DNA of 43,846 bases from positions 1 through 43,846 of IMG/VR virus record IMGVR_UViG_3300014720_000004, one strand, 5' to 3'. This stretch comes from a virus. Below the pieces are notes generated by a model that did not search any database, was not told the origin of the DNA, and saw only the letters and a program-made list of their open reading frames with translations. Below, in pieces: positions 1 through 43,846 of this stretch (positions within the stretch are counted from its first letter, which is position 1; the number at the start of each line of letters is the position of its first letter). The translations under genes were made by a program, and so were the position numbers.

Positions 1-61
<61 letters not shown>

Positions 62-71
62 GTGTGGAAGG

Positions 72-123
72 TGGGCCGGGTTGGATTTGAACCAACGTAG
101 GCAGAGCCAGCGGATTTACAGTC
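72..123 (-). tRNA. trnY: tRNA-Tyr(GTA), 3' half only
   Basis: Read on the minus strand, this has the anticodon loop CTGTAAA, the 3' anticodon stem TCCGC, a variable arm, the T-arm and acceptor strand CCGGCCC with discriminator A. The 5' half is missing: bases beyond 123 cannot form the matching GCGGA stem. It is the tRNA remnant left at one att junction. A complete tRNA-Tyr is expected to be restored across the other junction, just right of 43846. Confidence 0.85.
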
Positions 124-256
124 AGCTGGCGACATCTGCAGGCCTGCAGTAATGCCAAGAAAGCCGATTGCGGCACGCCTTTTGTCAGCTCTGCAGGGGT
201 GAGGTGGAATTGCTGCAGAGTGCAGCACCGTCTGCAGACCTGGGAGCTTCCCGTTT
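124..256. other. att-proximal non-coding region rich in CTGCAG boxes
   Basis: This is the non-coding stretch between the left att repeat and the RNA polymerase gene. It holds a perfect 14-bp palindrome CTGCAGGCCTGCAG (136-149), a CTGCAGG box (191-197), GCTGCA-GAG-TGCAGC (212-226) and TCTGCAGACC (231-240). The last recurs inside the 5' end of the RNAP frame (283-292). Similar boxes lie beside the right repeat (43651-43670). They may be integrase arm sites, operators or both. Confidence 0.5.
136..149. promoter_or_regulatory. CTGCA-N4-TGCAG palindrome, copy 1
   Basis: This perfect 14-bp palindrome, CTGCAGGCCTGCAG, lies between attL and the RNA polymerase gene. It is one of six intergenic copies of CTGCA-N4-TGCAG in the window, most of them just upstream of the first gene of a cluster. 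The function is not known. Confidence 0.5.
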
Positions 257-2584
257 GTGTCCACCCCCCTTTTGAATCCGCCTCTGCAGACCTCCAGGGC
301 GCGGTTGCAAGCCATGAATCGCGAATCAGCGACCGAGTACGGCCGGGCCTTGTTTGTGCAGCACGGTGAGCCCCTGGCCCAGGCGCTTGATGCGCTGCTG
401 ACCCGTTTTGTGCTGGATCCCAGCATTGCCGGACCCCATTACTGCGCCCTGCCTTTGCTGCTGCACTTTGCAAACCGTGGCGTCAGGCCCGTGGCAGCAG
501 TTGCCCTGGCCAAAGTGCTCGATACCCTGTCGCGCCGGCACACGCATCGCCGGCTTGCTGGTGCAATCGGCCGGGCCATCGAAGACGAGGTGAAGGCTGG
601 CCGCATCGCTGCCCACGATCAGGACGTGCTGCGGCTGCTGAAGCGCCACGAGGGCAATCGCGCCGTCGTGGACCAGCGCACCCTGCGGGCCCTGCAGTTG
701 CACCACGGGGCCTGGACCACAACCGATCGGTTTGAGGTGGGTGGCCTGCTGCTCGAGCTGGTGGCCAGCACCACCGGCATCGTGCGGCTGGTGCGCCAGG
801 CAATCCGCGGCCGCTGGACGCTGATGGTGGAGGCCACCGAGGCCAGCCTTGAGCTGATCCGCAGCACCCCGGCCCACCAGAGCTCACCGGCGCAGACGCC
901 TGAGCTGGAGCCACCGCCAACTTGGTGCAGCCACGAGGGGCTGGTCAGCCGCCGCGATGGGCTCAGCCTCGATTACCTCGAGCGCGCTGACCTGGGCCAG
1001 GCCCTGCAGGTGGTGAACCATTTGCAGCAGCAGGCCCTCACCGTTGACCCATGGATGGCACGGGTGCAGGCCGAAGCCTGGGCCAGCAATCTGCACGGTT
1101 TGTACACGGTTTCCAGGGACCCCCAGCAGGCGCCGCCGCGGCCTGAAAGCGACGAGGACCGTCAAGCCTGGCGGCAGTGGAAACGAGCAGCAGTCGAGGC
1201 CTGGGCCGAGGAGCGCAAGAACAAGAGCGCCCGGTTGCGTATCCAGGCAGCTCTGGATCAGTGCCTGGCGGTGGCCGGCAAGCCGATCTGGTTTCGCTAC
1301 GACCTTGACTTCCGAGGGCGGATCTACAGCAGCAACAGGTATGTCACCCACCAGGGCCCCGACCACGAGAAAGCGGCGATCAGCTTTCTGCAGGGCTACC
1401 CCTGCGACGTTGAGGGCGCCGAGTGGATCCTCAAGGCCGCGGCCGGACACTGGGGGCTGGGCCGAGCCAGCTGGAAGGACCGGCTGCAGTGGGGCAGAGA
1501 CAACAGCGACCGGTTGGTGGCCATTGCCGAGGCCCCGCTTGATCGAACCGAGTTGTGGCGCGTGGCCAGCGACCCGTGGCAGCTGCTGCAGATGGCCCGG
1601 GCCTGGGCGCAGTGGCTGCAAGACCCGAACACGCCCATCACGGTGCCGATCCGTTTTGATCAGACCACCAGCGGGTTGGGCATCGCCGCGGCCCTGGTGC
1701 GCGACCGGCAGCTAGCACGCGACGCCAACGTGATCGGCACCACACGCCACGACATCTACCTGGCCGTGGCTGCAGACCTGTTGAAGGTGCTGCGCCTTGA
1801 CCTAGAAGCCGGCACCATCAGCGAGCAGCGTCATGCAGCCCAGTGGCTTGAGCTGGGCATTGACCGCAGCCTGGTCAAAGGACCGGTGATGAGCTCGATC
1901 TATGGGGCCCAGTACCGCTCGCTGTTTGACGGGCTGGCTGATTTCCTGGTTGAGCGTGTTGAGCTGAAGCACGCCGGCGACTACGAGCGGGTGATCGTGC
2001 TCCCGGCTCGCTACCTGACAACACGGTTGCAGGAGCTGCTCAAGCCGCGCCTGGCGCCGCTGCTGCAGCTCAAGCGCTGGCTTGAAACGATCAGCGGCAC
2101 CCTGATCAAGCGGCAGGAGCCGATCAGGTGGACCTCGCCATCAGGGTTCCCGGTGGTGCTGGCCGCCAAGCAGCAGGTGAACGCCCCTGCGCACACCCTG
2201 CTGCACGGCAGCCGGGGCTGGCGAACGCCTGACAGCGAACTGCGCAGGAACGAACTGAGCGCCCGCGCCACCAACCGGGGCATCACAGCCAACTTTGTGC
2301 ACTCGTTTGACGCGGCTCTGGCTCATGCCGTCATCTGCAGGACTGAAGGTGTGGGGATGCAGGTGCTGCCGAATCACGATTGCTTTGCTGCCGTGCCGGC
2401 TCGGGCTGGGTGGCTGCACCAAACGCTGCACCAAGAGCTGCGGACTCTGTACTTGACGGACTGGCTGCAGGCGATTGCCGCTGAGACTGCCAGTCACAGC
2501 AGCGTTAACGGCCTGCCACCTCCGCCAGCAGCGGGCACGCTCGAGCCCGGGCAGGTCGGCCAGAACCCCTATTGCTTTTCCTAG
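257..2584 (+). CDS. T7-like single-subunit DNA-directed RNA polymerase
   Basis: This phage RNA polymerase would transcribe the middle and late phage genes from phage-specific promoters. It has 775 residues from a GTG start at 257, with a GGGAG ribosome-binding site about ten bases upstream. A downstream ATG at 314 is an alternative start. T7 RNAP is 883 residues. All catalytic landmarks are visible: the RYDLDFRGRIY block, motif A with RFDQTTSG (Asp about 468), motif B RSLVKGPVMSSIYG (Lys about 541, Tyr about 549) and the NHDCFAAVP motif C (Asp about 708). The wording of these motifs resembles cyanopodovirus enzymes more than T7. It lies next to attL, so it is the first gene on the left of the prophage and the farthest from the integrase. 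The reading frame is intact. Confidence 0.97.
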   Translation: MSTPLLNPPLQTSRARLQAMNRESATEYGRALFVQHGEPLAQALDALLTRFVLDPSIAGPHYCALPLLLHFANRGVRPVAAVALAKVLDTLSRRHTHRRLAGAIGRAIEDEVKAGRIAAHDQDVLRLLKRHEGNRAVVDQRTLRALQLHHGAWTTTDRFEVGGLLLELVASTTGIVRLVRQAIRGRWTLMVEATEASLELIRSTPAHQSSPAQTPELEPPPTWCSHEGLVSRRDGLSLDYLERADLGQALQVVNHLQQQALTVDPWMARVQAEAWASNLHGLYTVSRDPQQAPPRPESDEDRQAWRQWKRAAVEAWAEERKNKSARLRIQAALDQCLAVAGKPIWFRYDLDFRGRIYSSNRYVTHQGPDHEKAAISFLQGYPCDVEGAEWILKAAAGHWGLGRASWKDRLQWGRDNSDRLVAIAEAPLDRTELWRVASDPWQLLQMARAWAQWLQDPNTPITVPIRFDQTTSGLGIAAALVRDRQLARDANVIGTTRHDIYLAVAADLLKVLRLDLEAGTISEQRHAAQWLELGIDRSLVKGPVMSSIYGAQYRSLFDGLADFLVERVELKHAGDYERVIVLPARYLTTRLQELLKPRLAPLLQLKRWLETISGTLIKRQEPIRWTSPSGFPVVLAAKQQVNAPAHTLLHGSRGWRTPDSELRRNELSARATNRGITANFVHSFDAALAHAVICRTEGVGMQVLPNHDCFAAVPARAGWLHQTLHQELRTLYLTDWLQAIAAETASHSSVNGLPPPPAAGTLEPGQVGQNPYCFS

Positions 2585-2609
2585 GACTCCCCTAGGAGTT
2601 GCCTAGGAG
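2580..2609. promoter_or_regulatory. CCTAGG array A: three boxes at 11-bp period
   Basis: CCTAGG occurs at 2580, 2591 and 2602, exactly 11 bp apart, overlapping the stop of the RNAP gene and upstream of the SSB gene. Exact helical phasing suggests cooperative binding of a dimeric protein on one DNA face. The same box recurs only at two other places that I found, both directly upstream of winged-helix regulator genes (37885-37912 and 42133-42149). Confidence 0.65.
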
Positions 2610-2628
2610 GGGGCAAACCCCTATTGTG

Positions 2629-2652
2629 CTGCAGTCATCTGCACCCCTGCAG
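2629..2652. promoter_or_regulatory. CTGCAG/CTGCA-N4-TGCAG element, copy 2
   Basis: A CTGCAG box (2629-2634) is followed by the palindrome CTGCACCCCTGCAG (2639-2652), which ends five bases before the ATG of the SSB gene. The same two-part arrangement, with the identical 14-mer, occurs at 33768-33791. In RNA the palindrome would make a short hairpin at the position of the missing Shine-Dalgarno sequence. Confidence 0.5.
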
Positions 2653-2657
2653 CGTTT

Positions 2658-3371
2658 ATGGCGCGCACAATGCTGACCACCCCAGTGGGCGATGCCTACT
2701 GGGCGAAATGCTTTGAACCTGAAGAAGACCGATTTGATGAGGACAAGCCACGCAGCTGGTCAATCAGCTGGTGCGGCGAGCAGAGCGCCAAGGAAACCCT
2801 TGAGCTGATGCAACAGATCGAGGAGGAGTTTGCTCGCATCCATGGCGACGGCGCCAAGCCCAGCAAGAACGCCTGGCCGCTCCGCGATCAGACCGACAAG
2901 GACGGCAAGGTCACAGGCCTGACCGAGTTCCGCTTCAAGCGCAACGAGACCACCAAGAAGGGAAACGTCCTGCCGCCACCCGCCGTCTACGACAGCCACA
3001 AGAACCTGTGGCCCGGCGGCACGCTGATCGGCAACGGCAGCAAGGTGAAGGTTGCCTTTTCGGTCTGGGGCTGGGAGGACAAGTTCGGCAAGAAGGGCGT
3101 GAGCCTCAGCTTTGACGCGCTGCAGGTGCTCGACCTGGTGCCCTACCAGCAGCGGGACCCCGCTGATGCGTTTGGCGTTGAAAACGGCTACGTGGCCGAG
3201 ACCCCAGCCGAAGCCTTTACCGGTTCGGTGAAGGAAAAAGAGCAGCCCATGACCCCGAGCCAACGGATCCAGCGGCGTGCTGCAGAGCTTCAGCGCGAGA
3301 CCGAGGACGACGGAATGACCCGTGCCTATCGGCGCAATTCCAACGACGAGTTTGAGGAAGTGCCTTTCTGA
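2658..3371 (+). CDS. gp2.5-like single-stranded DNA-binding protein
   Basis: This is a 237-aa protein of the T7 gp2.5 type, expected to coat single-stranded DNA and coordinate replication and recombination proteins. The body (about residues 1-180) reads as an OB-fold with a KNLWPGGTLIGNGSKV segment and a SVWGWEDKFGKKGVSLSFDALQV strand region typical of the family. The C-terminus ends in an acidic tail, DEFEEVPF, with a terminal phenylalanine. That tail is the hallmark by which gp2.5 contacts its partners. The residues between 180 and 225 are charged and probably flexible. Its stop overlaps the next start (TGATG), so it is coupled to the RusA gene. The partners gp2.5 normally binds, a phage DNA polymerase and primase-helicase, are not found here. 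Confidence 0.88.
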   Translation: MARTMLTTPVGDAYWAKCFEPEEDRFDEDKPRSWSISWCGEQSAKETLELMQQIEEEFARIHGDGAKPSKNAWPLRDQTDKDGKVTGLTEFRFKRNETTKKGNVLPPPAVYDSHKNLWPGGTLIGNGSKVKVAFSVWGWEDKFGKKGVSLSFDALQVLDLVPYQQRDPADAFGVENGYVAETPAEAFTGSVKEKEQPMTPSQRIQRRAAELQRETEDDGMTRAYRRNSNDEFEEVPF

Positions 3372-3730
3372 TGCAAACCGCCGACTTCGAGCTTCGCGTT
3401 CCCTTGATGTCCAAGGCCAGGCCACGCTCACCTCGCGGGGGCAGCCGGCCCTACATGCCGAAGGCCTACATGGACTGGAAGGCCAACGTGCGTGCCGTGC
3501 TGGGCGAGTGGTGGACCATCAAGCCCCTCGACGAGGTGCGCTGCCTGTGCCTGTCCTTTCGCGGCCCGGCCCGTGGCGACCTGGACAACCTGGCGGGCGC
3601 GGTGCTCGATGCCGGCAACGGCCTGATCTGGCGCGATGACCGGGTGGGCGTGGTGCCCACCCTTGCGTTGCGCTGGACCAAGACCTCCAAGACAGACCAA
3701 TCCATTTACCTCAAGGTGATCTGGGAATGA
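3371..3730 (+). CDS. rusA: RusA-family Holliday junction resolvase
   Basis: This 119-aa endonuclease would cut four-way DNA junctions during recombination and before packaging. The family signature is clear: FRGPARGDLDNLAGAVLDA followed by GLIWRDDRV. The acidic residues Asp70, Asp72 and Asp90 sit where RusA carries its metal ligands. A basic N-terminal stretch (KARPRSPRGGSRPYMPKAY) probably contacts DNA. T7 and most cyanopodoviruses use a gp3-type endonuclease, so RusA appears to replace it here. The start overlaps the SSB stop, and its own stop overlaps the next gene. Confidence 0.9.
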   Translation: MQTADFELRVPLMSKARPRSPRGGSRPYMPKAYMDWKANVRAVLGEWWTIKPLDEVRCLCLSFRGPARGDLDNLAGAVLDAGNGLIWRDDRVGVVPTLALRWTKTSKTDQSIYLKVIWE

Positions 3731-3951
3731 AACATCCCTACCCGCCGCGAACGGAGCAGAGCTGCAACAACTGCTTCTATGTCATGCGGTTTGACAAAGA
3801 AATCACTACAGAAGGTGTTGACCTTCTTGAGTGTCATCGCAATGCGCCAGCCCCGGTGCTTGGCACAGGCGGCAGTTTCGACGCCTACTGGGCCGACGTT
3901 GACGAGATTGATTGGTGCGGCGAGTGGGCCCCGCAGGAGGTGCTCGCATGA
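3727..3951 (+). CDS. Small cysteine-rich phage protein
   Basis: This 74-aa protein has CNNC near residues 13-16, a third cysteine in LECHRNAP and a fourth in the C-terminal DWCGEW motif. The four cysteines suggest a zinc-binding fold. Small phage proteins with a CxxC, a CHR/CRR and a terminal WCGEW are common in early regions, but I know no function for them. It overlaps both neighbours by four bases. Confidence 0.75.
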   Translation: MKHPYPPRTEQSCNNCFYVMRFDKEITTEGVDLLECHRNAPAPVLGTGGSFDAYWADVDEIDWCGEWAPQEVLA

Positions 3952-4226
3952 GCCAGGACATGACTGGCCTGCTCGAGGAGCGCGGCGCCCGTTACGGCAA
4001 GTTCATTGACCACGCCTGGGTCACGCAAAACCTAAAGGGCGTGATCGCCAATCACATCAGGACAAAGAAGGAACGTCTCAACGTCGATCAAAGCGAAGCT
4101 CTCGACATGATCTGCCACAAGATCGGGCGCATTGTCTGCGGCGACCCTGACTACGTGGACAGCTGGCGTGACATCGCTGGCTATGCCCTGCTGGTGGCCG
4201 ATCGGCTGGAGGGGGTGCTGCGATGA
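3948..4226 (+). CDS. DUF6378-like early protein
   Basis: This 92-aa protein starts at the ATG overlapping the previous stop (ATGA). It has the pattern LEERGARYGKF near the N-terminus, QSEALDMICHKIGRI in the middle and GDPDYVDSWRDIAGYALLV near the end. I recognise this as a widespread small phage family of unknown function, annotated to my recollection as DUF6378. It is all-helical and soluble, and translationally coupled on both sides. Confidence 0.75.
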   Translation: MSQDMTGLLEERGARYGKFIDHAWVTQNLKGVIANHIRTKKERLNVDQSEALDMICHKIGRIVCGDPDYVDSWRDIAGYALLVADRLEGVLR

Positions 4227-4792
4227 ATTGCCCCAACTGCAACCACCACCACAGCCGCGTCACGGACACCGATCGCGTGGCCGATGGGATCCGCCGGTAT
4301 CGCACTTGCCGCAGCTGTGGCCACAAGTTCGCCACCCTCGAGCGCATTGAGAACTGGGATCCGGTGATGGGCGGCTATGCCCCAACCGAGGAGCCCCGGC
4401 CTGCCCTGGCAGTGGTGCCTGAGGTCAGGAAAATGGTCGCCAAGCACGTGGCCAGCCTCGATGAGGACTGCTTGGTCAACATTTCTGCTGAGGCCCAGCC
4501 GCTGCTAGTGCAGTGGTGGAACGAGAGCCGCAAGAGCAAGCACAAGGGCAACGCCACCTGGACCGAAGCCGCCTGGATGGCCAGCGTTCAGCGTGTTGCC
4601 AACCTGCCGCGGCACCAGCAGATCGCGCTCTGCGAAGCCGGTGTTGAGCACGGCTGGCAAGCCTTGAAGCTCGATTACCTCGACTCGCGCAGCAGCCGGC
4701 CCCAGCCTGCGCCCACAGCTGCCGGCCGCCCCATGCCGAAAGACCCGGCGATGCTCGCCGCCCTTGAGCAATGGCCAAGCCAAACCGCCTGA
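4223..4792 (+). CDS. Zinc-ribbon protein with NrdR-like N-terminus
   Basis: This is a 189-aa protein. Residues 1-43 form a zinc ribbon of the NrdR kind: MNCPNCNHHHSRV, then IRRYRTCRSCGHKFATLERI, with two CxxC pairs. The ATP-cone of true NrdR repressors is absent. The rest (about 95-165) is helical, with a WTEAAWMASVQRVANLP segment of the sort found in phage replication accessory proteins. It may bind DNA and help start replication, since it sits between recombination genes and the exonuclease. That role is inference. The 3' end overlaps the next gene by 22 bases. Confidence 0.65.
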   Translation: MNCPNCNHHHSRVTDTDRVADGIRRYRTCRSCGHKFATLERIENWDPVMGGYAPTEEPRPALAVVPEVRKMVAKHVASLDEDCLVNISAEAQPLLVQWWNESRKSKHKGNATWTEAAWMASVQRVANLPRHQQIALCEAGVEHGWQALKLDYLDSRSSRPQPAPTAAGRPMPKDPAMLAALEQWPSQTA

Positions 4793-5310
4793 CGCCGGAG
4801 ACGTTTCTGGCGGTCGCCGAAATGATCGCGGCGCAGCTGCGCATCAAGGACGCCGATCGCTGGAGCCCGCACATCTGCCGGCTCAAGTTTCACAGCTTCA
4901 CCACTGAGTTTCCCGAGATCAACGAGACCCAGTTCATGTGGGCCGCTGAGCAATGGATTCAAGGATTGGAGCCCGACAAGTTCAAGCGCTACCCAACCTG
5001 GAAACAATTGATGGCACCGCTTTACAGAACCGAGAACGGCCTGGCCAACAGGAGCTGGGGGTTTCGCGACCTTTTGCCGGCCTTTGCCAGGCCCAGCGCC
5101 GAACAGCAAGCGCTGTTACCCAGCAATCCAGAGTCGCTGGCCGGGCCGCCCGATCCCCACAACTCTCTGGCCTACGTGCCGTTCCATGCCGATGGACCGC
5201 ACCCGCTGCTGCCGCCTGGTCACGACGAAACTCCGGCCCTGACCCCACAGAAGTGGGCGGACTACCTCAAGTGGGTGGCTCAGGAGGAAGCGCAGTTGGC
5301 TGATGCGTGA
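4771..5310 (+). CDS. Hypothetical protein, possible replication accessory
   Basis: This 179-aa protein has a helical N-terminal half (TPETFLAVAEMIAAQ, INETQFMWAAEQWIQ, YPTWKQLMAPLYRTENG) and a proline-rich C-terminal half. The pattern of helices followed by a YPTW segment is weakly reminiscent of phage helicase loaders or inhibitors such as G39P. I cannot show that homology by reading. A helicase-loader role would fit a phage with no helicase of its own. The start overlaps the zinc-ribbon gene and the stop overlaps the next gene. Confidence 0.6.
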   Translation: MAKPNRLTPETFLAVAEMIAAQLRIKDADRWSPHICRLKFHSFTTEFPEINETQFMWAAEQWIQGLEPDKFKRYPTWKQLMAPLYRTENGLANRSWGFRDLLPAFARPSAEQQALLPSNPESLAGPPDPHNSLAYVPFHADGPHPLLPPGHDETPALTPQKWADYLKWVAQEEAQLADA

Positions 5311-5510
5311 TGGAACCGCTGATCAACAAGCACGAGCTGCGCGGCATCCTCGAGCGCGGCTTGCTCTCCGGCAAGTGGTCGGTGCTGCAGTTCAACAAAG
5401 GAGGCCGTGATGTGGTGCTGCCCAGCAAGGACTTTCTTGAGCAGCACCAGCAGTTCACGGACATGGAGTTTCGCGACCTGGCTGCGTTTCGCAAGGAGGG
5501 CCACCAGTGA
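5310..5510 (+). CDS. Small hypothetical protein
   Basis: This 66-aa protein starts at the ATG that overlaps the preceding stop (TGATG). An in-frame GTG lies one codon upstream. It begins MEPLINKHELRGILERG and has no motif I recognise. Tight overlap with both neighbours supports translation. Confidence 0.6.
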   Translation: MEPLINKHELRGILERGLLSGKWSVLQFNKGGRDVVLPSKDFLEQHQQFTDMEFRDLAAFRKEGHQ

Positions 5511-5734
5511 GCTGGAACCAATTTGACAAGGGGCAACCCGTTTTGATCCGCGCCCTTGGCGGCTGGATCAAGGGACACGTCACTGAAACCTATGACAACT
5601 CGGTCTCCGTTGCTTTTGGCCGCGGGGCACAAGTGATTACCACCCGTATCCACGACCTACGAAACATCAAGCCATGGCAAAACAAGCCGAGCAAACCCTT
5701 GACCTCGAACGATCAGCAGTCATTCGGCTTTTGA
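5507..5734 (+). CDS. Small hypothetical protein, beta-rich
   Basis: This 75-aa protein starts with GTG overlapping the preceding stop. The segment GQPVLIRALGGWIKGHVTETYDNSVSVAFGRG looks like a small SH3- or KOW-type beta barrel. The role is unknown. Its 3' end overlaps the next small gene in another frame. Confidence 0.55.
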   Translation: MSWNQFDKGQPVLIRALGGWIKGHVTETYDNSVSVAFGRGAQVITTRIHDLRNIKPWQNKPSKPLTSNDQQSFGF

Positions 5735-5850
5735 CGATGGCACGCAAGCGCTGCAGCGAGGCAGAAGACGAAGGGGCCAATTATGTATCGGCCTGGTGGG
5801 GCGGCTATGTGCGCGCCCTGGAGGACGTGCTTGCAATGGAGGATGAGTGA
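5674..5850 (+). CDS. Small hypothetical protein (58 aa)
   Basis: This short gene encodes MAKQAEQTLDLERSAVIRLL and continues to residue 58. It overlaps the previous frame by 61 bases and its TGA overlaps the next ATG, the same coupling used by its neighbours. A KRCSEAEDEGANYVSAWWGGYVRALEDVL region predicts a short helix. No function is recognised. Confidence 0.55.
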   Translation: MAKQAEQTLDLERSAVIRLLTMARKRCSEAEDEGANYVSAWWGGYVRALEDVLAMEDE

Positions 5851-6077
5851 TGGGCTGGACACCACCCAAGCGCCTTGCGATTGAGGGCCCCGAACCCATC
5901 CTTGGTCCTGGCCTTAGCAGGCCCAAGCCTGACGAATCCACGCGAGACTACCGGTTGAAAGTCAAGCAACCAAACAAGCCAGCCATGCGCATAACGATTC
6001 CTGCCCCAAGCAAATCCAAGGCGATCCGCTACTGCCTTAATCGCTGGCCTGATGCGGCCGTGGAGGTTCTCAAATGA
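5850..6077 (+). CDS. Small hypothetical protein
   Basis: This 75-aa protein begins at the ATG in the TGATG overlap with the preceding gene. It is proline- and lysine-rich, with a basic middle (DYRLKVKQPNKPAMRITI). No motif is recognised. It overlaps the next start by four bases. Confidence 0.55.
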   Translation: MGWTPPKRLAIEGPEPILGPGLSRPKPDESTRDYRLKVKQPNKPAMRITIPAPSKSKAIRYCLNRWPDAAVEVLK

Positions 6078-6274
6078 AACTGTTGGATGAATTGACCGAG
6101 CTGTACTGGTCGCTGGGTGAGTACAGCATTGACGATCGTCGCCGCATGAAGACGGTGGTCAAAGAGATTGCCAAGACGTTGCGTGGCTGGGCGCCAGATT
6201 CTGGCAGAGCTCGCATCTGCCACATGGCCATCAACGAGGTGGCTGATCGGCTGGAGCGAGAGGTGGAGCTGTGA
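6074..6274 (+). CDS. Small hypothetical helical protein
   Basis: This 66-aa, charged, probably all-helical protein begins MKLLDELTELYWSLGEY. The starts and stops of both neighbours overlap it by four bases. No family is recognised. Confidence 0.6.
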   Translation: MKLLDELTELYWSLGEYSIDDRRRMKTVVKEIAKTLRGWAPDSGRARICHMAINEVADRLEREVEL

Positions 6275-6549
6275 CTGACCCCACCCCACTGAGCCCCGCC
6301 GCGCAGGCGGTGCTGGATGCAGCGCTTGCTGTCGAAGACGAGTGGGACACGGAATCAATGATCGCCGCCGCCCTGCGTGCTGCTGCGGATCAGGTGCTGC
6401 CGGCAGAGCGTAAGCCCAGCGCGGACTCTGACTATCACTTGATGAACTGGACTAAATTGCTCGATCAGTATTACCAACGGCAGCAGGCCCGCGCCGAGTT
6501 CTTCGCCATCGCCGCCGAGCTGGAGGGGGCCAATGAAAGCTCTGATTGA
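6271..6549 (+). CDS. Small hypothetical protein
   Basis: This 92-aa protein starts with GTG, coupled to the preceding stop. It is alanine-rich and helical (SPAAQAVLDAALAVEDEW). Phages often carry similar short helical proteins of unknown role near early genes. Its 3' end overlaps the exonuclease gene by 17 bases. Confidence 0.55.
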   Translation: MTDPTPLSPAAQAVLDAALAVEDEWDTESMIAAALRAAADQVLPAERKPSADSDYHLMNWTKLLDQYYQRQQARAEFFAIAAELEGANESSD

Positions 6550-7273
6550 CGCAGAGTATTACCTCTACCGGGCCGCGGCTGGCAGCGAGTTTGAGGTCGA
6601 GTGGGCCGACGACGATTGGACCTACCTCTGTCGGCACGGTGATGCACAGGCTCTGTTTCAGGACACTATTGGCGAGTTCCGCGACACCTTGCCCGATCAC
6701 CAGCCGGTGCTGGTCTTTGGGGATCGGGTGTCGTTTCGCTATGGGGTGTGGCCCCAATACAAGGGCAACCGCAGAAAGTACCGCCGACCCGCCGGCTACG
6801 GGCAGCTGGTGGAGTGGGTGAGCAAGGCGGCCCCGGCCCGTGGCTGGGAGGTGGCCAAGCTCACCGACGTGGAAGGAGACGACGTGCTTGGCATCCTCCA
6901 CGAGGAGGGCGATGTCATCGTGTCGGTTGACAAGGACATGCTGACCCTGCCTGGCCTCCACCTGCGTGATGGCGAGATGGTCGAAGTGACCAAGGTTGAG
7001 GCCGACCGCAACTTCTTTGTCCAGGTGCTCACCGGGGACGCCAGCGACAATTACCCAGGCTGCCCTGGCTACGGTCCGGTGACTGCGCAGAAGGCCCTGG
7101 CTGGTTGCACTGCAGAGCTGCAGATGTGGCAGGAGGTGCTCAAGGCCTTTGAGAAGAAAGGCTTTGGCGAACCCTACGCGCTGGCCCAGGCCCGCTGTGC
7201 GCGCATCCTGCGGCCGGGGGAGTACGACATGACGGCCGGGGCTCCCCTGCTATGGAGTCCACCGGTAGCCTGA
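6533..7273 (+). CDS. gp6-like 5'-3' exonuclease (FLAP/PIN fold)
   Basis: This is a 246-aa nuclease of the T7 gp6 / FEN family. It would remove RNA primers, degrade host DNA and process recombination ends. Metal-binding residues are visible: Asp7 at the N-terminus, EGDD near 114-117, SVDKDM near 131-136 and GDASDN near 168-173. The last is followed by the helix-hairpin-helix PGCPGYGPVTAQK that grips duplex DNA. The QYKGNRRKYRRP arch matches the family. With SSB and RusA it forms a recombination set, so most replication enzymes would have to come from the host. Confidence 0.93.
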   Translation: MKALIDAEYYLYRAAAGSEFEVEWADDDWTYLCRHGDAQALFQDTIGEFRDTLPDHQPVLVFGDRVSFRYGVWPQYKGNRRKYRRPAGYGQLVEWVSKAAPARGWEVAKLTDVEGDDVLGILHEEGDVIVSVDKDMLTLPGLHLRDGEMVEVTKVEADRNFFVQVLTGDASDNYPGCPGYGPVTAQKALAGCTAELQMWQEVLKAFEKKGFGEPYALAQARCARILRPGEYDMTAGAPLLWSPPVA

Positions 7274-7275
7274 GC

Positions 7276-7479
7276 ATGTTCTGCAACCTTGCAGTGCTGC
7301 AGCCGATCGTCACCGAAGAACTGATCCAGAAGCTCAAGGGCGCTTTCCCGAGCGCCATTGAGCGGTCAATGTCTTATCGAGATGTTGACCACTGGATTGG
7401 GCAGCAGGAGGTGATTGGCTACCTGCAGAAGCTGTTTGAGGAACAGCGCTCTGAGCCACTCAACCTGGAGAACATCTGA
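7276..7479 (+). CDS. Small conserved-looking hypothetical protein
   Basis: This 67-aa protein starts at ATG 7276, two bases after the exonuclease stop. An in-frame ATG at 7252 inside the exonuclease gene is possible. It is helical: PIVTEELIQKLKGAFP and VIGYLQKLFEEQ. Its stop overlaps the next start (TGATG). No function is recognised. Its place just ahead of the virion genes suggests a late or virion-associated role. Confidence 0.6.
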   Translation: MFCNLAVLQPIVTEELIQKLKGAFPSAIERSMSYRDVDHWIGQQEVIGYLQKLFEEQRSEPLNLENI

Positions 7480-7883
7480 TGTGCTTTGGAGGTGGCGGCA
7501 GTCCGGCGACGATCACGATGCCTGACACCGGGGCCTATGACCGCATGGCCCAGATGCAGATGGACGCCATGCGCCATACGCAAGACATGGGCGTCAAGGT
7601 CAAGCAGTTTGAGCTGAATCAAGCGCTGGCTGGTCAGCAGCAAGCGCTTGTTGAGCTGCGTGATCTGAAGACTCAGCGAGCCAATGACACGGCTGCCAAC
7701 GCAGCACGGATGGCTGCCTTGATTGGCACGCCGCCACCCGAGAAGGCGGCCAAGGCTCCATCGGTCGGCTCTGACCGCGAAGGGATGACCAGGTCCAGGG
7801 GCAAGCGTGGGCTGCGGATTGACCGCGGTCAACAGACCAGCGAACGCGCTGGCACTGGTCTGAACATCACTACCGCTTACTGA
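7479..7883 (+). CDS. Small virion-type protein, MCFGGG family
   Basis: This 134-aa protein has an N-terminal MCFGGGGS, a glutamine-rich helical middle and a C-terminus LRIDRG...GTGLNITTAY. Small proteins of this layout lie just ahead of the portal gene in many marine and freshwater podoviruses. The family is known by position and not by function. The two following genes share its C-terminal LRI/LKI...G(T/V)GLNI/VNL pattern, so the three look like diverged paralogues. The early cysteine might be lipid-modified, but no hydrophobic signal precedes it. Confidence 0.65.
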   Translation: MCFGGGGSPATITMPDTGAYDRMAQMQMDAMRHTQDMGVKVKQFELNQALAGQQQALVELRDLKTQRANDTAANAARMAALIGTPPPEKAAKAPSVGSDREGMTRSRGKRGLRIDRGQQTSERAGTGLNITTAY

Positions 7884-7885
7884 CC

Positions 7886-8281
7886 ATGTGCATTTTCTCC
7901 CAACCATCGGCGCCGCAGGTTGTCTACCAGGGGCCCAGCCGGGCCGACATCGAGGCCAACCAGCGAGCGCTGGACGATTATCGAAAGTCGATGAGTGACC
8001 AGCAGACGCAGTTCACGGCCGCGCTGCAGAAGCAGATCGACGACGCCAACACCCAGGCCGAGAAGCAGCGGCTGGAGCTTGAGCAACAGCGCACGGCAGC
8101 GACTGCTGAGATGGCTGCGCAGCAGCAGGGCGCCTACGCCGCAACGGTGCAAACCGTTCAGGCGGACAACGCGGTGACGACCACGCCGCCCAAGCCGAAG
8201 GACAAGAGCAAGAGCACGCTCAAGATTGCGCCTGGTGCCACGGCAATGACCGAAGGCACTGGCTTGAACATCGGGGTGTAG
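7886..8281 (+). CDS. Small virion-type protein, paralogue 2
   Basis: This 131-aa protein begins MCIFSQPSAPQVVYQGPS. Residues 20-95 form a glutamine-rich coiled-coil-like helix, and it ends TLKIAPGATAMTEGTGLNIGV. Both the MC start and the LKI...GTGLNI end match the preceding protein. It is probably a minor virion component. No direct evidence of function is visible. Confidence 0.65.
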   Translation: MCIFSQPSAPQVVYQGPSRADIEANQRALDDYRKSMSDQQTQFTAALQKQIDDANTQAEKQRLELEQQRTAATAEMAAQQQGAYAATVQTVQADNAVTTTPPKPKDKSKSTLKIAPGATAMTEGTGLNIGV

Positions 8282-8283
8282 CC

Positions 8284-8964
8284 ATGGCAAGCCTTTACCC
8301 ATCAGCACCGGCAACAAGGCCCGGGCTCGTGCCGTCTCAAACGATGACCCCGGCGGTTCCGATCAGGCCAGACATGCCGGAGCGCCAGAGCACGGCCCCT
8401 GCAAACACGGCAACGCCATCAACAGGGCTCAAAATTATTTTGCCCCCCAAGCCGGAATTAATGCCGGACAACCCAACACATTCTTGGTATTGGGAAAACA
8501 GTCCAAGAGCCAAAGGCGATGGCAAATACTATAGAGAGGCTTACCAAAGCGTAAAAAGAGGAGACGCTGGCGGCATACATCACACAGTGTTTAAGGATCT
8601 TGATTATCTTTTTCAGCAAGATAAAGCCTTAAATGCTTTGGCGTTAGACAATTATAATTCTCTTTTTGCTTTGCAGCAGGCGTCTGACAAGGCTGCGGCC
8701 GACCAGCTCCAGACCGTGCAGCTTGCTCAACAGCAGCAGGCCCAGCAGCAACAGCAGATCGGTGCTCAACGCCTTGCCACCCAAGCCGTGTCGCAGTCCC
8801 TGCGGATGTTGGCCGGCATGGCAACTCAAGCCAGCGCTCCCGCTGCAGCCGTGACTCGCCGTCCGGCGCAGGGCTTGCGGATCAGGCCCACGGGCGCAAG
8901 GAACAGCCTGCGCATCGGCTCATCCGGTCGCAGCGCCGGTGTCGGCGTAAACCTCGGAGGATGA
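8284..8964 (+). CDS. Virion-type protein, paralogue 3, with AT-rich insert
   Basis: This 226-aa protein ends with SLRIGSSGRSAGVGVNLGG, related to the ends of the two preceding proteins. Residues 55-130 are encoded by clearly AT-richer DNA (about 42% GC at 8461-8680 by my count, while the flanks look much higher) and use codons rare elsewhere here, such as TTA, ATA and AAT. The encoded segment (SWYWENSPRAKGDGKYY and onward) has no counterpart in the paralogues. A glutamine-rich helix follows at 135-160. It looks like a mosaic gene that gained a foreign middle. The stop lies one base before the portal ATG. Confidence 0.65.
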   Translation: MASLYPSAPATRPGLVPSQTMTPAVPIRPDMPERQSTAPANTATPSTGLKIILPPKPELMPDNPTHSWYWENSPRAKGDGKYYREAYQSVKRGDAGGIHHTVFKDLDYLFQQDKALNALALDNYNSLFALQQASDKAAADQLQTVQLAQQQQAQQQQQIGAQRLATQAVSQSLRMLAGMATQASAPAAAVTRRPAQGLRIRPTGARNSLRIGSSGRSAGVGVNLGG

Positions 8965-8965
8965 C

Positions 8966-10609
8966 ATGAGCTGCGTCAAGCGCTACCGGGCCCTTGAGTC
9001 TGACCGCAACTACTACCTTGAGCGGGCACGCTCAGCTGCGCGGCTCACCCTGCCGTACCTGATCCCGCTTAGCGACGACCCGCACCCCAACGACAACCAG
9101 ACCTGGCCCTTGCCATGGAATGGCATTGGCGCCCGTGGCGTGCACAACCTGGCCAGCCGGTTGCTGCTGGCCCTGCTGCCGCCGACCGAGACCTTCTTCC
9201 GCTTCACGATCGACGAGATCGAGATGGCCAAGAGCGAGCAGCAGATGGCTGCCGCTGGCACCAGCCCTGAGGCGATGGGCAAATCCAAGAGCGAGTTCGA
9301 CCTGGCCCTGGCCAGGCTTGAGCGCGCTGTGCTGCGCAGCATCGAGACCTCGAACGACCGGGTGGCCGTTCACGAAATGCTGCTGCACCTGATCATTTCC
9401 GGGAACGTGCTGATGTACGTCTCGGACGAAGGGCTAAAGGCCTTTCACCTGAACCGCTACGTGTGCCGGCGAGACCTGATGGGCAACCCCCTTGAGGCAA
9501 TCGTCTGCGAGCAGCTGTCGATTGAGACCCTGCCGCCCGAGGCCCGCGAACTGCTGGACGAGGACAGCGGCGAGGTTGAGGGAATCATTGATGACGACCA
9601 CACCCCCGAATACGAGCGGGTGGTGCGGCTCTACACCCACGTCGAGTGGGAGGGCAAGAAGGTCAAGTGGTACCAGGAGATCAACGACAAGGAGATCCCC
9701 GGCACCCGCGGCACGGCCAGCGTCAGCGAGTCGCCTTGGCTGCCCTTGCGCATGTACCGGATCGACGGACAGGGCTACTCCCCTGGCTACGTCGAGGCGG
9801 CCTGCATTGCTGACCTGCAAACGGCTGAGGCCCTGAGTCAGGCGATTGCCGAAGGTTCGCTGGTGTCGGCTCAGGTCAAGCACCTCGTCAAGCCCAGCGG
9901 CATTGCCAACCCCAAGAAGCTGGCCGAGGCACCCAACGGCGCCTACCTGCCCGGCAACCCCGACGACGTGTTCACCATTCAGGTGAACAAGGCAGCCGAT
10001 CTGAACGTCGCTGCGCAGGGCCTGGCGCGCATCGAGGCCCGGCTGGCCCAGGCGTTCATGCTTGCCGATGTGCGCGACTCCGAGCGCACCACGGCCGAGG
10101 AGGTCAGGCTGCAGGCGCTGCAGATCGAGAACAGCCTCGGCTCCATCTACGCGATCTTGACCACTGAGTTTCAACAACCCTATGTGTCACGGAAGCTGGC
10201 GATCCTGACCCGCAAGGGCAAGCTGCCCAAGCTGCCGAATGAACTGGTCAAGCCGGTGGTGAGCGTCGGCCTGGCCGCTGTCGGCCGCGGCAACGACCTT
10301 GAGAAGACCGCCAGGTTCATGACAATCCTGCAGCAGGCGCTGGGGCCAGAGGGCATCGCCACCTACGTGATGCCGGCTGAGCTGATCCGCCGGCTGGCTG
10401 GGGCGATGGGCATGGACATCATCGGCCTGGTCAAAACCGAGGAGCAGCTGGCCGAGGAGCAGCAGCAACAGCAGCAGATGGCAATGGCCCAGCAAGCAAT
10501 GGCGGCCGGCATGGCCGACCCGCAAAAGCTGGCTAACGCCGCTGCAGTGAGCCAGGAGATGGCTCAGCCCATGCCGGAACAACAACCCACTGAGGAGCCC
10601 ATTGCATGA
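8966..10609 (+). CDS. Portal (head-tail connector) protein, T7 gp8-like
   Basis: This 547-aa protein would form the twelve-subunit ring through which DNA enters and leaves the capsid. Family landmarks are the N-terminal RNYYLERARSAARLTLPYLIP, the block GARGVHNLASRLLLALLPPTETFFRF and the later LAQAFMLADVRDSERTTAEEVRL. A glutamine-rich tail (EEQLAEEQQQQQQMAMAQQAM) is usual in T7-like portals. Its stop overlaps the scaffold start. The length is close to T7 gp8 (536 aa). Confidence 0.97.
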   Translation: MSCVKRYRALESDRNYYLERARSAARLTLPYLIPLSDDPHPNDNQTWPLPWNGIGARGVHNLASRLLLALLPPTETFFRFTIDEIEMAKSEQQMAAAGTSPEAMGKSKSEFDLALARLERAVLRSIETSNDRVAVHEMLLHLIISGNVLMYVSDEGLKAFHLNRYVCRRDLMGNPLEAIVCEQLSIETLPPEARELLDEDSGEVEGIIDDDHTPEYERVVRLYTHVEWEGKKVKWYQEINDKEIPGTRGTASVSESPWLPLRMYRIDGQGYSPGYVEAACIADLQTAEALSQAIAEGSLVSAQVKHLVKPSGIANPKKLAEAPNGAYLPGNPDDVFTIQVNKAADLNVAAQGLARIEARLAQAFMLADVRDSERTTAEEVRLQALQIENSLGSIYAILTTEFQQPYVSRKLAILTRKGKLPKLPNELVKPVVSVGLAAVGRGNDLEKTARFMTILQQALGPEGIATYVMPAELIRRLAGAMGMDIIGLVKTEEQLAEEQQQQQQMAMAQQAMAAGMADPQKLANAAAVSQEMAQPMPEQQPTEEPIA

Positions 10610-11526
10610 CCGCCACACCAACCGCCGACCTTCAGAACATGATTGGCCCCGGCCAAGAGGGTGTCGTCGATCAGTTCATTGAGGAGCTGCAGCAGCAGAA
10701 CGCTGCCATTGCTGAGGCCGAAACCCAGCAGCAGGGACAGGAGAGCGAGGAGCGGCCGCTGCTGGCCGGGAAGTTCAAGAGCACTCAGGACCTGGAGAAG
10801 GCCTACCTCGAGGCCCAGAAGCTCATCAGCCAGCGTGGCCAGCAGTCAGCTGCCGAGGATTCCTCGGCAGTTGAGGACCGGCCTAAGTTCTCGCCGGACC
10901 AGTACACCCCTGATCTGGGCAAGCAGCTCTACGGCGACACCGTGGCCACCGCCATCGAGCTGGCCGAGATCAACCCGCTCGAGATGGCGCAAAAGGCCGA
11001 GGCCGGTGATGACGTCAGCAGCTACGTCGATGCCCTGGTGGAGAAGGGCGGGCTGCCCAGACAGCTGGTGGAGACCTACCTGCAGGGCGTGGCCCCGGCC
11101 AAGGGCAACGTTCCGGCGCAACCAGAGAGTTCGGCCAGCGGCCTGAGCGAGGCCGACGTGTCAGAGCTCAAGGCAATGGTCGGCGGCGATGAGCAGTTTC
11201 AGCAGCTCAGTCAATGGGCGATGTCCAACCTCGATCAGCAAGAGCTGGCCGACTACAACGCAGCTGTGGACAGCGGCAAGGCAGCGGCTCGCTTTGCGCT
11301 TCGGCAGCTGCAGGTGCGCGCCAGTCTTGGCAACAGTGCCGAGTCCAAGGAGCCGAGGCTGATCGGCGGCGGCACAGCGGTGAAGACCGACGTGTTTGAA
11401 ACGCAGCAGCAGGCGATTGAGGCGATGCGCAAAACCAACCCGCAGGGCAAGCGGCTTTACAACACCGATCCGAAATACCGGGCCTGGTACGAGAAGACCC
11501 TTGCGCGATCGAACTTCGCCGCATAA
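10606..11526 (+). CDS. Scaffolding / capsid assembly protein, T7 gp9-like
   Basis: This 306-aa, acidic, glutamine-rich protein lies between portal and capsid genes, where T7-like phages carry the scaffold. It has the segment LLAGKFKSTQDLEKAYLEAQKLI, usual in gp9 homologues, and a helical C-terminus ending YRAWYEKTLARSNFAA. It should shape the procapsid and leave before DNA packaging. The start overlaps the portal stop (ATGA). Confidence 0.9.
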   Translation: MTATPTADLQNMIGPGQEGVVDQFIEELQQQNAAIAEAETQQQGQESEERPLLAGKFKSTQDLEKAYLEAQKLISQRGQQSAAEDSSAVEDRPKFSPDQYTPDLGKQLYGDTVATAIELAEINPLEMAQKAEAGDDVSSYVDALVEKGGLPRQLVETYLQGVAPAKGNVPAQPESSASGLSEADVSELKAMVGGDEQFQQLSQWAMSNLDQQELADYNAAVDSGKAAARFALRQLQVRASLGNSAESKEPRLIGGGTAVKTDVFETQQQAIEAMRKTNPQGKRLYNTDPKYRAWYEKTLARSNFAA

Positions 11527-11632
11527 TGGGCTAAAGAGTTGATCTGCAGAGGTGCAGTTGATTGGGCCTCCTTAGGGAGACACCCCAACCCAGCACAGCC
11601 TTGGAGCAGAGGCTCGCAATCCATTTAGGCCC
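11527..11632. promoter_or_regulatory. Capsid leader region with CTGCA-N4-TGCAG
   Basis: This 106-bp gap before the capsid gene holds the palindrome CTGCAGAGGTGCAG at 11544-11557 and a small CTCC-TTA-GGGAG hairpin near 11568-11578. It is the likely place for a phage promoter driving the most abundant late mRNA. No ribosome-binding site is obvious before the GTG at 11633. Confidence 0.5.
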
Positions 11633-12880
11633 GTGGCCAATCTCACCAACCTCGACCGTCTTGGTCAAATCAAACAGGCCGGAGCAACTGATGCTCTGTT
11701 CCTGAAACTCGGCATGACCGAGGTGCTCGATGCCTTTGATCGCAAGTGCGTGTTCAAGGGCAAGGTCAAAGAGCGCAACATCCGCGGCGGCAAGTCCGCT
11801 GCCTTCCAGGTCAGCGGCCGCAACACGGCGGCTTACCACGTGCCCGGGACTCCGATTCTCGGGGACACCAGCCCCACCACTTCGTCCGACCGCAACGAGC
11901 GGATCATCAATCTCGATGGCCTGCTGGTCGCCAGCGAGGTGATCTATGAGCTGGACGAGCTCATGAACTACGTCGATGTCCGCCAGGACGTGACGCATCA
12001 GCTGGGTCAAGCCCTGGCCCGCGAGTGGGACGCCCGTGCCGCCCGCGTGCTGTACGGCGCTGCCAAGACCACCACTGAGCCCCTGAACAGCGCAACCGCT
12101 TCTGTCACCGGTTCGATTGCCACCACCACCCTGACCGTCACCGCGGTCGGCAGTGGCCGGCTGTCGCCTGGCATGACCATCAGTGGCAGCGGTGTGACGG
12201 CAGGCACCCAGATCGTCTCCCAGCTGACTCAGACCAGCGGCGATGCCCCCGGCCTGCGTGGCACCTATCAGGTGACCGTATCGCAGACCGCTGCCAGCAC
12301 CACCGTCACCGCCACCGGAGGCCCCAACTCCGGCCGCGTCGGCCAAAGCGAGCAGCTGTCGGGCGGCTACGCCGCTGCCAGCAAAAACGCCAAGGGCGAT
12401 GAGCTGATCTCCATGATCAGCAGCCTGAAGGTGAAGATGCTGGCCAAGGACATTCCTGTGGACGACATGATCTGTGTCGTGCGCCCTGAGGAGTACGACC
12501 TGCTGCTGGATTCCACCCGTGCCATCAACGCTGACTTCAATGGAGCCAGCGGCGAGAACGGCAGCTTTGCCAGTGGCAACGTGCTGCGGGTGAAGGGCAT
12601 CCCGATCATCTGGAGCAACCACGTCTCCCAGTCGGCGTACACCAACAACGCGACCTACGACAAGAACACTGACTACGAGCAGGATCTGTCGAAGTGCCGG
12701 GCCATCATGTTCCACCGTGATGCCATCGGCGTGCTGACCCTGCGGGACATCGGCCTGCAGATCACCTCTGCCGGCGGCGACTTCAACATCCAGTATCAGG
12801 CCACCCTGATGGTCGCCCGCATGGCGATCGGCATGGCAAAGCTCCGCCCTGAGTGCGCTGGCGTGATCGAGGTGCCTTAA
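11633..12880 (+). CDS. Major capsid protein, T7 gp10-like, with inserted beta domain
   Basis: This 415-aa HK97-fold shell protein starts with GTG. The N-terminal [36 protein letters not shown] and the [18 protein letters not shown] region match the gp10 family. The C-terminal part carries [12 protein letters not shown] and [20 protein letters not shown]. Between about residues 150 and 235 there is a Thr/Ser/Gly-rich stretch with the pattern [19 protein letters not shown] and [13 protein letters not shown]. This resembles small beta domains of phage tail and surface proteins and interrupts the capsid fold at a site likely to face outward. A terminator follows. Confidence 0.95.
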
Positions 12881-12903
12881 GCTCCTTCAGAAGGAACACC
12901 CAG

Positions 12904-12934
12904 GCCCCCTGCGTAGAACCAGGGGGCTTTTTTG
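12904..12934 (+). terminator. Rho-independent terminator after capsid gene
   Basis: A GCCCCCT / AGGGGGC stem (12904-12910 with 12921-12927) and a ten-base loop are followed by a run of seven T. It lies 24 bases after the capsid stop. It should limit read-through from the strongly expressed capsid gene, as the gene 10 terminator does in T7. Confidence 0.9.
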
Positions 12935-12955
12935 TGCGTGCCGATAGCATAAGGA

Positions 12956-12969
12956 CTGCATTGCTGCAG
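12956..12969. promoter_or_regulatory. CTGCA-N4-TGCAG palindrome before tail tube gene
   Basis: CTGCATTGCTGCAG ends seven bases before the ATG of the tail tubular protein A gene and just after the capsid terminator. It is the fourth intergenic copy of the dispersed palindrome and occupies the ribosome-binding-site position. Confidence 0.5.
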
Positions 12970-12976
12970 AGTTCCG

Positions 12977-13636
12977 ATGGGCCTTGCGAATCAGGGCTTG
13001 ACCCCAGGCCGCACGACGCTGCTCGAGGCGGTGAACATCTGCCTGCAGAACATTGGCGAGCAGCCGGTCAACAGCCTGGAGAGCCAGCAGATCGTTGAAG
13101 CGACGATGGCCGAGCGCACCATCCTGGAGTTCCACAAGGAGGGCCAGACGCGGGGCTGGAGCTGGAACAGCGAGCAGGGCTATGAGTTCGCCAAGGACAG
13201 CAACACCAACCAGATCACGGTGCCGACCAACGTGGTCTCGTTTGCCACTGATGCCTACCGCTGGGCCGGCCGATTCCAGCTGCGAGGCCAGCGGGTCTAC
13301 GACAAAGAGAAGCGGACCTACACGCTGAGTCCTGAGGTCAACAGCCTCGAAGCCGACGTGGTGTGGTTGCTGGCCTGGGACGAGTGCCCAGAGGCGTTCA
13401 ATCGCTGGGTGACGATCCGCTCAGCGCGGGTGTTCAGCGACCGTGTGCTGAGCTCTGACGCGATCTTCAAATACACGGCGCTGGATGAGCAGAACGCGCT
13501 GGTCGAGCTGCAGCGTGTTGAGCTCGAGCAGGCCCAAGCCAACAGCCTGACGGGTGGGCCGGGCTTCAAGCCGTTCCCGACCTACTCGCCTGGGCTGGGC
13601 CTGCTGGGTCGCAACCGGGGGTATCTGCGTGGCTAA
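12977..13636 (+). CDS. Tail tubular protein A, T7 gp11-like
   Basis: This 219-aa protein should form the ring between the portal and the nozzle. The family start TTLLEAVNICLQNIGEQPVNSL and the later FHKEGQTRGWSWNSEQGYEF and YRWAGRFQLRGQRVYD blocks are clear. Its length is near T7 gp11 (196 aa). Its last bases overlap the GTG start of the nozzle gene. Confidence 0.95.
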   Translation: MGLANQGLTPGRTTLLEAVNICLQNIGEQPVNSLESQQIVEATMAERTILEFHKEGQTRGWSWNSEQGYEFAKDSNTNQITVPTNVVSFATDAYRWAGRFQLRGQRVYDKEKRTYTLSPEVNSLEADVVWLLAWDECPEAFNRWVTIRSARVFSDRVLSSDAIFKYTALDEQNALVELQRVELEQAQANSLTGGPGFKPFPTYSPGLGLLGRNRGYLRG

Positions 13637-16424
13637 TCTCGTCAGCTACACCATCCCCAACCTGATCCAAGGGATCAGCCAGCAGCCCGACGCGCAGCGG
13701 GAGCCCAGCCAGGGCGAGCTTCAGATCAATGGAATGAGCTCCCTGGCCGAAGGATTGCGCAAGCGAGAATCGACCAGCTGCATCGCCAAGGTCAGCAACA
13801 CCAGCTTTGGCGACGTCTACTTCCACCAGATCCTCCGCGATGCGGACGAGCAGTACCTGGTGGTGATCGCCAAGACAGCGATCCGAGTGTTCGGCCTTGA
13901 TGGCAGCGAGAAAACGGTCACCGCCGCCAACAACGCCTACAACTACCTGGCCTCAGTGGTGAGCGCCAAGAGCGACATCAGAGCCGCGTCGATTGCGGAC
14001 TACACCTTCATCAGCAACACCCGGGCGGTGCCGGCGATGGACGTGGCGCTGGCCCCTGCTGTGGCCCGGCCTGCAGCGCACGAGGCCCTGGTGTGGGTCA
14101 AGGCCGCGAACTACGGCCAGCGCTACTCGCTCAACGTCAACAGCCAGCAGGCGACCGTGATTACAGCGGTGGCGCCAGTGGTTGTCAGCGGTGGCAACAC
14201 CATCGAGAACCGGATCAGCACGGCTGAGATCGCCAGCCAATTACGTGGTGCGCTTGTGGGTGGACCCGCGACGGCGCTGACGTTGACGGCCTCTGCTACC
14301 ACGCTGAACGCCACCAACAACAACCTGGCCACCACCACGGACGAGGGTGGCAGCGGGCTGACAGTGAATGTCACCGGCAACGCTTCGGCAGTGACCGCGG
14401 TGGCAATCGGCAATGCTGCCGGCAGGGGCTATCGCACGGGCGACAAGATCTTTGTGGCCCGCAACCTGCTCGAGGGCGGCACTGACGCCACTCCTGTGCA
14501 GGTGGCAACGATCAGCACGCACACGGCGGGCCCGTTGACGGGCGTGACGATTGCTCGCAGTGGCTCGGTGCTGCATCTGACCAGCAGCAGCGCGATCACA
14601 ATCGCGGCTTCTGATGCCCGTGCCAACGCCGACATCACGGCGATCACCGGAGCAGTGCAGGCCTTCACTGAGCTGCCGACGATTGCACCAGCGGGCTACC
14701 AGATCGAGGTGGTGGGCGATCCGGGGAACAAGTTCGATGGCTACTACGTCACGTTTGTGCCCCGCAGCGGCACCTTTGGCGAGGGCAGCTGGCAGGAGAC
14801 CGTAAGCCCTGGCGTCGAATACAAGCTCAACCCGGCGACCATGCCGCATCTGCTGGTCAGGCTGCCAACGACACCGGCGACGTTCTGGTTTGGCCCGGCC
14901 AATGGCGCCACCGCTGGATCGGCGCCCAACACCGTCACGATCCCCACCTGGGGCCAGAGGGGTGCGGGTGATTACGACACAGCGCCCGGCCCGAGCTTTA
15001 TTGGCTACCCGATCCAAGACGTCTTCATCTACAAGAACCGGCTGGGATTCTTGGCGGATGAGAATGTCATCCTCAGCCGCACGCGGGACTTCTTTGCCTT
15101 CTTCCCAGAGACGGTCACGGCGGTGCTCGACACCGATCCGATCGACCTGACAGCCAGCAACAACCGGGTGTCGGTGCTGCGCTACGCGATCCCGTACCAG
15201 GACGAGCTGATCATCTTCAGCGATCAGATCCAGTTCCGCTTCAATGCGGCCGAGACGATCCTGACGCCAGCCAGCGCAGTGATCACGGTGCTGACGCAGT
15301 ACGAGATCGACCCCAACTGCAGGCCCATCCCGGTGCAAGGGACCATCATTTTCTGCCAGGCCAATGGGCAGTGGAGCCAGTTTCGGGAGTTCAGCGTCCG
15401 CGGTGCGGGCACGGCCCTGGTGGCAGATGCGTCAGACCTGACGGGGTATGTGAGCAGCTACATCCCGGCGGATGTGTTCAAGCTGGCGGCGAACGACACC
15501 GGCAACAGCTGGTTTGCCGTGTCCAGCAAGAGCGGCTTTGCTGATCGGGTCTACGTCTACAAGTATTTCTACCGGAACACTGGCAGTGGGGCTGAGCGAG
15601 CGCAGAGCAGCTGGAGCCACTGGCGGCTTAATAGCGCCGACAAGATCCTGCAGATCCTGTGCGTGCAGGAGGTGATGTACCTGCTGGTGGAGTACGGCAC
15701 TGAGGTGTGGCTCGAGAAGATGCCGGTGGCTGACCGGCTGAGTGACGTTGCGCCCAACCCTTACCCGCTGCTGCTGGACCGGCGGGTGTCCACCACCACA
15801 GAGACGCCGGCGGCGATCCGGGTGGCGTCTGGCAGCTACAACGCCACCACCAAGCAGACCACCTGGACCCTGCCCTACACGATCAAGGCGCCAACGCAGG
15901 CCTGGTCTGGCTATGGCCCAAGCACCAATGGCGGAGTGTTGCTGGGTTCAGCAAGCAGCGGCACCACGATCGTGGCCAACGGTGACTGGTCAGCCAAACC
16001 AGTGTTCTTTGGCGAGGCCTACGACTTCGTGTACCGCTTCACTCGCTTCAAGCTTTACAAGGAGGTAGGCGGTGGGAAGGTTGCGGCGAACGTTGAGCGC
16101 ACACAGATTCGCCATGCCAAGTTGCGGTATCACGAGACCTTGTACTTTGAGGTGCGCGTGATGGCTGAGCGCCGCGACATGGCGCTCTACAAGTTCGATG
16201 GAGCAGTGCTGGGCAGCCGCAATTCAGTGCTGGGCAGCGCGTTGCCCAATGGCTACGACCCCGAGACCGGGCGCTACTTCGAGGGCGTGTTTCAGATCCC
16301 GATTGCCAGCAAGGGCGAGAACTGCATCGTCGAGATCCACAACGACACCATCCACCCGTGCAAGTTCAGCACGGTGGAGTGGGTGGGTCTTGTGACCAGC
16401 CAAGCCCAGAGCCTGCAGCGATGA
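13629..16424 (+). CDS. Tail tubular protein B (nozzle), T7 gp12-like
   Basis: This 931-aa protein would form the tail nozzle. I chose the GTG at 13629 because it gives the canonical N-terminus, VANLVSYTIPNLIQGISQQP, and overlaps the gp11 stop. Longer upstream extensions would lie inside gp11. Core motifs include YPIQDVFIYKNRLGFLADENV and SRTRDFFAFFPET. It is longer than T7 gp12 (794 aa). Extra length lies around residues 215-370, a Thr/Ala/Ser-rich region with GGSGLTVNVTGNASAV that looks like an inserted beta domain. The stop overlaps the next ATG. Confidence 0.95.
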   Translation: MANLVSYTIPNLIQGISQQPDAQREPSQGELQINGMSSLAEGLRKRESTSCIAKVSNTSFGDVYFHQILRDADEQYLVVIAKTAIRVFGLDGSEKTVTAANNAYNYLASVVSAKSDIRAASIADYTFISNTRAVPAMDVALAPAVARPAAHEALVWVKAANYGQRYSLNVNSQQATVITAVAPVVVSGGNTIENRISTAEIASQLRGALVGGPATALTLTASATTLNATNNNLATTTDEGGSGLTVNVTGNASAVTAVAIGNAAGRGYRTGDKIFVARNLLEGGTDATPVQVATISTHTAGPLTGVTIARSGSVLHLTSSSAITIAASDARANADITAITGAVQAFTELPTIAPAGYQIEVVGDPGNKFDGYYVTFVPRSGTFGEGSWQETVSPGVEYKLNPATMPHLLVRLPTTPATFWFGPANGATAGSAPNTVTIPTWGQRGAGDYDTAPGPSFIGYPIQDVFIYKNRLGFLADENVILSRTRDFFAFFPETVTAVLDTDPIDLTASNNRVSVLRYAIPYQDELIIFSDQIQFRFNAAETILTPASAVITVLTQYEIDPNCRPIPVQGTIIFCQANGQWSQFREFSVRGAGTALVADASDLTGYVSSYIPADVFKLAANDTGNSWFAVSSKSGFADRVYVYKYFYRNTGSGAERAQSSWSHWRLNSADKILQILCVQEVMYLLVEYGTEVWLEKMPVADRLSDVAPNPYPLLLDRRVSTTTETPAAIRVASGSYNATTKQTTWTLPYTIKAPTQAWSGYGPSTNGGVLLGSASSGTTIVANGDWSAKPVFFGEAYDFVYRFTRFKLYKEVGGGKVAANVERTQIRHAKLRYHETLYFEVRVMAERRDMALYKFDGAVLGSRNSVLGSALPNGYDPETGRYFEGVFQIPIASKGENCIVEIHNDTIHPCKFSTVEWVGLVTSQAQSLQR

Positions 16425-16867
16425 GGTGGGCCGAGCCAACGGCTGCACGGGTGCAGCACATCGCAGAGCGCCTGCGGTATCAGGATCGGCTGGAGGTCCT
16501 CTACAGCCACGGCCTGGCTGGGGAAGAAGCTGTGCTTCAGAGCTGGAAAAACAGCGCAATCTGTCGTTGCATAGATGCAGATGATGAGAGCCCGGTGGGG
16601 ATCTGCGGTATGAACGGTTCGCTGATCTGGCTGCTTGGCACCGAGGAGCTGCTGGCGACTGCCAGCCATCGCCGCCAGTTCATCCGCGGCGGCCGGGCCT
16701 GGGTTGATGAGCTTCTGGCTGGTGGCCACTTGTGCTTGGAGAACTGGGCCCTGGCGTCCAACCTGCGGACGCTGCGGTGGCTGCAGCACCTGGGCTTCAC
16801 GATCGACACCCCTGAGCCCAAGGGTCGCAGCGCGCAGCTGTTCTGTCACTTCTGGAGGACTGCCTGA
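16421..16867 (+). CDS. gp13-like internal protein with GNAT-type fold (DUF2833)
   Basis: This 148-aa protein starts at the ATG overlapping the nozzle stop (ATGA). The pattern SPVGICGMNGSLIWLLGTEEL, then HRRQFIRGG and LENWALASNLRTLRWLQHLGF, is that of T7 gp13-like proteins, which share an acetyltransferase-type fold. In T7, gp13 is needed for virion assembly. Catalytic acetyltransferase activity is not established. A CTGCA-N4-TGCAG palindrome (16443-16456) lies inside the first codons. The stop overlaps the next start. Confidence 0.85.
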   Translation: MRWAEPTAARVQHIAERLRYQDRLEVLYSHGLAGEEAVLQSWKNSAICRCIDADDESPVGICGMNGSLIWLLGTEELLATASHRRQFIRGGRAWVDELLAGGHLCLENWALASNLRTLRWLQHLGFTIDTPEPKGRSAQLFCHFWRTA

Positions 16868-17676
16868 TGGACCCCCTTGTTGGAGGGCTAATCCTTGGCG
16901 GCCTGCAGGGCGGCATGGGGATCCTCGGCGGCATGGCCGAGAGCGCTGCGGCCCAGCAGGACTACGTGAACCAGAGGGCGTTCCAGAACGCCAACACAAA
17001 GTTTGCGCAGTGGCAAGCGGGCTTCAACCAGCGCATCACGAACGCCAACGCCGAATACAACTATTGGCAGGAGACGGTCAACTACAACCAGAACCTGGCC
17101 TACAGCCGCAGCCTGCAGAACTACGAGCGGCTGAAGGAGATTGCCCAGGCGGATGTGGTGGGCCAGACGCGGGCAGCGGCTGGGGCTGCCTTTGTGCGCA
17201 GCAGCGAGGCGATCAACCAGGCCGCCGCTGAGGCCTCGATGAGCGAAGCCGTCGCCTTTCAGCAGTACCAGGTGGCAGCGCTCAAGGCCCGCAGCCGGGC
17301 CATGGCTGGCGGCCAAGAGGGTGGATCGGTGGATCGACTGATCAACGACTACGCCCGCCAGGTGGGCGACTACCAGACGATTCAGGACATCAACGAGGGC
17401 CTCAGGACACGGCAATACAGCCGCGAGCAGGCCGGCGCGGTGGCGCAGTACCTGAGCCAGTACAACTCGCAGAGCTTTTACGAGGCGCAGCCATACATGG
17501 AGCCGATGGCTCCGTTCATGCCGCTGCCGGCGCTGCTTGAGGCCCCGGCCCCGACGATGACCGGCTCTGGGCCCAGTGGCGCTGCCGCTGGCCTGCGGAT
17601 CATGGGCGGCCTGGTGGGCGGCGTGAGCGCTGGCTTCAACACCTTTGCCCAGCTCAAGAGCGTGGCAGGCAAGTAA
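16867..17676 (+). CDS. Internal virion protein, T7 gp14-like
   Basis: This 269-aa protein has a glycine-rich hydrophobic N-terminus (LVGGLILGGLQGGMGILGG) that could insert into the outer membrane, followed by long alanine/glutamine-rich helices. In T7, gp14 is ejected first and lines the channel across the outer membrane. Position after gp13 and before a gp15-like gene supports the call. The C-terminus again has a glycine-rich hydrophobic segment. It overlaps both neighbours by one base. Confidence 0.8.
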   Translation: MDPLVGGLILGGLQGGMGILGGMAESAAAQQDYVNQRAFQNANTKFAQWQAGFNQRITNANAEYNYWQETVNYNQNLAYSRSLQNYERLKEIAQADVVGQTRAAAGAAFVRSSEAINQAAAEASMSEAVAFQQYQVAALKARSRAMAGGQEGGSVDRLINDYARQVGDYQTIQDINEGLRTRQYSREQAGAVAQYLSQYNSQSFYEAQPYMEPMAPFMPLPALLEAPAPTMTGSGPSGAAAGLRIMGGLVGGVSAGFNTFAQLKSVAGK

Positions 17677-20441
17677 TGGCTGACAACCTTCCGCTGAATC
17701 AGATTCGGCCGACCGCTCGCTCGGTTGACAGCTTCATTCGGCCGGCAGCGCCGAACGTGGCAGCGCCGGCAACGCCACAGATGATGCCCAACCCGCAGGG
17801 CATCCGACTGCTCCCGCAGGGCAGCGGCGGCAGCATCCAGGGCGTCAACCAGTTTGCTGAGCTGGCCATGGCCTTGGCGCCGCTGAGCCGAGGGCTGGTC
17901 GAGCTGGCCAGCACCGGGATGCAGATGTATGCAAAAGGCGAATACGAGAAGGGGCGCGCCGAGGCCGCCCGGGCGCAAGCGCTAGCCAATCAGCAGATGC
18001 TGCAGTCGCAGGCGCAGTACGCAGGCGAGAACCGCAAGCTGGCCCAGGTCGATCCGATCGGGGCGATGATGATGGATCGGGTGAACCCGTACCGGGAAGC
18101 GGGACGGCAGAACACTCTGGCCAGGATTGCCGGGCAAGAGATCAATTCCGCCGTTCTGCAGAGGTATCGAAACATTCCTGGCGCCTACGAACTGCCGCCG
18201 GGATCGCCGGAACTCAAGCAGCTCGAGGCCCTGGCGGTTGAGGAAATCACCAAGAAGTACAGGGTTGATCCAGCTTCGCCGGGCTTTGTCGAGCACGTGC
18301 TGCCTGCCATTGGCCAAGCCGGCGAAAGGCTCTACGCCCAGCACTGGGACGACCACGTCAAGTTTCAGAAGGAGACCGCCTGGCGCAATGCTGCGGTTGA
18401 AGCATCGGCGATCTACCAGCAGGCCCGGCAGACCGGGACGGTCGAGTGGATGGAGTACGACCCCACCACGGGTCGGCCGATTCGCCGCTTGGCCCAGGTC
18501 GGGACTGATCGCGCCGGCTGGGAACGCGGGTTGCAGGTGCTGATCGGCCAGGCCGCTGATCGCCTGGCAAACGAGACTGGCATCCCGGGGGAGGCCAGCA
18601 CCTTCAAGCGGCAGATGTTTGAGCGCCTGGCCGAACAGGCTGGGCTTGCCGGCAACACTGAGCTCAGGCGGATCCTGCTCAACGTCGAAGCGGGCCCCGT
18701 TGGCAAGGACGGTCGCCGGGCCTTGGCGGGCGAGCTCTACGGGATCGAGATGTTCGAGGCCAACAACAAGATCGGCCAGTCGCTGTGGCAGCAAAGCCAG
18801 CGGCAAACCGAGCAGGGCGTGCAGCAATTCGAGAACGAACTGGCTGACATCACTTTTGGCGAGCCCGATGGGCCGATGCGAGGCCAGAAGATTAACCAGC
18901 TGGTGGAGAAGTACAAGGCCATGGGCGTGCCGCTGGGCAAGCTCATGGAGGCCACCCAGGGCATGAGCAAAACGCTTGATGACGTGGCTGGCCGCAGCTA
19001 TGACCCATCGGGCACCGACGCGCTGCTGCAGGACATGCAGGCCCGGGTGGGAGCAGCCTGGAACGCCAGGCAAGCTGACAAGGAGCTTGAAGCCAGCCTG
19101 ACTGGGGTTGCGCCTCAGGACCGCGAGGAAAAGCGCAAGCAGTACGCCGAGATTCGTCGAGCCAAGGAGAAGGAGAAGGACGACGTTCCTGGCCACCTCG
19201 TCAACCCACTGATTGACGGCAAGATCAAAAGCCGGCTGCGGGAGTTCTACCCGTTCACCGACCTGCTGGCCTGGGGCGACGCCGACGTGGCCCGCTCGGC
19301 TCAGCTGCAGCTCTCCGCCTATCGGTCTCACGTCTACAGCCGGATACAGGAAGCCGAGGCCAAGAAAGGGGCCAAGCTCAGCGCTGCTGAGATCACGAGC
19401 GTCACCACTCGGGCGCTGGAGGAGTACGGCAAGAGTGACAAAGAGGCGCTGCAGCAGTTGTTTCCAGGTTCAGCCAAGGCGCCCAACACGCCCTCGGTCG
19501 GCAATCGTGCTCGCCCTGCGGCACCAGGGGGCGCCGAAAGCGCTCCTGCTGGCCGGCAGTCCTTTGCCAAGCCGGTCTACCCCTCGGGCCAGCTCGACAA
19601 CATCCCTGATCGCGGTGCGCGGCTGCAGAGCGGCGAGCCGGTGCTGGCTCTGCCCAGCGTGCAAGAGGAGATGGGCCGAGTGCTCAATGGCCAGCCGCCC
19701 AGTGCTGCTGCGTCCAGAGCTGCCCGAGATGCGGGCTATGGCAACAACGTTGGCCGCTGGCTGCTGCGTGAAGCGGACAACTACCCCAGCTTCAGCATCC
19801 CCAACGATGCCCGGCAGCAGTTGCTGCGCAGCAGCCGTGATGCCCAGGGCGTTGCCGATTCGTTCCGCACGGCAATGGCTCCGGCCCGGCCGGTGCAGTC
19901 AATCGCCGGCTGGTTCTTTGATGCACTGACTGGAGCGACACCAGCAGTGGCCGCGCCAAATCTGGCCATGCGCCAAGGAGGCAGCCGGGATGGCGGAGGC
20001 CCTTTTATGGGTAGCGCTCCGGTGATCGGGGCGATCTCGATCAACTCGCTGCGGCGGGCGATTGTTGGCAAGGAGAGCGGCGGCAACTTTGCCGCTGTCA
20101 ACCCGGACTCCGGGGCCCTGGGCTATGGGCAGGTGATGCCCGCAAACGTGGCCTCGTGGACGCAAAAACATTACGGCCGCAGGCTCACCCCGAAGGAGTT
20201 CCTGGCCAACCGCGAAGCCCAGCTGGCTGTGGTGAATGGTCAGATCACGCAGATCGTTCAGCAGCAACTGGCAGCTGGATACAAGGGCGCGATTGCGATT
20301 CGGCGCGCTGCAGCCATTTGGTACAGCGGACGGGGGAATCTCTACGACGACGACAAGCCGCAGTTCTACAAGGGCCGGCGATACCCGTCGATCCGCGAAT
20401 ACACCCTCGACATTCTTCGCCGCTACACCCAGGGAGGCTGA
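17676..20441 (+). CDS. Internal virion protein, gp15-like, with C-terminal lytic transglycosylase
   Basis: This 921-aa ejected core protein is mostly helical and soluble (residues 1-780). From about 790 it carries a lytic transglycosylase module: VGKESGGNF with the catalytic Glu near 800, GYGQVMP near 816 and an AAIWYSGRGN helix later. This enzyme should cut peptidoglycan so the ejection channel can cross the wall. In T7 the equivalent domain is at the N-terminus of gp16, so the domain has moved to the end of the preceding protein here. The gene is intact and overlaps the gp14-like stop. Confidence 0.88.
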   Translation: MADNLPLNQIRPTARSVDSFIRPAAPNVAAPATPQMMPNPQGIRLLPQGSGGSIQGVNQFAELAMALAPLSRGLVELASTGMQMYAKGEYEKGRAEAARAQALANQQMLQSQAQYAGENRKLAQVDPIGAMMMDRVNPYREAGRQNTLARIAGQEINSAVLQRYRNIPGAYELPPGSPELKQLEALAVEEITKKYRVDPASPGFVEHVLPAIGQAGERLYAQHWDDHVKFQKETAWRNAAVEASAIYQQARQTGTVEWMEYDPTTGRPIRRLAQVGTDRAGWERGLQVLIGQAADRLANETGIPGEASTFKRQMFERLAEQAGLAGNTELRRILLNVEAGPVGKDGRRALAGELYGIEMFEANNKIGQSLWQQSQRQTEQGVQQFENELADITFGEPDGPMRGQKINQLVEKYKAMGVPLGKLMEATQGMSKTLDDVAGRSYDPSGTDALLQDMQARVGAAWNARQADKELEASLTGVAPQDREEKRKQYAEIRRAKEKEKDDVPGHLVNPLIDGKIKSRLREFYPFTDLLAWGDADVARSAQLQLSAYRSHVYSRIQEAEAKKGAKLSAAEITSVTTRALEEYGKSDKEALQQLFPGSAKAPNTPSVGNRARPAAPGGAESAPAGRQSFAKPVYPSGQLDNIPDRGARLQSGEPVLALPSVQEEMGRVLNGQPPSAAASRAARDAGYGNNVGRWLLREADNYPSFSIPNDARQQLLRSSRDAQGVADSFRTAMAPARPVQSIAGWFFDALTGATPAVAAPNLAMRQGGSRDGGGPFMGSAPVIGAISINSLRRAIVGKESGGNFAAVNPDSGALGYGQVMPANVASWTQKHYGRRLTPKEFLANREAQLAVVNGQITQIVQQQLAAGYKGAIAIRRAAAIWYSGRGNLYDDDKPQFYKGRRYPSIREYTLDILRRYTQGG

Positions 20442-20444
20442 TCC

Positions 20445-23400
20445 ATGCCACAAGAACTGAAGCAAGTGAATGGCCGCTGGGTGGTGACAGGCGCCCAGCA
20501 GAGCAGCGACCTGGCGCCCACGGTGAAGGCTGGGTTCAAGCCGGCTGCGCCCAAACCGCAGGCGAAGCCGAAGCCCAAGCCAGCGGCGCAGAGCGCGCAA
20601 CCGCGGCCCTGGTGGTCGAAGTTGATGAACGATGCCAGGTATGAGGTCAATTCGTTGCGTGCCGGCAAGTTGCCTCACCTGCGTCTGATTCAAAGCAACC
20701 CGGCAGTGGGGTTTGCCGGGCAAATCAATCTTGGAATTGTTGGCGCTGGCGACAACGCGGCCAGGCTGGCCTATTCAGTTGCCCAGAGAGCCAAGGGCAG
20801 GCAAAAGGCGGATGCCAGCAGCGGACGGGTTGGGGGGCTGCTTGATCAACTGGTTGACCACAATTACCGCCGCCTTGGGGCAACGCCGCCGTCGCAGATG
20901 AGCAAGGAGCAGCGCGACTTTGATCAGATGCGTCGTTCGGTGGTCGGCAACCTGCTGCTTGCGCCGGTCACCCCAGGCTTTGGTTTTGCCGGCGCAACAA
21001 CAACCGCTGGACGTGTGGTCCGCGGCGGCGCAGCGTTTGCTGTGAACGAGACCCTGAGCACGGCCGTTGACGACTCCACAGGCGGCAACATCGCCAACAT
21101 GATTGGCCCGAAGACGCCGTTCGCGGTCAACGTTGGCGTTGACGACATGGTTGACGCCTACGTGAAGTCAATCATCCCCAATGCCGCCACGAGCCTGGTG
21201 GTCGGGGGCGTTGCCGGTGGCGCCGTTTCGCTTGCGCAACGCTTTCCAAACATCCGCCGCAACATTCGCGCTCGTCGCGCCGTGGAGCAAGAAGTGCGGC
21301 AGCGGGCCAAACAGGAGTCGATGGGGGTCCTGCAGAAGGACGAAGCTGACGGCCTCGACTTCACCCCGCAAGCCAAGCAGCCAGCCCAGCCCGCTCCTGC
21401 CCCAGAGCCGACCTTTCAGGAAGCCAATGCGGCAATGGAAGAGCGGCTGGGGATGCGGCCGGCGCAGGCAGCGCCAGAGCCCGCTGCTGTTTCGGCTGGC
21501 GACCAAATCGAGCAGATCTTCACTGGGATGGGCAAAGGCCTGACAGAAGGCCTGGACAACGCCGTGTGGGAGGGATTGCAAGGGCGCGGAGCAATGCGCA
21601 GCGACCCAATCGTTCTGAACCTGCAACGCGCACAGGCTGCGATTGGCAGGCCTCTGGAGCGAGATGAGGCCCTGGCCCTGGCAAAGGGCGCTTATGCAAA
21701 GGCGGGCGCTGACCCTGTTGGCAGTGAGCACTGGATCGCGCAACTGCAAGAGCAGTTTGGGCTGGCCGCACCCGCAAAAGCTCCGGCTGAACCTGCTTCG
21801 ATTCCAACGATCGACAACGCCACTGCCGACAACTTCGGCAAGGCCCAGGCGGCAGAGCTGCCCGATGCGGATCCAGCCCTTGACCCCTGGACCTACGACC
21901 CGGATCTGCCTGAGAGCACCGCGCTGGGCAAGGCGCTCGAGGGTCTTAGCGACAGCGAAATCCAGACCGTTCTGAACGCGCCAGGCCTGGATGTGGTGGA
22001 GCGCGTCAACCAGGTGATTGAGGCCAGGGCTGGTGTGGAGCCGCGGCCACCGGTGGATGCCGGCATGGTGATGGCCCCAACCGACAAGCTGGCTGACGAC
22101 TACCTCAAGACCGTCATTCGCAAACTGGGCGCCCGCGAGGACTACGAGCTGCGGCCGCTGTTTGACCCAGAGGTCAATCCAGCGTTGTGGCAGCGGGCCC
22201 AGGCGCTCACGGGCGTGGACGACGCTGCCCAGCTCACCAAGGCCGACATGCTCGACTCGCTGACGGCGATGGCTGCTGACGGCCAGGCCCCAATCGTGAA
22301 CCGGATGATGGGCGGCCAGATGCTGCCAACCGCCGAGGTGCAGGCAGCGCCGCAGGTGTTTCAGTACAAGGGCGGCGTCAATGATGCCGGCGAGCAGATC
22401 GGCAACTCGCTTGAGGGGCTGGAGCGCTGGGACCCCAACGCTGAAGGGATTCCCCAGGTATGGCGCGACGTCAAAGGCGAGATCGGCCCACCCGGCGTCG
22501 TCTACGTGGTGAACGGCCACAACCGGCTGGCCGCCGCCAAGCGCATGGGCATCCCGTCTTTGCGAGTCGAGTTCCTCGATGCGCCAACTGCTGCCGAGGC
22601 CCGGCTGCAGGGTGCAATCGCCAACATCAGCGATGGCAAGGGCACTGTGTTTGACGCGGCTAAATTGGCCCGCGAGCAGGGGATCACCACAACACGCGAT
22701 CTGAAGAGGCTGGGCAAACCTCAAGCAAGCGGCTTCTGGCGTGACGGCATTGCGCTCAGCCGGTTGCCCGAGGACGTGTTTCAGGGCGCGGTTAACGCCC
22801 CGGACGAGCTGCTCCCGATGTATCGACTGATTGGGGAATCAGGCGCCAGCCCAGAGATCATGCGCAGCGCTCACATCCAGATCACCAAGGATCCAAAGAC
22901 AAGCGCAGCTGAGCTGGTCGAAATGATGGACTGGGCCAAGGCGCAACAGAACACCGCAACCGCAAAGACAAGTCAAGAGCAGGGCCGGCTTCCGTTTGAG
23001 GACTGGGACTCAACCTTTGACGAGAAGATGCTGGCCATGCAGCGTCTTGCGGCAGAAATCAACATCTTGCTTGGCAAGGAAAAGCGGCTGTTCCGTGGCG
23101 CCGGGAAAAACGCCGATGCACTGAGCCCGGTCGCTGTTGTCGACGCCAAGGCCGCAGGCCAGATCGGCGATGAAGCCGCCCGTGCGCAACAGATTTTCAA
23201 GGATCTCAAGTACACGGTCGGGCCCGTCAACGACTTGCTCAACGAGGGCGTCGCCCGAGTCATGGCGGGCGAGTCTGCGCCCCAGGTGGCCCAGGGCATC
23301 AAGAACCGGCTGGCCGCTTCCATCTCTGAAGCCATGGGCAAAGAGGTGGCCCCGGCTGTGGATGTGGTGCAGGAGGACATGTTTGCTGCCGCTGGTCGCG

Positions 23401-25367
23401 CAGCCGACGAGCCCGCCGCACCGCTTGAGCTGACGCCCGATGAACGGCTGGCGGCCGAAGCGCAGCTGCTGCAGCAGGCCGCGGCAAATGGCCAAATCCG
23501 TCCTCCAACAGCACCGATCCCTGACCTGCCGGAACCGGCCCAGGTGCGACTGGATGCGCTGGACGAGGCCAAGCTGCCCCAAGCCACCGCCGACGAGATT
23601 CGCCTGGCGGTGGAGCACAAGCAGAGCGACGCCGCGCTGGCCTTTGAGCAGCAGCAGGCCCTGCGGGACGCGACCGAATACGAGGCCCTGACCTTTGACG
23701 AGAAGAAGAACGTGGGCCTGGCGGCTGACCTGGATGAGGTGATCACCCCTGAGGTGATGCCACCCCGGTACGGGCTTGACTCTCCAGCCGCTGGCGGGGG
23801 GTTTGGTCAGGCCGCAGAACCAACCGCCCCCATCCGCCCCGAGCCGCTGCGGCTCACCGCTCCTGCCCCGCAGCCTGAGTTCACGCTGCCCGGGGAGCTC
23901 AACAAGGCCGCGCCTCGCTACGGCACCAACACCGTCACCTTCCAGTCCGATCTGGACCGCGCTGCCTACGTGCTGGCCAACGATGCGGTGAAGCCCAGCA
24001 AGGCTGCGGGCAAGTTCCGGCAGGTGGTGCAGGAAGCCGGGCTGAACCTCGATGAGGTGGTGGCCCATGGCAAGCAGGTAAAGGCAGCGCTGAAGCAGGC
24101 CGCCAAGGGCAACCCAGGGCAGATCGAGCTGCCGGCGCAGCCGTGGCGGCGCAGCCCGATGACCAGCCCTCAGCTGCTCGACGATCTGAACGACCCTGCC
24201 AAAGAACCATTGCTGGAGCGGCTGTTGGTTGGTGACGCCCCGCCAGCCGAGCAGGAGCTAATCCTGAAACAGCTTGGCAACGAGCGCCTGGAGGGGGTCT
24301 GGACCCTGGGGCAGGAGGGCGCCGCCGACCGGCTGGAGAAGGACATCCTGGAGTTCGTGCAGCAGATGACCGGCGGCCGGATGAAAGGCAGCCGCCTTGA
24401 CGCCGACATCGCCGATGCGGTCTTTGTTCGCACCAACAACGCCGGCTATGGAGGTGGCGGCGTCGCAGTGCCGCAGCAGGTAGGCGGCGTCAATTCGGAC
24501 TACATCTACAACGAAAGCGGAGCAGTACTGCTGATCGCTCGTTACGACAATTTCTTGAACCGCTTCGGCTTGGCCGAGATGGCCCAGACTGGAGTGCATG
24601 AAGCAGTTCACTTCTTGCAAGCGCGACGGCTTACCCAAAAGCAGCTAGAGGTCTTGGCCAGTGACGAAGCCGTTGCCTACTTCAGGTCCGAGGCCGGAAA
24701 GGCCCGAAAATGGGGCAGAGCCACCGACCTCGAAAACATCGAGCTCATGGCGTGGGGAAGCCAACGTGTCATTGCGGCACGGCTACTTCGTGACATGGAG
24801 TCCATTTATCGAAAGCAAGGACTCAAAAAAGCAGCTGCTTATGTTGCGCAAGTCCGCGCCAATAAGTTGGGCGAGTATGTGGCGCCTCCTGCGGGAGTTG
24901 AGAAAGCGCTTGAGCCGCTGATTCAACTGTGGGAGCGGATCAAAAATTACCTGCTTGGCGCTGGCTTCAAGCGCAACACCGATCTCACGACAGAGCAGCT
25001 AAAAATTATTGGTGATTTTACCGATTCAATCGCTGGCGATTTCAAGAGACTGGCCAAGGCAATCGACCCACGGTCCAGCGTTGCGGCAGAGGCGGCGATG
25101 CCGCCCAAGGCTGTACGGGAATTGCTGGATGCGGCCTACACGGGGCAGATCGGCAAGCAGATGTACCTGCGGCCTGGGCGTATGCGCGACAGGGCCCTGG
25201 CTAACTACGAGCGGCGCTGGGATGTCCTGGGCGTATCACCCAGTGACTACGACGCCAGCACACTGCCCCCTACTCAGGTTGGCGCTCAGCGCGTGCGGCA
25301 GCAGATTGAAGCCAACAATCAAGCCATCAACGACATCCGCCGCAAGGCTCAACAGGAGGGCTGCTGA
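20445..25367 (+). CDS. Giant internal virion protein with ParB-like and metallopeptidase-like modules
   Basis: This 1640-aa protein lies between the gp15-like and gp16-like core genes. Residues 1-50 are Pro/Lys/Ala-rich. Near 686-705 the motif VVNGHNRLAAAKRMGIPSL is that of ParB/sulfiredoxin-type nucleases, followed by TAAEARLQGAIANISDG. Near 1385 a VHEAVHFLQ motif gives a zincin HExxH. Near 1495-1510 the segment LWERIKNYLLGAGFK matches a linker common in phage 'polyvalent' proteins. I infer that toolbox domains are packaged and injected with the DNA to act on host targets, as proposed for polyvalent proteins. The DNA around the peptidase module (about 24500-25060) is less GC-rich than its surroundings. 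Confidence 0.8.
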   Translation: MPQELKQVNGRWVVTGAQQSSDLAPTVKAGFKPAAPKPQAKPKPKPAAQSAQPRPWWSKLMNDARYEVNSLRAGKLPHLRLIQSNPAVGFAGQINLGIVGAGDNAARLAYSVAQRAKGRQKADASSGRVGGLLDQLVDHNYRRLGATPPSQMSKEQRDFDQMRRSVVGNLLLAPVTPGFGFAGATTTAGRVVRGGAAFAVNETLSTAVDDSTGGNIANMIGPKTPFAVNVGVDDMVDAYVKSIIPNAATSLVVGGVAGGAVSLAQRFPNIRRNIRARRAVEQEVRQRAKQESMGVLQKDEADGLDFTPQAKQPAQPAPAPEPTFQEANAAMEERLGMRPAQAAPEPAAVSAGDQIEQIFTGMGKGLTEGLDNAVWEGLQGRGAMRSDPIVLNLQRAQAAIGRPLERDEALALAKGAYAKAGADPVGSEHWIAQLQEQFGLAAPAKAPAEPASIPTIDNATADNFGKAQAAELPDADPALDPWTYDPDLPESTALGKALEGLSDSEIQTVLNAPGLDVVERVNQVIEARAGVEPRPPVDAGMVMAPTDKLADDYLKTVIRKLGAREDYELRPLFDPEVNPALWQRAQALTGVDDAAQLTKADMLDSLTAMAADGQAPIVNRMMGGQMLPTAEVQAAPQVFQYKGGVNDAGEQIGNSLEGLERWDPNAEGIPQVWRDVKGEIGPPGVVYVVNGHNRLAAAKRMGIPSLRVEFLDAPTAAEARLQGAIANISDGKGTVFDAAKLAREQGITTTRDLKRLGKPQASGFWRDGIALSRLPEDVFQGAVNAPDELLPMYRLIGESGASPEIMRSAHIQITKDPKTSAAELVEMMDWAKAQQNTATAKTSQEQGRLPFEDWDSTFDEKMLAMQRLAAEINILLGKEKRLFRGAGKNADALSPVAVVDAKAAGQIGDEAARAQQIFKDLKYTVGPVNDLLNEGVARVMAGESAPQVAQGIKNRLAASISEAMGKEVAPAVDVVQEDMFAAAGRAADEPAAPLELTPDERLAAEAQLLQQAAANGQIRPPTAPIPDLPEPAQVRLDALDEAKLPQATADEIRLAVEHKQSDAALAFEQQQALRDATEYEALTFDEKKNVGLAADLDEVITPEVMPPRYGLDSPAAGGGFGQAAEPTAPIRPEPLRLTAPAPQPEFTLPGELNKAAPRYGTNTVTFQSDLDRAAYVLANDAVKPSKAAGKFRQVVQEAGLNLDEVVAHGKQVKAALKQAAKGNPGQIELPAQPWRRSPMTSPQLLDDLNDPAKEPLLERLLVGDAPPAEQELILKQLGNERLEGVWTLGQEGAADRLEKDILEFVQQMTGGRMKGSRLDADIADAVFVRTNNAGYGGGGVAVPQQVGGVNSDYIYNESGAVLLIARYDNFLNRFGLAEMAQTGVHEAVHFLQARRLTQKQLEVLASDEAVAYFRSEAGKARKWGRATDLENIELMAWGSQRVIAARLLRDMESIYRKQGLKKAAAYVAQVRANKLGEYVAPPAGVEKALEPLIQLWERIKNYLLGAGFKRNTDLTTEQLKIIGDFTDSIAGDFKRLAKAIDPRSSVAAEAAMPPKAVRELLDAAYTGQIGKQMYLRPGRMRDRALANYERRWDVLGVSPSDYDASTLPPTQVGAQRVRQQIEANNQAINDIRRKAQQEGC

Positions 25368-25369
25368 TC

Positions 25370-28300
25370 ATGTCTGGCAACAACTGCGACGACGCTTTCC
25401 AGCAAATCCAGGACCTGCAGGAACAGAACCGCAAGCTGCAGGAAACAGCTGACGACATGGAGCGGCAGATGCGGGCCGCTGGCGTCTACTCCTATGCGCC
25501 CAAGGGCGACAGCGTGATCCTGCCGGGCCGCGGCGGCAAGCCTGTTGAGCTGGACCGGGCCGACATTGAGCGGGGCTACAAGCAGCTGGCCGGAACCATG
25601 AGCTCCCAGGAAGTGGGGGACATGGTGGCCCGCGGCTTCGAGGTGGGCGCCAAGCCCAGCGGCGCTGATGGCCGCTTCCAGAACTACGACCGCCTGCTGC
25701 GCGAAGTGGACATCAGCACGGTGGACGACTACGCCCGCCTGGCTGAAGCCCTGGGCATCACCCATGAGCGGGTTGCCCCGGAGGACTTTGCTTTTCTGAC
25801 GCAGAGCTACGACAAGGAGCGGCTGACCGAATTGGTTAGCAACTACTACCGCGACCTGGGCGCCAGTGACGCTGACCTGCTGATTAAGGCCGCTGTCAAA
25901 ACAGCGCCGGTGATCAACGCGGTGGAGAACAAGGTGTGGCTGCGGTTCTGGGCGGATCGCAGCAAGCGCGTCTACCTCGACACGCTTGAGCAGATTCGCA
26001 CCTACATGCAGGCCATCCCCGGCAACCCAGTTCCGACCGAGCTGAAGCAGGACGCCTTTAAGCAGTACAAGCTGGCGCTGGTGATGGAGCGCCACAACAA
26101 CCTGGCCAGCCGCCGTCACGCGCAGGCGCTGCGCAGCCAGCAGGAGCAGATCCTGGGCCTTGAACAGTTCCGCCTCGACCTGGGTGACGAGCAGGAAGTC
26201 GCCGAGGCGATCGGGCTGACCGGCAAAGACCTGGACAAGGACGAGCACTTCGGCCGGGTGCTGCAGGCCATTGACGACAACGGCGAGAAAGGCGAGAAGC
26301 AACTGCAGTTTCTGATTGATGCCACTGAGGTGGATGGCCTGGATCCCAAGTCCAAGCTCGACAAGGACTGGTTCAACACCCACATGCGCATGGCCAATGC
26401 GCTGATCAAGGATTCGCAGCTGGGGAACTTGAACACCCAGATCAAGATGAACGCCGGCAGCAACGTCGTGATGGCGTTCTACGGGCCGGTCCAGCAGACG
26501 ATGTTCAACGGTGCCCGGCTGACGCCAGTGGGCACGCAGATGACCCGCAAACCTCTGCTGGAGGCGATGCAGATCAGCTCAGAGGCGCACAACTTTGCGT
26601 TCACGGCCCTGAAGACCACCTGGCGACGCGATCTGGCGCGGGTGCTTCAGGAGGGCGTCAGCCACTACAGCGGCAACCTCGACACCTACGGCAAGAGCCT
26701 GCTGACCAACAGCCAGGACCTGATCGACATGCAGGCGATCGTGGACATGCCGTACAAGCAGGCTGCCAACCCGATGCTGACGTTGGCGCACCCGCACAAC
26801 GTCGCGCTGTTCACCAACAAGCTGCAGGCCGCGGCGCGCATTTTGGCGTTCACCAAACCTCACGGCGCCAAGGGCACCACCAGGGTGGAGGCCGCGCTGT
26901 CGGCCCTGGGCGTTCAGATGGGCTCAGGCGCCCGCGGGCTGCGCATCAAGGACATCGACACCTATGTGCCGTGGAAGCCGTTCCTGCGCACCATGGCGGG
27001 CGTTGACGAGGTGTTTGGCAAGTACCACTACCTCTTCAAACTGAAGGCCGACCTGGAGGTCAAGGCCCGCATGGAAGGGGCGCAGCTCGGGCTGCTGAGC
27101 GAGCGGGACCGGACCGCGTGGGTGCAGGCCCGGATCGACGAGGCGATCTACCAGGCCACCCCCACCGAGGCCAACATCAAGGCCTTCCGCAAGCAGTACA
27201 ACCTCAAAGGCAGCGACTTCACCGACGATGAGATCGCGGCGCTGATCGCCGAAAACAACCTGGCCGGGGCTCCGTCTCTGGGCAGTGCCGAGTCCGTTGA
27301 AGCTCTGAATTACTCGGCCGAGATGAGGTTCCAAAACGCCGCCACCGGCAACCCGGGCGAGCTGCTCGATCGGGGAATGATGGGCTTTCGCCAGAACTGG
27401 GCGGTCGATCGCTTCCTGATGCCCTACTGGCGCTCGCCATTCATGGGCCTGTTGTTTGATCACCGGCTGGCGACGTTCGGCGCGATCGACACGATCAAGA
27501 TGCTGGACGTCATATACCCATTGCCCGAACAGGTGGCCCGGGTCAAGGCTGGCTGGGTGATGAGCGGGGCGCTGCTGGCGGCCTTTGGGGCGCTGGATGC
27601 TGCTGGCCTGGTAAAGGGCGGCAACGAGTCAGACCTTGCCAAGCGCAACACCATCGCCGGGATGCCCCTGGGCGGTCTGCCGGTGCTGAACACCCTGTTC
27701 CTGTGGAAGGACATCAAGGACACCGCCGAGGCGGCCAACTCGAACGACTACGACGGCACTGAGCTAGGTCTGGCCTGGATGAAGGTGATGACCAACCAGG
27801 TCATGCGCCAGACCGGCATCCAGCAGGTGCAGCTGCTCATGGAAGCGATGATGGATGGCAGCCAAAGCGCCTGGGAGAAGGTGCGCAAGGCCATCGCCTT
27901 CATGGGATCGGGCCAGGTGCCATTCATCGGCGCCGAGCGCAATGTCGAGCGCTTGTTCGGCGCTGACCGGACCAGCTATTTCCGCGATGCACCTGACGCT
28001 CCGATGCAGAACTACCTGCTCGACAAGGACAACTTTTTCGCGCAGATGGAGCAGTCCCTGCGCAACTGGGCCTACGACACGATGCCAATCACTGGCCTGT
28101 TGACCGGCGCTAAGCGAAAGGAGACCGACCACCTGGGCAGCCCGATCGGCCACATCAAGGGCATCAATTTCTCCAAAGGCCTGCCCGGCTTCCCGTCAAT
28201 CTGGCCCAGCGGAAAGATCAACGATGTGGTCTACGGAGAGCTGGACACCCAGGACATGCTCGATCCGCCCGGGCCACTGCTCACACGCAAGCTCGAGGGG

Positions 28301-28861
28301 GTGGCAATGAGCGACGACCTGCAGTGGGAGTACAACGACATCCACGGCAAGCTCAAGGGCGATCCGAATCTGCCGCCGACCGCACGGATGGGGCTGGCAG
28401 GGAAAAAGGTTCAGGCCTTCTTCCCGTTCCCAGTGGAGACCGTGACGGACATGGGCATCCGTATCAAGAAGAACGGCGGCGCGGCACTGCCGCTCTCGCA
28501 GATCCTTGACAAGGTGACAGCGGGCAAAACCAAGAAGGAGGCCCTCTACACCCTGTTCACGAGCCCCTGGTATCAGGCGGTCGAGGACGACCCGCTCACG
28601 TCGGCCAACCCGGCTGGCGGCCTGCCGCCGGCGCTGCGGCGCACCAAGACCGCCCAGGTGCTGATCAAGGGCATTACCGACTACTACGACCTGTTGACGC
28701 AGGACGAGCTCGAGCGGCGCGCAGCTGCTGGCACCAGCAATGCGGCAAAGCAGTGGAGCGCGGTGAAAGACGAGTTGGCGACTGAAACCTTCAAGCAGTC
28801 CCAAAACCAGCTGATGCGCCTTGGCGACAGGTTGAGAGATGCGCTAGGTCCGGCACAATGA
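25370..28861 (+). CDS. Large internal virion protein, gp16-like
   Basis: This 1163-aa ejected core protein follows the giant protein by two bases. It is mainly helical, starting with a short coiled coil (FQQIQDLQEQNRKLQETADD). A hydrophobic region near residues 715-750 (VMSGALLAAFGALDAAGLV) could cross the inner membrane, as the end of T7 gp16 is thought to do during DNA ejection. It lacks a transglycosylase domain, which sits in the gp15-like protein here. The core is thus built from three very large proteins instead of two. Confidence 0.8.
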   Translation: MSGNNCDDAFQQIQDLQEQNRKLQETADDMERQMRAAGVYSYAPKGDSVILPGRGGKPVELDRADIERGYKQLAGTMSSQEVGDMVARGFEVGAKPSGADGRFQNYDRLLREVDISTVDDYARLAEALGITHERVAPEDFAFLTQSYDKERLTELVSNYYRDLGASDADLLIKAAVKTAPVINAVENKVWLRFWADRSKRVYLDTLEQIRTYMQAIPGNPVPTELKQDAFKQYKLALVMERHNNLASRRHAQALRSQQEQILGLEQFRLDLGDEQEVAEAIGLTGKDLDKDEHFGRVLQAIDDNGEKGEKQLQFLIDATEVDGLDPKSKLDKDWFNTHMRMANALIKDSQLGNLNTQIKMNAGSNVVMAFYGPVQQTMFNGARLTPVGTQMTRKPLLEAMQISSEAHNFAFTALKTTWRRDLARVLQEGVSHYSGNLDTYGKSLLTNSQDLIDMQAIVDMPYKQAANPMLTLAHPHNVALFTNKLQAAARILAFTKPHGAKGTTRVEAALSALGVQMGSGARGLRIKDIDTYVPWKPFLRTMAGVDEVFGKYHYLFKLKADLEVKARMEGAQLGLLSERDRTAWVQARIDEAIYQATPTEANIKAFRKQYNLKGSDFTDDEIAALIAENNLAGAPSLGSAESVEALNYSAEMRFQNAATGNPGELLDRGMMGFRQNWAVDRFLMPYWRSPFMGLLFDHRLATFGAIDTIKMLDVIYPLPEQVARVKAGWVMSGALLAAFGALDAAGLVKGGNESDLAKRNTIAGMPLGGLPVLNTLFLWKDIKDTAEAANSNDYDGTELGLAWMKVMTNQVMRQTGIQQVQLLMEAMMDGSQSAWEKVRKAIAFMGSGQVPFIGAERNVERLFGADRTSYFRDAPDAPMQNYLLDKDNFFAQMEQSLRNWAYDTMPITGLLTGAKRKETDHLGSPIGHIKGINFSKGLPGFPSIWPSGKINDVVYGELDTQDMLDPPGPLLTRKLEGVAMSDDLQWEYNDIHGKLKGDPNLPPTARMGLAGKKVQAFFPFPVETVTDMGIRIKKNGGAALPLSQILDKVTAGKTKKEALYTLFTSPWYQAVEDDPLTSANPAGGLPPALRRTKTAQVLIKGITDYYDLLTQDELERRAAAGTSNAAKQWSAVKDELATETFKQSQNQLMRLGDRLRDALGPAQ

Positions 28862-28862
28862 G

Positions 28863-28880
28863 GTCTGCAGTAGTGCAGAC
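28863..28880. promoter_or_regulatory. Extended CTGCA-N4-TGCAG palindrome before tail fibre gene
   Basis: GTCTGCA-GTAG-TGCAGAC is a perfect 7-bp inverted repeat with a 4-base centre, ending five bases before the GTG of the tail-fibre gene. In RNA it would form a stable hairpin exactly where a Shine-Dalgarno sequence would be. It is the longest-armed copy of the dispersed palindrome. Confidence 0.55.
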
Positions 28881-28885
28881 TTCCC

Positions 28886-29632
28886 GTGCCCTTCTCCTAT
28901 GCCCAGTACACAGGGAACGGGTCCACGACGACCTTTTCGGTTCCGTTCCCGTACCTGCTGAAGTCGCACGTCAAGCTCTACACCGGCTTCAACATCCTTA
29001 ATGGCACCTTCTCCGCCCTGCTGGTGGATGGGGTCGATTACACCTGGACCAGCGGCACCCAGGTGCAGGCCACGGCGGCGCCTGCCAACGGCGTAACGCT
29101 GACCGTCATCCGCGACACGCCCGACTCCTCGCAGCTGGTGCCGTGGCAAGACGGTTCCAACCTGATCGCCGATGACATGAACATCGCCGATCTGCAAAAC
29201 CTGTACGTGGTGCAGGAACAGCAGGACCGAAACGATGCCGCTGTCACCCAGCTGGGCAGCAGCGCCACGGCAGCGGCTGCATCGGCAGCTGCATCGGCAG
29301 CATCAGCCGCCAGCGCTCAATCTCAAGCGACATCTGCAATCACTGCAGCCAACGCTGCGACTGCAGCCGCCAATGCCGTGACAACCACGGCCAACGCGGC
29401 GGCGGCGGCGGCCAACGCGGCAGTGCAAATTGCCACTGCTGCTGCAATGCCGCAAAGCACGATTCAAGTGCTTGAACCACTTGAAATCCTGCTGAACGCA
29501 GCGTTCAGCGTGGGAGTACCTGGCCGCATCCCATTTGGGGTGGGGCCGGTGCTTTTGCCTGGCGCTGCGTTTTCTGGCATCAGCCAGAGCGATTACTACC
29601 CCATTCACCACGCTTCAGGGAGCTTCTGCTGA
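28886..29632 (+). CDS. Tail fibre protein with T7 gp17-type N-terminal domain
   Basis: This 248-aa protein starts with GTG. Residues 1-115 (MPFSYAQYTGNGSTTTFSVP, then VDYTWTSGTQVQATAAP and IADLQNLYVVQEQQ) form the T7 tail-fibre attachment domain. An alanine/serine-rich repeat (about 130-190) should make a triple coiled stalk. The last 42 residues (FSVGVPGRIPFGVGPV onward, ending SGSFC) recur at the end of the protein at 29829-30095. The fibre is short and has no receptor-binding head, so it probably acts as an adaptor for the following proteins, including the DGR-diversified adhesin. Confidence 0.9.
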   Translation: MPFSYAQYTGNGSTTTFSVPFPYLLKSHVKLYTGFNILNGTFSALLVDGVDYTWTSGTQVQATAAPANGVTLTVIRDTPDSSQLVPWQDGSNLIADDMNIADLQNLYVVQEQQDRNDAAVTQLGSSATAAAASAAASAASAASAQSQATSAITAANAATAAANAVTTTANAAAAAANAAVQIATAAAMPQSTIQVLEPLEILLNAAFSVGVPGRIPFGVGPVLLPGAAFSGISQSDYYPIHHASGSFC

Positions 29633-29826
29633 TGCCTGCTCAACTCTATGGGCCAACCATTCCAGGCCTTGCCATTCCTGAGCACGACTATGTGTCGATG
29701 ACGTATAGCGGCTCTAATTTAACCGGCGTCGTCTACAAACAAGGCGGCTCAAATGGCGCCGTCGTAACAACGTTGACCCTTGCGTATGACGGCAGCGGCA
29801 ACGTCACCAGCATCACCAAGAGCTGA
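29632..29826 (+). CDS. Small tail-associated protein, beta-rich
   Basis: This 64-aa protein overlaps the tail-fibre stop by one base (TGATG). The pattern SMTYSGSNLTGVVYKQGG with TLTLAYDGSGNVTSITKS is common in short phage proteins encoded beside tail-fibre genes. It is all beta strands by eye. The role is not known. Confidence 0.7.
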   Translation: MPAQLYGPTIPGLAIPEHDYVSMTYSGSNLTGVVYKQGGSNGAVVTTLTLAYDGSGNVTSITKS

Positions 29827-29828
29827 CC

Positions 29829-30095
29829 ATGGCCAACTTTGCTTTTAATCCGTTCACGGGCACATTCAGCCCCGCAGTGCCGGGGCCTACTGGCCCGGTT
29901 GGCCCTTCTGGTTCAACCGGCTCGGTGCTGCTGGATGAACTGACTGCGATCTATCGCAACGGTTCGTTCTCTGTTGGCACGCCAGGCCAGGTGCCATTTG
30001 GTGTTGGCCCGGTCGTGCCGCCAGGCACAGCGTTTCACTACATCAGTGCGGACGCTTACAACCCCGTTCACCTTCCGTCAGGGAGCTTTTGCTGA
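29829..30095 (+). CDS. Small tail protein sharing the fibre C-terminal module
   Basis: This 88-aa protein has a short collagen-like stretch (GPTGPVGPSGSTGS, about residues 19-32). It is followed by a 42-residue module FSVGTPGQVPFGVGPV...SGSFC that is identical in 27 of 42 positions, by my alignment, to the end of the tail-fibre protein. The shared end suggests a trimer-forming or docking domain used twice in the tail. The stop overlaps the next start. Confidence 0.7.
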   Translation: MANFAFNPFTGTFSPAVPGPTGPVGPSGSTGSVLLDELTAIYRNGSFSVGTPGQVPFGVGPVVPPGTAFHYISADAYNPVHLPSGSFC

Positions 30096-30262
30096 TGGCC
30101 GTACTTCCATCCACAGGGTTTCCGGCCACAGCGCCGGTAGCCGAACCAAGCCTGCAAAAACTGCAGCAATTCGGTCGAGACACGCTGCCAATCGGTCGCC
30201 CAGGTGATCGCAGCTATGGCGGTCGCTCTGTGATCGACCCCACCTCCGCCTCTCACATGTGA
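30095..30262 (+). CDS. Small hypothetical tail-cluster protein (55 aa)
   Basis: This short frame encodes MAVLPSTGFPATAPVAEPSL and continues to residue 55. Its ATG overlaps the preceding TGA and its TGA overlaps the next ATG. That tight coupling in a tail operon is the main support. No motif is recognised. Confidence 0.55.
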   Translation: MAVLPSTGFPATAPVAEPSLQKLQQFGRDTLPIGRPGDRSYGGRSVIDPTSASHM

Positions 30263-30543
30263 TGACCATGGACTTCCGCTTCTTCAAGGCAGATCCCGAG
30301 CCCGGCACCAATGTGCAGTGGCCTGAGCAGGATCCTGGCACTGAGCCCACCTTCACTCTGGTGGCGCTGCAGCGTGATGCAGACCCTGATGCCAACACGC
30401 ACGACGGCTTCGATTACTTCGGCGCCTACGGAGTTGGTGATGACATCGACGCCTGGGCTGGTGGTCAACCAGTGACGGCCATCACCAAGAGCCAGCTGCC
30501 CAATCCCGTCACCTTCTACCCCGCTCCTTTCAACGAGGCCTAA
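30262..30543 (+). CDS. Small hypothetical protein upstream of the DGR target
   Basis: This 93-aa acidic protein begins at the ATG in the TGATG overlap. An in-frame GTG lies one codon upstream. It contains FFKADPEPGTNVQWPEQDPG and ends ITKSQLPNPVTFYPAPFNEA. It sits three bases before the variable adhesin gene and could be its chaperone or an adaptor to the fibre. That role is inference from position only. Confidence 0.6.
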   Translation: MTMDFRFFKADPEPGTNVQWPEQDPGTEPTFTLVALQRDADPDANTHDGFDYFGAYGVGDDIDAWAGGQPVTAITKSQLPNPVTFYPAPFNEA

Positions 30544-30546
30544 CCC

Positions 30547-32085
30547 ATGACTGTCATCACCCCATTGCTCCGCGTTAAGGAGCGGATTGTTGGTCCCAAG
30601 GGGATCTTCAACATCGAGAACGAGTGGTATGGCTACCGCGATCAGTGGCGCTACACCGTGGGCCTGGCCGGCATGTCTGGCTTCGGCATCGGTTGCTGCC
30701 CGCCTGAGCTGTTGCCTGCCACTTTTGCACCGCTGAGCGCTGGCACCTACGACCCGCTGCGCGAGCACCCCCACTTCGGCAACTACATTCACCTGCCGAG
30801 CGCTTCGATCGTGTGCTTCATCCCGGCGCACTACATCGATGTGCAAGCACCGGGTAACACCAACGCGCCGTTCTATGGCACCAAGGTGGTGATCAGTGAC
30901 ACGCAATCGGGCAACGCTGTCCTGCCCAAAGCGTTCACTGATTCAGGCGCCAGCCTGATCGGTGTGTTCGTGGACAAGTACCAGATCTCCAACGGCAAGC
31001 CCGATGGCTCTGGCACCCCCAACCACACCAGCGGCCCCGGCGGCACCCCGCTCACCGGCGGCATTGCGGTCTCCCGTCCGCTGCACTGGCCCGTCAGCCC
31101 CACCACCAAAGACGACGGCGGCACCGATTTCAACAGCCCCTTCAGCCTGTGCAACAGCACCGCGCTGAACAGCGCTGCCGGCACTCCTGCCAACACCCTC
31201 GGTGGCGTGTGGGCCCTGGTCAAGACCCGCGGCGCGGACTTTGCTCCCTGTCCGCTGTGGATCCGCAGTCAGATCGCCTTCCTGTCGCTGGCCCACGCCC
31301 AGGCCCTGCTCGATAGCGGCGGCGCCACGATCGCCGGTGCCACCACCAAGGCGGCCTGGATGGACGTGGCCCCCTACGCGCCCAAGGGCAACAACAACAG
31401 TGGCTCGGACGTGAACAAGTCGAGCCTGCAGTTTGCTCGCACTGACCTGACGGGGCACAACGGCTCGGGCTATGCCGGCCGCAACAACCGCGCCTTCACC
31501 GGCGCTGCTCGCATCAGCGGTGCGTCGGCGGTGGAACACACCACCCACAACGGCCAGCTGAGCGGGATCGTAGACATTCAAGGCAACCAGTGGGAGTGCG
31601 CCCCTGGCCTGACCAACAGCGGCGGCGGCAACGGCGGTTTCCGCCTGTTTCCCAGCAGCGCAGCGTGGACCAACACCACGGGCAATGCCTCGATCACAGG
31701 CGCTACTGGCGTGCTGTCCCTGGCGGCTGAGAGCGGCGCTGCAGCAGATGACGGCATCTGGTTTGGCAGCGCCGGCTGGAGCTACCTGGTGCCCCACAGC
31801 GGTGGCACCTTCCACCCCTCCAGCAGCTTCAGCAACGCCACCAAGCGGGCGATGACGGAGACGTTGATTCCGCGCGAGCTGGGCACCAGTGGCACGCAAA
31901 CCAGCACCAACATCTTTGGTGGTGATGGCGTCTACCGCTCTAGCCCGAACGACCTGCTGCCGGTCGCTGGGGGCTACTGGAACGACCCCGCCAGTGCGGG
32001 AGTGTTCAACGTGGTTCTCGACTTCACTTCCGGTACCGCGGACTACTACCTTGGCGCTCGTGCCGTCCGCCTTCTGGCTGCGTGA
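30547..32085 (+). CDS. DGR target: variable tail adhesin, C-type lectin/FGE-like fold
   Basis: This 512-aa protein ends in the variable region of a diversity-generating retroelement. Its C-terminal half (about 330-512) has the pattern IVDIQGNQWECAPGL and GGDGVYRSSPNDLLPVAGGYW, which resembles the formylglycine-generating-enzyme branch of the C-type lectin fold used by DGR target proteins. The final 45 residues contain the variable repeat (31955-32073). Its variable residues include Tyr, Asp, Phe and Thr where the template encodes mostly Asn. It most likely forms the receptor-binding tip of the tail, as Mtd does in Bordetella phage BPP-1. Its last codons overlap the avd start. Confidence 0.93.
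   Translation: MTVITPLLRVKERIVGPKGIFNIENEWYGYRDQWRYTVGLAGMSGFGIGCCPPELLPATFAPLSAGTYDPLREHPHFGNYIHLPSASIVCFIPAHYIDVQAPGNTNAPFYGTKVVISDTQSGNAVLPKAFTDSGASLIGVFVDKYQISNGKPDGSGTPNHTSGPGGTPLTGGIAVSRPLHWPVSPTTKDDGGTDFNSPFSLCNSTALNSAAGTPANTLGGVWALVKTRGADFAPCPLWIRSQIAFLSLAHAQALLDSGGATIAGATTKAAWMDVAPYAPKGNNNSGSDVNKSSLQFARTDLTGHNGSGYAGRNNRAFTGAARISGASAVEHTTHNGQLSGIVDIQGNQWECAPGLTNSGGGNGGFRLFPSSAAWTNTTGNASITGATGVLSLAAESGAAADDGIWFGSAGWSYLVPHSGGTFHPSSSFSNATKRAMTETLIPRELGTSGTQTSTNIFGGDGVYRSSPNDLLPVAGGYWNDPASAGVFNVVLDFTSGTADYYLGARAVRLLAA
31955..32073 (+). repeat. DGR variable repeat (VR)
   Basis: This segment aligns without gaps to 32495-32613 (offset exactly 540). Of 32 adenines in the template, 18 are replaced here: 6 by G, 8 by T and 4 by C. 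Of the 87 other bases, one differs (T to C at 31967). The last 18 shared bases before position 32070 are G/C-rich and nearly free of template adenines, as expected for the initiation-of-mutagenic-homing region. Alignment is lost at 32074. Confidence 0.97.
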
Positions 32086-32492
32086 GCAGCCATGTGGGGG
32101 AGGCGACAGCCTCCCCTTCTCCACCGGAAGGACTGGATGCCAGGCAAGAGCGCTACTGGCTGATCGAGCGGCGCTGCAAGGATCTCTGCCTCTACCTCGA
32201 CGTTCTCACCAGGAACATGCCGCGGTATGAGAAGTATGTCCTCAGCGCCAAGATGCGTGAGATCGGGTATCTCTGTCTGGAGTTGGCCATTGCCGCCAAC
32301 AAGAAGCAGCACAAGAAAACCGATCTTACCCGCTTCAATGTGCAGCATGAGTTCCTCCGCCAGTTGCTCAACCTGGCAGTGGAGGCCAAGTACATCGAAC
32401 CCAGACGGCACAGAATTGCATCCGAAAAGCTGGACGAAGTAGGCAAATTGCTTGGCGGCTGGCTACGCTCAGAGCTCAGGGCGGACTCCTGA
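32082..32492 (+). CDS. avd: DGR accessory variability determinant (Avd-like)
   Basis: This 136-aa protein starts with GTG overlapping the target stop; an in-frame GTG at 32094 is an alternative. From about residue 22 it is a basic helical bundle: ARQERYWLIERRCKDLCLYL, MPRYEKYVLSAKMREIGYLC, FNVQHEFLRQLLNLAVEAKYI and a final LDEVGKLLGGWLRSEL. The PRYEKY segment and the terminal GxLLGGW helix are typical of Avd proteins. These form pentameric barrels that bind reverse transcriptase and template RNA. Size and position between VR and TR match the Bordetella phage layout. Confidence 0.92.
   Translation: MSSHVGEATASPSPPEGLDARQERYWLIERRCKDLCLYLDVLTRNMPRYEKYVLSAKMREIGYLCLELAIAANKKQHKKTDLTRFNVQHEFLRQLLNLAVEAKYIEPRRHRIASEKLDEVGKLLGGWLRSELRADS
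32097..32116 (+). promoter_or_regulatory. DGR homing hairpin with GACA tetraloop
   Basis: GGGGAGGC-GACA-GCCTCCCC is a perfect 8-bp stem with a tetraloop of the GRNA class, 27 nt after the conserved 3' tract of VR. Hairpin/cruciform structures of this size and loop type lie just downstream of VR in known DGRs and raise homing efficiency. Here the element lies within the first codons of avd. It has no T-run, so it is unlikely to be a simple terminator. Confidence 0.85.
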
Positions 32493-32748
32493 CATGCTGC
32501 CGATCGTTGGGGGCAACTGGAACAACACCGCCAATGCGGGAGTGTTCAACGTGAATCTCAACAACACATCCGGTAACGCGAACAACAACAATGGCGCTCG
32601 TGCCGTCCGACTTTGACACAATCACGCCCAGCGTTGGTTCTCACGGGAACCTTCCGTGCCGTGTTGAAGGGAGGGAGTTCGTCCTTGAGCCTGCGGGCTC
32701 TCAATAGCCGGGAAAGGCGATTCCAGTAGCTCAAGCGACCGTCTCGCC
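32493..32748 (+). ncRNA. Template RNA region of the DGR (TR plus downstream structure)
   Basis: This 256-bp non-coding stretch lies between avd and the reverse transcriptase gene. The TR occupies its first half. The rest (32614-32748) contains hairpins such as GGTTC-N5-GAACC (about 32635-32651) and GAGCC-N4-GGCTC (32687-32700). In the Bordetella system the sequence 3' of TR is needed for RNA recognition and priming. The 3' end of the RNA cannot be set from sequence. Confidence 0.7.
32495..32613 (+). repeat. DGR template repeat (TR)
   Basis: This is the non-coding invariant template for mutagenic retrohoming. In the frame of VR it is built of AAC/AAT codons (runs at 32521-32526, 32540-32546 and 32581-32592). 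Adenine-directed miscopying of such codons can yield many residues but no stop codon. It begins three bases after the avd stop and is expected to be transcribed with avd and the reverse transcriptase gene. Confidence 0.97.
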
Positions 32749-33762
32749 ATGCCCCACAAACTCGGCAACCTCTGGCCCCAAATCGCCAACTACGACGCAC
32801 TGCTCTACGCTTGGAAGGAGGTGCGCAGCGGCAAGGGAACTAAGCGGTTGATCCTCCAATACGAGAGCAACATCGCTATCAATCTTTCACGCTTGGAAGA
32901 GAAGATGCTAAATGGCCGCTACAAGCCGCGGCCGCACTATGAGTTTTGGATCAAAGACCCAAAGCCCCGGCTGATCCAGGCCCCGTTCCTAGAAGATCGC
33001 ATTGTTCAACACGCGGTTTGCAACGCGCTGCGTGTGCCGCTGCAGCAACGGCTGATCGCCCATACCTACAGCTGCCTAATCGGCCGCGGTACACACCGCT
33101 GCAGCAACGAACTGCAGAAGTATCTACGCAATCCCAGGTGGAAGTATTACCTCGGTCTGGACATCAGCAAGTTCTTTTACAGCATCAACCACAAGGCGCT
33201 GTATGCGGAGATGTGTCGCCACATCAAATGCAAGCCCACGCTGAAGTTGTTGTGGCAGTACATCACGGTGAACGGCGGTGACTGCGGCATCCCGATCGGG
33301 GCAAGCACCAGCCAGATTATGGCCAACATGGCGCTCAACCCTCTCGATCACTTCGCCAAGCGCGAGCTGAAGCTGAACACCTACCTGCGCTACTGCGACG
33401 ACATGATTGCCCTGTTTGAGACAGCGGCCGAAGCACACGCTGCGCACCGGGCCATGGACGCCAAAGTGCAAGAGCTGGGCCTCAGGCTCAACAGCAAGAG
33501 TGGGGTGGGCTGGATTGCCGATGGCGTGGACTGGGTGGGCTATCGGCACTGGGTCCACTACAAGCTGATTCGCAAGCGGGCGATTAAACGGCTGAAACGC
33601 AAAGCCAAGGGCGGCTGCAGCCTGCAGACGACGATGGCCTACCTGAGCCATGCCAAGGACACATCAAGTTTGAAGCACGTTGCTGGAGTGTTGTGGCGAG
33701 CCAACCCCGAGCAACGGCCAGAGATCTACGGCTGGGTTTGCCGGCACCGCCGCACCCGATAG
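32749..33762 (+). CDS. DGR reverse transcriptase
   Basis: This 337-aa enzyme copies the template RNA into adenine-mutagenised cDNA. The motifs are complete: KPRLIQAPFLEDRIVQHAV (motif 2 region), YLGLDISKFFYSI with Asp138, GIPIGASTSQIMAN (the G-x3-SQ motif diagnostic of DGR enzymes) and YLRYCDDM with catalytic Asp217 and Asp218. The length is usual for the class. There is no maturase, integrase or RNase H domain, which excludes group II introns and retrotransposons. It sits in the order target, avd, TR, RT on one strand. Confidence 0.97.
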   Translation: MPHKLGNLWPQIANYDALLYAWKEVRSGKGTKRLILQYESNIAINLSRLEEKMLNGRYKPRPHYEFWIKDPKPRLIQAPFLEDRIVQHAVCNALRVPLQQRLIAHTYSCLIGRGTHRCSNELQKYLRNPRWKYYLGLDISKFFYSINHKALYAEMCRHIKCKPTLKLLWQYITVNGGDCGIPIGASTSQIMANMALNPLDHFAKRELKLNTYLRYCDDMIALFETAAEAHAAHRAMDAKVQELGLRLNSKSGVGWIADGVDWVGYRHWVHYKLIRKRAIKRLKRKAKGGCSLQTTMAYLSHAKDTSSLKHVAGVLWRANPEQRPEIYGWVCRHRRTR

Positions 33763-33767
33763 GCTTA

Positions 33768-33791
33768 CTGCAGAGTTCTGCACCCCTGCAG
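33768..33791. promoter_or_regulatory. CTGCAG/CTGCA-N4-TGCAG element, copy 6
   Basis: This element has a CTGCAG box (33768-33773) and the palindrome CTGCACCCCTGCAG (33778-33791). The 14-mer and the spacing to the first box are the same as in the element before the SSB gene (2629-2652). It ends two bases before the GTG of the next gene. Confidence 0.5.
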
Positions 33792-33793
33792 TT

Positions 33794-34075
33794 GTGCCCG
33801 AGCCGTTTACCGCGATCCTGGCAGCCCTGGCGGGGGTGGTGTTTGGCAGCGCTGGCAACTGGTTTGCCAACGTCCGCAAGCACGATGATGCAGCCACCGT
33901 GGCGCTGATCGAGCTGTCGGCCTCGGTGAAGCACATCGACAAGACACTGGAGCGCTTCGAAACGGCCTTTGACACCGTCTACAACACGCTTCAGCGCCAC
34001 GACAACCGCATCACCCGCCTGGAGGCTGGTCACGGTGGCGCGGTGCCCCCTGAATCCTCTGGAGTGGTGCGATGA
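33794..34075 (+). CDS. Small membrane protein with coiled coil (holin/spanin-like)
   Basis: This 93-aa protein starts with GTG 33794. Residues 4-24 (PFTAILAALAGVVFGSAGNW) form one membrane segment. A soluble coiled coil follows: LSASVKHIDKTLERFETAFD and VYNTLQRHDNRITRLE. Small proteins of one membrane helix and a heptad-rich tail are common in phage lysis cassettes. Its neighbour is also a small membrane protein, and the probable lysin lies just beyond. The lysis role is inference. Its stop overlaps the next ATG. Confidence 0.6.
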   Translation: MPEPFTAILAALAGVVFGSAGNWFANVRKHDDAATVALIELSASVKHIDKTLERFETAFDTVYNTLQRHDNRITRLEAGHGGAVPPESSGVVR

Positions 34076-34308
34076 ATGTTGCAGCTGCCGCCGTTGAACA
34101 CCAGGAAGTCCTGATCGGCTTTGGCCTGTTTGTACTCTCCGAGCTGATCGGGATGAGCAAGGTCAAGGACAACTCGGTGCTGCAGCTAACGCTGCACATG
34201 GCCCGCGAGCTGTTCCCCTACGAACTGCAGCGCCGCGAGCCCCCCACTCGCCAAAACCGGCCCCGGCGGCGCCGTGATGCCAACGGCCGCTTCACAGACG
34301 GCAAGTGA
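34072..34308 (+). CDS. Small membrane protein, putative holin
   Basis: This 78-aa protein has a hydrophobic helix VLIGFGLFVLSELIGM (about 13-28), then KVKDNSVLQLTLHMARELF, and a highly basic tail (RRREPPTRQNRPRRRRD type). Short cyanophage proteins with SELIGxSKxKxNSVxQL occur beside lysis and terminase genes. A holin role fits but is unproven. The 3' end overlaps the convergent lysin gene by 17 bases. Confidence 0.6.
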   Translation: MNVAAAAVEHQEVLIGFGLFVLSELIGMSKVKDNSVLQLTLHMARELFPYELQRREPPTRQNRPRRRRDANGRFTDGK

Positions 34309-35002
34309 GATACCAGCCGCCGCTGCCACCGGGCATCCAGCGCGGATTCCAGTTCTTGCGGCTGTAGACCACCCCGGCCCCCTTGGTGTTCTTGCTGTAG
34401 CCGCCTTGGACAAGCAGGGCCTCGCCGTTGGGGTCGTTTTGAATCCACGCGGCTTCGGTGTAGCCGATCACGACAGACCAATGCCCACCGCCCCTGGGGG
34501 CTGCCACAGGGCCGTGATGCAGCCAGCCCACAGCTACGGGCCTGCCAGCGTCAATCTCGCGCTCCAGGGCCGCCGGGGTGCCGCTGGTGTGGAAGTTGGC
34601 CTTGAGCCCCAGAGACCGCAGCGCTGACAGTTGCGCTTCGGCTGAGGTGGTGTCGCCGTACTTGGCTCGGATCACGTTGTAGGCGTCGTCATTGACAACC
34701 TTGCCCCAGAACATTGCCAACATCGCGCAGCTTGATGAGAAGCACTCCCGGTAGCCGGTGCCGCTTTTGTTGTCCAGCTGGCTTTGCCATTTCACGTTGA
34801 GCGGATTGCGCACCAGCGCCGCCTGCTGCTGCGCTCGGTAGTCCGCCGCCCAATCCGCTGATTCCGTCAGCAGGCAAGAGTCCGCCTGCTTGATCTGCTG
34901 GCCCAGCTTGATGACTGCCTCTTGCTGGTGCTTGAGGCCCTTGTAGTTCTCCCAAAACTGCAACCAGCGCTCGTCAGTGAACTGCACGTCTTTGATTGGC
35001 AT
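34292..35002 (-). CDS. C39-like cysteine peptidase, probable endolysin
   Basis: This 236-aa protein on the minus strand has a papain-type catalytic set: Gln near 73-75, Cys87 in YRECFSSSCAML, His174 in GGHWSVVIGY and Asn189/Asp190 in WIQNDPNG. C39-like peptidases next to holin-like genes in cyanophages are thought to cut peptide cross-links of peptidoglycan. An N-terminal helical region (1-65) may bind the wall or form a virion contact. Leftward orientation against both neighbours is unusual for a T7-like lysis gene. No signal peptide is seen, so a holin would be needed. Confidence 0.75.
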   Translation of the reverse strand: MPIKDVQFTDERWLQFWENYKGLKHQQEAVIKLGQQIKQADSCLLTESADWAADYRAQQQAALVRNPLNVKWQSQLDNKSGTGYRECFSSSCAMLAMFWGKVVNDDAYNVIRAKYGDTTSAEAQLSALRSLGLKANFHTSGTPAALEREIDAGRPVAVGWLHHGPVAAPRGGGHWSVVIGYTEAAWIQNDPNGEALLVQGGYSKNTKGAGVVYSRKNWNPRWMPGGSGGWYLTCRL

Positions 35003-35031
35003 GATGGACGCATCTCTGCACCCATGTAACC
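35003..35031. promoter_or_regulatory. 29-bp divergent gap with CTGCACCCATGTAA box
   Basis: The gap between the leftward lysin and the rightward small terminase holds CTCTGCACCCATGTAA (35014-35029). CTCTGCACCCATGTA also overlaps the start codon of the leftward gene at 37201-37425. It is a degenerate form of the CTGCA-N4-TGCAG element, again placed within a few bases of a start codon. Confidence 0.45.
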
Positions 35032-35313
35032 GTGCCTGACCTCAGGGAGACACTCGAGCAGATCCACGAGGAGGTTGCCTTTGGGATCTTGGAAGACCTG
35101 CGCAACGGCGACAAGAACGCCCGCCGCGATGCGCTTCAGCTGCTCAAGCAAAACCAGATCAGCACCGCAGCCATGCCTGAGACCCCCACGGCCGACCTGG
35201 CGCGCATGGCTGGCAAGCTGAACTTCCAGACGCTCGAGGACAAGGCCAAGGTGGTGCCGATCCGTCTCGAGGACAAGCTCAGGACAGCAGAGCTCGACGG
35301 CGTTAGCGCCTGA
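35032..35313 (+). CDS. Small terminase subunit, T7 gp18-like
   Basis: This 93-aa protein starts with GTG. It is helical with LEQIHEEVAFGILEDLRNGD and NARRDALQLLKQNQISTAAM, as in short gp18-type DNA maturase A proteins of podoviruses. It should recognise phage DNA and regulate the large subunit. It lies on the opposite strand from the large subunit gene, and the two 3' ends overlap by 11 bases, so the usual gp18-gp19 operon is broken here. Confidence 0.75.
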   Translation: MPDLRETLEQIHEEVAFGILEDLRNGDKNARRDALQLLKQNQISTAAMPETPTADLARMAGKLNFQTLEDKAKVVPIRLEDKLRTAELDGVSA

Positions 35314-37069
35314 TGCCCCCATAGGCCACGGCCTTGGGCTGCGGCCGCCAACCCATTGCCAGCGCGTCGATGCCAGCCCCGGTCTCGTCAAACCAGGCCT
35401 CACGCAACGCGTCATCAATCTCCTCCTGCCGGGCCGCCTGGGCCTTGATCTGATCCTGCGCGGTGGCTTCGACAAAGAAGGCGCAGCCCAGGGCCAACAC
35501 GTCGATGCGGTCATCGAACTGCAGCGCCCCGCGCTCAATCGTGATGCGGCTCATCTGAAACATCAGCGAGCGGGCGTGGCCGGTGTCGGGGTCGCGTTCG
35601 GCGCCGGCCCAGTCCTGCTGGATGACCTCCTGGTTGATCACCAGCCGGTGCTGCTGCACCAGGGGCGCCAGGGTGTCCACGATGCGCCGCTCTTTCTGGC
35701 CTGTAGCCCGCCGCTCTTCAAACGAACAGGGATGCACCTTGTTGACGACCGGCTGCAGCAGGGCGGTGAACATGCCGTCGCCCATGTTGCTCTCAGCCAC
35801 GATCGTGTTGACGTTCCAGCGCTTGGCTTTCTGCGCAAGCAGCTGCAGCACCTCAGCTTCGTAGCCGCGGGTAGTGCCGCCTGACTCGAGCAAGAACAGG
35901 TTGCCGTTCAGCTCGGCGATCACTGCCCAGGCCAGCTCATCGCTGCCGCGGCCAGAGGGGTCCACCGCCAGGATGCAGCGCCACGTTTCGGTGGCCGGCA
36001 CCCAGCCCTGGATCAAAGCAGCGGAGAAGTAGTAGCGATCTGCCCCCAGGCCGACACACGGCAGGCTCTGGATGCGGTGCTCGTTGCCTGAAGACCAGGC
36101 CACCACCTCCGGCAACGCCTTGCCGTCCAGGGGCATGACGATCAGATCTCCCAGCCGGATCGGGTAGCGATCCAGGGTGGACAGCCGGCAGTTGAGCTGA
36201 AACTGCAGTTGCACCGATGCGCGGGTCATGCGCATCTCGCGGCCCATCAACTCAGCGTCGCCAAAGCGCTCCGGGTCAGTTGGCTTGCCTACCAGCTCCG
36301 GGTAGGCCTTGGCCTCCTCCGCCATGCGCGGGTCCAAGTTGCCCTCGTAGCACTCCCACTGGTCCGGGTCATTCGGGTCGGGGTAGCGCGCTGGCCAGTA
36401 GCGAATGGCGTAGTTCCGTTCGCGCACCAGCCGCAGGTACAGCGAAGTCTCCAGGTGCGGTGTGCCAAGGAACATCACCTGCCTGGGCAGCTCCTGGCCT
36501 TGATCTGGCTTGAGGATGGCTTCGAGTTCGGTGACGGCCTGGGCAAGGCGTTCCTGCTTCAGGGGTGTGATCGAGTTGTTCAGGGTCTCGATGTCATCCG
36601 GGATGGCGCAGGTGCAGCGCTTGCCGGTCAGGGCCGGGCTGAGGATGCCCACGGCTCGCACCGAGGGGCTTTGATCCACGATCGCTGGGCCCACGTCAAA
36701 CGCCTTGGTCGAGGACCGTCCATCGGCATTGGGCTCCAGGCAGCGCAGCACGTCGATGTCACGGATGCAGCGCTGCATGAAGGTGGTGATCTCCACCGCC
36801 TTCTCCAGGGTCGAGCCTGGGATCAGGATCTTCTCGTTGAACGGATCAATCCGCAGCCGGTGCAGCGCCCGGAACGCGGCCATGGTCGATTTGGCCACAC
36901 CACGGAAACCGACGGTGATCTGCCGGTCGGGGCCGTTCTCCATCCACTCGCAGATCGCCATCTGCTGCTTGGTGGGCGTGTCGGCCAGGTTCAGCTCCCT
37001 GAGCAGGTAGCAGACGAAATAGGCAAACCGTCCAGGACCCAGTTCTGGCGGGATAGGCGTCCAGGTCAA
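35303..37069 (-). CDS. terL: Large terminase subunit (DNA packaging ATPase/nuclease), T7 gp19-like
   Basis: This 588-aa motor protein pumps DNA into the procapsid. The ATPase domain has Walker A GFRGVAKST (about 54-62) and Walker B AIPDDIE (about 155-161). The coupling motif is VMFLGTPHLETSLY. The nuclease domain carries AVDPSGRGSDELAWAV, ESNMGDGMF and FDDRIDVLALG, matching T7 gp19 closely. The start is TTG at 37069, the only plausible one, since the next in-frame Met is at residue 37. It is encoded on the minus strand downstream of a winged-helix regulator, unlike the late genes it serves. Confidence 0.95.
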   Translation of the reverse strand: MTWTPIPPELGPGRFAYFVCYLLRELNLADTPTKQQMAICEWMENGPDRQITVGFRGVAKSTMAAFRALHRLRIDPFNEKILIPGSTLEKAVEITTFMQRCIRDIDVLRCLEPNADGRSSTKAFDVGPAIVDQSPSVRAVGILSPALTGKRCTCAIPDDIETLNNSITPLKQERLAQAVTELEAILKPDQGQELPRQVMFLGTPHLETSLYLRLVRERNYAIRYWPARYPDPNDPDQWECYEGNLDPRMAEEAKAYPELVGKPTDPERFGDAELMGREMRMTRASVQLQFQLNCRLSTLDRYPIRLGDLIVMPLDGKALPEVVAWSSGNEHRIQSLPCVGLGADRYYFSAALIQGWVPATETWRCILAVDPSGRGSDELAWAVIAELNGNLFLLESGGTTRGYEAEVLQLLAQKAKRWNVNTIVAESNMGDGMFTALLQPVVNKVHPCSFEERRATGQKERRIVDTLAPLVQQHRLVINQEVIQQDWAGAERDPDTGHARSLMFQMSRITIERGALQFDDRIDVLALGCAFFVEATAQDQIKAQAARQEEIDDALREAWFDETGAGIDALAMGWRPQPKAVAYGGIRR

Positions 37070-37200
37070 AGGAGAAGCCCCCCTACGCCGGAGGACGCAG
37101 AGGGGCTTCCCACACCAACCAACCGCGAAACCGTCGCGCCGTAGCGCAAGGAAACAACGGTGGGGCCGTCAGGGAACCACCCCCAAGCGACAGCCACAGC
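37070..37200. other. Non-coding gap with hairpin and orphan CCAACC leader
   Basis: GAAGCCCC (37074-37081) and GGGGCTTC (37102-37109) form an 8-bp stem. It is followed on the plus strand by CCACACCAACCAACC, the same hairpin-plus-leader arrangement found before accessory genes, but no plus-strand gene starts here. The hairpin could act as a terminator or attenuator for leftward transcripts entering terL. Confidence 0.5.
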
Positions 37201-37425
37201 CTAACCCTCGACAAAGGCTTCGTTCAGGTCCGCTGTGGAGGGGTCATCACTTTGAAACTGCCCCTTTGTGGTGCGTGCCCGTTTCTTCGCTGGGGCCTGC
37301 TCCGTTGCGGCAACAGGGCCAGCTCCCGCAAGCGCCGCCTCAGCCGCGGCCACCACGGCGTCTGGGACGTCGCTGCCGTATTGCTGCAGACCAAGCCGGA
37401 TTCGCTGCTCATTGCTCAGATACAT
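37201..37425 (-). CDS. Small hypothetical protein upstream of terL
   Basis: This 74-aa protein starts at the ATG embedded in CTCTGCACCCATGTA. It begins MYLSNEQRIRLGLQQYGSDV and ends TKGQFQSDDPSTADLNEAFV plus two residues. Small phage proteins with a C-terminal GxFxxDDPxTxDxNEA are commonly found beside packaging genes. The function is unknown. It lies between the winged-helix regulator and terL on the same strand. Confidence 0.65.
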   Translation of the reverse strand: MYLSNEQRIRLGLQQYGSDVPDAVVAAAEAALAGAGPVAATEQAPAKKRARTTKGQFQSDDPSTADLNEAFVEG

Positions 37426-37467
37426 GGGTGCAGAGCATTTAGGGCCAGCGTATCGGGCCTGCAAAGG

Positions 37468-37845
37468 TCAGTCCTCCAGCGCTGCTTTGAATTGCGCCCA
37501 CAGATGGCCGCGGCGCTGAGGTCCACCAACGCTGGCGACGAGCGGATTGACCAGGTAGTAGACCTCGCCGCTCTTGCAGTTGTAGACCTTGGCAAGCAGC
37601 GCTTGACGCCGAAGCCGCGTCAAGGAACGGCTGCAGGCAGAAACCGAAAAGCCAAGCAGCTCCGCCAGGGCGTTGGTGGTGATTCGGACCCGACCTAGAC
37701 GGTCCATGTGGTGCATCAGGGCCCAAAGGACTGCTGGGTCCATGGGCTGCAGGTCTTTGCGAGCAACGGCAGCAAAGAGAGACTCGACATCGGCGTTCTG
37801 GTGAAGCATGACGAACCGTTCTTGCTCCTCTGTAGAAAACGACAT
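37468..37845 (-). CDS. Winged-helix DNA-binding protein (repressor or RepL-like initiator)
   Basis: This 125-aa protein starts at 37845, just after an ACACCAACCAACCA leader; longer upstream extensions would run through the operator-like boxes. The helix-turn-helix is TTNALAELLGFSVSACSRSL (57-76), followed by LRRQALLAKVYNCKSGEVYY and the NP pair of a wing (86-101). The fold resembles both MarR-type regulators and plasmid RepL proteins. A CCTAGG array (37885-37912) lies 40-67 bases upstream, which suggests autoregulation. I favour a lysogeny repressor. A replication initiator is possible because the phage has no replicative enzymes of its own. Confidence 0.75.
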   Translation of the reverse strand: MSFSTEEQERFVMLHQNADVESLFAAVARKDLQPMDPAVLWALMHHMDRLGRVRITTNALAELLGFSVSACSRSLTRLRRQALLAKVYNCKSGEVYYLVNPLVASVGGPQRRGHLWAQFKAALED

Positions 37846-37884
37846 TGGTTGGTTGGTGTGCCCTACTGGGCTGCATTTGGGTCT

Positions 37885-37912
37885 CCTAGGAAACCCCTGC
37901 GAGTCTCCTAGG
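37885..37912. promoter_or_regulatory. CCTAGG array B upstream of leftward regulator
   Basis: CCTAGG occurs at 37885 and 37907, 22 bp apart, with a degenerate CCTGCG exactly midway at 37896, so three sites follow an 11-bp period. On the leftward strand the array follows a TTGACG (37917-37922) that could be a -35 element, so a bound protein could block the promoter of the winged-helix gene. Confidence 0.65.
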
Positions 37913-37958
37913 AATACGTCAACATTGCGGCGCAATCCGCCTGGGTTGTTTTGTACTA

Positions 37959-37975
37959 CCCTTGCAGCGCAAGGG
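37959..37975. promoter_or_regulatory. Inverted repeat CCCTTGC-AGC-GCAAGGG
   Basis: A perfect 7-bp inverted repeat has a 3-base centre. Its core TTGCAGCGCAA is nearly the same as TTGCGGCGCAA at 37925-37935, 37 bp to the left. Two related symmetric sites at close spacing look like operators for one dimeric protein. Confidence 0.55.
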
Positions 37976-37984
37976 ATCTGCTTC

Positions 37985-38014
37985 TCCTACGGTCAATCCG
38001 GATTGATCGTAGGA
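37985..38014. promoter_or_regulatory. 30-bp near-perfect inverted repeat
   Basis: The arms TCCTACGGTCAATCC and GGATTGATCGTAGGA match in 14 of 15 pairs with no spacer. The half-site GGTCAATCC occurs again at 38074-38082. With no spacer it would extrude poorly as a hairpin, so a protein-binding site is more likely than a terminator. Confidence 0.6.
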
Positions 38015-38263
38015 AAGCCTCACCCCTTTCTGCCACAGGCCCGCTTGGAAATTCCTTCTAGACTCTCTATCAAGGTCAATCCAAAACCCAGAGCACTACA
38101 CGGAAGCAATTGGGCCAACTTCTCTCGCAAGGCCCTGCAACCCCTCTGCGGACCCACAAGGGGTAGCTCTCCACCCGCGAAGACATTCACACGCCTCACA
38201 GCCCCTCCTGGGCCCCTCTCAGGCCGTTGAACTGCGCTCTCCTCTCAGGCCTTGCTTCTGAGT

Positions 38264-38282
38264 TGTCAAGGATTCCTTGACA
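38264..38282. promoter_or_regulatory. 19-bp perfect palindrome over a TTGACA box
   Basis: TGTCAAGGA-T-TCCTTGACA has 9-bp arms around one base. Its right arm contains TTGACA (38277-38282), a consensus -35 hexamer. A matching -10 box is not evident, so the promoter is uncertain. The symmetry is typical of a phage repressor operator. Confidence 0.6.
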
Positions 38283-38347
38283 CTTGCTCCAGATTGTCGA
38301 GCTCCGCTCCTCTCCGACCCCGCAGAACATCACCCCTCACCCTCTGC

Positions 38348-38399
38348 TTTTGAGTCCCCTGATCTGATGCCTCCCATTTTTGGGTCGCGTGATCTGATG
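38348..38399. repeat. Pair of 22-bp direct repeats at 30-bp spacing
   Basis: The segments at 38348-38369 and 38378-38399 agree in 19 of 22 bases and share the exact core TGATCTGATG. Repeats three helical turns apart suggest binding of one protein on one DNA face. They could be iterons of a replication origin or activator sites. Confidence 0.5.
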
Positions 38400-38747
38400 G
38401 CGTGCTCAGCGCGTGGAGCAGCCGGTTCCCCCCGCTGGGGGGCCCGGGGGCGCCCTGGGGGTGCCGCTGCAGCCTCCGGCAGCCGATCGGCAGCCGCGGG
38501 CACAAAACCCAAGCAGGGGGAGGGCCTCCAGAAGATTGCTTGTCCGCTGGCGGTCGAGCCGGCCTGCTGCCGGGGCCTGGCACCGACCGGGGACCTCCCT
38601 GGATTGTAAAGATTTGTGAACATCTAAGGACGCCTACCCATCACCCAGGCGCACAACGCCGCGGGGCTTGCACAATGGGGGCAAGCACATCTGCAGGGCT
38701 GCAACAGTCCGGCGGATGGGCCTCGCCAACCAACCGCACCTAGACAC

Positions 38748-39044
38748 ATGAAGACAACGGCAACCGCTGCCGGCTGGGCGATCCCGGCCGAGCAGCTGGC
38801 ATGGGATCGGTCCGACTGGATCGACGCATTGCAGGAGGGCAACAGAGACACCTACGCGAGCTCAGTCATTTGGGCCGCTGGGGATGATTGCCTGCTGGCC
38901 CTGCCTGACCTGGACCGCCTGCTGGAGGCTCACGGCATCAGCCGGTTCGAGTACGAACAGGAGTGGGCGCAAGCTGCACTGGAGGGCTTCGAGGTCCTGC
39001 CGCTGCAGCACGCGGCCCAGGCGGTCATCTGGCTGGGCTACTGA
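38748..39044 (+). CDS. Hypothetical protein, first gene of rightward accessory operon
   Basis: This 98-aa acidic protein begins MKTTATAAGWAIPAEQLAWD and has several tryptophans. It is preceded by a CCAACCAACC leader (38722-38731) and no Shine-Dalgarno. No family is recognised. It is the first gene right of the control region, so it is probably an early product under the control of the divergent regulator. Confidence 0.6.
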   Translation: MKTTATAAGWAIPAEQLAWDRSDWIDALQEGNRDTYASSVIWAAGDDCLLALPDLDRLLEAHGISRFEYEQEWAQAALEGFEVLPLQHAAQAVIWLGY

Positions 39045-39047
39045 GCC

Positions 39048-39224
39048 ATGGCCAATACCGCGTCAGGAGCTGCCGCGCTGTTGCTGGGGCTCTGGGCCCT
39101 GGCAGCAGTGCAGGACCTGCCACCGATCCGCACCGGGCAGCAACCGTTGCCGATGGCGACCGAGCAACCGCGGCCATGGCGTCAGCCAGACCCGCGAACG
39201 CTCAGCCGCTTCCCCGGTCCCTGA
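39048..39224 (+). CDS. Small secreted or membrane peptide (58 aa)
   Basis: This short frame encodes MANTASGAAALLLGLWALAA and then a proline/glutamine-rich tail to residue 58. The N-terminus has a hydrophobic stretch (8-21) like a signal peptide or membrane anchor. It starts three bases after the previous stop and ends just before a hairpin/leader cassette, so it looks like the second gene of a two-gene unit. No function is recognised. Confidence 0.5.
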   Translation: MANTASGAAALLLGLWALAAVQDLPPIRTGQQPLPMATEQPRPWRQPDPRTLSRFPGP

Positions 39225-39233
39225 TCTCAGCCC

Positions 39234-39295
39234 GGAGGGGCCTCGGCCTCTCCCTGCTGGGTTCACCAGCACCAACACCAACCAACCACCAACCC
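39234..39295 (+). promoter_or_regulatory. Double-hairpin plus CCAACC leader, cassette 1
   Basis: Hairpin 1 is GGAGGGG / CCTCTCC (39234-39253). Hairpin 2 is TGCTGG-GTTCA-CCAGCA (39255-39271). A 24-base purine-poor leader of CCAACC and CACC units follows and ends at the ATG at 39296. Two similar cassettes lie at 39897-39954 and 40810-40872. Confidence 0.65.
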
Positions 39296-39637
39296 ATGAC
39301 CATCACCAAGCACGAGGAGTTCGTCCTCGACGGCAGCCGCTATCGGTACGACTACAACCTGCCTGTTGATTTTGCCCAGCTCGACACCAGCGAGGACGCC
39401 AGCTACTACGGCAATTGGGCCAGTGCCCTTCGGCTGACCCTGTTCAGCTATTGCGAGGGGGACTGCACGACGACCATCTGCGAAACCGCGGAGGAGTTTC
39501 GGCAGCAGATCGAGGAGTTCCAGGCGTTTTGCAATCGCATCGGGTACAAGTTCCACGGCATTGACCCGGGATGGGTCCACACCGAGGAGCGCTTGCAGCC
39601 GTGGCGCGATTGCGGCCTGGCCCACCTGATCCACTGA
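39296..39637 (+). CDS. Hypothetical protein
   Basis: This 113-aa protein starts at the ATG directly after the CCAACC leader. It is acidic, with RYRYDYNLPVDFAQLDTSED and a CEGDCTTTICETAEEF segment with three cysteines. The ending (YKFHGIDPGWVHTEERLQPW) looks folded and globular. No family is recognised. Confidence 0.65.
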   Translation: MTITKHEEFVLDGSRYRYDYNLPVDFAQLDTSEDASYYGNWASALRLTLFSYCEGDCTTTICETAEEFRQQIEEFQAFCNRIGYKFHGIDPGWVHTEERLQPWRDCGLAHLIH

Positions 39638-39643
39638 GGGGCC

Positions 39644-39886
39644 ATGAATTACAACATCTGGCAAGCCTGCCCGGCCGGTAATGGCTGGCTCCCTTGGGAG
39701 CCGGTCTCCGGCCAATGGCAGCATCCGCTGATTGCCCCGCTGTCAGCAGCTGAGGCCCACGACATCGCCCGCAAGCTGCGCAGCGTGTTCCCGGGCCATC
39801 TGTTCGCGGTTCGCCCGGCTACCTCGGGCAAGCCGCTATGGCCTGAGGCAATGGCCGACTGCTACGACCTGCCGCCTTTCGCCTGA
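39644..39886 (+). CDS. Small hypothetical protein
   Basis: This 80-aa protein starts six bases after the previous stop. It is tryptophan-rich (WQACPAGNGWLPWEPVSGQW) with a helix LSAAEAHDIARKLRSVFPGH. No family is recognised. It is in the same unit as the preceding gene and is followed by cassette 2. Confidence 0.6.
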   Translation: MNYNIWQACPAGNGWLPWEPVSGQWQHPLIAPLSAAEAHDIARKLRSVFPGHLFAVRPATSGKPLWPEAMADCYDLPPFA

Positions 39887-39896
39887 TCCCATCACG

Positions 39897-39954
39897 GAGG
39901 CCTCTAGGGGCCTCTCTGCTGGGTTCACCAGCACCACACCAACCAACCCAACCC
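39897..39954 (+). promoter_or_regulatory. Double-hairpin plus CCAACC leader, cassette 2
   Basis: Hairpin GAGGCC-TCTAGG-GGCCTC (39897-39914) is followed by TGCTGG-GTTCA-CCAGCA (39917-39933), whose sequence is identical to that in cassette 1. A CCAACC-rich leader then runs to the ATG at 39955. The flanking words ATCACGGAGGCC and GGCCTCTCTGCTG recur in cassette 3. Confidence 0.7.
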
Positions 39955-40347
39955 ATGACAACCAAGTACCCAATGCCGCGGCCGCTTATGGGCGCCTACG
40001 TGGCGGTCGTGCTCGAGGCCCTCGAGCGCTACCACGTCACCATCGAGGCTCTGAACCGGGGGCTCGAGAACGGGACCCTGCAGCTGGCCTGGACCTGCCC
40101 GGAGCTGCCGGTGCCCAACTACTGCCGCCCCGGCGGCAATATCGACCGCGACACGCCAGCCGGCCAATGGGCCGAGCGCATGATCTGCGCCCTCGCCCGC
40201 CAGGCCGGCGGCTATGCAGCCGAGGGCCTCGACATCAGCGCCTGTGATTGCTGGTGGTTGATCGCCAAGCTCCGCGCCGGCTCCCTGCAGCTGGTGAGCG
40301 CTGACACCCTGGCCGCCATCCATGGCCGTCAGCTGGTGGAGGCCTGA
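39955..40347 (+). CDS. Hypothetical protein
   Basis: This 130-aa protein starts after leader cassette 2. It is helical and soluble (GAYVAVVLEALERYHVTIEA, AERMICALARQAGGYAAEGL) with scattered cysteines. No family is recognised. It forms a unit with the next two small zinc-finger-like genes. Confidence 0.65.
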   Translation: MTTKYPMPRPLMGAYVAVVLEALERYHVTIEALNRGLENGTLQLAWTCPELPVPNYCRPGGNIDRDTPAGQWAERMICALARQAGGYAAEGLDISACDCWWLIAKLRAGSLQLVSADTLAAIHGRQLVEA

Positions 40348-40350
40348 CCC

Positions 40351-40575
40351 ATGGCCACCACAGCCCGCCCTGTCTGCCCGTACCCATGCGCCGGCAGCGG
40401 CTGCCCTCACATCCGCAGCGACGCCGAGTGCATCGCTTGCGAGGCCCGGCCGGCCCTCGATGCCCACTTCCGGGCCCTCGAGGCCTGGCACGAGGCCCAG
40501 GAGCTCGACCTGACCGGCTCGAGCCACCCGTACAACAGCCCGGCCCTGGCCGGCTGGGGAGGCGGCGACCGATGA
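40351..40575 (+). CDS. Small cysteine-rich protein, probable zinc binder
   Basis: This 74-aa protein has six cysteines in the first 45 residues: VCPYPCAGSGCPH and then ECIACEARP. This looks like one or two small zinc-binding knuckles. It overlaps the next gene by four bases (ATGA). No family name can be assigned by reading. Confidence 0.65.
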   Translation: MATTARPVCPYPCAGSGCPHIRSDAECIACEARPALDAHFRALEAWHEAQELDLTGSSHPYNSPALAGWGGGDR

Positions 40576-40799
40576 GGGACCCACTGCCCAACCCATGGCC
40601 CGGCAACCCCAACGCCTACGAGTGCCCCTGGGGCTGCAACGGCACCGGGACCCTGCCGTGGTTCAGCCACATTGCCGGCGGTGTGTGTTTCAGCTGCCAC
40701 GGCCAGGGCTGGATCCTCGGCCGCGGCAACAGGCCACCACTGCAGCGTTCAAAGCGCCGCAAATGGCAGTTGCAGGACGGCCGAGTCGTTCCGGCTTGA
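40572..40799 (+). CDS. Small zinc-finger protein, DnaJ-type CxxCxGxG pattern
   Basis: This 75-aa protein starts at the ATG in the ATGA overlap. Residues 17-50 contain YECPWGCNGTGTLP and VCFSCHGQGWI, two cysteine pairs each followed by a G-x-G turn, as in DnaJ-type zinc fingers. The end is strongly basic (QRSKRRKWQLQDGR). Such short proteins are common in phages, and their target is unknown. Confidence 0.7.
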   Translation: MRDPLPNPWPGNPNAYECPWGCNGTGTLPWFSHIAGGVCFSCHGQGWILGRGNRPPLQRSKRRKWQLQDGRVVPA

Positions 40800-40809
40800 C
40801 GGCATCACG

Positions 40810-40872
40810 GAGGCCCTTCGGGGCCTCTCTGCTGCCCTCACAGCAGCAACCAACCACCAACCAAACCAACCC
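40810..40872 (+). promoter_or_regulatory. Double-hairpin plus CCAACC leader, cassette 3
   Basis: GAGGCCC-TTCG-GGGCCTC (40810-40827) has a 7-bp stem with a stable TTCG loop. CTGCTG-CCCTCA-CAGCAG (40829-40846) follows, then four CCAACC-like units end at the ATG at 40873. The hairpin bases differ from cassette 2 by paired changes, so the fold itself appears to be kept. Confidence 0.7.
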
Positions 40873-41160
40873 ATGAACCACCCAACCGAATCACCACCGC
40901 ACCCGCTCGAGCTGGCCGTAGTGCTGCTGCTGCTGATCTTTGAGGCCCTGCGGCCCGTGCTGGTGCACAGCCTCGCCCTGGTGCTGACCCTGGCCGGGTG
41001 GCGGCCTGCTGGTGCAGCCGCTGCCGCGCCTACTGGTGCAGCCGCCTGCACCGATGCACTGGCAGCAGATTGCACACCGGCACCCAGGCCGGTAGCCAAA
41101 GGAAAGACACAGCGCCGCACCCGGCGCACACGCACCGCCGCAAAGGGGACCCATGTTTGA
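40873..41160 (+). CDS. Small membrane protein with basic tail
   Basis: This 95-aa protein starts after leader cassette 3. Residues 13-42 are hydrophobic (LELAVVLLLLIFEALRPVLV, then HSLALVLTLAGW), enough for one or two membrane helices. An alanine-rich segment and a very basic end (KGKTQRRTRRTRTAAKG) follow. No family is recognised. It overlaps the next gene by eight bases. Confidence 0.6.
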   Translation: MNHPTESPPHPLELAVVLLLLIFEALRPVLVHSLALVLTLAGWRPAGAAAAAPTGAAACTDALAADCTPAPRPVAKGKTQRRTRRTRTAAKGTHV

Positions 41161-41362
41161 CCTGACGCTGACCAAGGCCGAGGCCGACCTGTTGGTGCAG
41201 CTGCTGCGCCCACGCGCTGAGCTCCTAAGCGAGCTGTTTGAGGTGCAGGTGCAGCACTGCCCACCCGGCGACGACAGCTGGGCCAGCACCCGTGAGGCCC
41301 TGCAGGTGGCTCACAACGCCCTCGACAAGGTCCGCAACGCCCAGGTGCGGGAGGCCGCATGA
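41153..41362 (+). CDS. Small hypothetical helical protein
   Basis: This 69-aa protein is predicted helical: LTKAEADLLVQLLRPRAELL and STREALQVAHNALDKVRNAQ. It is coupled by overlap to membrane-protein genes on both sides. No family is recognised. Confidence 0.55.
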   Translation: MFDLTLTKAEADLLVQLLRPRAELLSELFEVQVQHCPPGDDSWASTREALQVAHNALDKVRNAQVREAA

Positions 41363-41658
41363 AGGACGACGACAAGATCATCCTGTGCGGCTGCTTGTCG
41401 CTGGTGACGGGCCCGCTTGTGCTGATGTACTGGCTGACCGTGCTGGCGCCGCTGCTGGTGCTGCGCAAGATCTGGCGGTGGTATCGACTGCCGCAACACA
41501 AGCGCGACGCCATCAATGCCAACGAGCAGGTGGCCTGGGATCACAACTGGGATGCAGTTGACACGCTGGTGCGCGCCGAACTGATTGCCCATGGCCTGCC
41601 AGACACCCCGGCCAACCGGGCCAAGCTCAACAGCCGCAAGATCAGGAGGCGGCGATGA
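41359..41658 (+). CDS. Small membrane protein
   Basis: This 99-aa protein has two adjacent hydrophobic stretches (ILCGCLSLVTGPLVLMYWLT and VLAPLLVLRKIW, about residues 8-39), a charged soluble part and a basic end (KLNSRKIRRRR). It overlaps both neighbours by four bases. A superinfection-exclusion role is conceivable for a prophage membrane protein, but nothing in the sequence shows it. Confidence 0.6.
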   Translation: MKDDDKIILCGCLSLVTGPLVLMYWLTVLAPLLVLRKIWRWYRLPQHKRDAINANEQVAWDHNWDAVDTLVRAELIAHGLPDTPANRAKLNSRKIRRRR

Positions 41659-42038
41659 GCACCCCTGAGAAGGTGGCCGGGCTGCTGGCCGGGCTGCGCC
41701 ATGCCGGCAAGACCGCACGCACCAAGGCAATGCACCCGGCCGTGCCTGAGGTGCTGCTGTGGATCGCTGCAGGAGTTGACCACCGGCAAGACCTGGCCAA
41801 GGTCAGCGGCCTCTCAGAGCGAGAGGTGCGGCGGATCTGCCACACGCTCTGCGGCAAGGGCTACAAGCAGTGCGGCAACTATGTCGATTCGGCATACCGG
41901 CTGGTGGAGACACGCCGGCACCCGCACCGCCGCGGGGAGCAGCTGGTGCTGACGCCTGACGGCAAGCAACTGGTTTCTAGTACATTTGACCTAAAACAGG
42001 AGGTGTCCAATGCGGGTAGCGCTGCTGATCTCGATTGA
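41655..42038 (+). CDS. Winged-helix DNA-binding protein, MarR-like
   Basis: This 127-aa protein has a helix-turn-helix at about 45-68 (QDLAKVSGLSEREVRRICHT) and a wing ending in LVLTPDGKQLVSS, the LTxxGxxL pattern of MarR-type proteins. It is the last gene of the membrane-protein unit and lies upstream of another winged-helix gene and the integrase, so it may control excision or integration. Its direction of action cannot be told from sequence. Confidence 0.7.
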   Translation: MSTPEKVAGLLAGLRHAGKTARTKAMHPAVPEVLLWIAAGVDHRQDLAKVSGLSEREVRRICHTLCGKGYKQCGNYVDSAYRLVETRRHPHRRGEQLVLTPDGKQLVSSTFDLKQEVSNAGSAADLD

Positions 42039-42132
42039 ACTGCCGTTCCCTAAGTGCTGGCGCCATTACTCCATCTGGCTTGAGCAGGTGGCAAACCGCC
42101 CGCGCCTTGTTCTGCAGGGGTGTCAGAGTTCC

Positions 42133-42149
42133 CCTAGGAGTTTCCTAGG
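42133..42149. promoter_or_regulatory. CCTAGG array C upstream of rightward regulator
   Basis: CCTAGG occurs at 42133 and 42144, 11 bp apart, each followed by AGT or AG. The array ends nine bases before the ATG at 42159. The word CCCCTAGGAGTT-CCTAGGAG is shared with array A with one base different between the boxes. Confidence 0.65.
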
Positions 42150-42158
42150 AGTGCAAAG

Positions 42159-42476
42159 ATGGATCTGGATCAACTGGCGAGAGCTCTCAACGCTTTTGCT
42201 GCATTGGATCCGGCGGTTTTTCAGCTTCATCACGCTCAGCTGTTTGTGGAGGTCGCACGCCGCGGCCATTGCACTTATGCAGAGCTCGAAAAAGAGCTGA
42301 ACCTCACCAACGGCTCGGTGTCTCGCAGTGTGACGGCGCTCTGCGAGGTCAACCGCAACGGCGAGAAGGGGTATCACCTGCTCGAGACCTACAAGGACCC
42401 AGACGAGCCGCGCCGCTACCAGGTGCGGCTGTCAACCAAGGGCAAAAAGCTGCTCAAGCAGCTGCTGGGCAACTGA
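42159..42476 (+). CDS. Winged-helix DNA-binding protein, regulator near integrase
   Basis: This 105-aa protein has HTH residues about 39-60 (TYAELEKELNLTNGSVSRSV), followed by a wing (YHLLETYKDPDEPRRYQVRL) and the MarR-like end STKGKKLLKQLL. It has the same architecture as the leftward regulator, and both have a CCTAGG array directly upstream. This suggests mutual control, comparable in logic to a CI/Cro pair. It lies 41 bases before the integrase start, so it could also act as an excisionase-like control factor. Confidence 0.72.
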   Translation: MDLDQLARALNAFAALDPAVFQLHHAQLFVEVARRGHCTYAELEKELNLTNGSVSRSVTALCEVNRNGEKGYHLLETYKDPDEPRRYQVRLSTKGKKLLKQLLGN

Positions 42477-42517
42477 GCCCGCCATGGCTTTCCACACCAA
42501 CCAACCACCAATCACCC

Positions 42518-43516
42518 ATGTCTGGATCTGTTCGCAAGGCTGCCGATGGCAGCTGGATCGCTGATGTCACGGTTGCCGGCACCCGCAAAACCGGCAAATG
42601 CAAAACCCGCGCCGAGGCCCTGGCCCGCAAGCGCGAGTTCCTCGAGCTGCTGCTCCAGCGCGACGCCCGGCAGGTGCAGCGGTCGCCATTCACCCTCAAG
42701 GAAGCCCGGGAGCTGAGCTTGCGGGTGCGCTGGACCGGCCTGGCCTACGAGCGCACCGCGGCCATGTACTCCAGGCAAGCCGTGGCCTACTTCGGCGATG
42801 AGTTTCCCTGCTGCGAGGTCACGGCCACCCTGGTGGATCGCTGGCGCCAAGAGCTCACCGCCAAGGGCAACCGGCCCAGCACGGTCAACAAGAAGGTGGC
42901 GGCCATCAGGGCCATGCTCAGCGATGCGCACCTGCACGGGCACATCCCTGAGATCCCCAAGATGCCCCGCCAGATGCGCGTGGAGAACACCAGAGACCGG
43001 GTGTTCAGCCCTGAGGAGGTGACAGCCTTCTGCCGCTGCTTCCAGGCCGCTGGTGAGCCCGTCGCGGCCGATCAGCTGGTTTTCATGCTCGAAACCGCCT
43101 GCCGCTGGGGCGAGGTGGAGCGGCTCAAGGGCGAGGACGTGAACCTAGAAAAGGGCAAGGTGACGTTCTGGGCCACCAAAAACGGCAAGCCCAGGTCGGT
43201 GCCCTTGACCCGCCGGGCCGTCGATGCCATTGCCCACCACATGCCCGCCGTGGGCAAGCACCGGGTCTGGCCCTACAGCTACAACCGCTTTGAGTACCTG
43301 TTCAACCGGGCCAAGGAATCCCTCGGCCTGGCGGAAGATCGCGAGTTGCGCATCCACACAACTCGTCACACTTGCGCCAGCCGGCTGGCCGACAAGGGGA
43401 TCGCCACACACAAGCTGATGGCGTTCGGCGGCTGGGAGTCGCTGCAATCCGTGCAGCGGTATCTGCATCACCACACCGACGCCCTGGCCGATTGCGTCGC
43501 TGCCCTCGAAGGCTGA
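42518..43516 (+). CDS. int: Tyrosine recombinase (integrase)
   Basis: This 332-aa site-specific recombinase would join attP to the host tRNA-Tyr site and, with helper proteins, excise the prophage. The N-terminal arm-binding part (1-50) has GSWIADVTVAGTRKTGKCKT. The core-binding domain is about 55-150. The catalytic set is Arg196 (ETACRWGEVERL), a Lys on the beta hairpin (about 221-225), His280 and Arg283 (IHTTRHTC), Trp306 and Tyr315 (SVQRYLHHH). I chose the ATG at 42518 because it follows the CACACCAACCAACC leader; the frame is open further upstream but overlaps the regulator. It lies 207 bp from the right att repeat, the normal place for int. Confidence 0.96.
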   Translation: MSGSVRKAADGSWIADVTVAGTRKTGKCKTRAEALARKREFLELLLQRDARQVQRSPFTLKEARELSLRVRWTGLAYERTAAMYSRQAVAYFGDEFPCCEVTATLVDRWRQELTAKGNRPSTVNKKVAAIRAMLSDAHLHGHIPEIPKMPRQMRVENTRDRVFSPEEVTAFCRCFQAAGEPVAADQLVFMLETACRWGEVERLKGEDVNLEKGKVTFWATKNGKPRSVPLTRRAVDAIAHHMPAVGKHRVWPYSYNRFEYLFNRAKESLGLAEDRELRIHTTRHTCASRLADKGIATHKLMAFGGWESLQSVQRYLHHHTDALADCVAALEG

Positions 43517-43544
43517 GGACTTGGCCGTCTGGCTACAAATCACG

Positions 43545-43576
43545 GGCCCGGCGTCGCTGAAAAGCAGCGCCGGGCC
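43545..43576 (+). terminator. Hairpin terminator after integrase
   Basis: GGCCCGGCG (43545-43553) pairs with CGCCGGGCC (43568-43576), and the inner bases GCT-GAAA-AGC extend the stem. A weak T-rich stretch follows. It lies 29 bases after the integrase stop and should prevent read-through into the antisense strand of the tRNA genes. Confidence 0.7.
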
Positions 43577-43712
43577 TTGGTTTATGCGCTGGTGGATTCC
43601 AAGCGGACCGCGTCCACCCGTTCCGTTTCTCTGCCGACCGACTGCGGCAGTCTGCAGACTTCTGCAGACCCCAGTAAGTTATATCAACTATATTTTTGGA
43701 CCCTATTCTCAA
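43577..43712. other. Right att-flanking non-coding region
   Basis: This region has no gene. It holds two adjacent TCTGCAGAC boxes (43651-43659 and 43661-43669) and an AT-rich stretch (about 43675-43712) next to the att repeat, which could bend easily during recombination. The boxes match those on the left side of the element. Confidence 0.5.

Positions 43713-43846
<134 letters not shown>

Follow-up and report, generated by a model that had tools for sequence, protein, structure and literature searches.

The window, the whole 43,846-nt stretch of viral DNA that we analysed (IMG/VR record IMGVR_UViG_3300014720_000004), carries a diversity-generating retroelement (DGR) cassette at 30547–33762 (Table 1). 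It runs from a target gene with a variable repeat (VR) at its 3' end through avd and a template repeat (TR) to a reverse transcriptase (RT), all on the plus strand. A preliminary description of this DNA had claimed a complete DGR in the order target-avd-TR-RT on one strand; all of these parts are present, Avd and the RT match DGR families, and the coordinates confirm the order. The target, avd and RT reading frames are intact, and the GTG start of avd overlaps the target stop.

Table 1. Features of the window, with positions, strand and supporting matches
Feature	Position	Strand	Remarks
Terminal direct repeat	1..123 = 43724-43846	+	contig closes to 43,723-bp circle
T7-like single-subunit RNA polymerase	257..2584	+	phrog_414 E 6e-125; 48% to S-SRP02
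T7 gp17-type tail fibre N-terminal protein	28886..29632	+	PF03906 E 6.8e-24
Small tail-cluster protein	29829..30095	+	syntenic in relatives
Small tail-cluster protein	30259..30543	+	syntenic with DGR target in most relatives
DGR target (variable) protein, 512 aa	30547..32085	+	probable tail-fibre tip / receptor-binding protein, lectin-type C-terminus
VR	31951..32073	+	123-nt pair with TR, mismatches almost all at TR adenine
IMH-like GC-rich tract	32053..32069 (VR); TR copy 32593-32609	+	identical in VR and TR
Hairpin 1, TGGCTGC-GTGA-GCAGCCA	32075..32092	+	loop contains the stop codon of the target and the start codon of avd
avd, DGR accessory protein, 136 aa, GTG start	32082..32492	+	PF22296, phrog_3206, NF033474
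Hairpin 2, GGGGAGGC-GACA-GCCTCCCC	32097..32116	+	GRNA loop as in BPP-1 DGR targets
TR	32491..32613	+	pair with VR; strongly conserved in relatives
TR-RNA spacer, conserved covarying structure	32610..32748	+	helix 32611-32619 with 32661-32669
DGR reverse transcriptase, 337 aa	32749..33762	+	phrog_1423 E 5e-94; RVT_1 E 2.5e-18
Tyrosine integrase	42269..43516	+	PF00589 E 5e-20; 68% to S-SRP02
tRNA-Thr (GGT), complete	43713..43784	-	ARAGORN, Rfam
attP-like core: 3' part of Synechococcus-type tRNA-Tyr, ending at anticodon stem	43793..43846	-	same bases as 70-123

Proteins, repeats and cis elements of the cassette

Avd matched PF22296 (E = 3.9e-24), phrog_3206 ('Avd protein of DGR', E = 7.9e-28) and NF033474 (DivGenRetAVD; 88.8 bits, cut-off 80 bits). 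The RT translation contains the LDISKFF, GASTSQ and YCDD motifs that had been reported for it, and a tree placed it inside the DGR clade with support of 100/99 against group II RTs, in answer to a check proposed earlier. Its best match among solved structures is the reverse transcriptase 8ub7 (E = 2e-49), followed by a retron-type/group II RT at 6e-16. Both the tree and the PDB scores reject identity as a group II intron or retron RT.

The two 123-nt repeats are offset by 540 and differ at twenty positions. Nineteen of these mismatches fall on TR adenines, of which there are thirty-four (Fisher p = 3e-12), which rejects a chance repeat as the source of the pair; the remaining one is a TR T opposite a VR C at 31967. 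The VR had been placed at 31955–32073, and its 3' end stands, but the repeat starts four bases earlier. An assembly chimera was also rejected, since many contigs share the same order of TR, VR, avd and RT and because the window ends form a circle that an identical contig confirms.

The IMH-like tract (17 nt, fourteen of them G or C) is followed by a VR C/TR A difference that is kept in relatives; the IMH of BPP-1 has five fixed VR/TR differences, versus one in this cassette (PMC3240598). Every pair of hairpin 1 is kept in 13 sequences (11 distinct), with compensatory changes in two pairs. Hairpin 2 has an 8-bp stem, shows compensatory changes in three pairs and carries GACA, GGCA or GAGA loops among relatives; a GRNA rule for the 4-nt loop has been described for the GC-rich-stem hairpin or cruciform after VR (PMC3240598). 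In the spacer RNA, 93 per cent of cells are paired and doubly changed cells number 56, compared with 18 in shuffles.

The target protein and variation among relatives

Residues 302–506 of the target match the Thermus aquaticus DGR variable protein TaqVP (PDB 5VF4; PMC6328139) with E = 4e-7 in a profile of 31 homologues, an alignment that covers the C-terminal 200 residues of the 512-aa target only. The lectin-type target ending in a variable region proposed earlier is thus upheld by homology to a C-type-lectin DGR protein, and the C-terminus, with VR inside, is predicted to be C-type lectin-like. The target also matches phrog_2889 and phrog_5302, both annotated 'tail protein', although this family match is weak, and a Pfam search of it returned no match. 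AlphaFold models (mean pLDDT 27 with 12 homologues and 39 with 31) were too poor to use; Foldseek ranked TaqVP chains first to third for the 31-homologue model at E = 0.12–0.39, a result we discounted at these E-values. In an hhalign comparison with Mtd, the VR-like core of the target alone aligned, and not significantly.

The target had been assigned to the tail-fibre cluster, and it does lie behind the T7-type fibre gene, in synteny with the small tail-cluster proteins. It moves together with these genes among relatives and is replaced at the same place in S-SRP02. The protein at 29829–30095 and the tail fibre protein have a common 48-aa C-terminal module (60 per cent identity).

The same cassette is present on about 20 IMG/VR contigs. 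The preliminary description had suggested looking for VR variation, and between contigs it is concentrated at TR-adenine columns: pairs of relatives differ at 50–81 per cent of shared TR-adenine columns and 0–1 per cent elsewhere, and the upstream part of the target gene differs by 2–17 per cent in the same comparisons. For one pair (L009 and L017), differences fall at 24 of 31 TR-A columns versus 0 of 82 others, with 2.2 per cent upstream. The contigs come from different places and times, so this variation is between populations and not within one. Nearly all VR/TR mismatches in relatives are at TR adenines, with one clear exception (L013, near its ends), and at non-A columns the VRs follow changes in TR, as repeated homing predicts. 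Since VR differs at A columns even in pairs whose remaining gene sequence is only 2 per cent apart, mutagenic homing appears to be recent, and the comparative data indicate that it is RT-dependent.

Among close relatives, some have no RT and others an unrelated DGR of the BPP-1/Mtd type, and the tail-tip module has therefore been swapped. Some relatives carry a target homologue with no RT nearby, so DGR loss does happen; where a target homologue lacks an RT within 2.4 kb, the GRNA hairpin has mostly been lost. We tentatively suggest, at somewhat short of even odds, that in one T7-like cyanopodovirus lineage the tail tip is an exchangeable cassette (the present DGR, a BPP-1/Mtd-like one unrelated to it or an RT-less tip), and that the second covarying hairpin, over the stop and start codons, acts in target recognition or in control of avd translation.

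Phage backbone, integration and alternative readings

The genome is complete and circular at 43,723 bp, the window ends closing into a circle whose junction is spanned by a second IMG/VR contig (L022), 100 per cent identical over all 8,951 nt. T7-like markers in the window include the single-subunit RNA polymerase, a T7-type portal, the tubes and the fibre N-terminus. The backbone is collinear with that of Synechococcus phage S-SRP02 (MW822601; PMC8790148) in RNA polymerase, portal, capsid, tubes, integrase, TerL (on the opposite strand) and tail fibre N-terminus. S-SRP02 was isolated on Synechococcus SR-C1 and infects freshwater picocyanobacteria. Unlike the window phage, it has no annotated RT, a search for a TR/VR pair found none, and its region from the tail fibre N-terminus to TerL is unrelated. 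A domain search for family-A DNA polymerase (PF00476) found none in the window, S-SRP02 or four relatives, and cyanopodoviruses without a DNA polymerase are already known (PMC9860041). Because PF00476 is absent, we call the phage T7-like and not a family member, though S-SRP02, also without it, is filed as Autographiviridae in GenBank. The earlier label of picocyanobacterial podovirus is well supported by this collinearity and by the Synechococcus-like tRNA-Tyr remnant, picocyanobacteria being the probable host.

Over 42–45 nt, the attP-like core is 98–100 per cent identical to the tRNA-Tyr of two Synechococcus phages, S-H9-1 and S-BM3; no attB counterpart in a host was seen. We recognised no lysogeny repressor among the scanned genes, and a genome scan with the RT (two search patterns) found no close prophage, matching two distant RTs. 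The claim that the phage is temperate is therefore half supported: the integrase and attP-like site speak for it, the lack of a recognisable repressor and of a prophage under these patterns against it.

Taken at the level of sequence, the parts, adenine bias, recent homing and covarying hairpins and RNA argue for a complete DGR that is organised as in BPP-1, has been active recently and diversifies a tail-cluster protein at its lectin-like C-terminus (probability about 0.93). It is very improbable that the cassette is instead a relic that once worked, its VR differences being old. The non-A mismatch at 31967 and the relatives with a target but no RT nearby would fit a relic, but between relatives VR follows TR wherever the column is not an A and varies at A columns only, and the frames, the two hairpins and the spacer RNA have been preserved. 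Somewhat less remote, though still distinctly unlikely, is that the diversified protein is another virion protein or a secreted binding protein; it has no close homologue with a solved structure and its phage 'tail protein' match is weak, but its position directly behind the fibre gene, its movement with the tail cluster and its replacement in the isolate S-SRP02 count against this. The target is probably the receptor-binding tip, and VR variants would be expected to alter host choice.

The preliminary description had the DGR acting in a lysogen, so that a stably integrated phage would diversify its tail tip and release variants; this is a separate matter, and we consider it unlikely. An integrase occurs in eleven of thirteen searched cassette-bearing or backbone records (window and S-SRP02 included) and the tRNA-Tyr remnant is present. 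BPP-1 is a temperate podovirus, with its attachment site in tRNA-His according to its record. On the other hand, two T7-like cyanophages that integrate, S-TIP37 and P-SSP7, do not establish stable lysogeny (Shitrit et al., PMC8776855), and the lack of a recognisable repressor among the scanned genes and of a close prophage in the two-pattern scan points the same way. Lytic infection is enough for DGR diversification, which may take place then or from an integrated copy.

If the enzymology is as in BPP-1, which we infer by analogy, TR RNA with its structured spacer would be copied by an RT-Avd complex that miscopies TR adenines. The IMH-like tract and the downstream hairpins would then direct the cDNA to the target gene, where it would take the place of VR, leaving TR intact. 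About 30 bases would be randomised in the lectin-like C-terminus, giving progeny phages with different tip sequences and, most likely, different receptor specificities. Phages with a DGR working in this way could anticipate receptor changes in hosts that are highly abundant primary producers. The same backbone is found with the present cassette, with a different DGR or with no DGR, alongside RT-less targets with a decayed hairpin. With sequencing reads alone, this natural set could be used to test in wild populations what targeted hypermutation costs and what it gains, and the non-DGR isolate S-SRP02 offers a matching laboratory comparison.

Relation to known DGRs

Cellular DGRs with lectin-fold targets are known from cyanobacteria, the phylum of the probable host, where a survey could assign none to prophages and reported Synechococcus and Prochlorococcus genomes to lack DGRs (PMC7517822). 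Our literature search found no DGR described in a T7-like or picocyanobacterial phage. The closest plan is that of the BPP-1 DGR (mtd-avd-TR-brt), which has the same gene order, similar spacing, a TR that follows avd immediately, VR changes specific to adenines and a GRNA-loop hairpin after VR. The differences are that the two RTs, about 36 per cent identical over 78 per cent, lie on different branches, that Mtd and our target are not homologous outside the VR-like core, that BPP-1 has one hairpin where this cassette has two, and that the phage backbones differ. A podovirus combining a DGR with a tRNA attachment site is already known from BPP-1, and only the phage lineage and the probable host group look new here.

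The cassette and its target site

The preliminary description placed target gene, avd, template repeat (TR) and reverse transcriptase (RT) in that order on one strand, and the coordinates bear this out. The variable repeat (VR) differs from the TR at twenty positions, nineteen of which fall on a TR adenine (34 of the 123 TR bases are A; Fisher p = 3e-12).

Features of the phage genome discussed in the text
Feature	Position	Strand	Description
Exonuclease	6533-7273		
Major capsid protein	11633-12880		
Target gene	30547-32085	+	512 aa; first of the four cassette parts
VR	31951-32073	+	123-nt copy of TR in the terminal part of the target gene
Hairpin 1	32075-32092	+	loop GTGA or ATGA, at once target stop codon and avd start codon
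avd	32082-32492	+	recognised by three family libraries
Hairpin 2	32097-32116	+	8-bp stem, loop GACA
TR	32491-32613	+	template for VR, between avd and RT
RT	32749-33762	+	DGR RT; last cassette part
TerL	35303-37069	-	

The RT carries the motifs named in that description and belongs to the DGR clade: in the tree it groups with DGR RTs, and the split between these and the group II or Cas1-fused RTs has support 100/99. Its best structure match is PDB 8ub7 (E 2e-49; next RT 6e-16), an entry titled only 'reverse transcriptase', which we take to be the BPP-1 DGR RT. A search against annotated phage records gave 145 matches, with none above 60 per cent identity and no cyanophage among the 60 of these matches that were listed. 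The spacer between TR and RT has a predicted fold whose pairs covary strongly: 56 cells are changed on both sides, against 18 in a slid control. As the fold was derived from the same alignment, this control is partly favourable by construction.

VR and TR have a 17-nt GC-rich tract in common, followed by a fixed difference (C in VR, A in TR) and then by the two hairpins. All fifteen pairs of the hairpins are kept in every sequence aligned, five of them changed on both sides, with 15 doubly changed cells against 4.3 in shuffles. Hairpin 2 fits the phage DGR rule of a 7-10 bp stem and a GRNA loop (PMC3240598); in relatives its loop is GGCA or GAGA and the stem sequences are different. Hairpin 1 could act as part of the DNA target or in avd translation.

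The target protein has no Pfam match, and PHROGs returned unknown families and a weak 'tail protein' match. Over the last 200 residues of the target, a profile of thirty-one homologues matches TaqVP, the Thermus aquaticus DGR variable protein (5VF4; E 4e-7), which has a C-type lectin fold (PMC6328139). Predicted structure models of the target were too poor to strengthen this match. Upstream of the target gene are the N-terminus of a T7 gp17-type fibre (PF03906) and a further two or three small proteins; a 48-residue module of one of these recurs in the fibre protein. Relatives keep these genes and the target together as a cluster. On the natural reading, the target would be the receptor-binding tip.

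Probable copying, exchange and loss among relatives

The RT search of IMG/VR identified twenty contigs with an RT 74-90 per cent identical to that of the window. VR/TR mismatches are confined to TR adenines in nearly all loci having upstream DNA, the exceptions being a few loci with single T mismatches and L013, which deviates towards its ends. Compared between contigs, and hence between populations, VRs differ at 50-81 per cent of columns with A in both templates and at 0-1 per cent elsewhere, while the remainder of the target gene is 2-17 per cent different. For L009 and L017, 24/31 A columns differ and 0/82 others (upstream gene 2.2 per cent). At non-A positions that vary among the templates of different contigs, every VR matches its own TR. 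This is the pattern left by repeated copying of TR into VR, and from these alignments the mutagenic copying appears to be recent. L003/L014 and L011/L012, which are (nearly) identical upstream, also have identical VRs, as would be predicted if each pair were one strain. More distant relatives of the whole cassette (L050-L054; RT 52-54 per cent identical) have GATA-loop hairpins and the VR/TR A bias.

Contigs with TerL 93 per cent identical to that of the window carry several kinds of tip region. In L124 and L148 the fibre gene lies several kb off, and their 16-kb, incomplete contigs contain no RT. The RTs of L133, L134 and L150 are only ~30 per cent identical to the window's; in the tree, those of L134 and L150 cluster with BPP-1 brt (support 97/92). 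L150 also possesses its own TR/VR, with 21/22 mismatches at A, and its target is 41 per cent identical to Mtd, the BPP-1 target. These three carry a second, unrelated DGR in nearly the same backbone. The window-type cassette is also found in other backbones: in L016 and L018, where the tube genes are reversed, and in L011/L012 (RT 74 per cent, target 67 per cent). The L011/L012 contigs (69 kb and 34 kb) gave no T7-like RNA polymerase match, which argues that the module moves between phage types; the sequences point to exchange.

For some target homologues the downstream 2.4 kb, the distance covered, contain no type-A RT (shorter contigs may have an RT elsewhere). L187, L189 and L192 keep hairpin 2 with its GRNA loop. 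Hairpin 2 with a perfect GRNA loop is missing in L183, L186, L193, L196, L198, L199, L200 and L202, and the 42-kb source contig of L200 contains no RT anywhere. Together they form a natural series of DGR loss.

Phage backbone and integration

A 123-nt repeat stands at both termini of the window, and the two ends are joined in a second IMG/VR contig, L022, which is identical over 8,951/8,951 nt; the phage genome is therefore a complete 43,723-bp circle. It encodes a T7-like RNA polymerase, ssDNA-binding protein, exonuclease, portal, scaffold, capsid, tubes and TerL. Its genes are collinear with those of Synechococcus phage S-SRP02, whose source was a freshwater lake in the tropics (PMC8790148). 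The fibre N-terminus and TerL recur in S-SRP02 with no DGR parts in between, and no TR/VR pair was found in it. In both phages TerL lies opposite to the remaining structural genes. The major capsid proteins align in two blocks separated by ~80 unaligned residues, possibly an inserted domain. Family-A DNA polymerase is absent from the window, S-SRP02 and four relatives, and the annotated 'DNA polymerase I' of S-SRP02 (246 aa) is a homologue of the window exonuclease, so this lineage seems to have no phage DNA polymerase.

Beside the integrase are a tRNA-Thr, which is complete, and a tRNA-Tyr of which only the 3' part is present. This remnant stops in the anticodon stem, matches tRNA-Tyr genes of Synechococcus phages, and resembles an attP whose crossover would fall in tRNA-Tyr. 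The preliminary description went on from the integrase to a lysogen releasing phages with new host ranges. That step is not supported, because in T7-like cyanophages integrase and attP do drive integration, though rarely and without stable lysogens (PMC8776855). Lytic growth would be enough for a DGR to act.

Comparison with known elements

A survey of cyanobacterial DGRs reported that Synechococcus and Prochlorococcus had none and that no DGR could be assigned to a prophage (PMC7517822). We found no description of a DGR in Autographiviridae or cyanopodoviruses in the open-access literature, and such contigs may already be counted, though undescribed, in metagenome-wide surveys (PMC8144416). 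The mechanism itself has been known since BPP-1. BPP-1 has one hairpin only, whereas the window DGR has two, and hairpin 1 is an unusual feature that we have not seen described. The cassette stands out by this feature of its target site and by relatives that are unusually instructive as a set.
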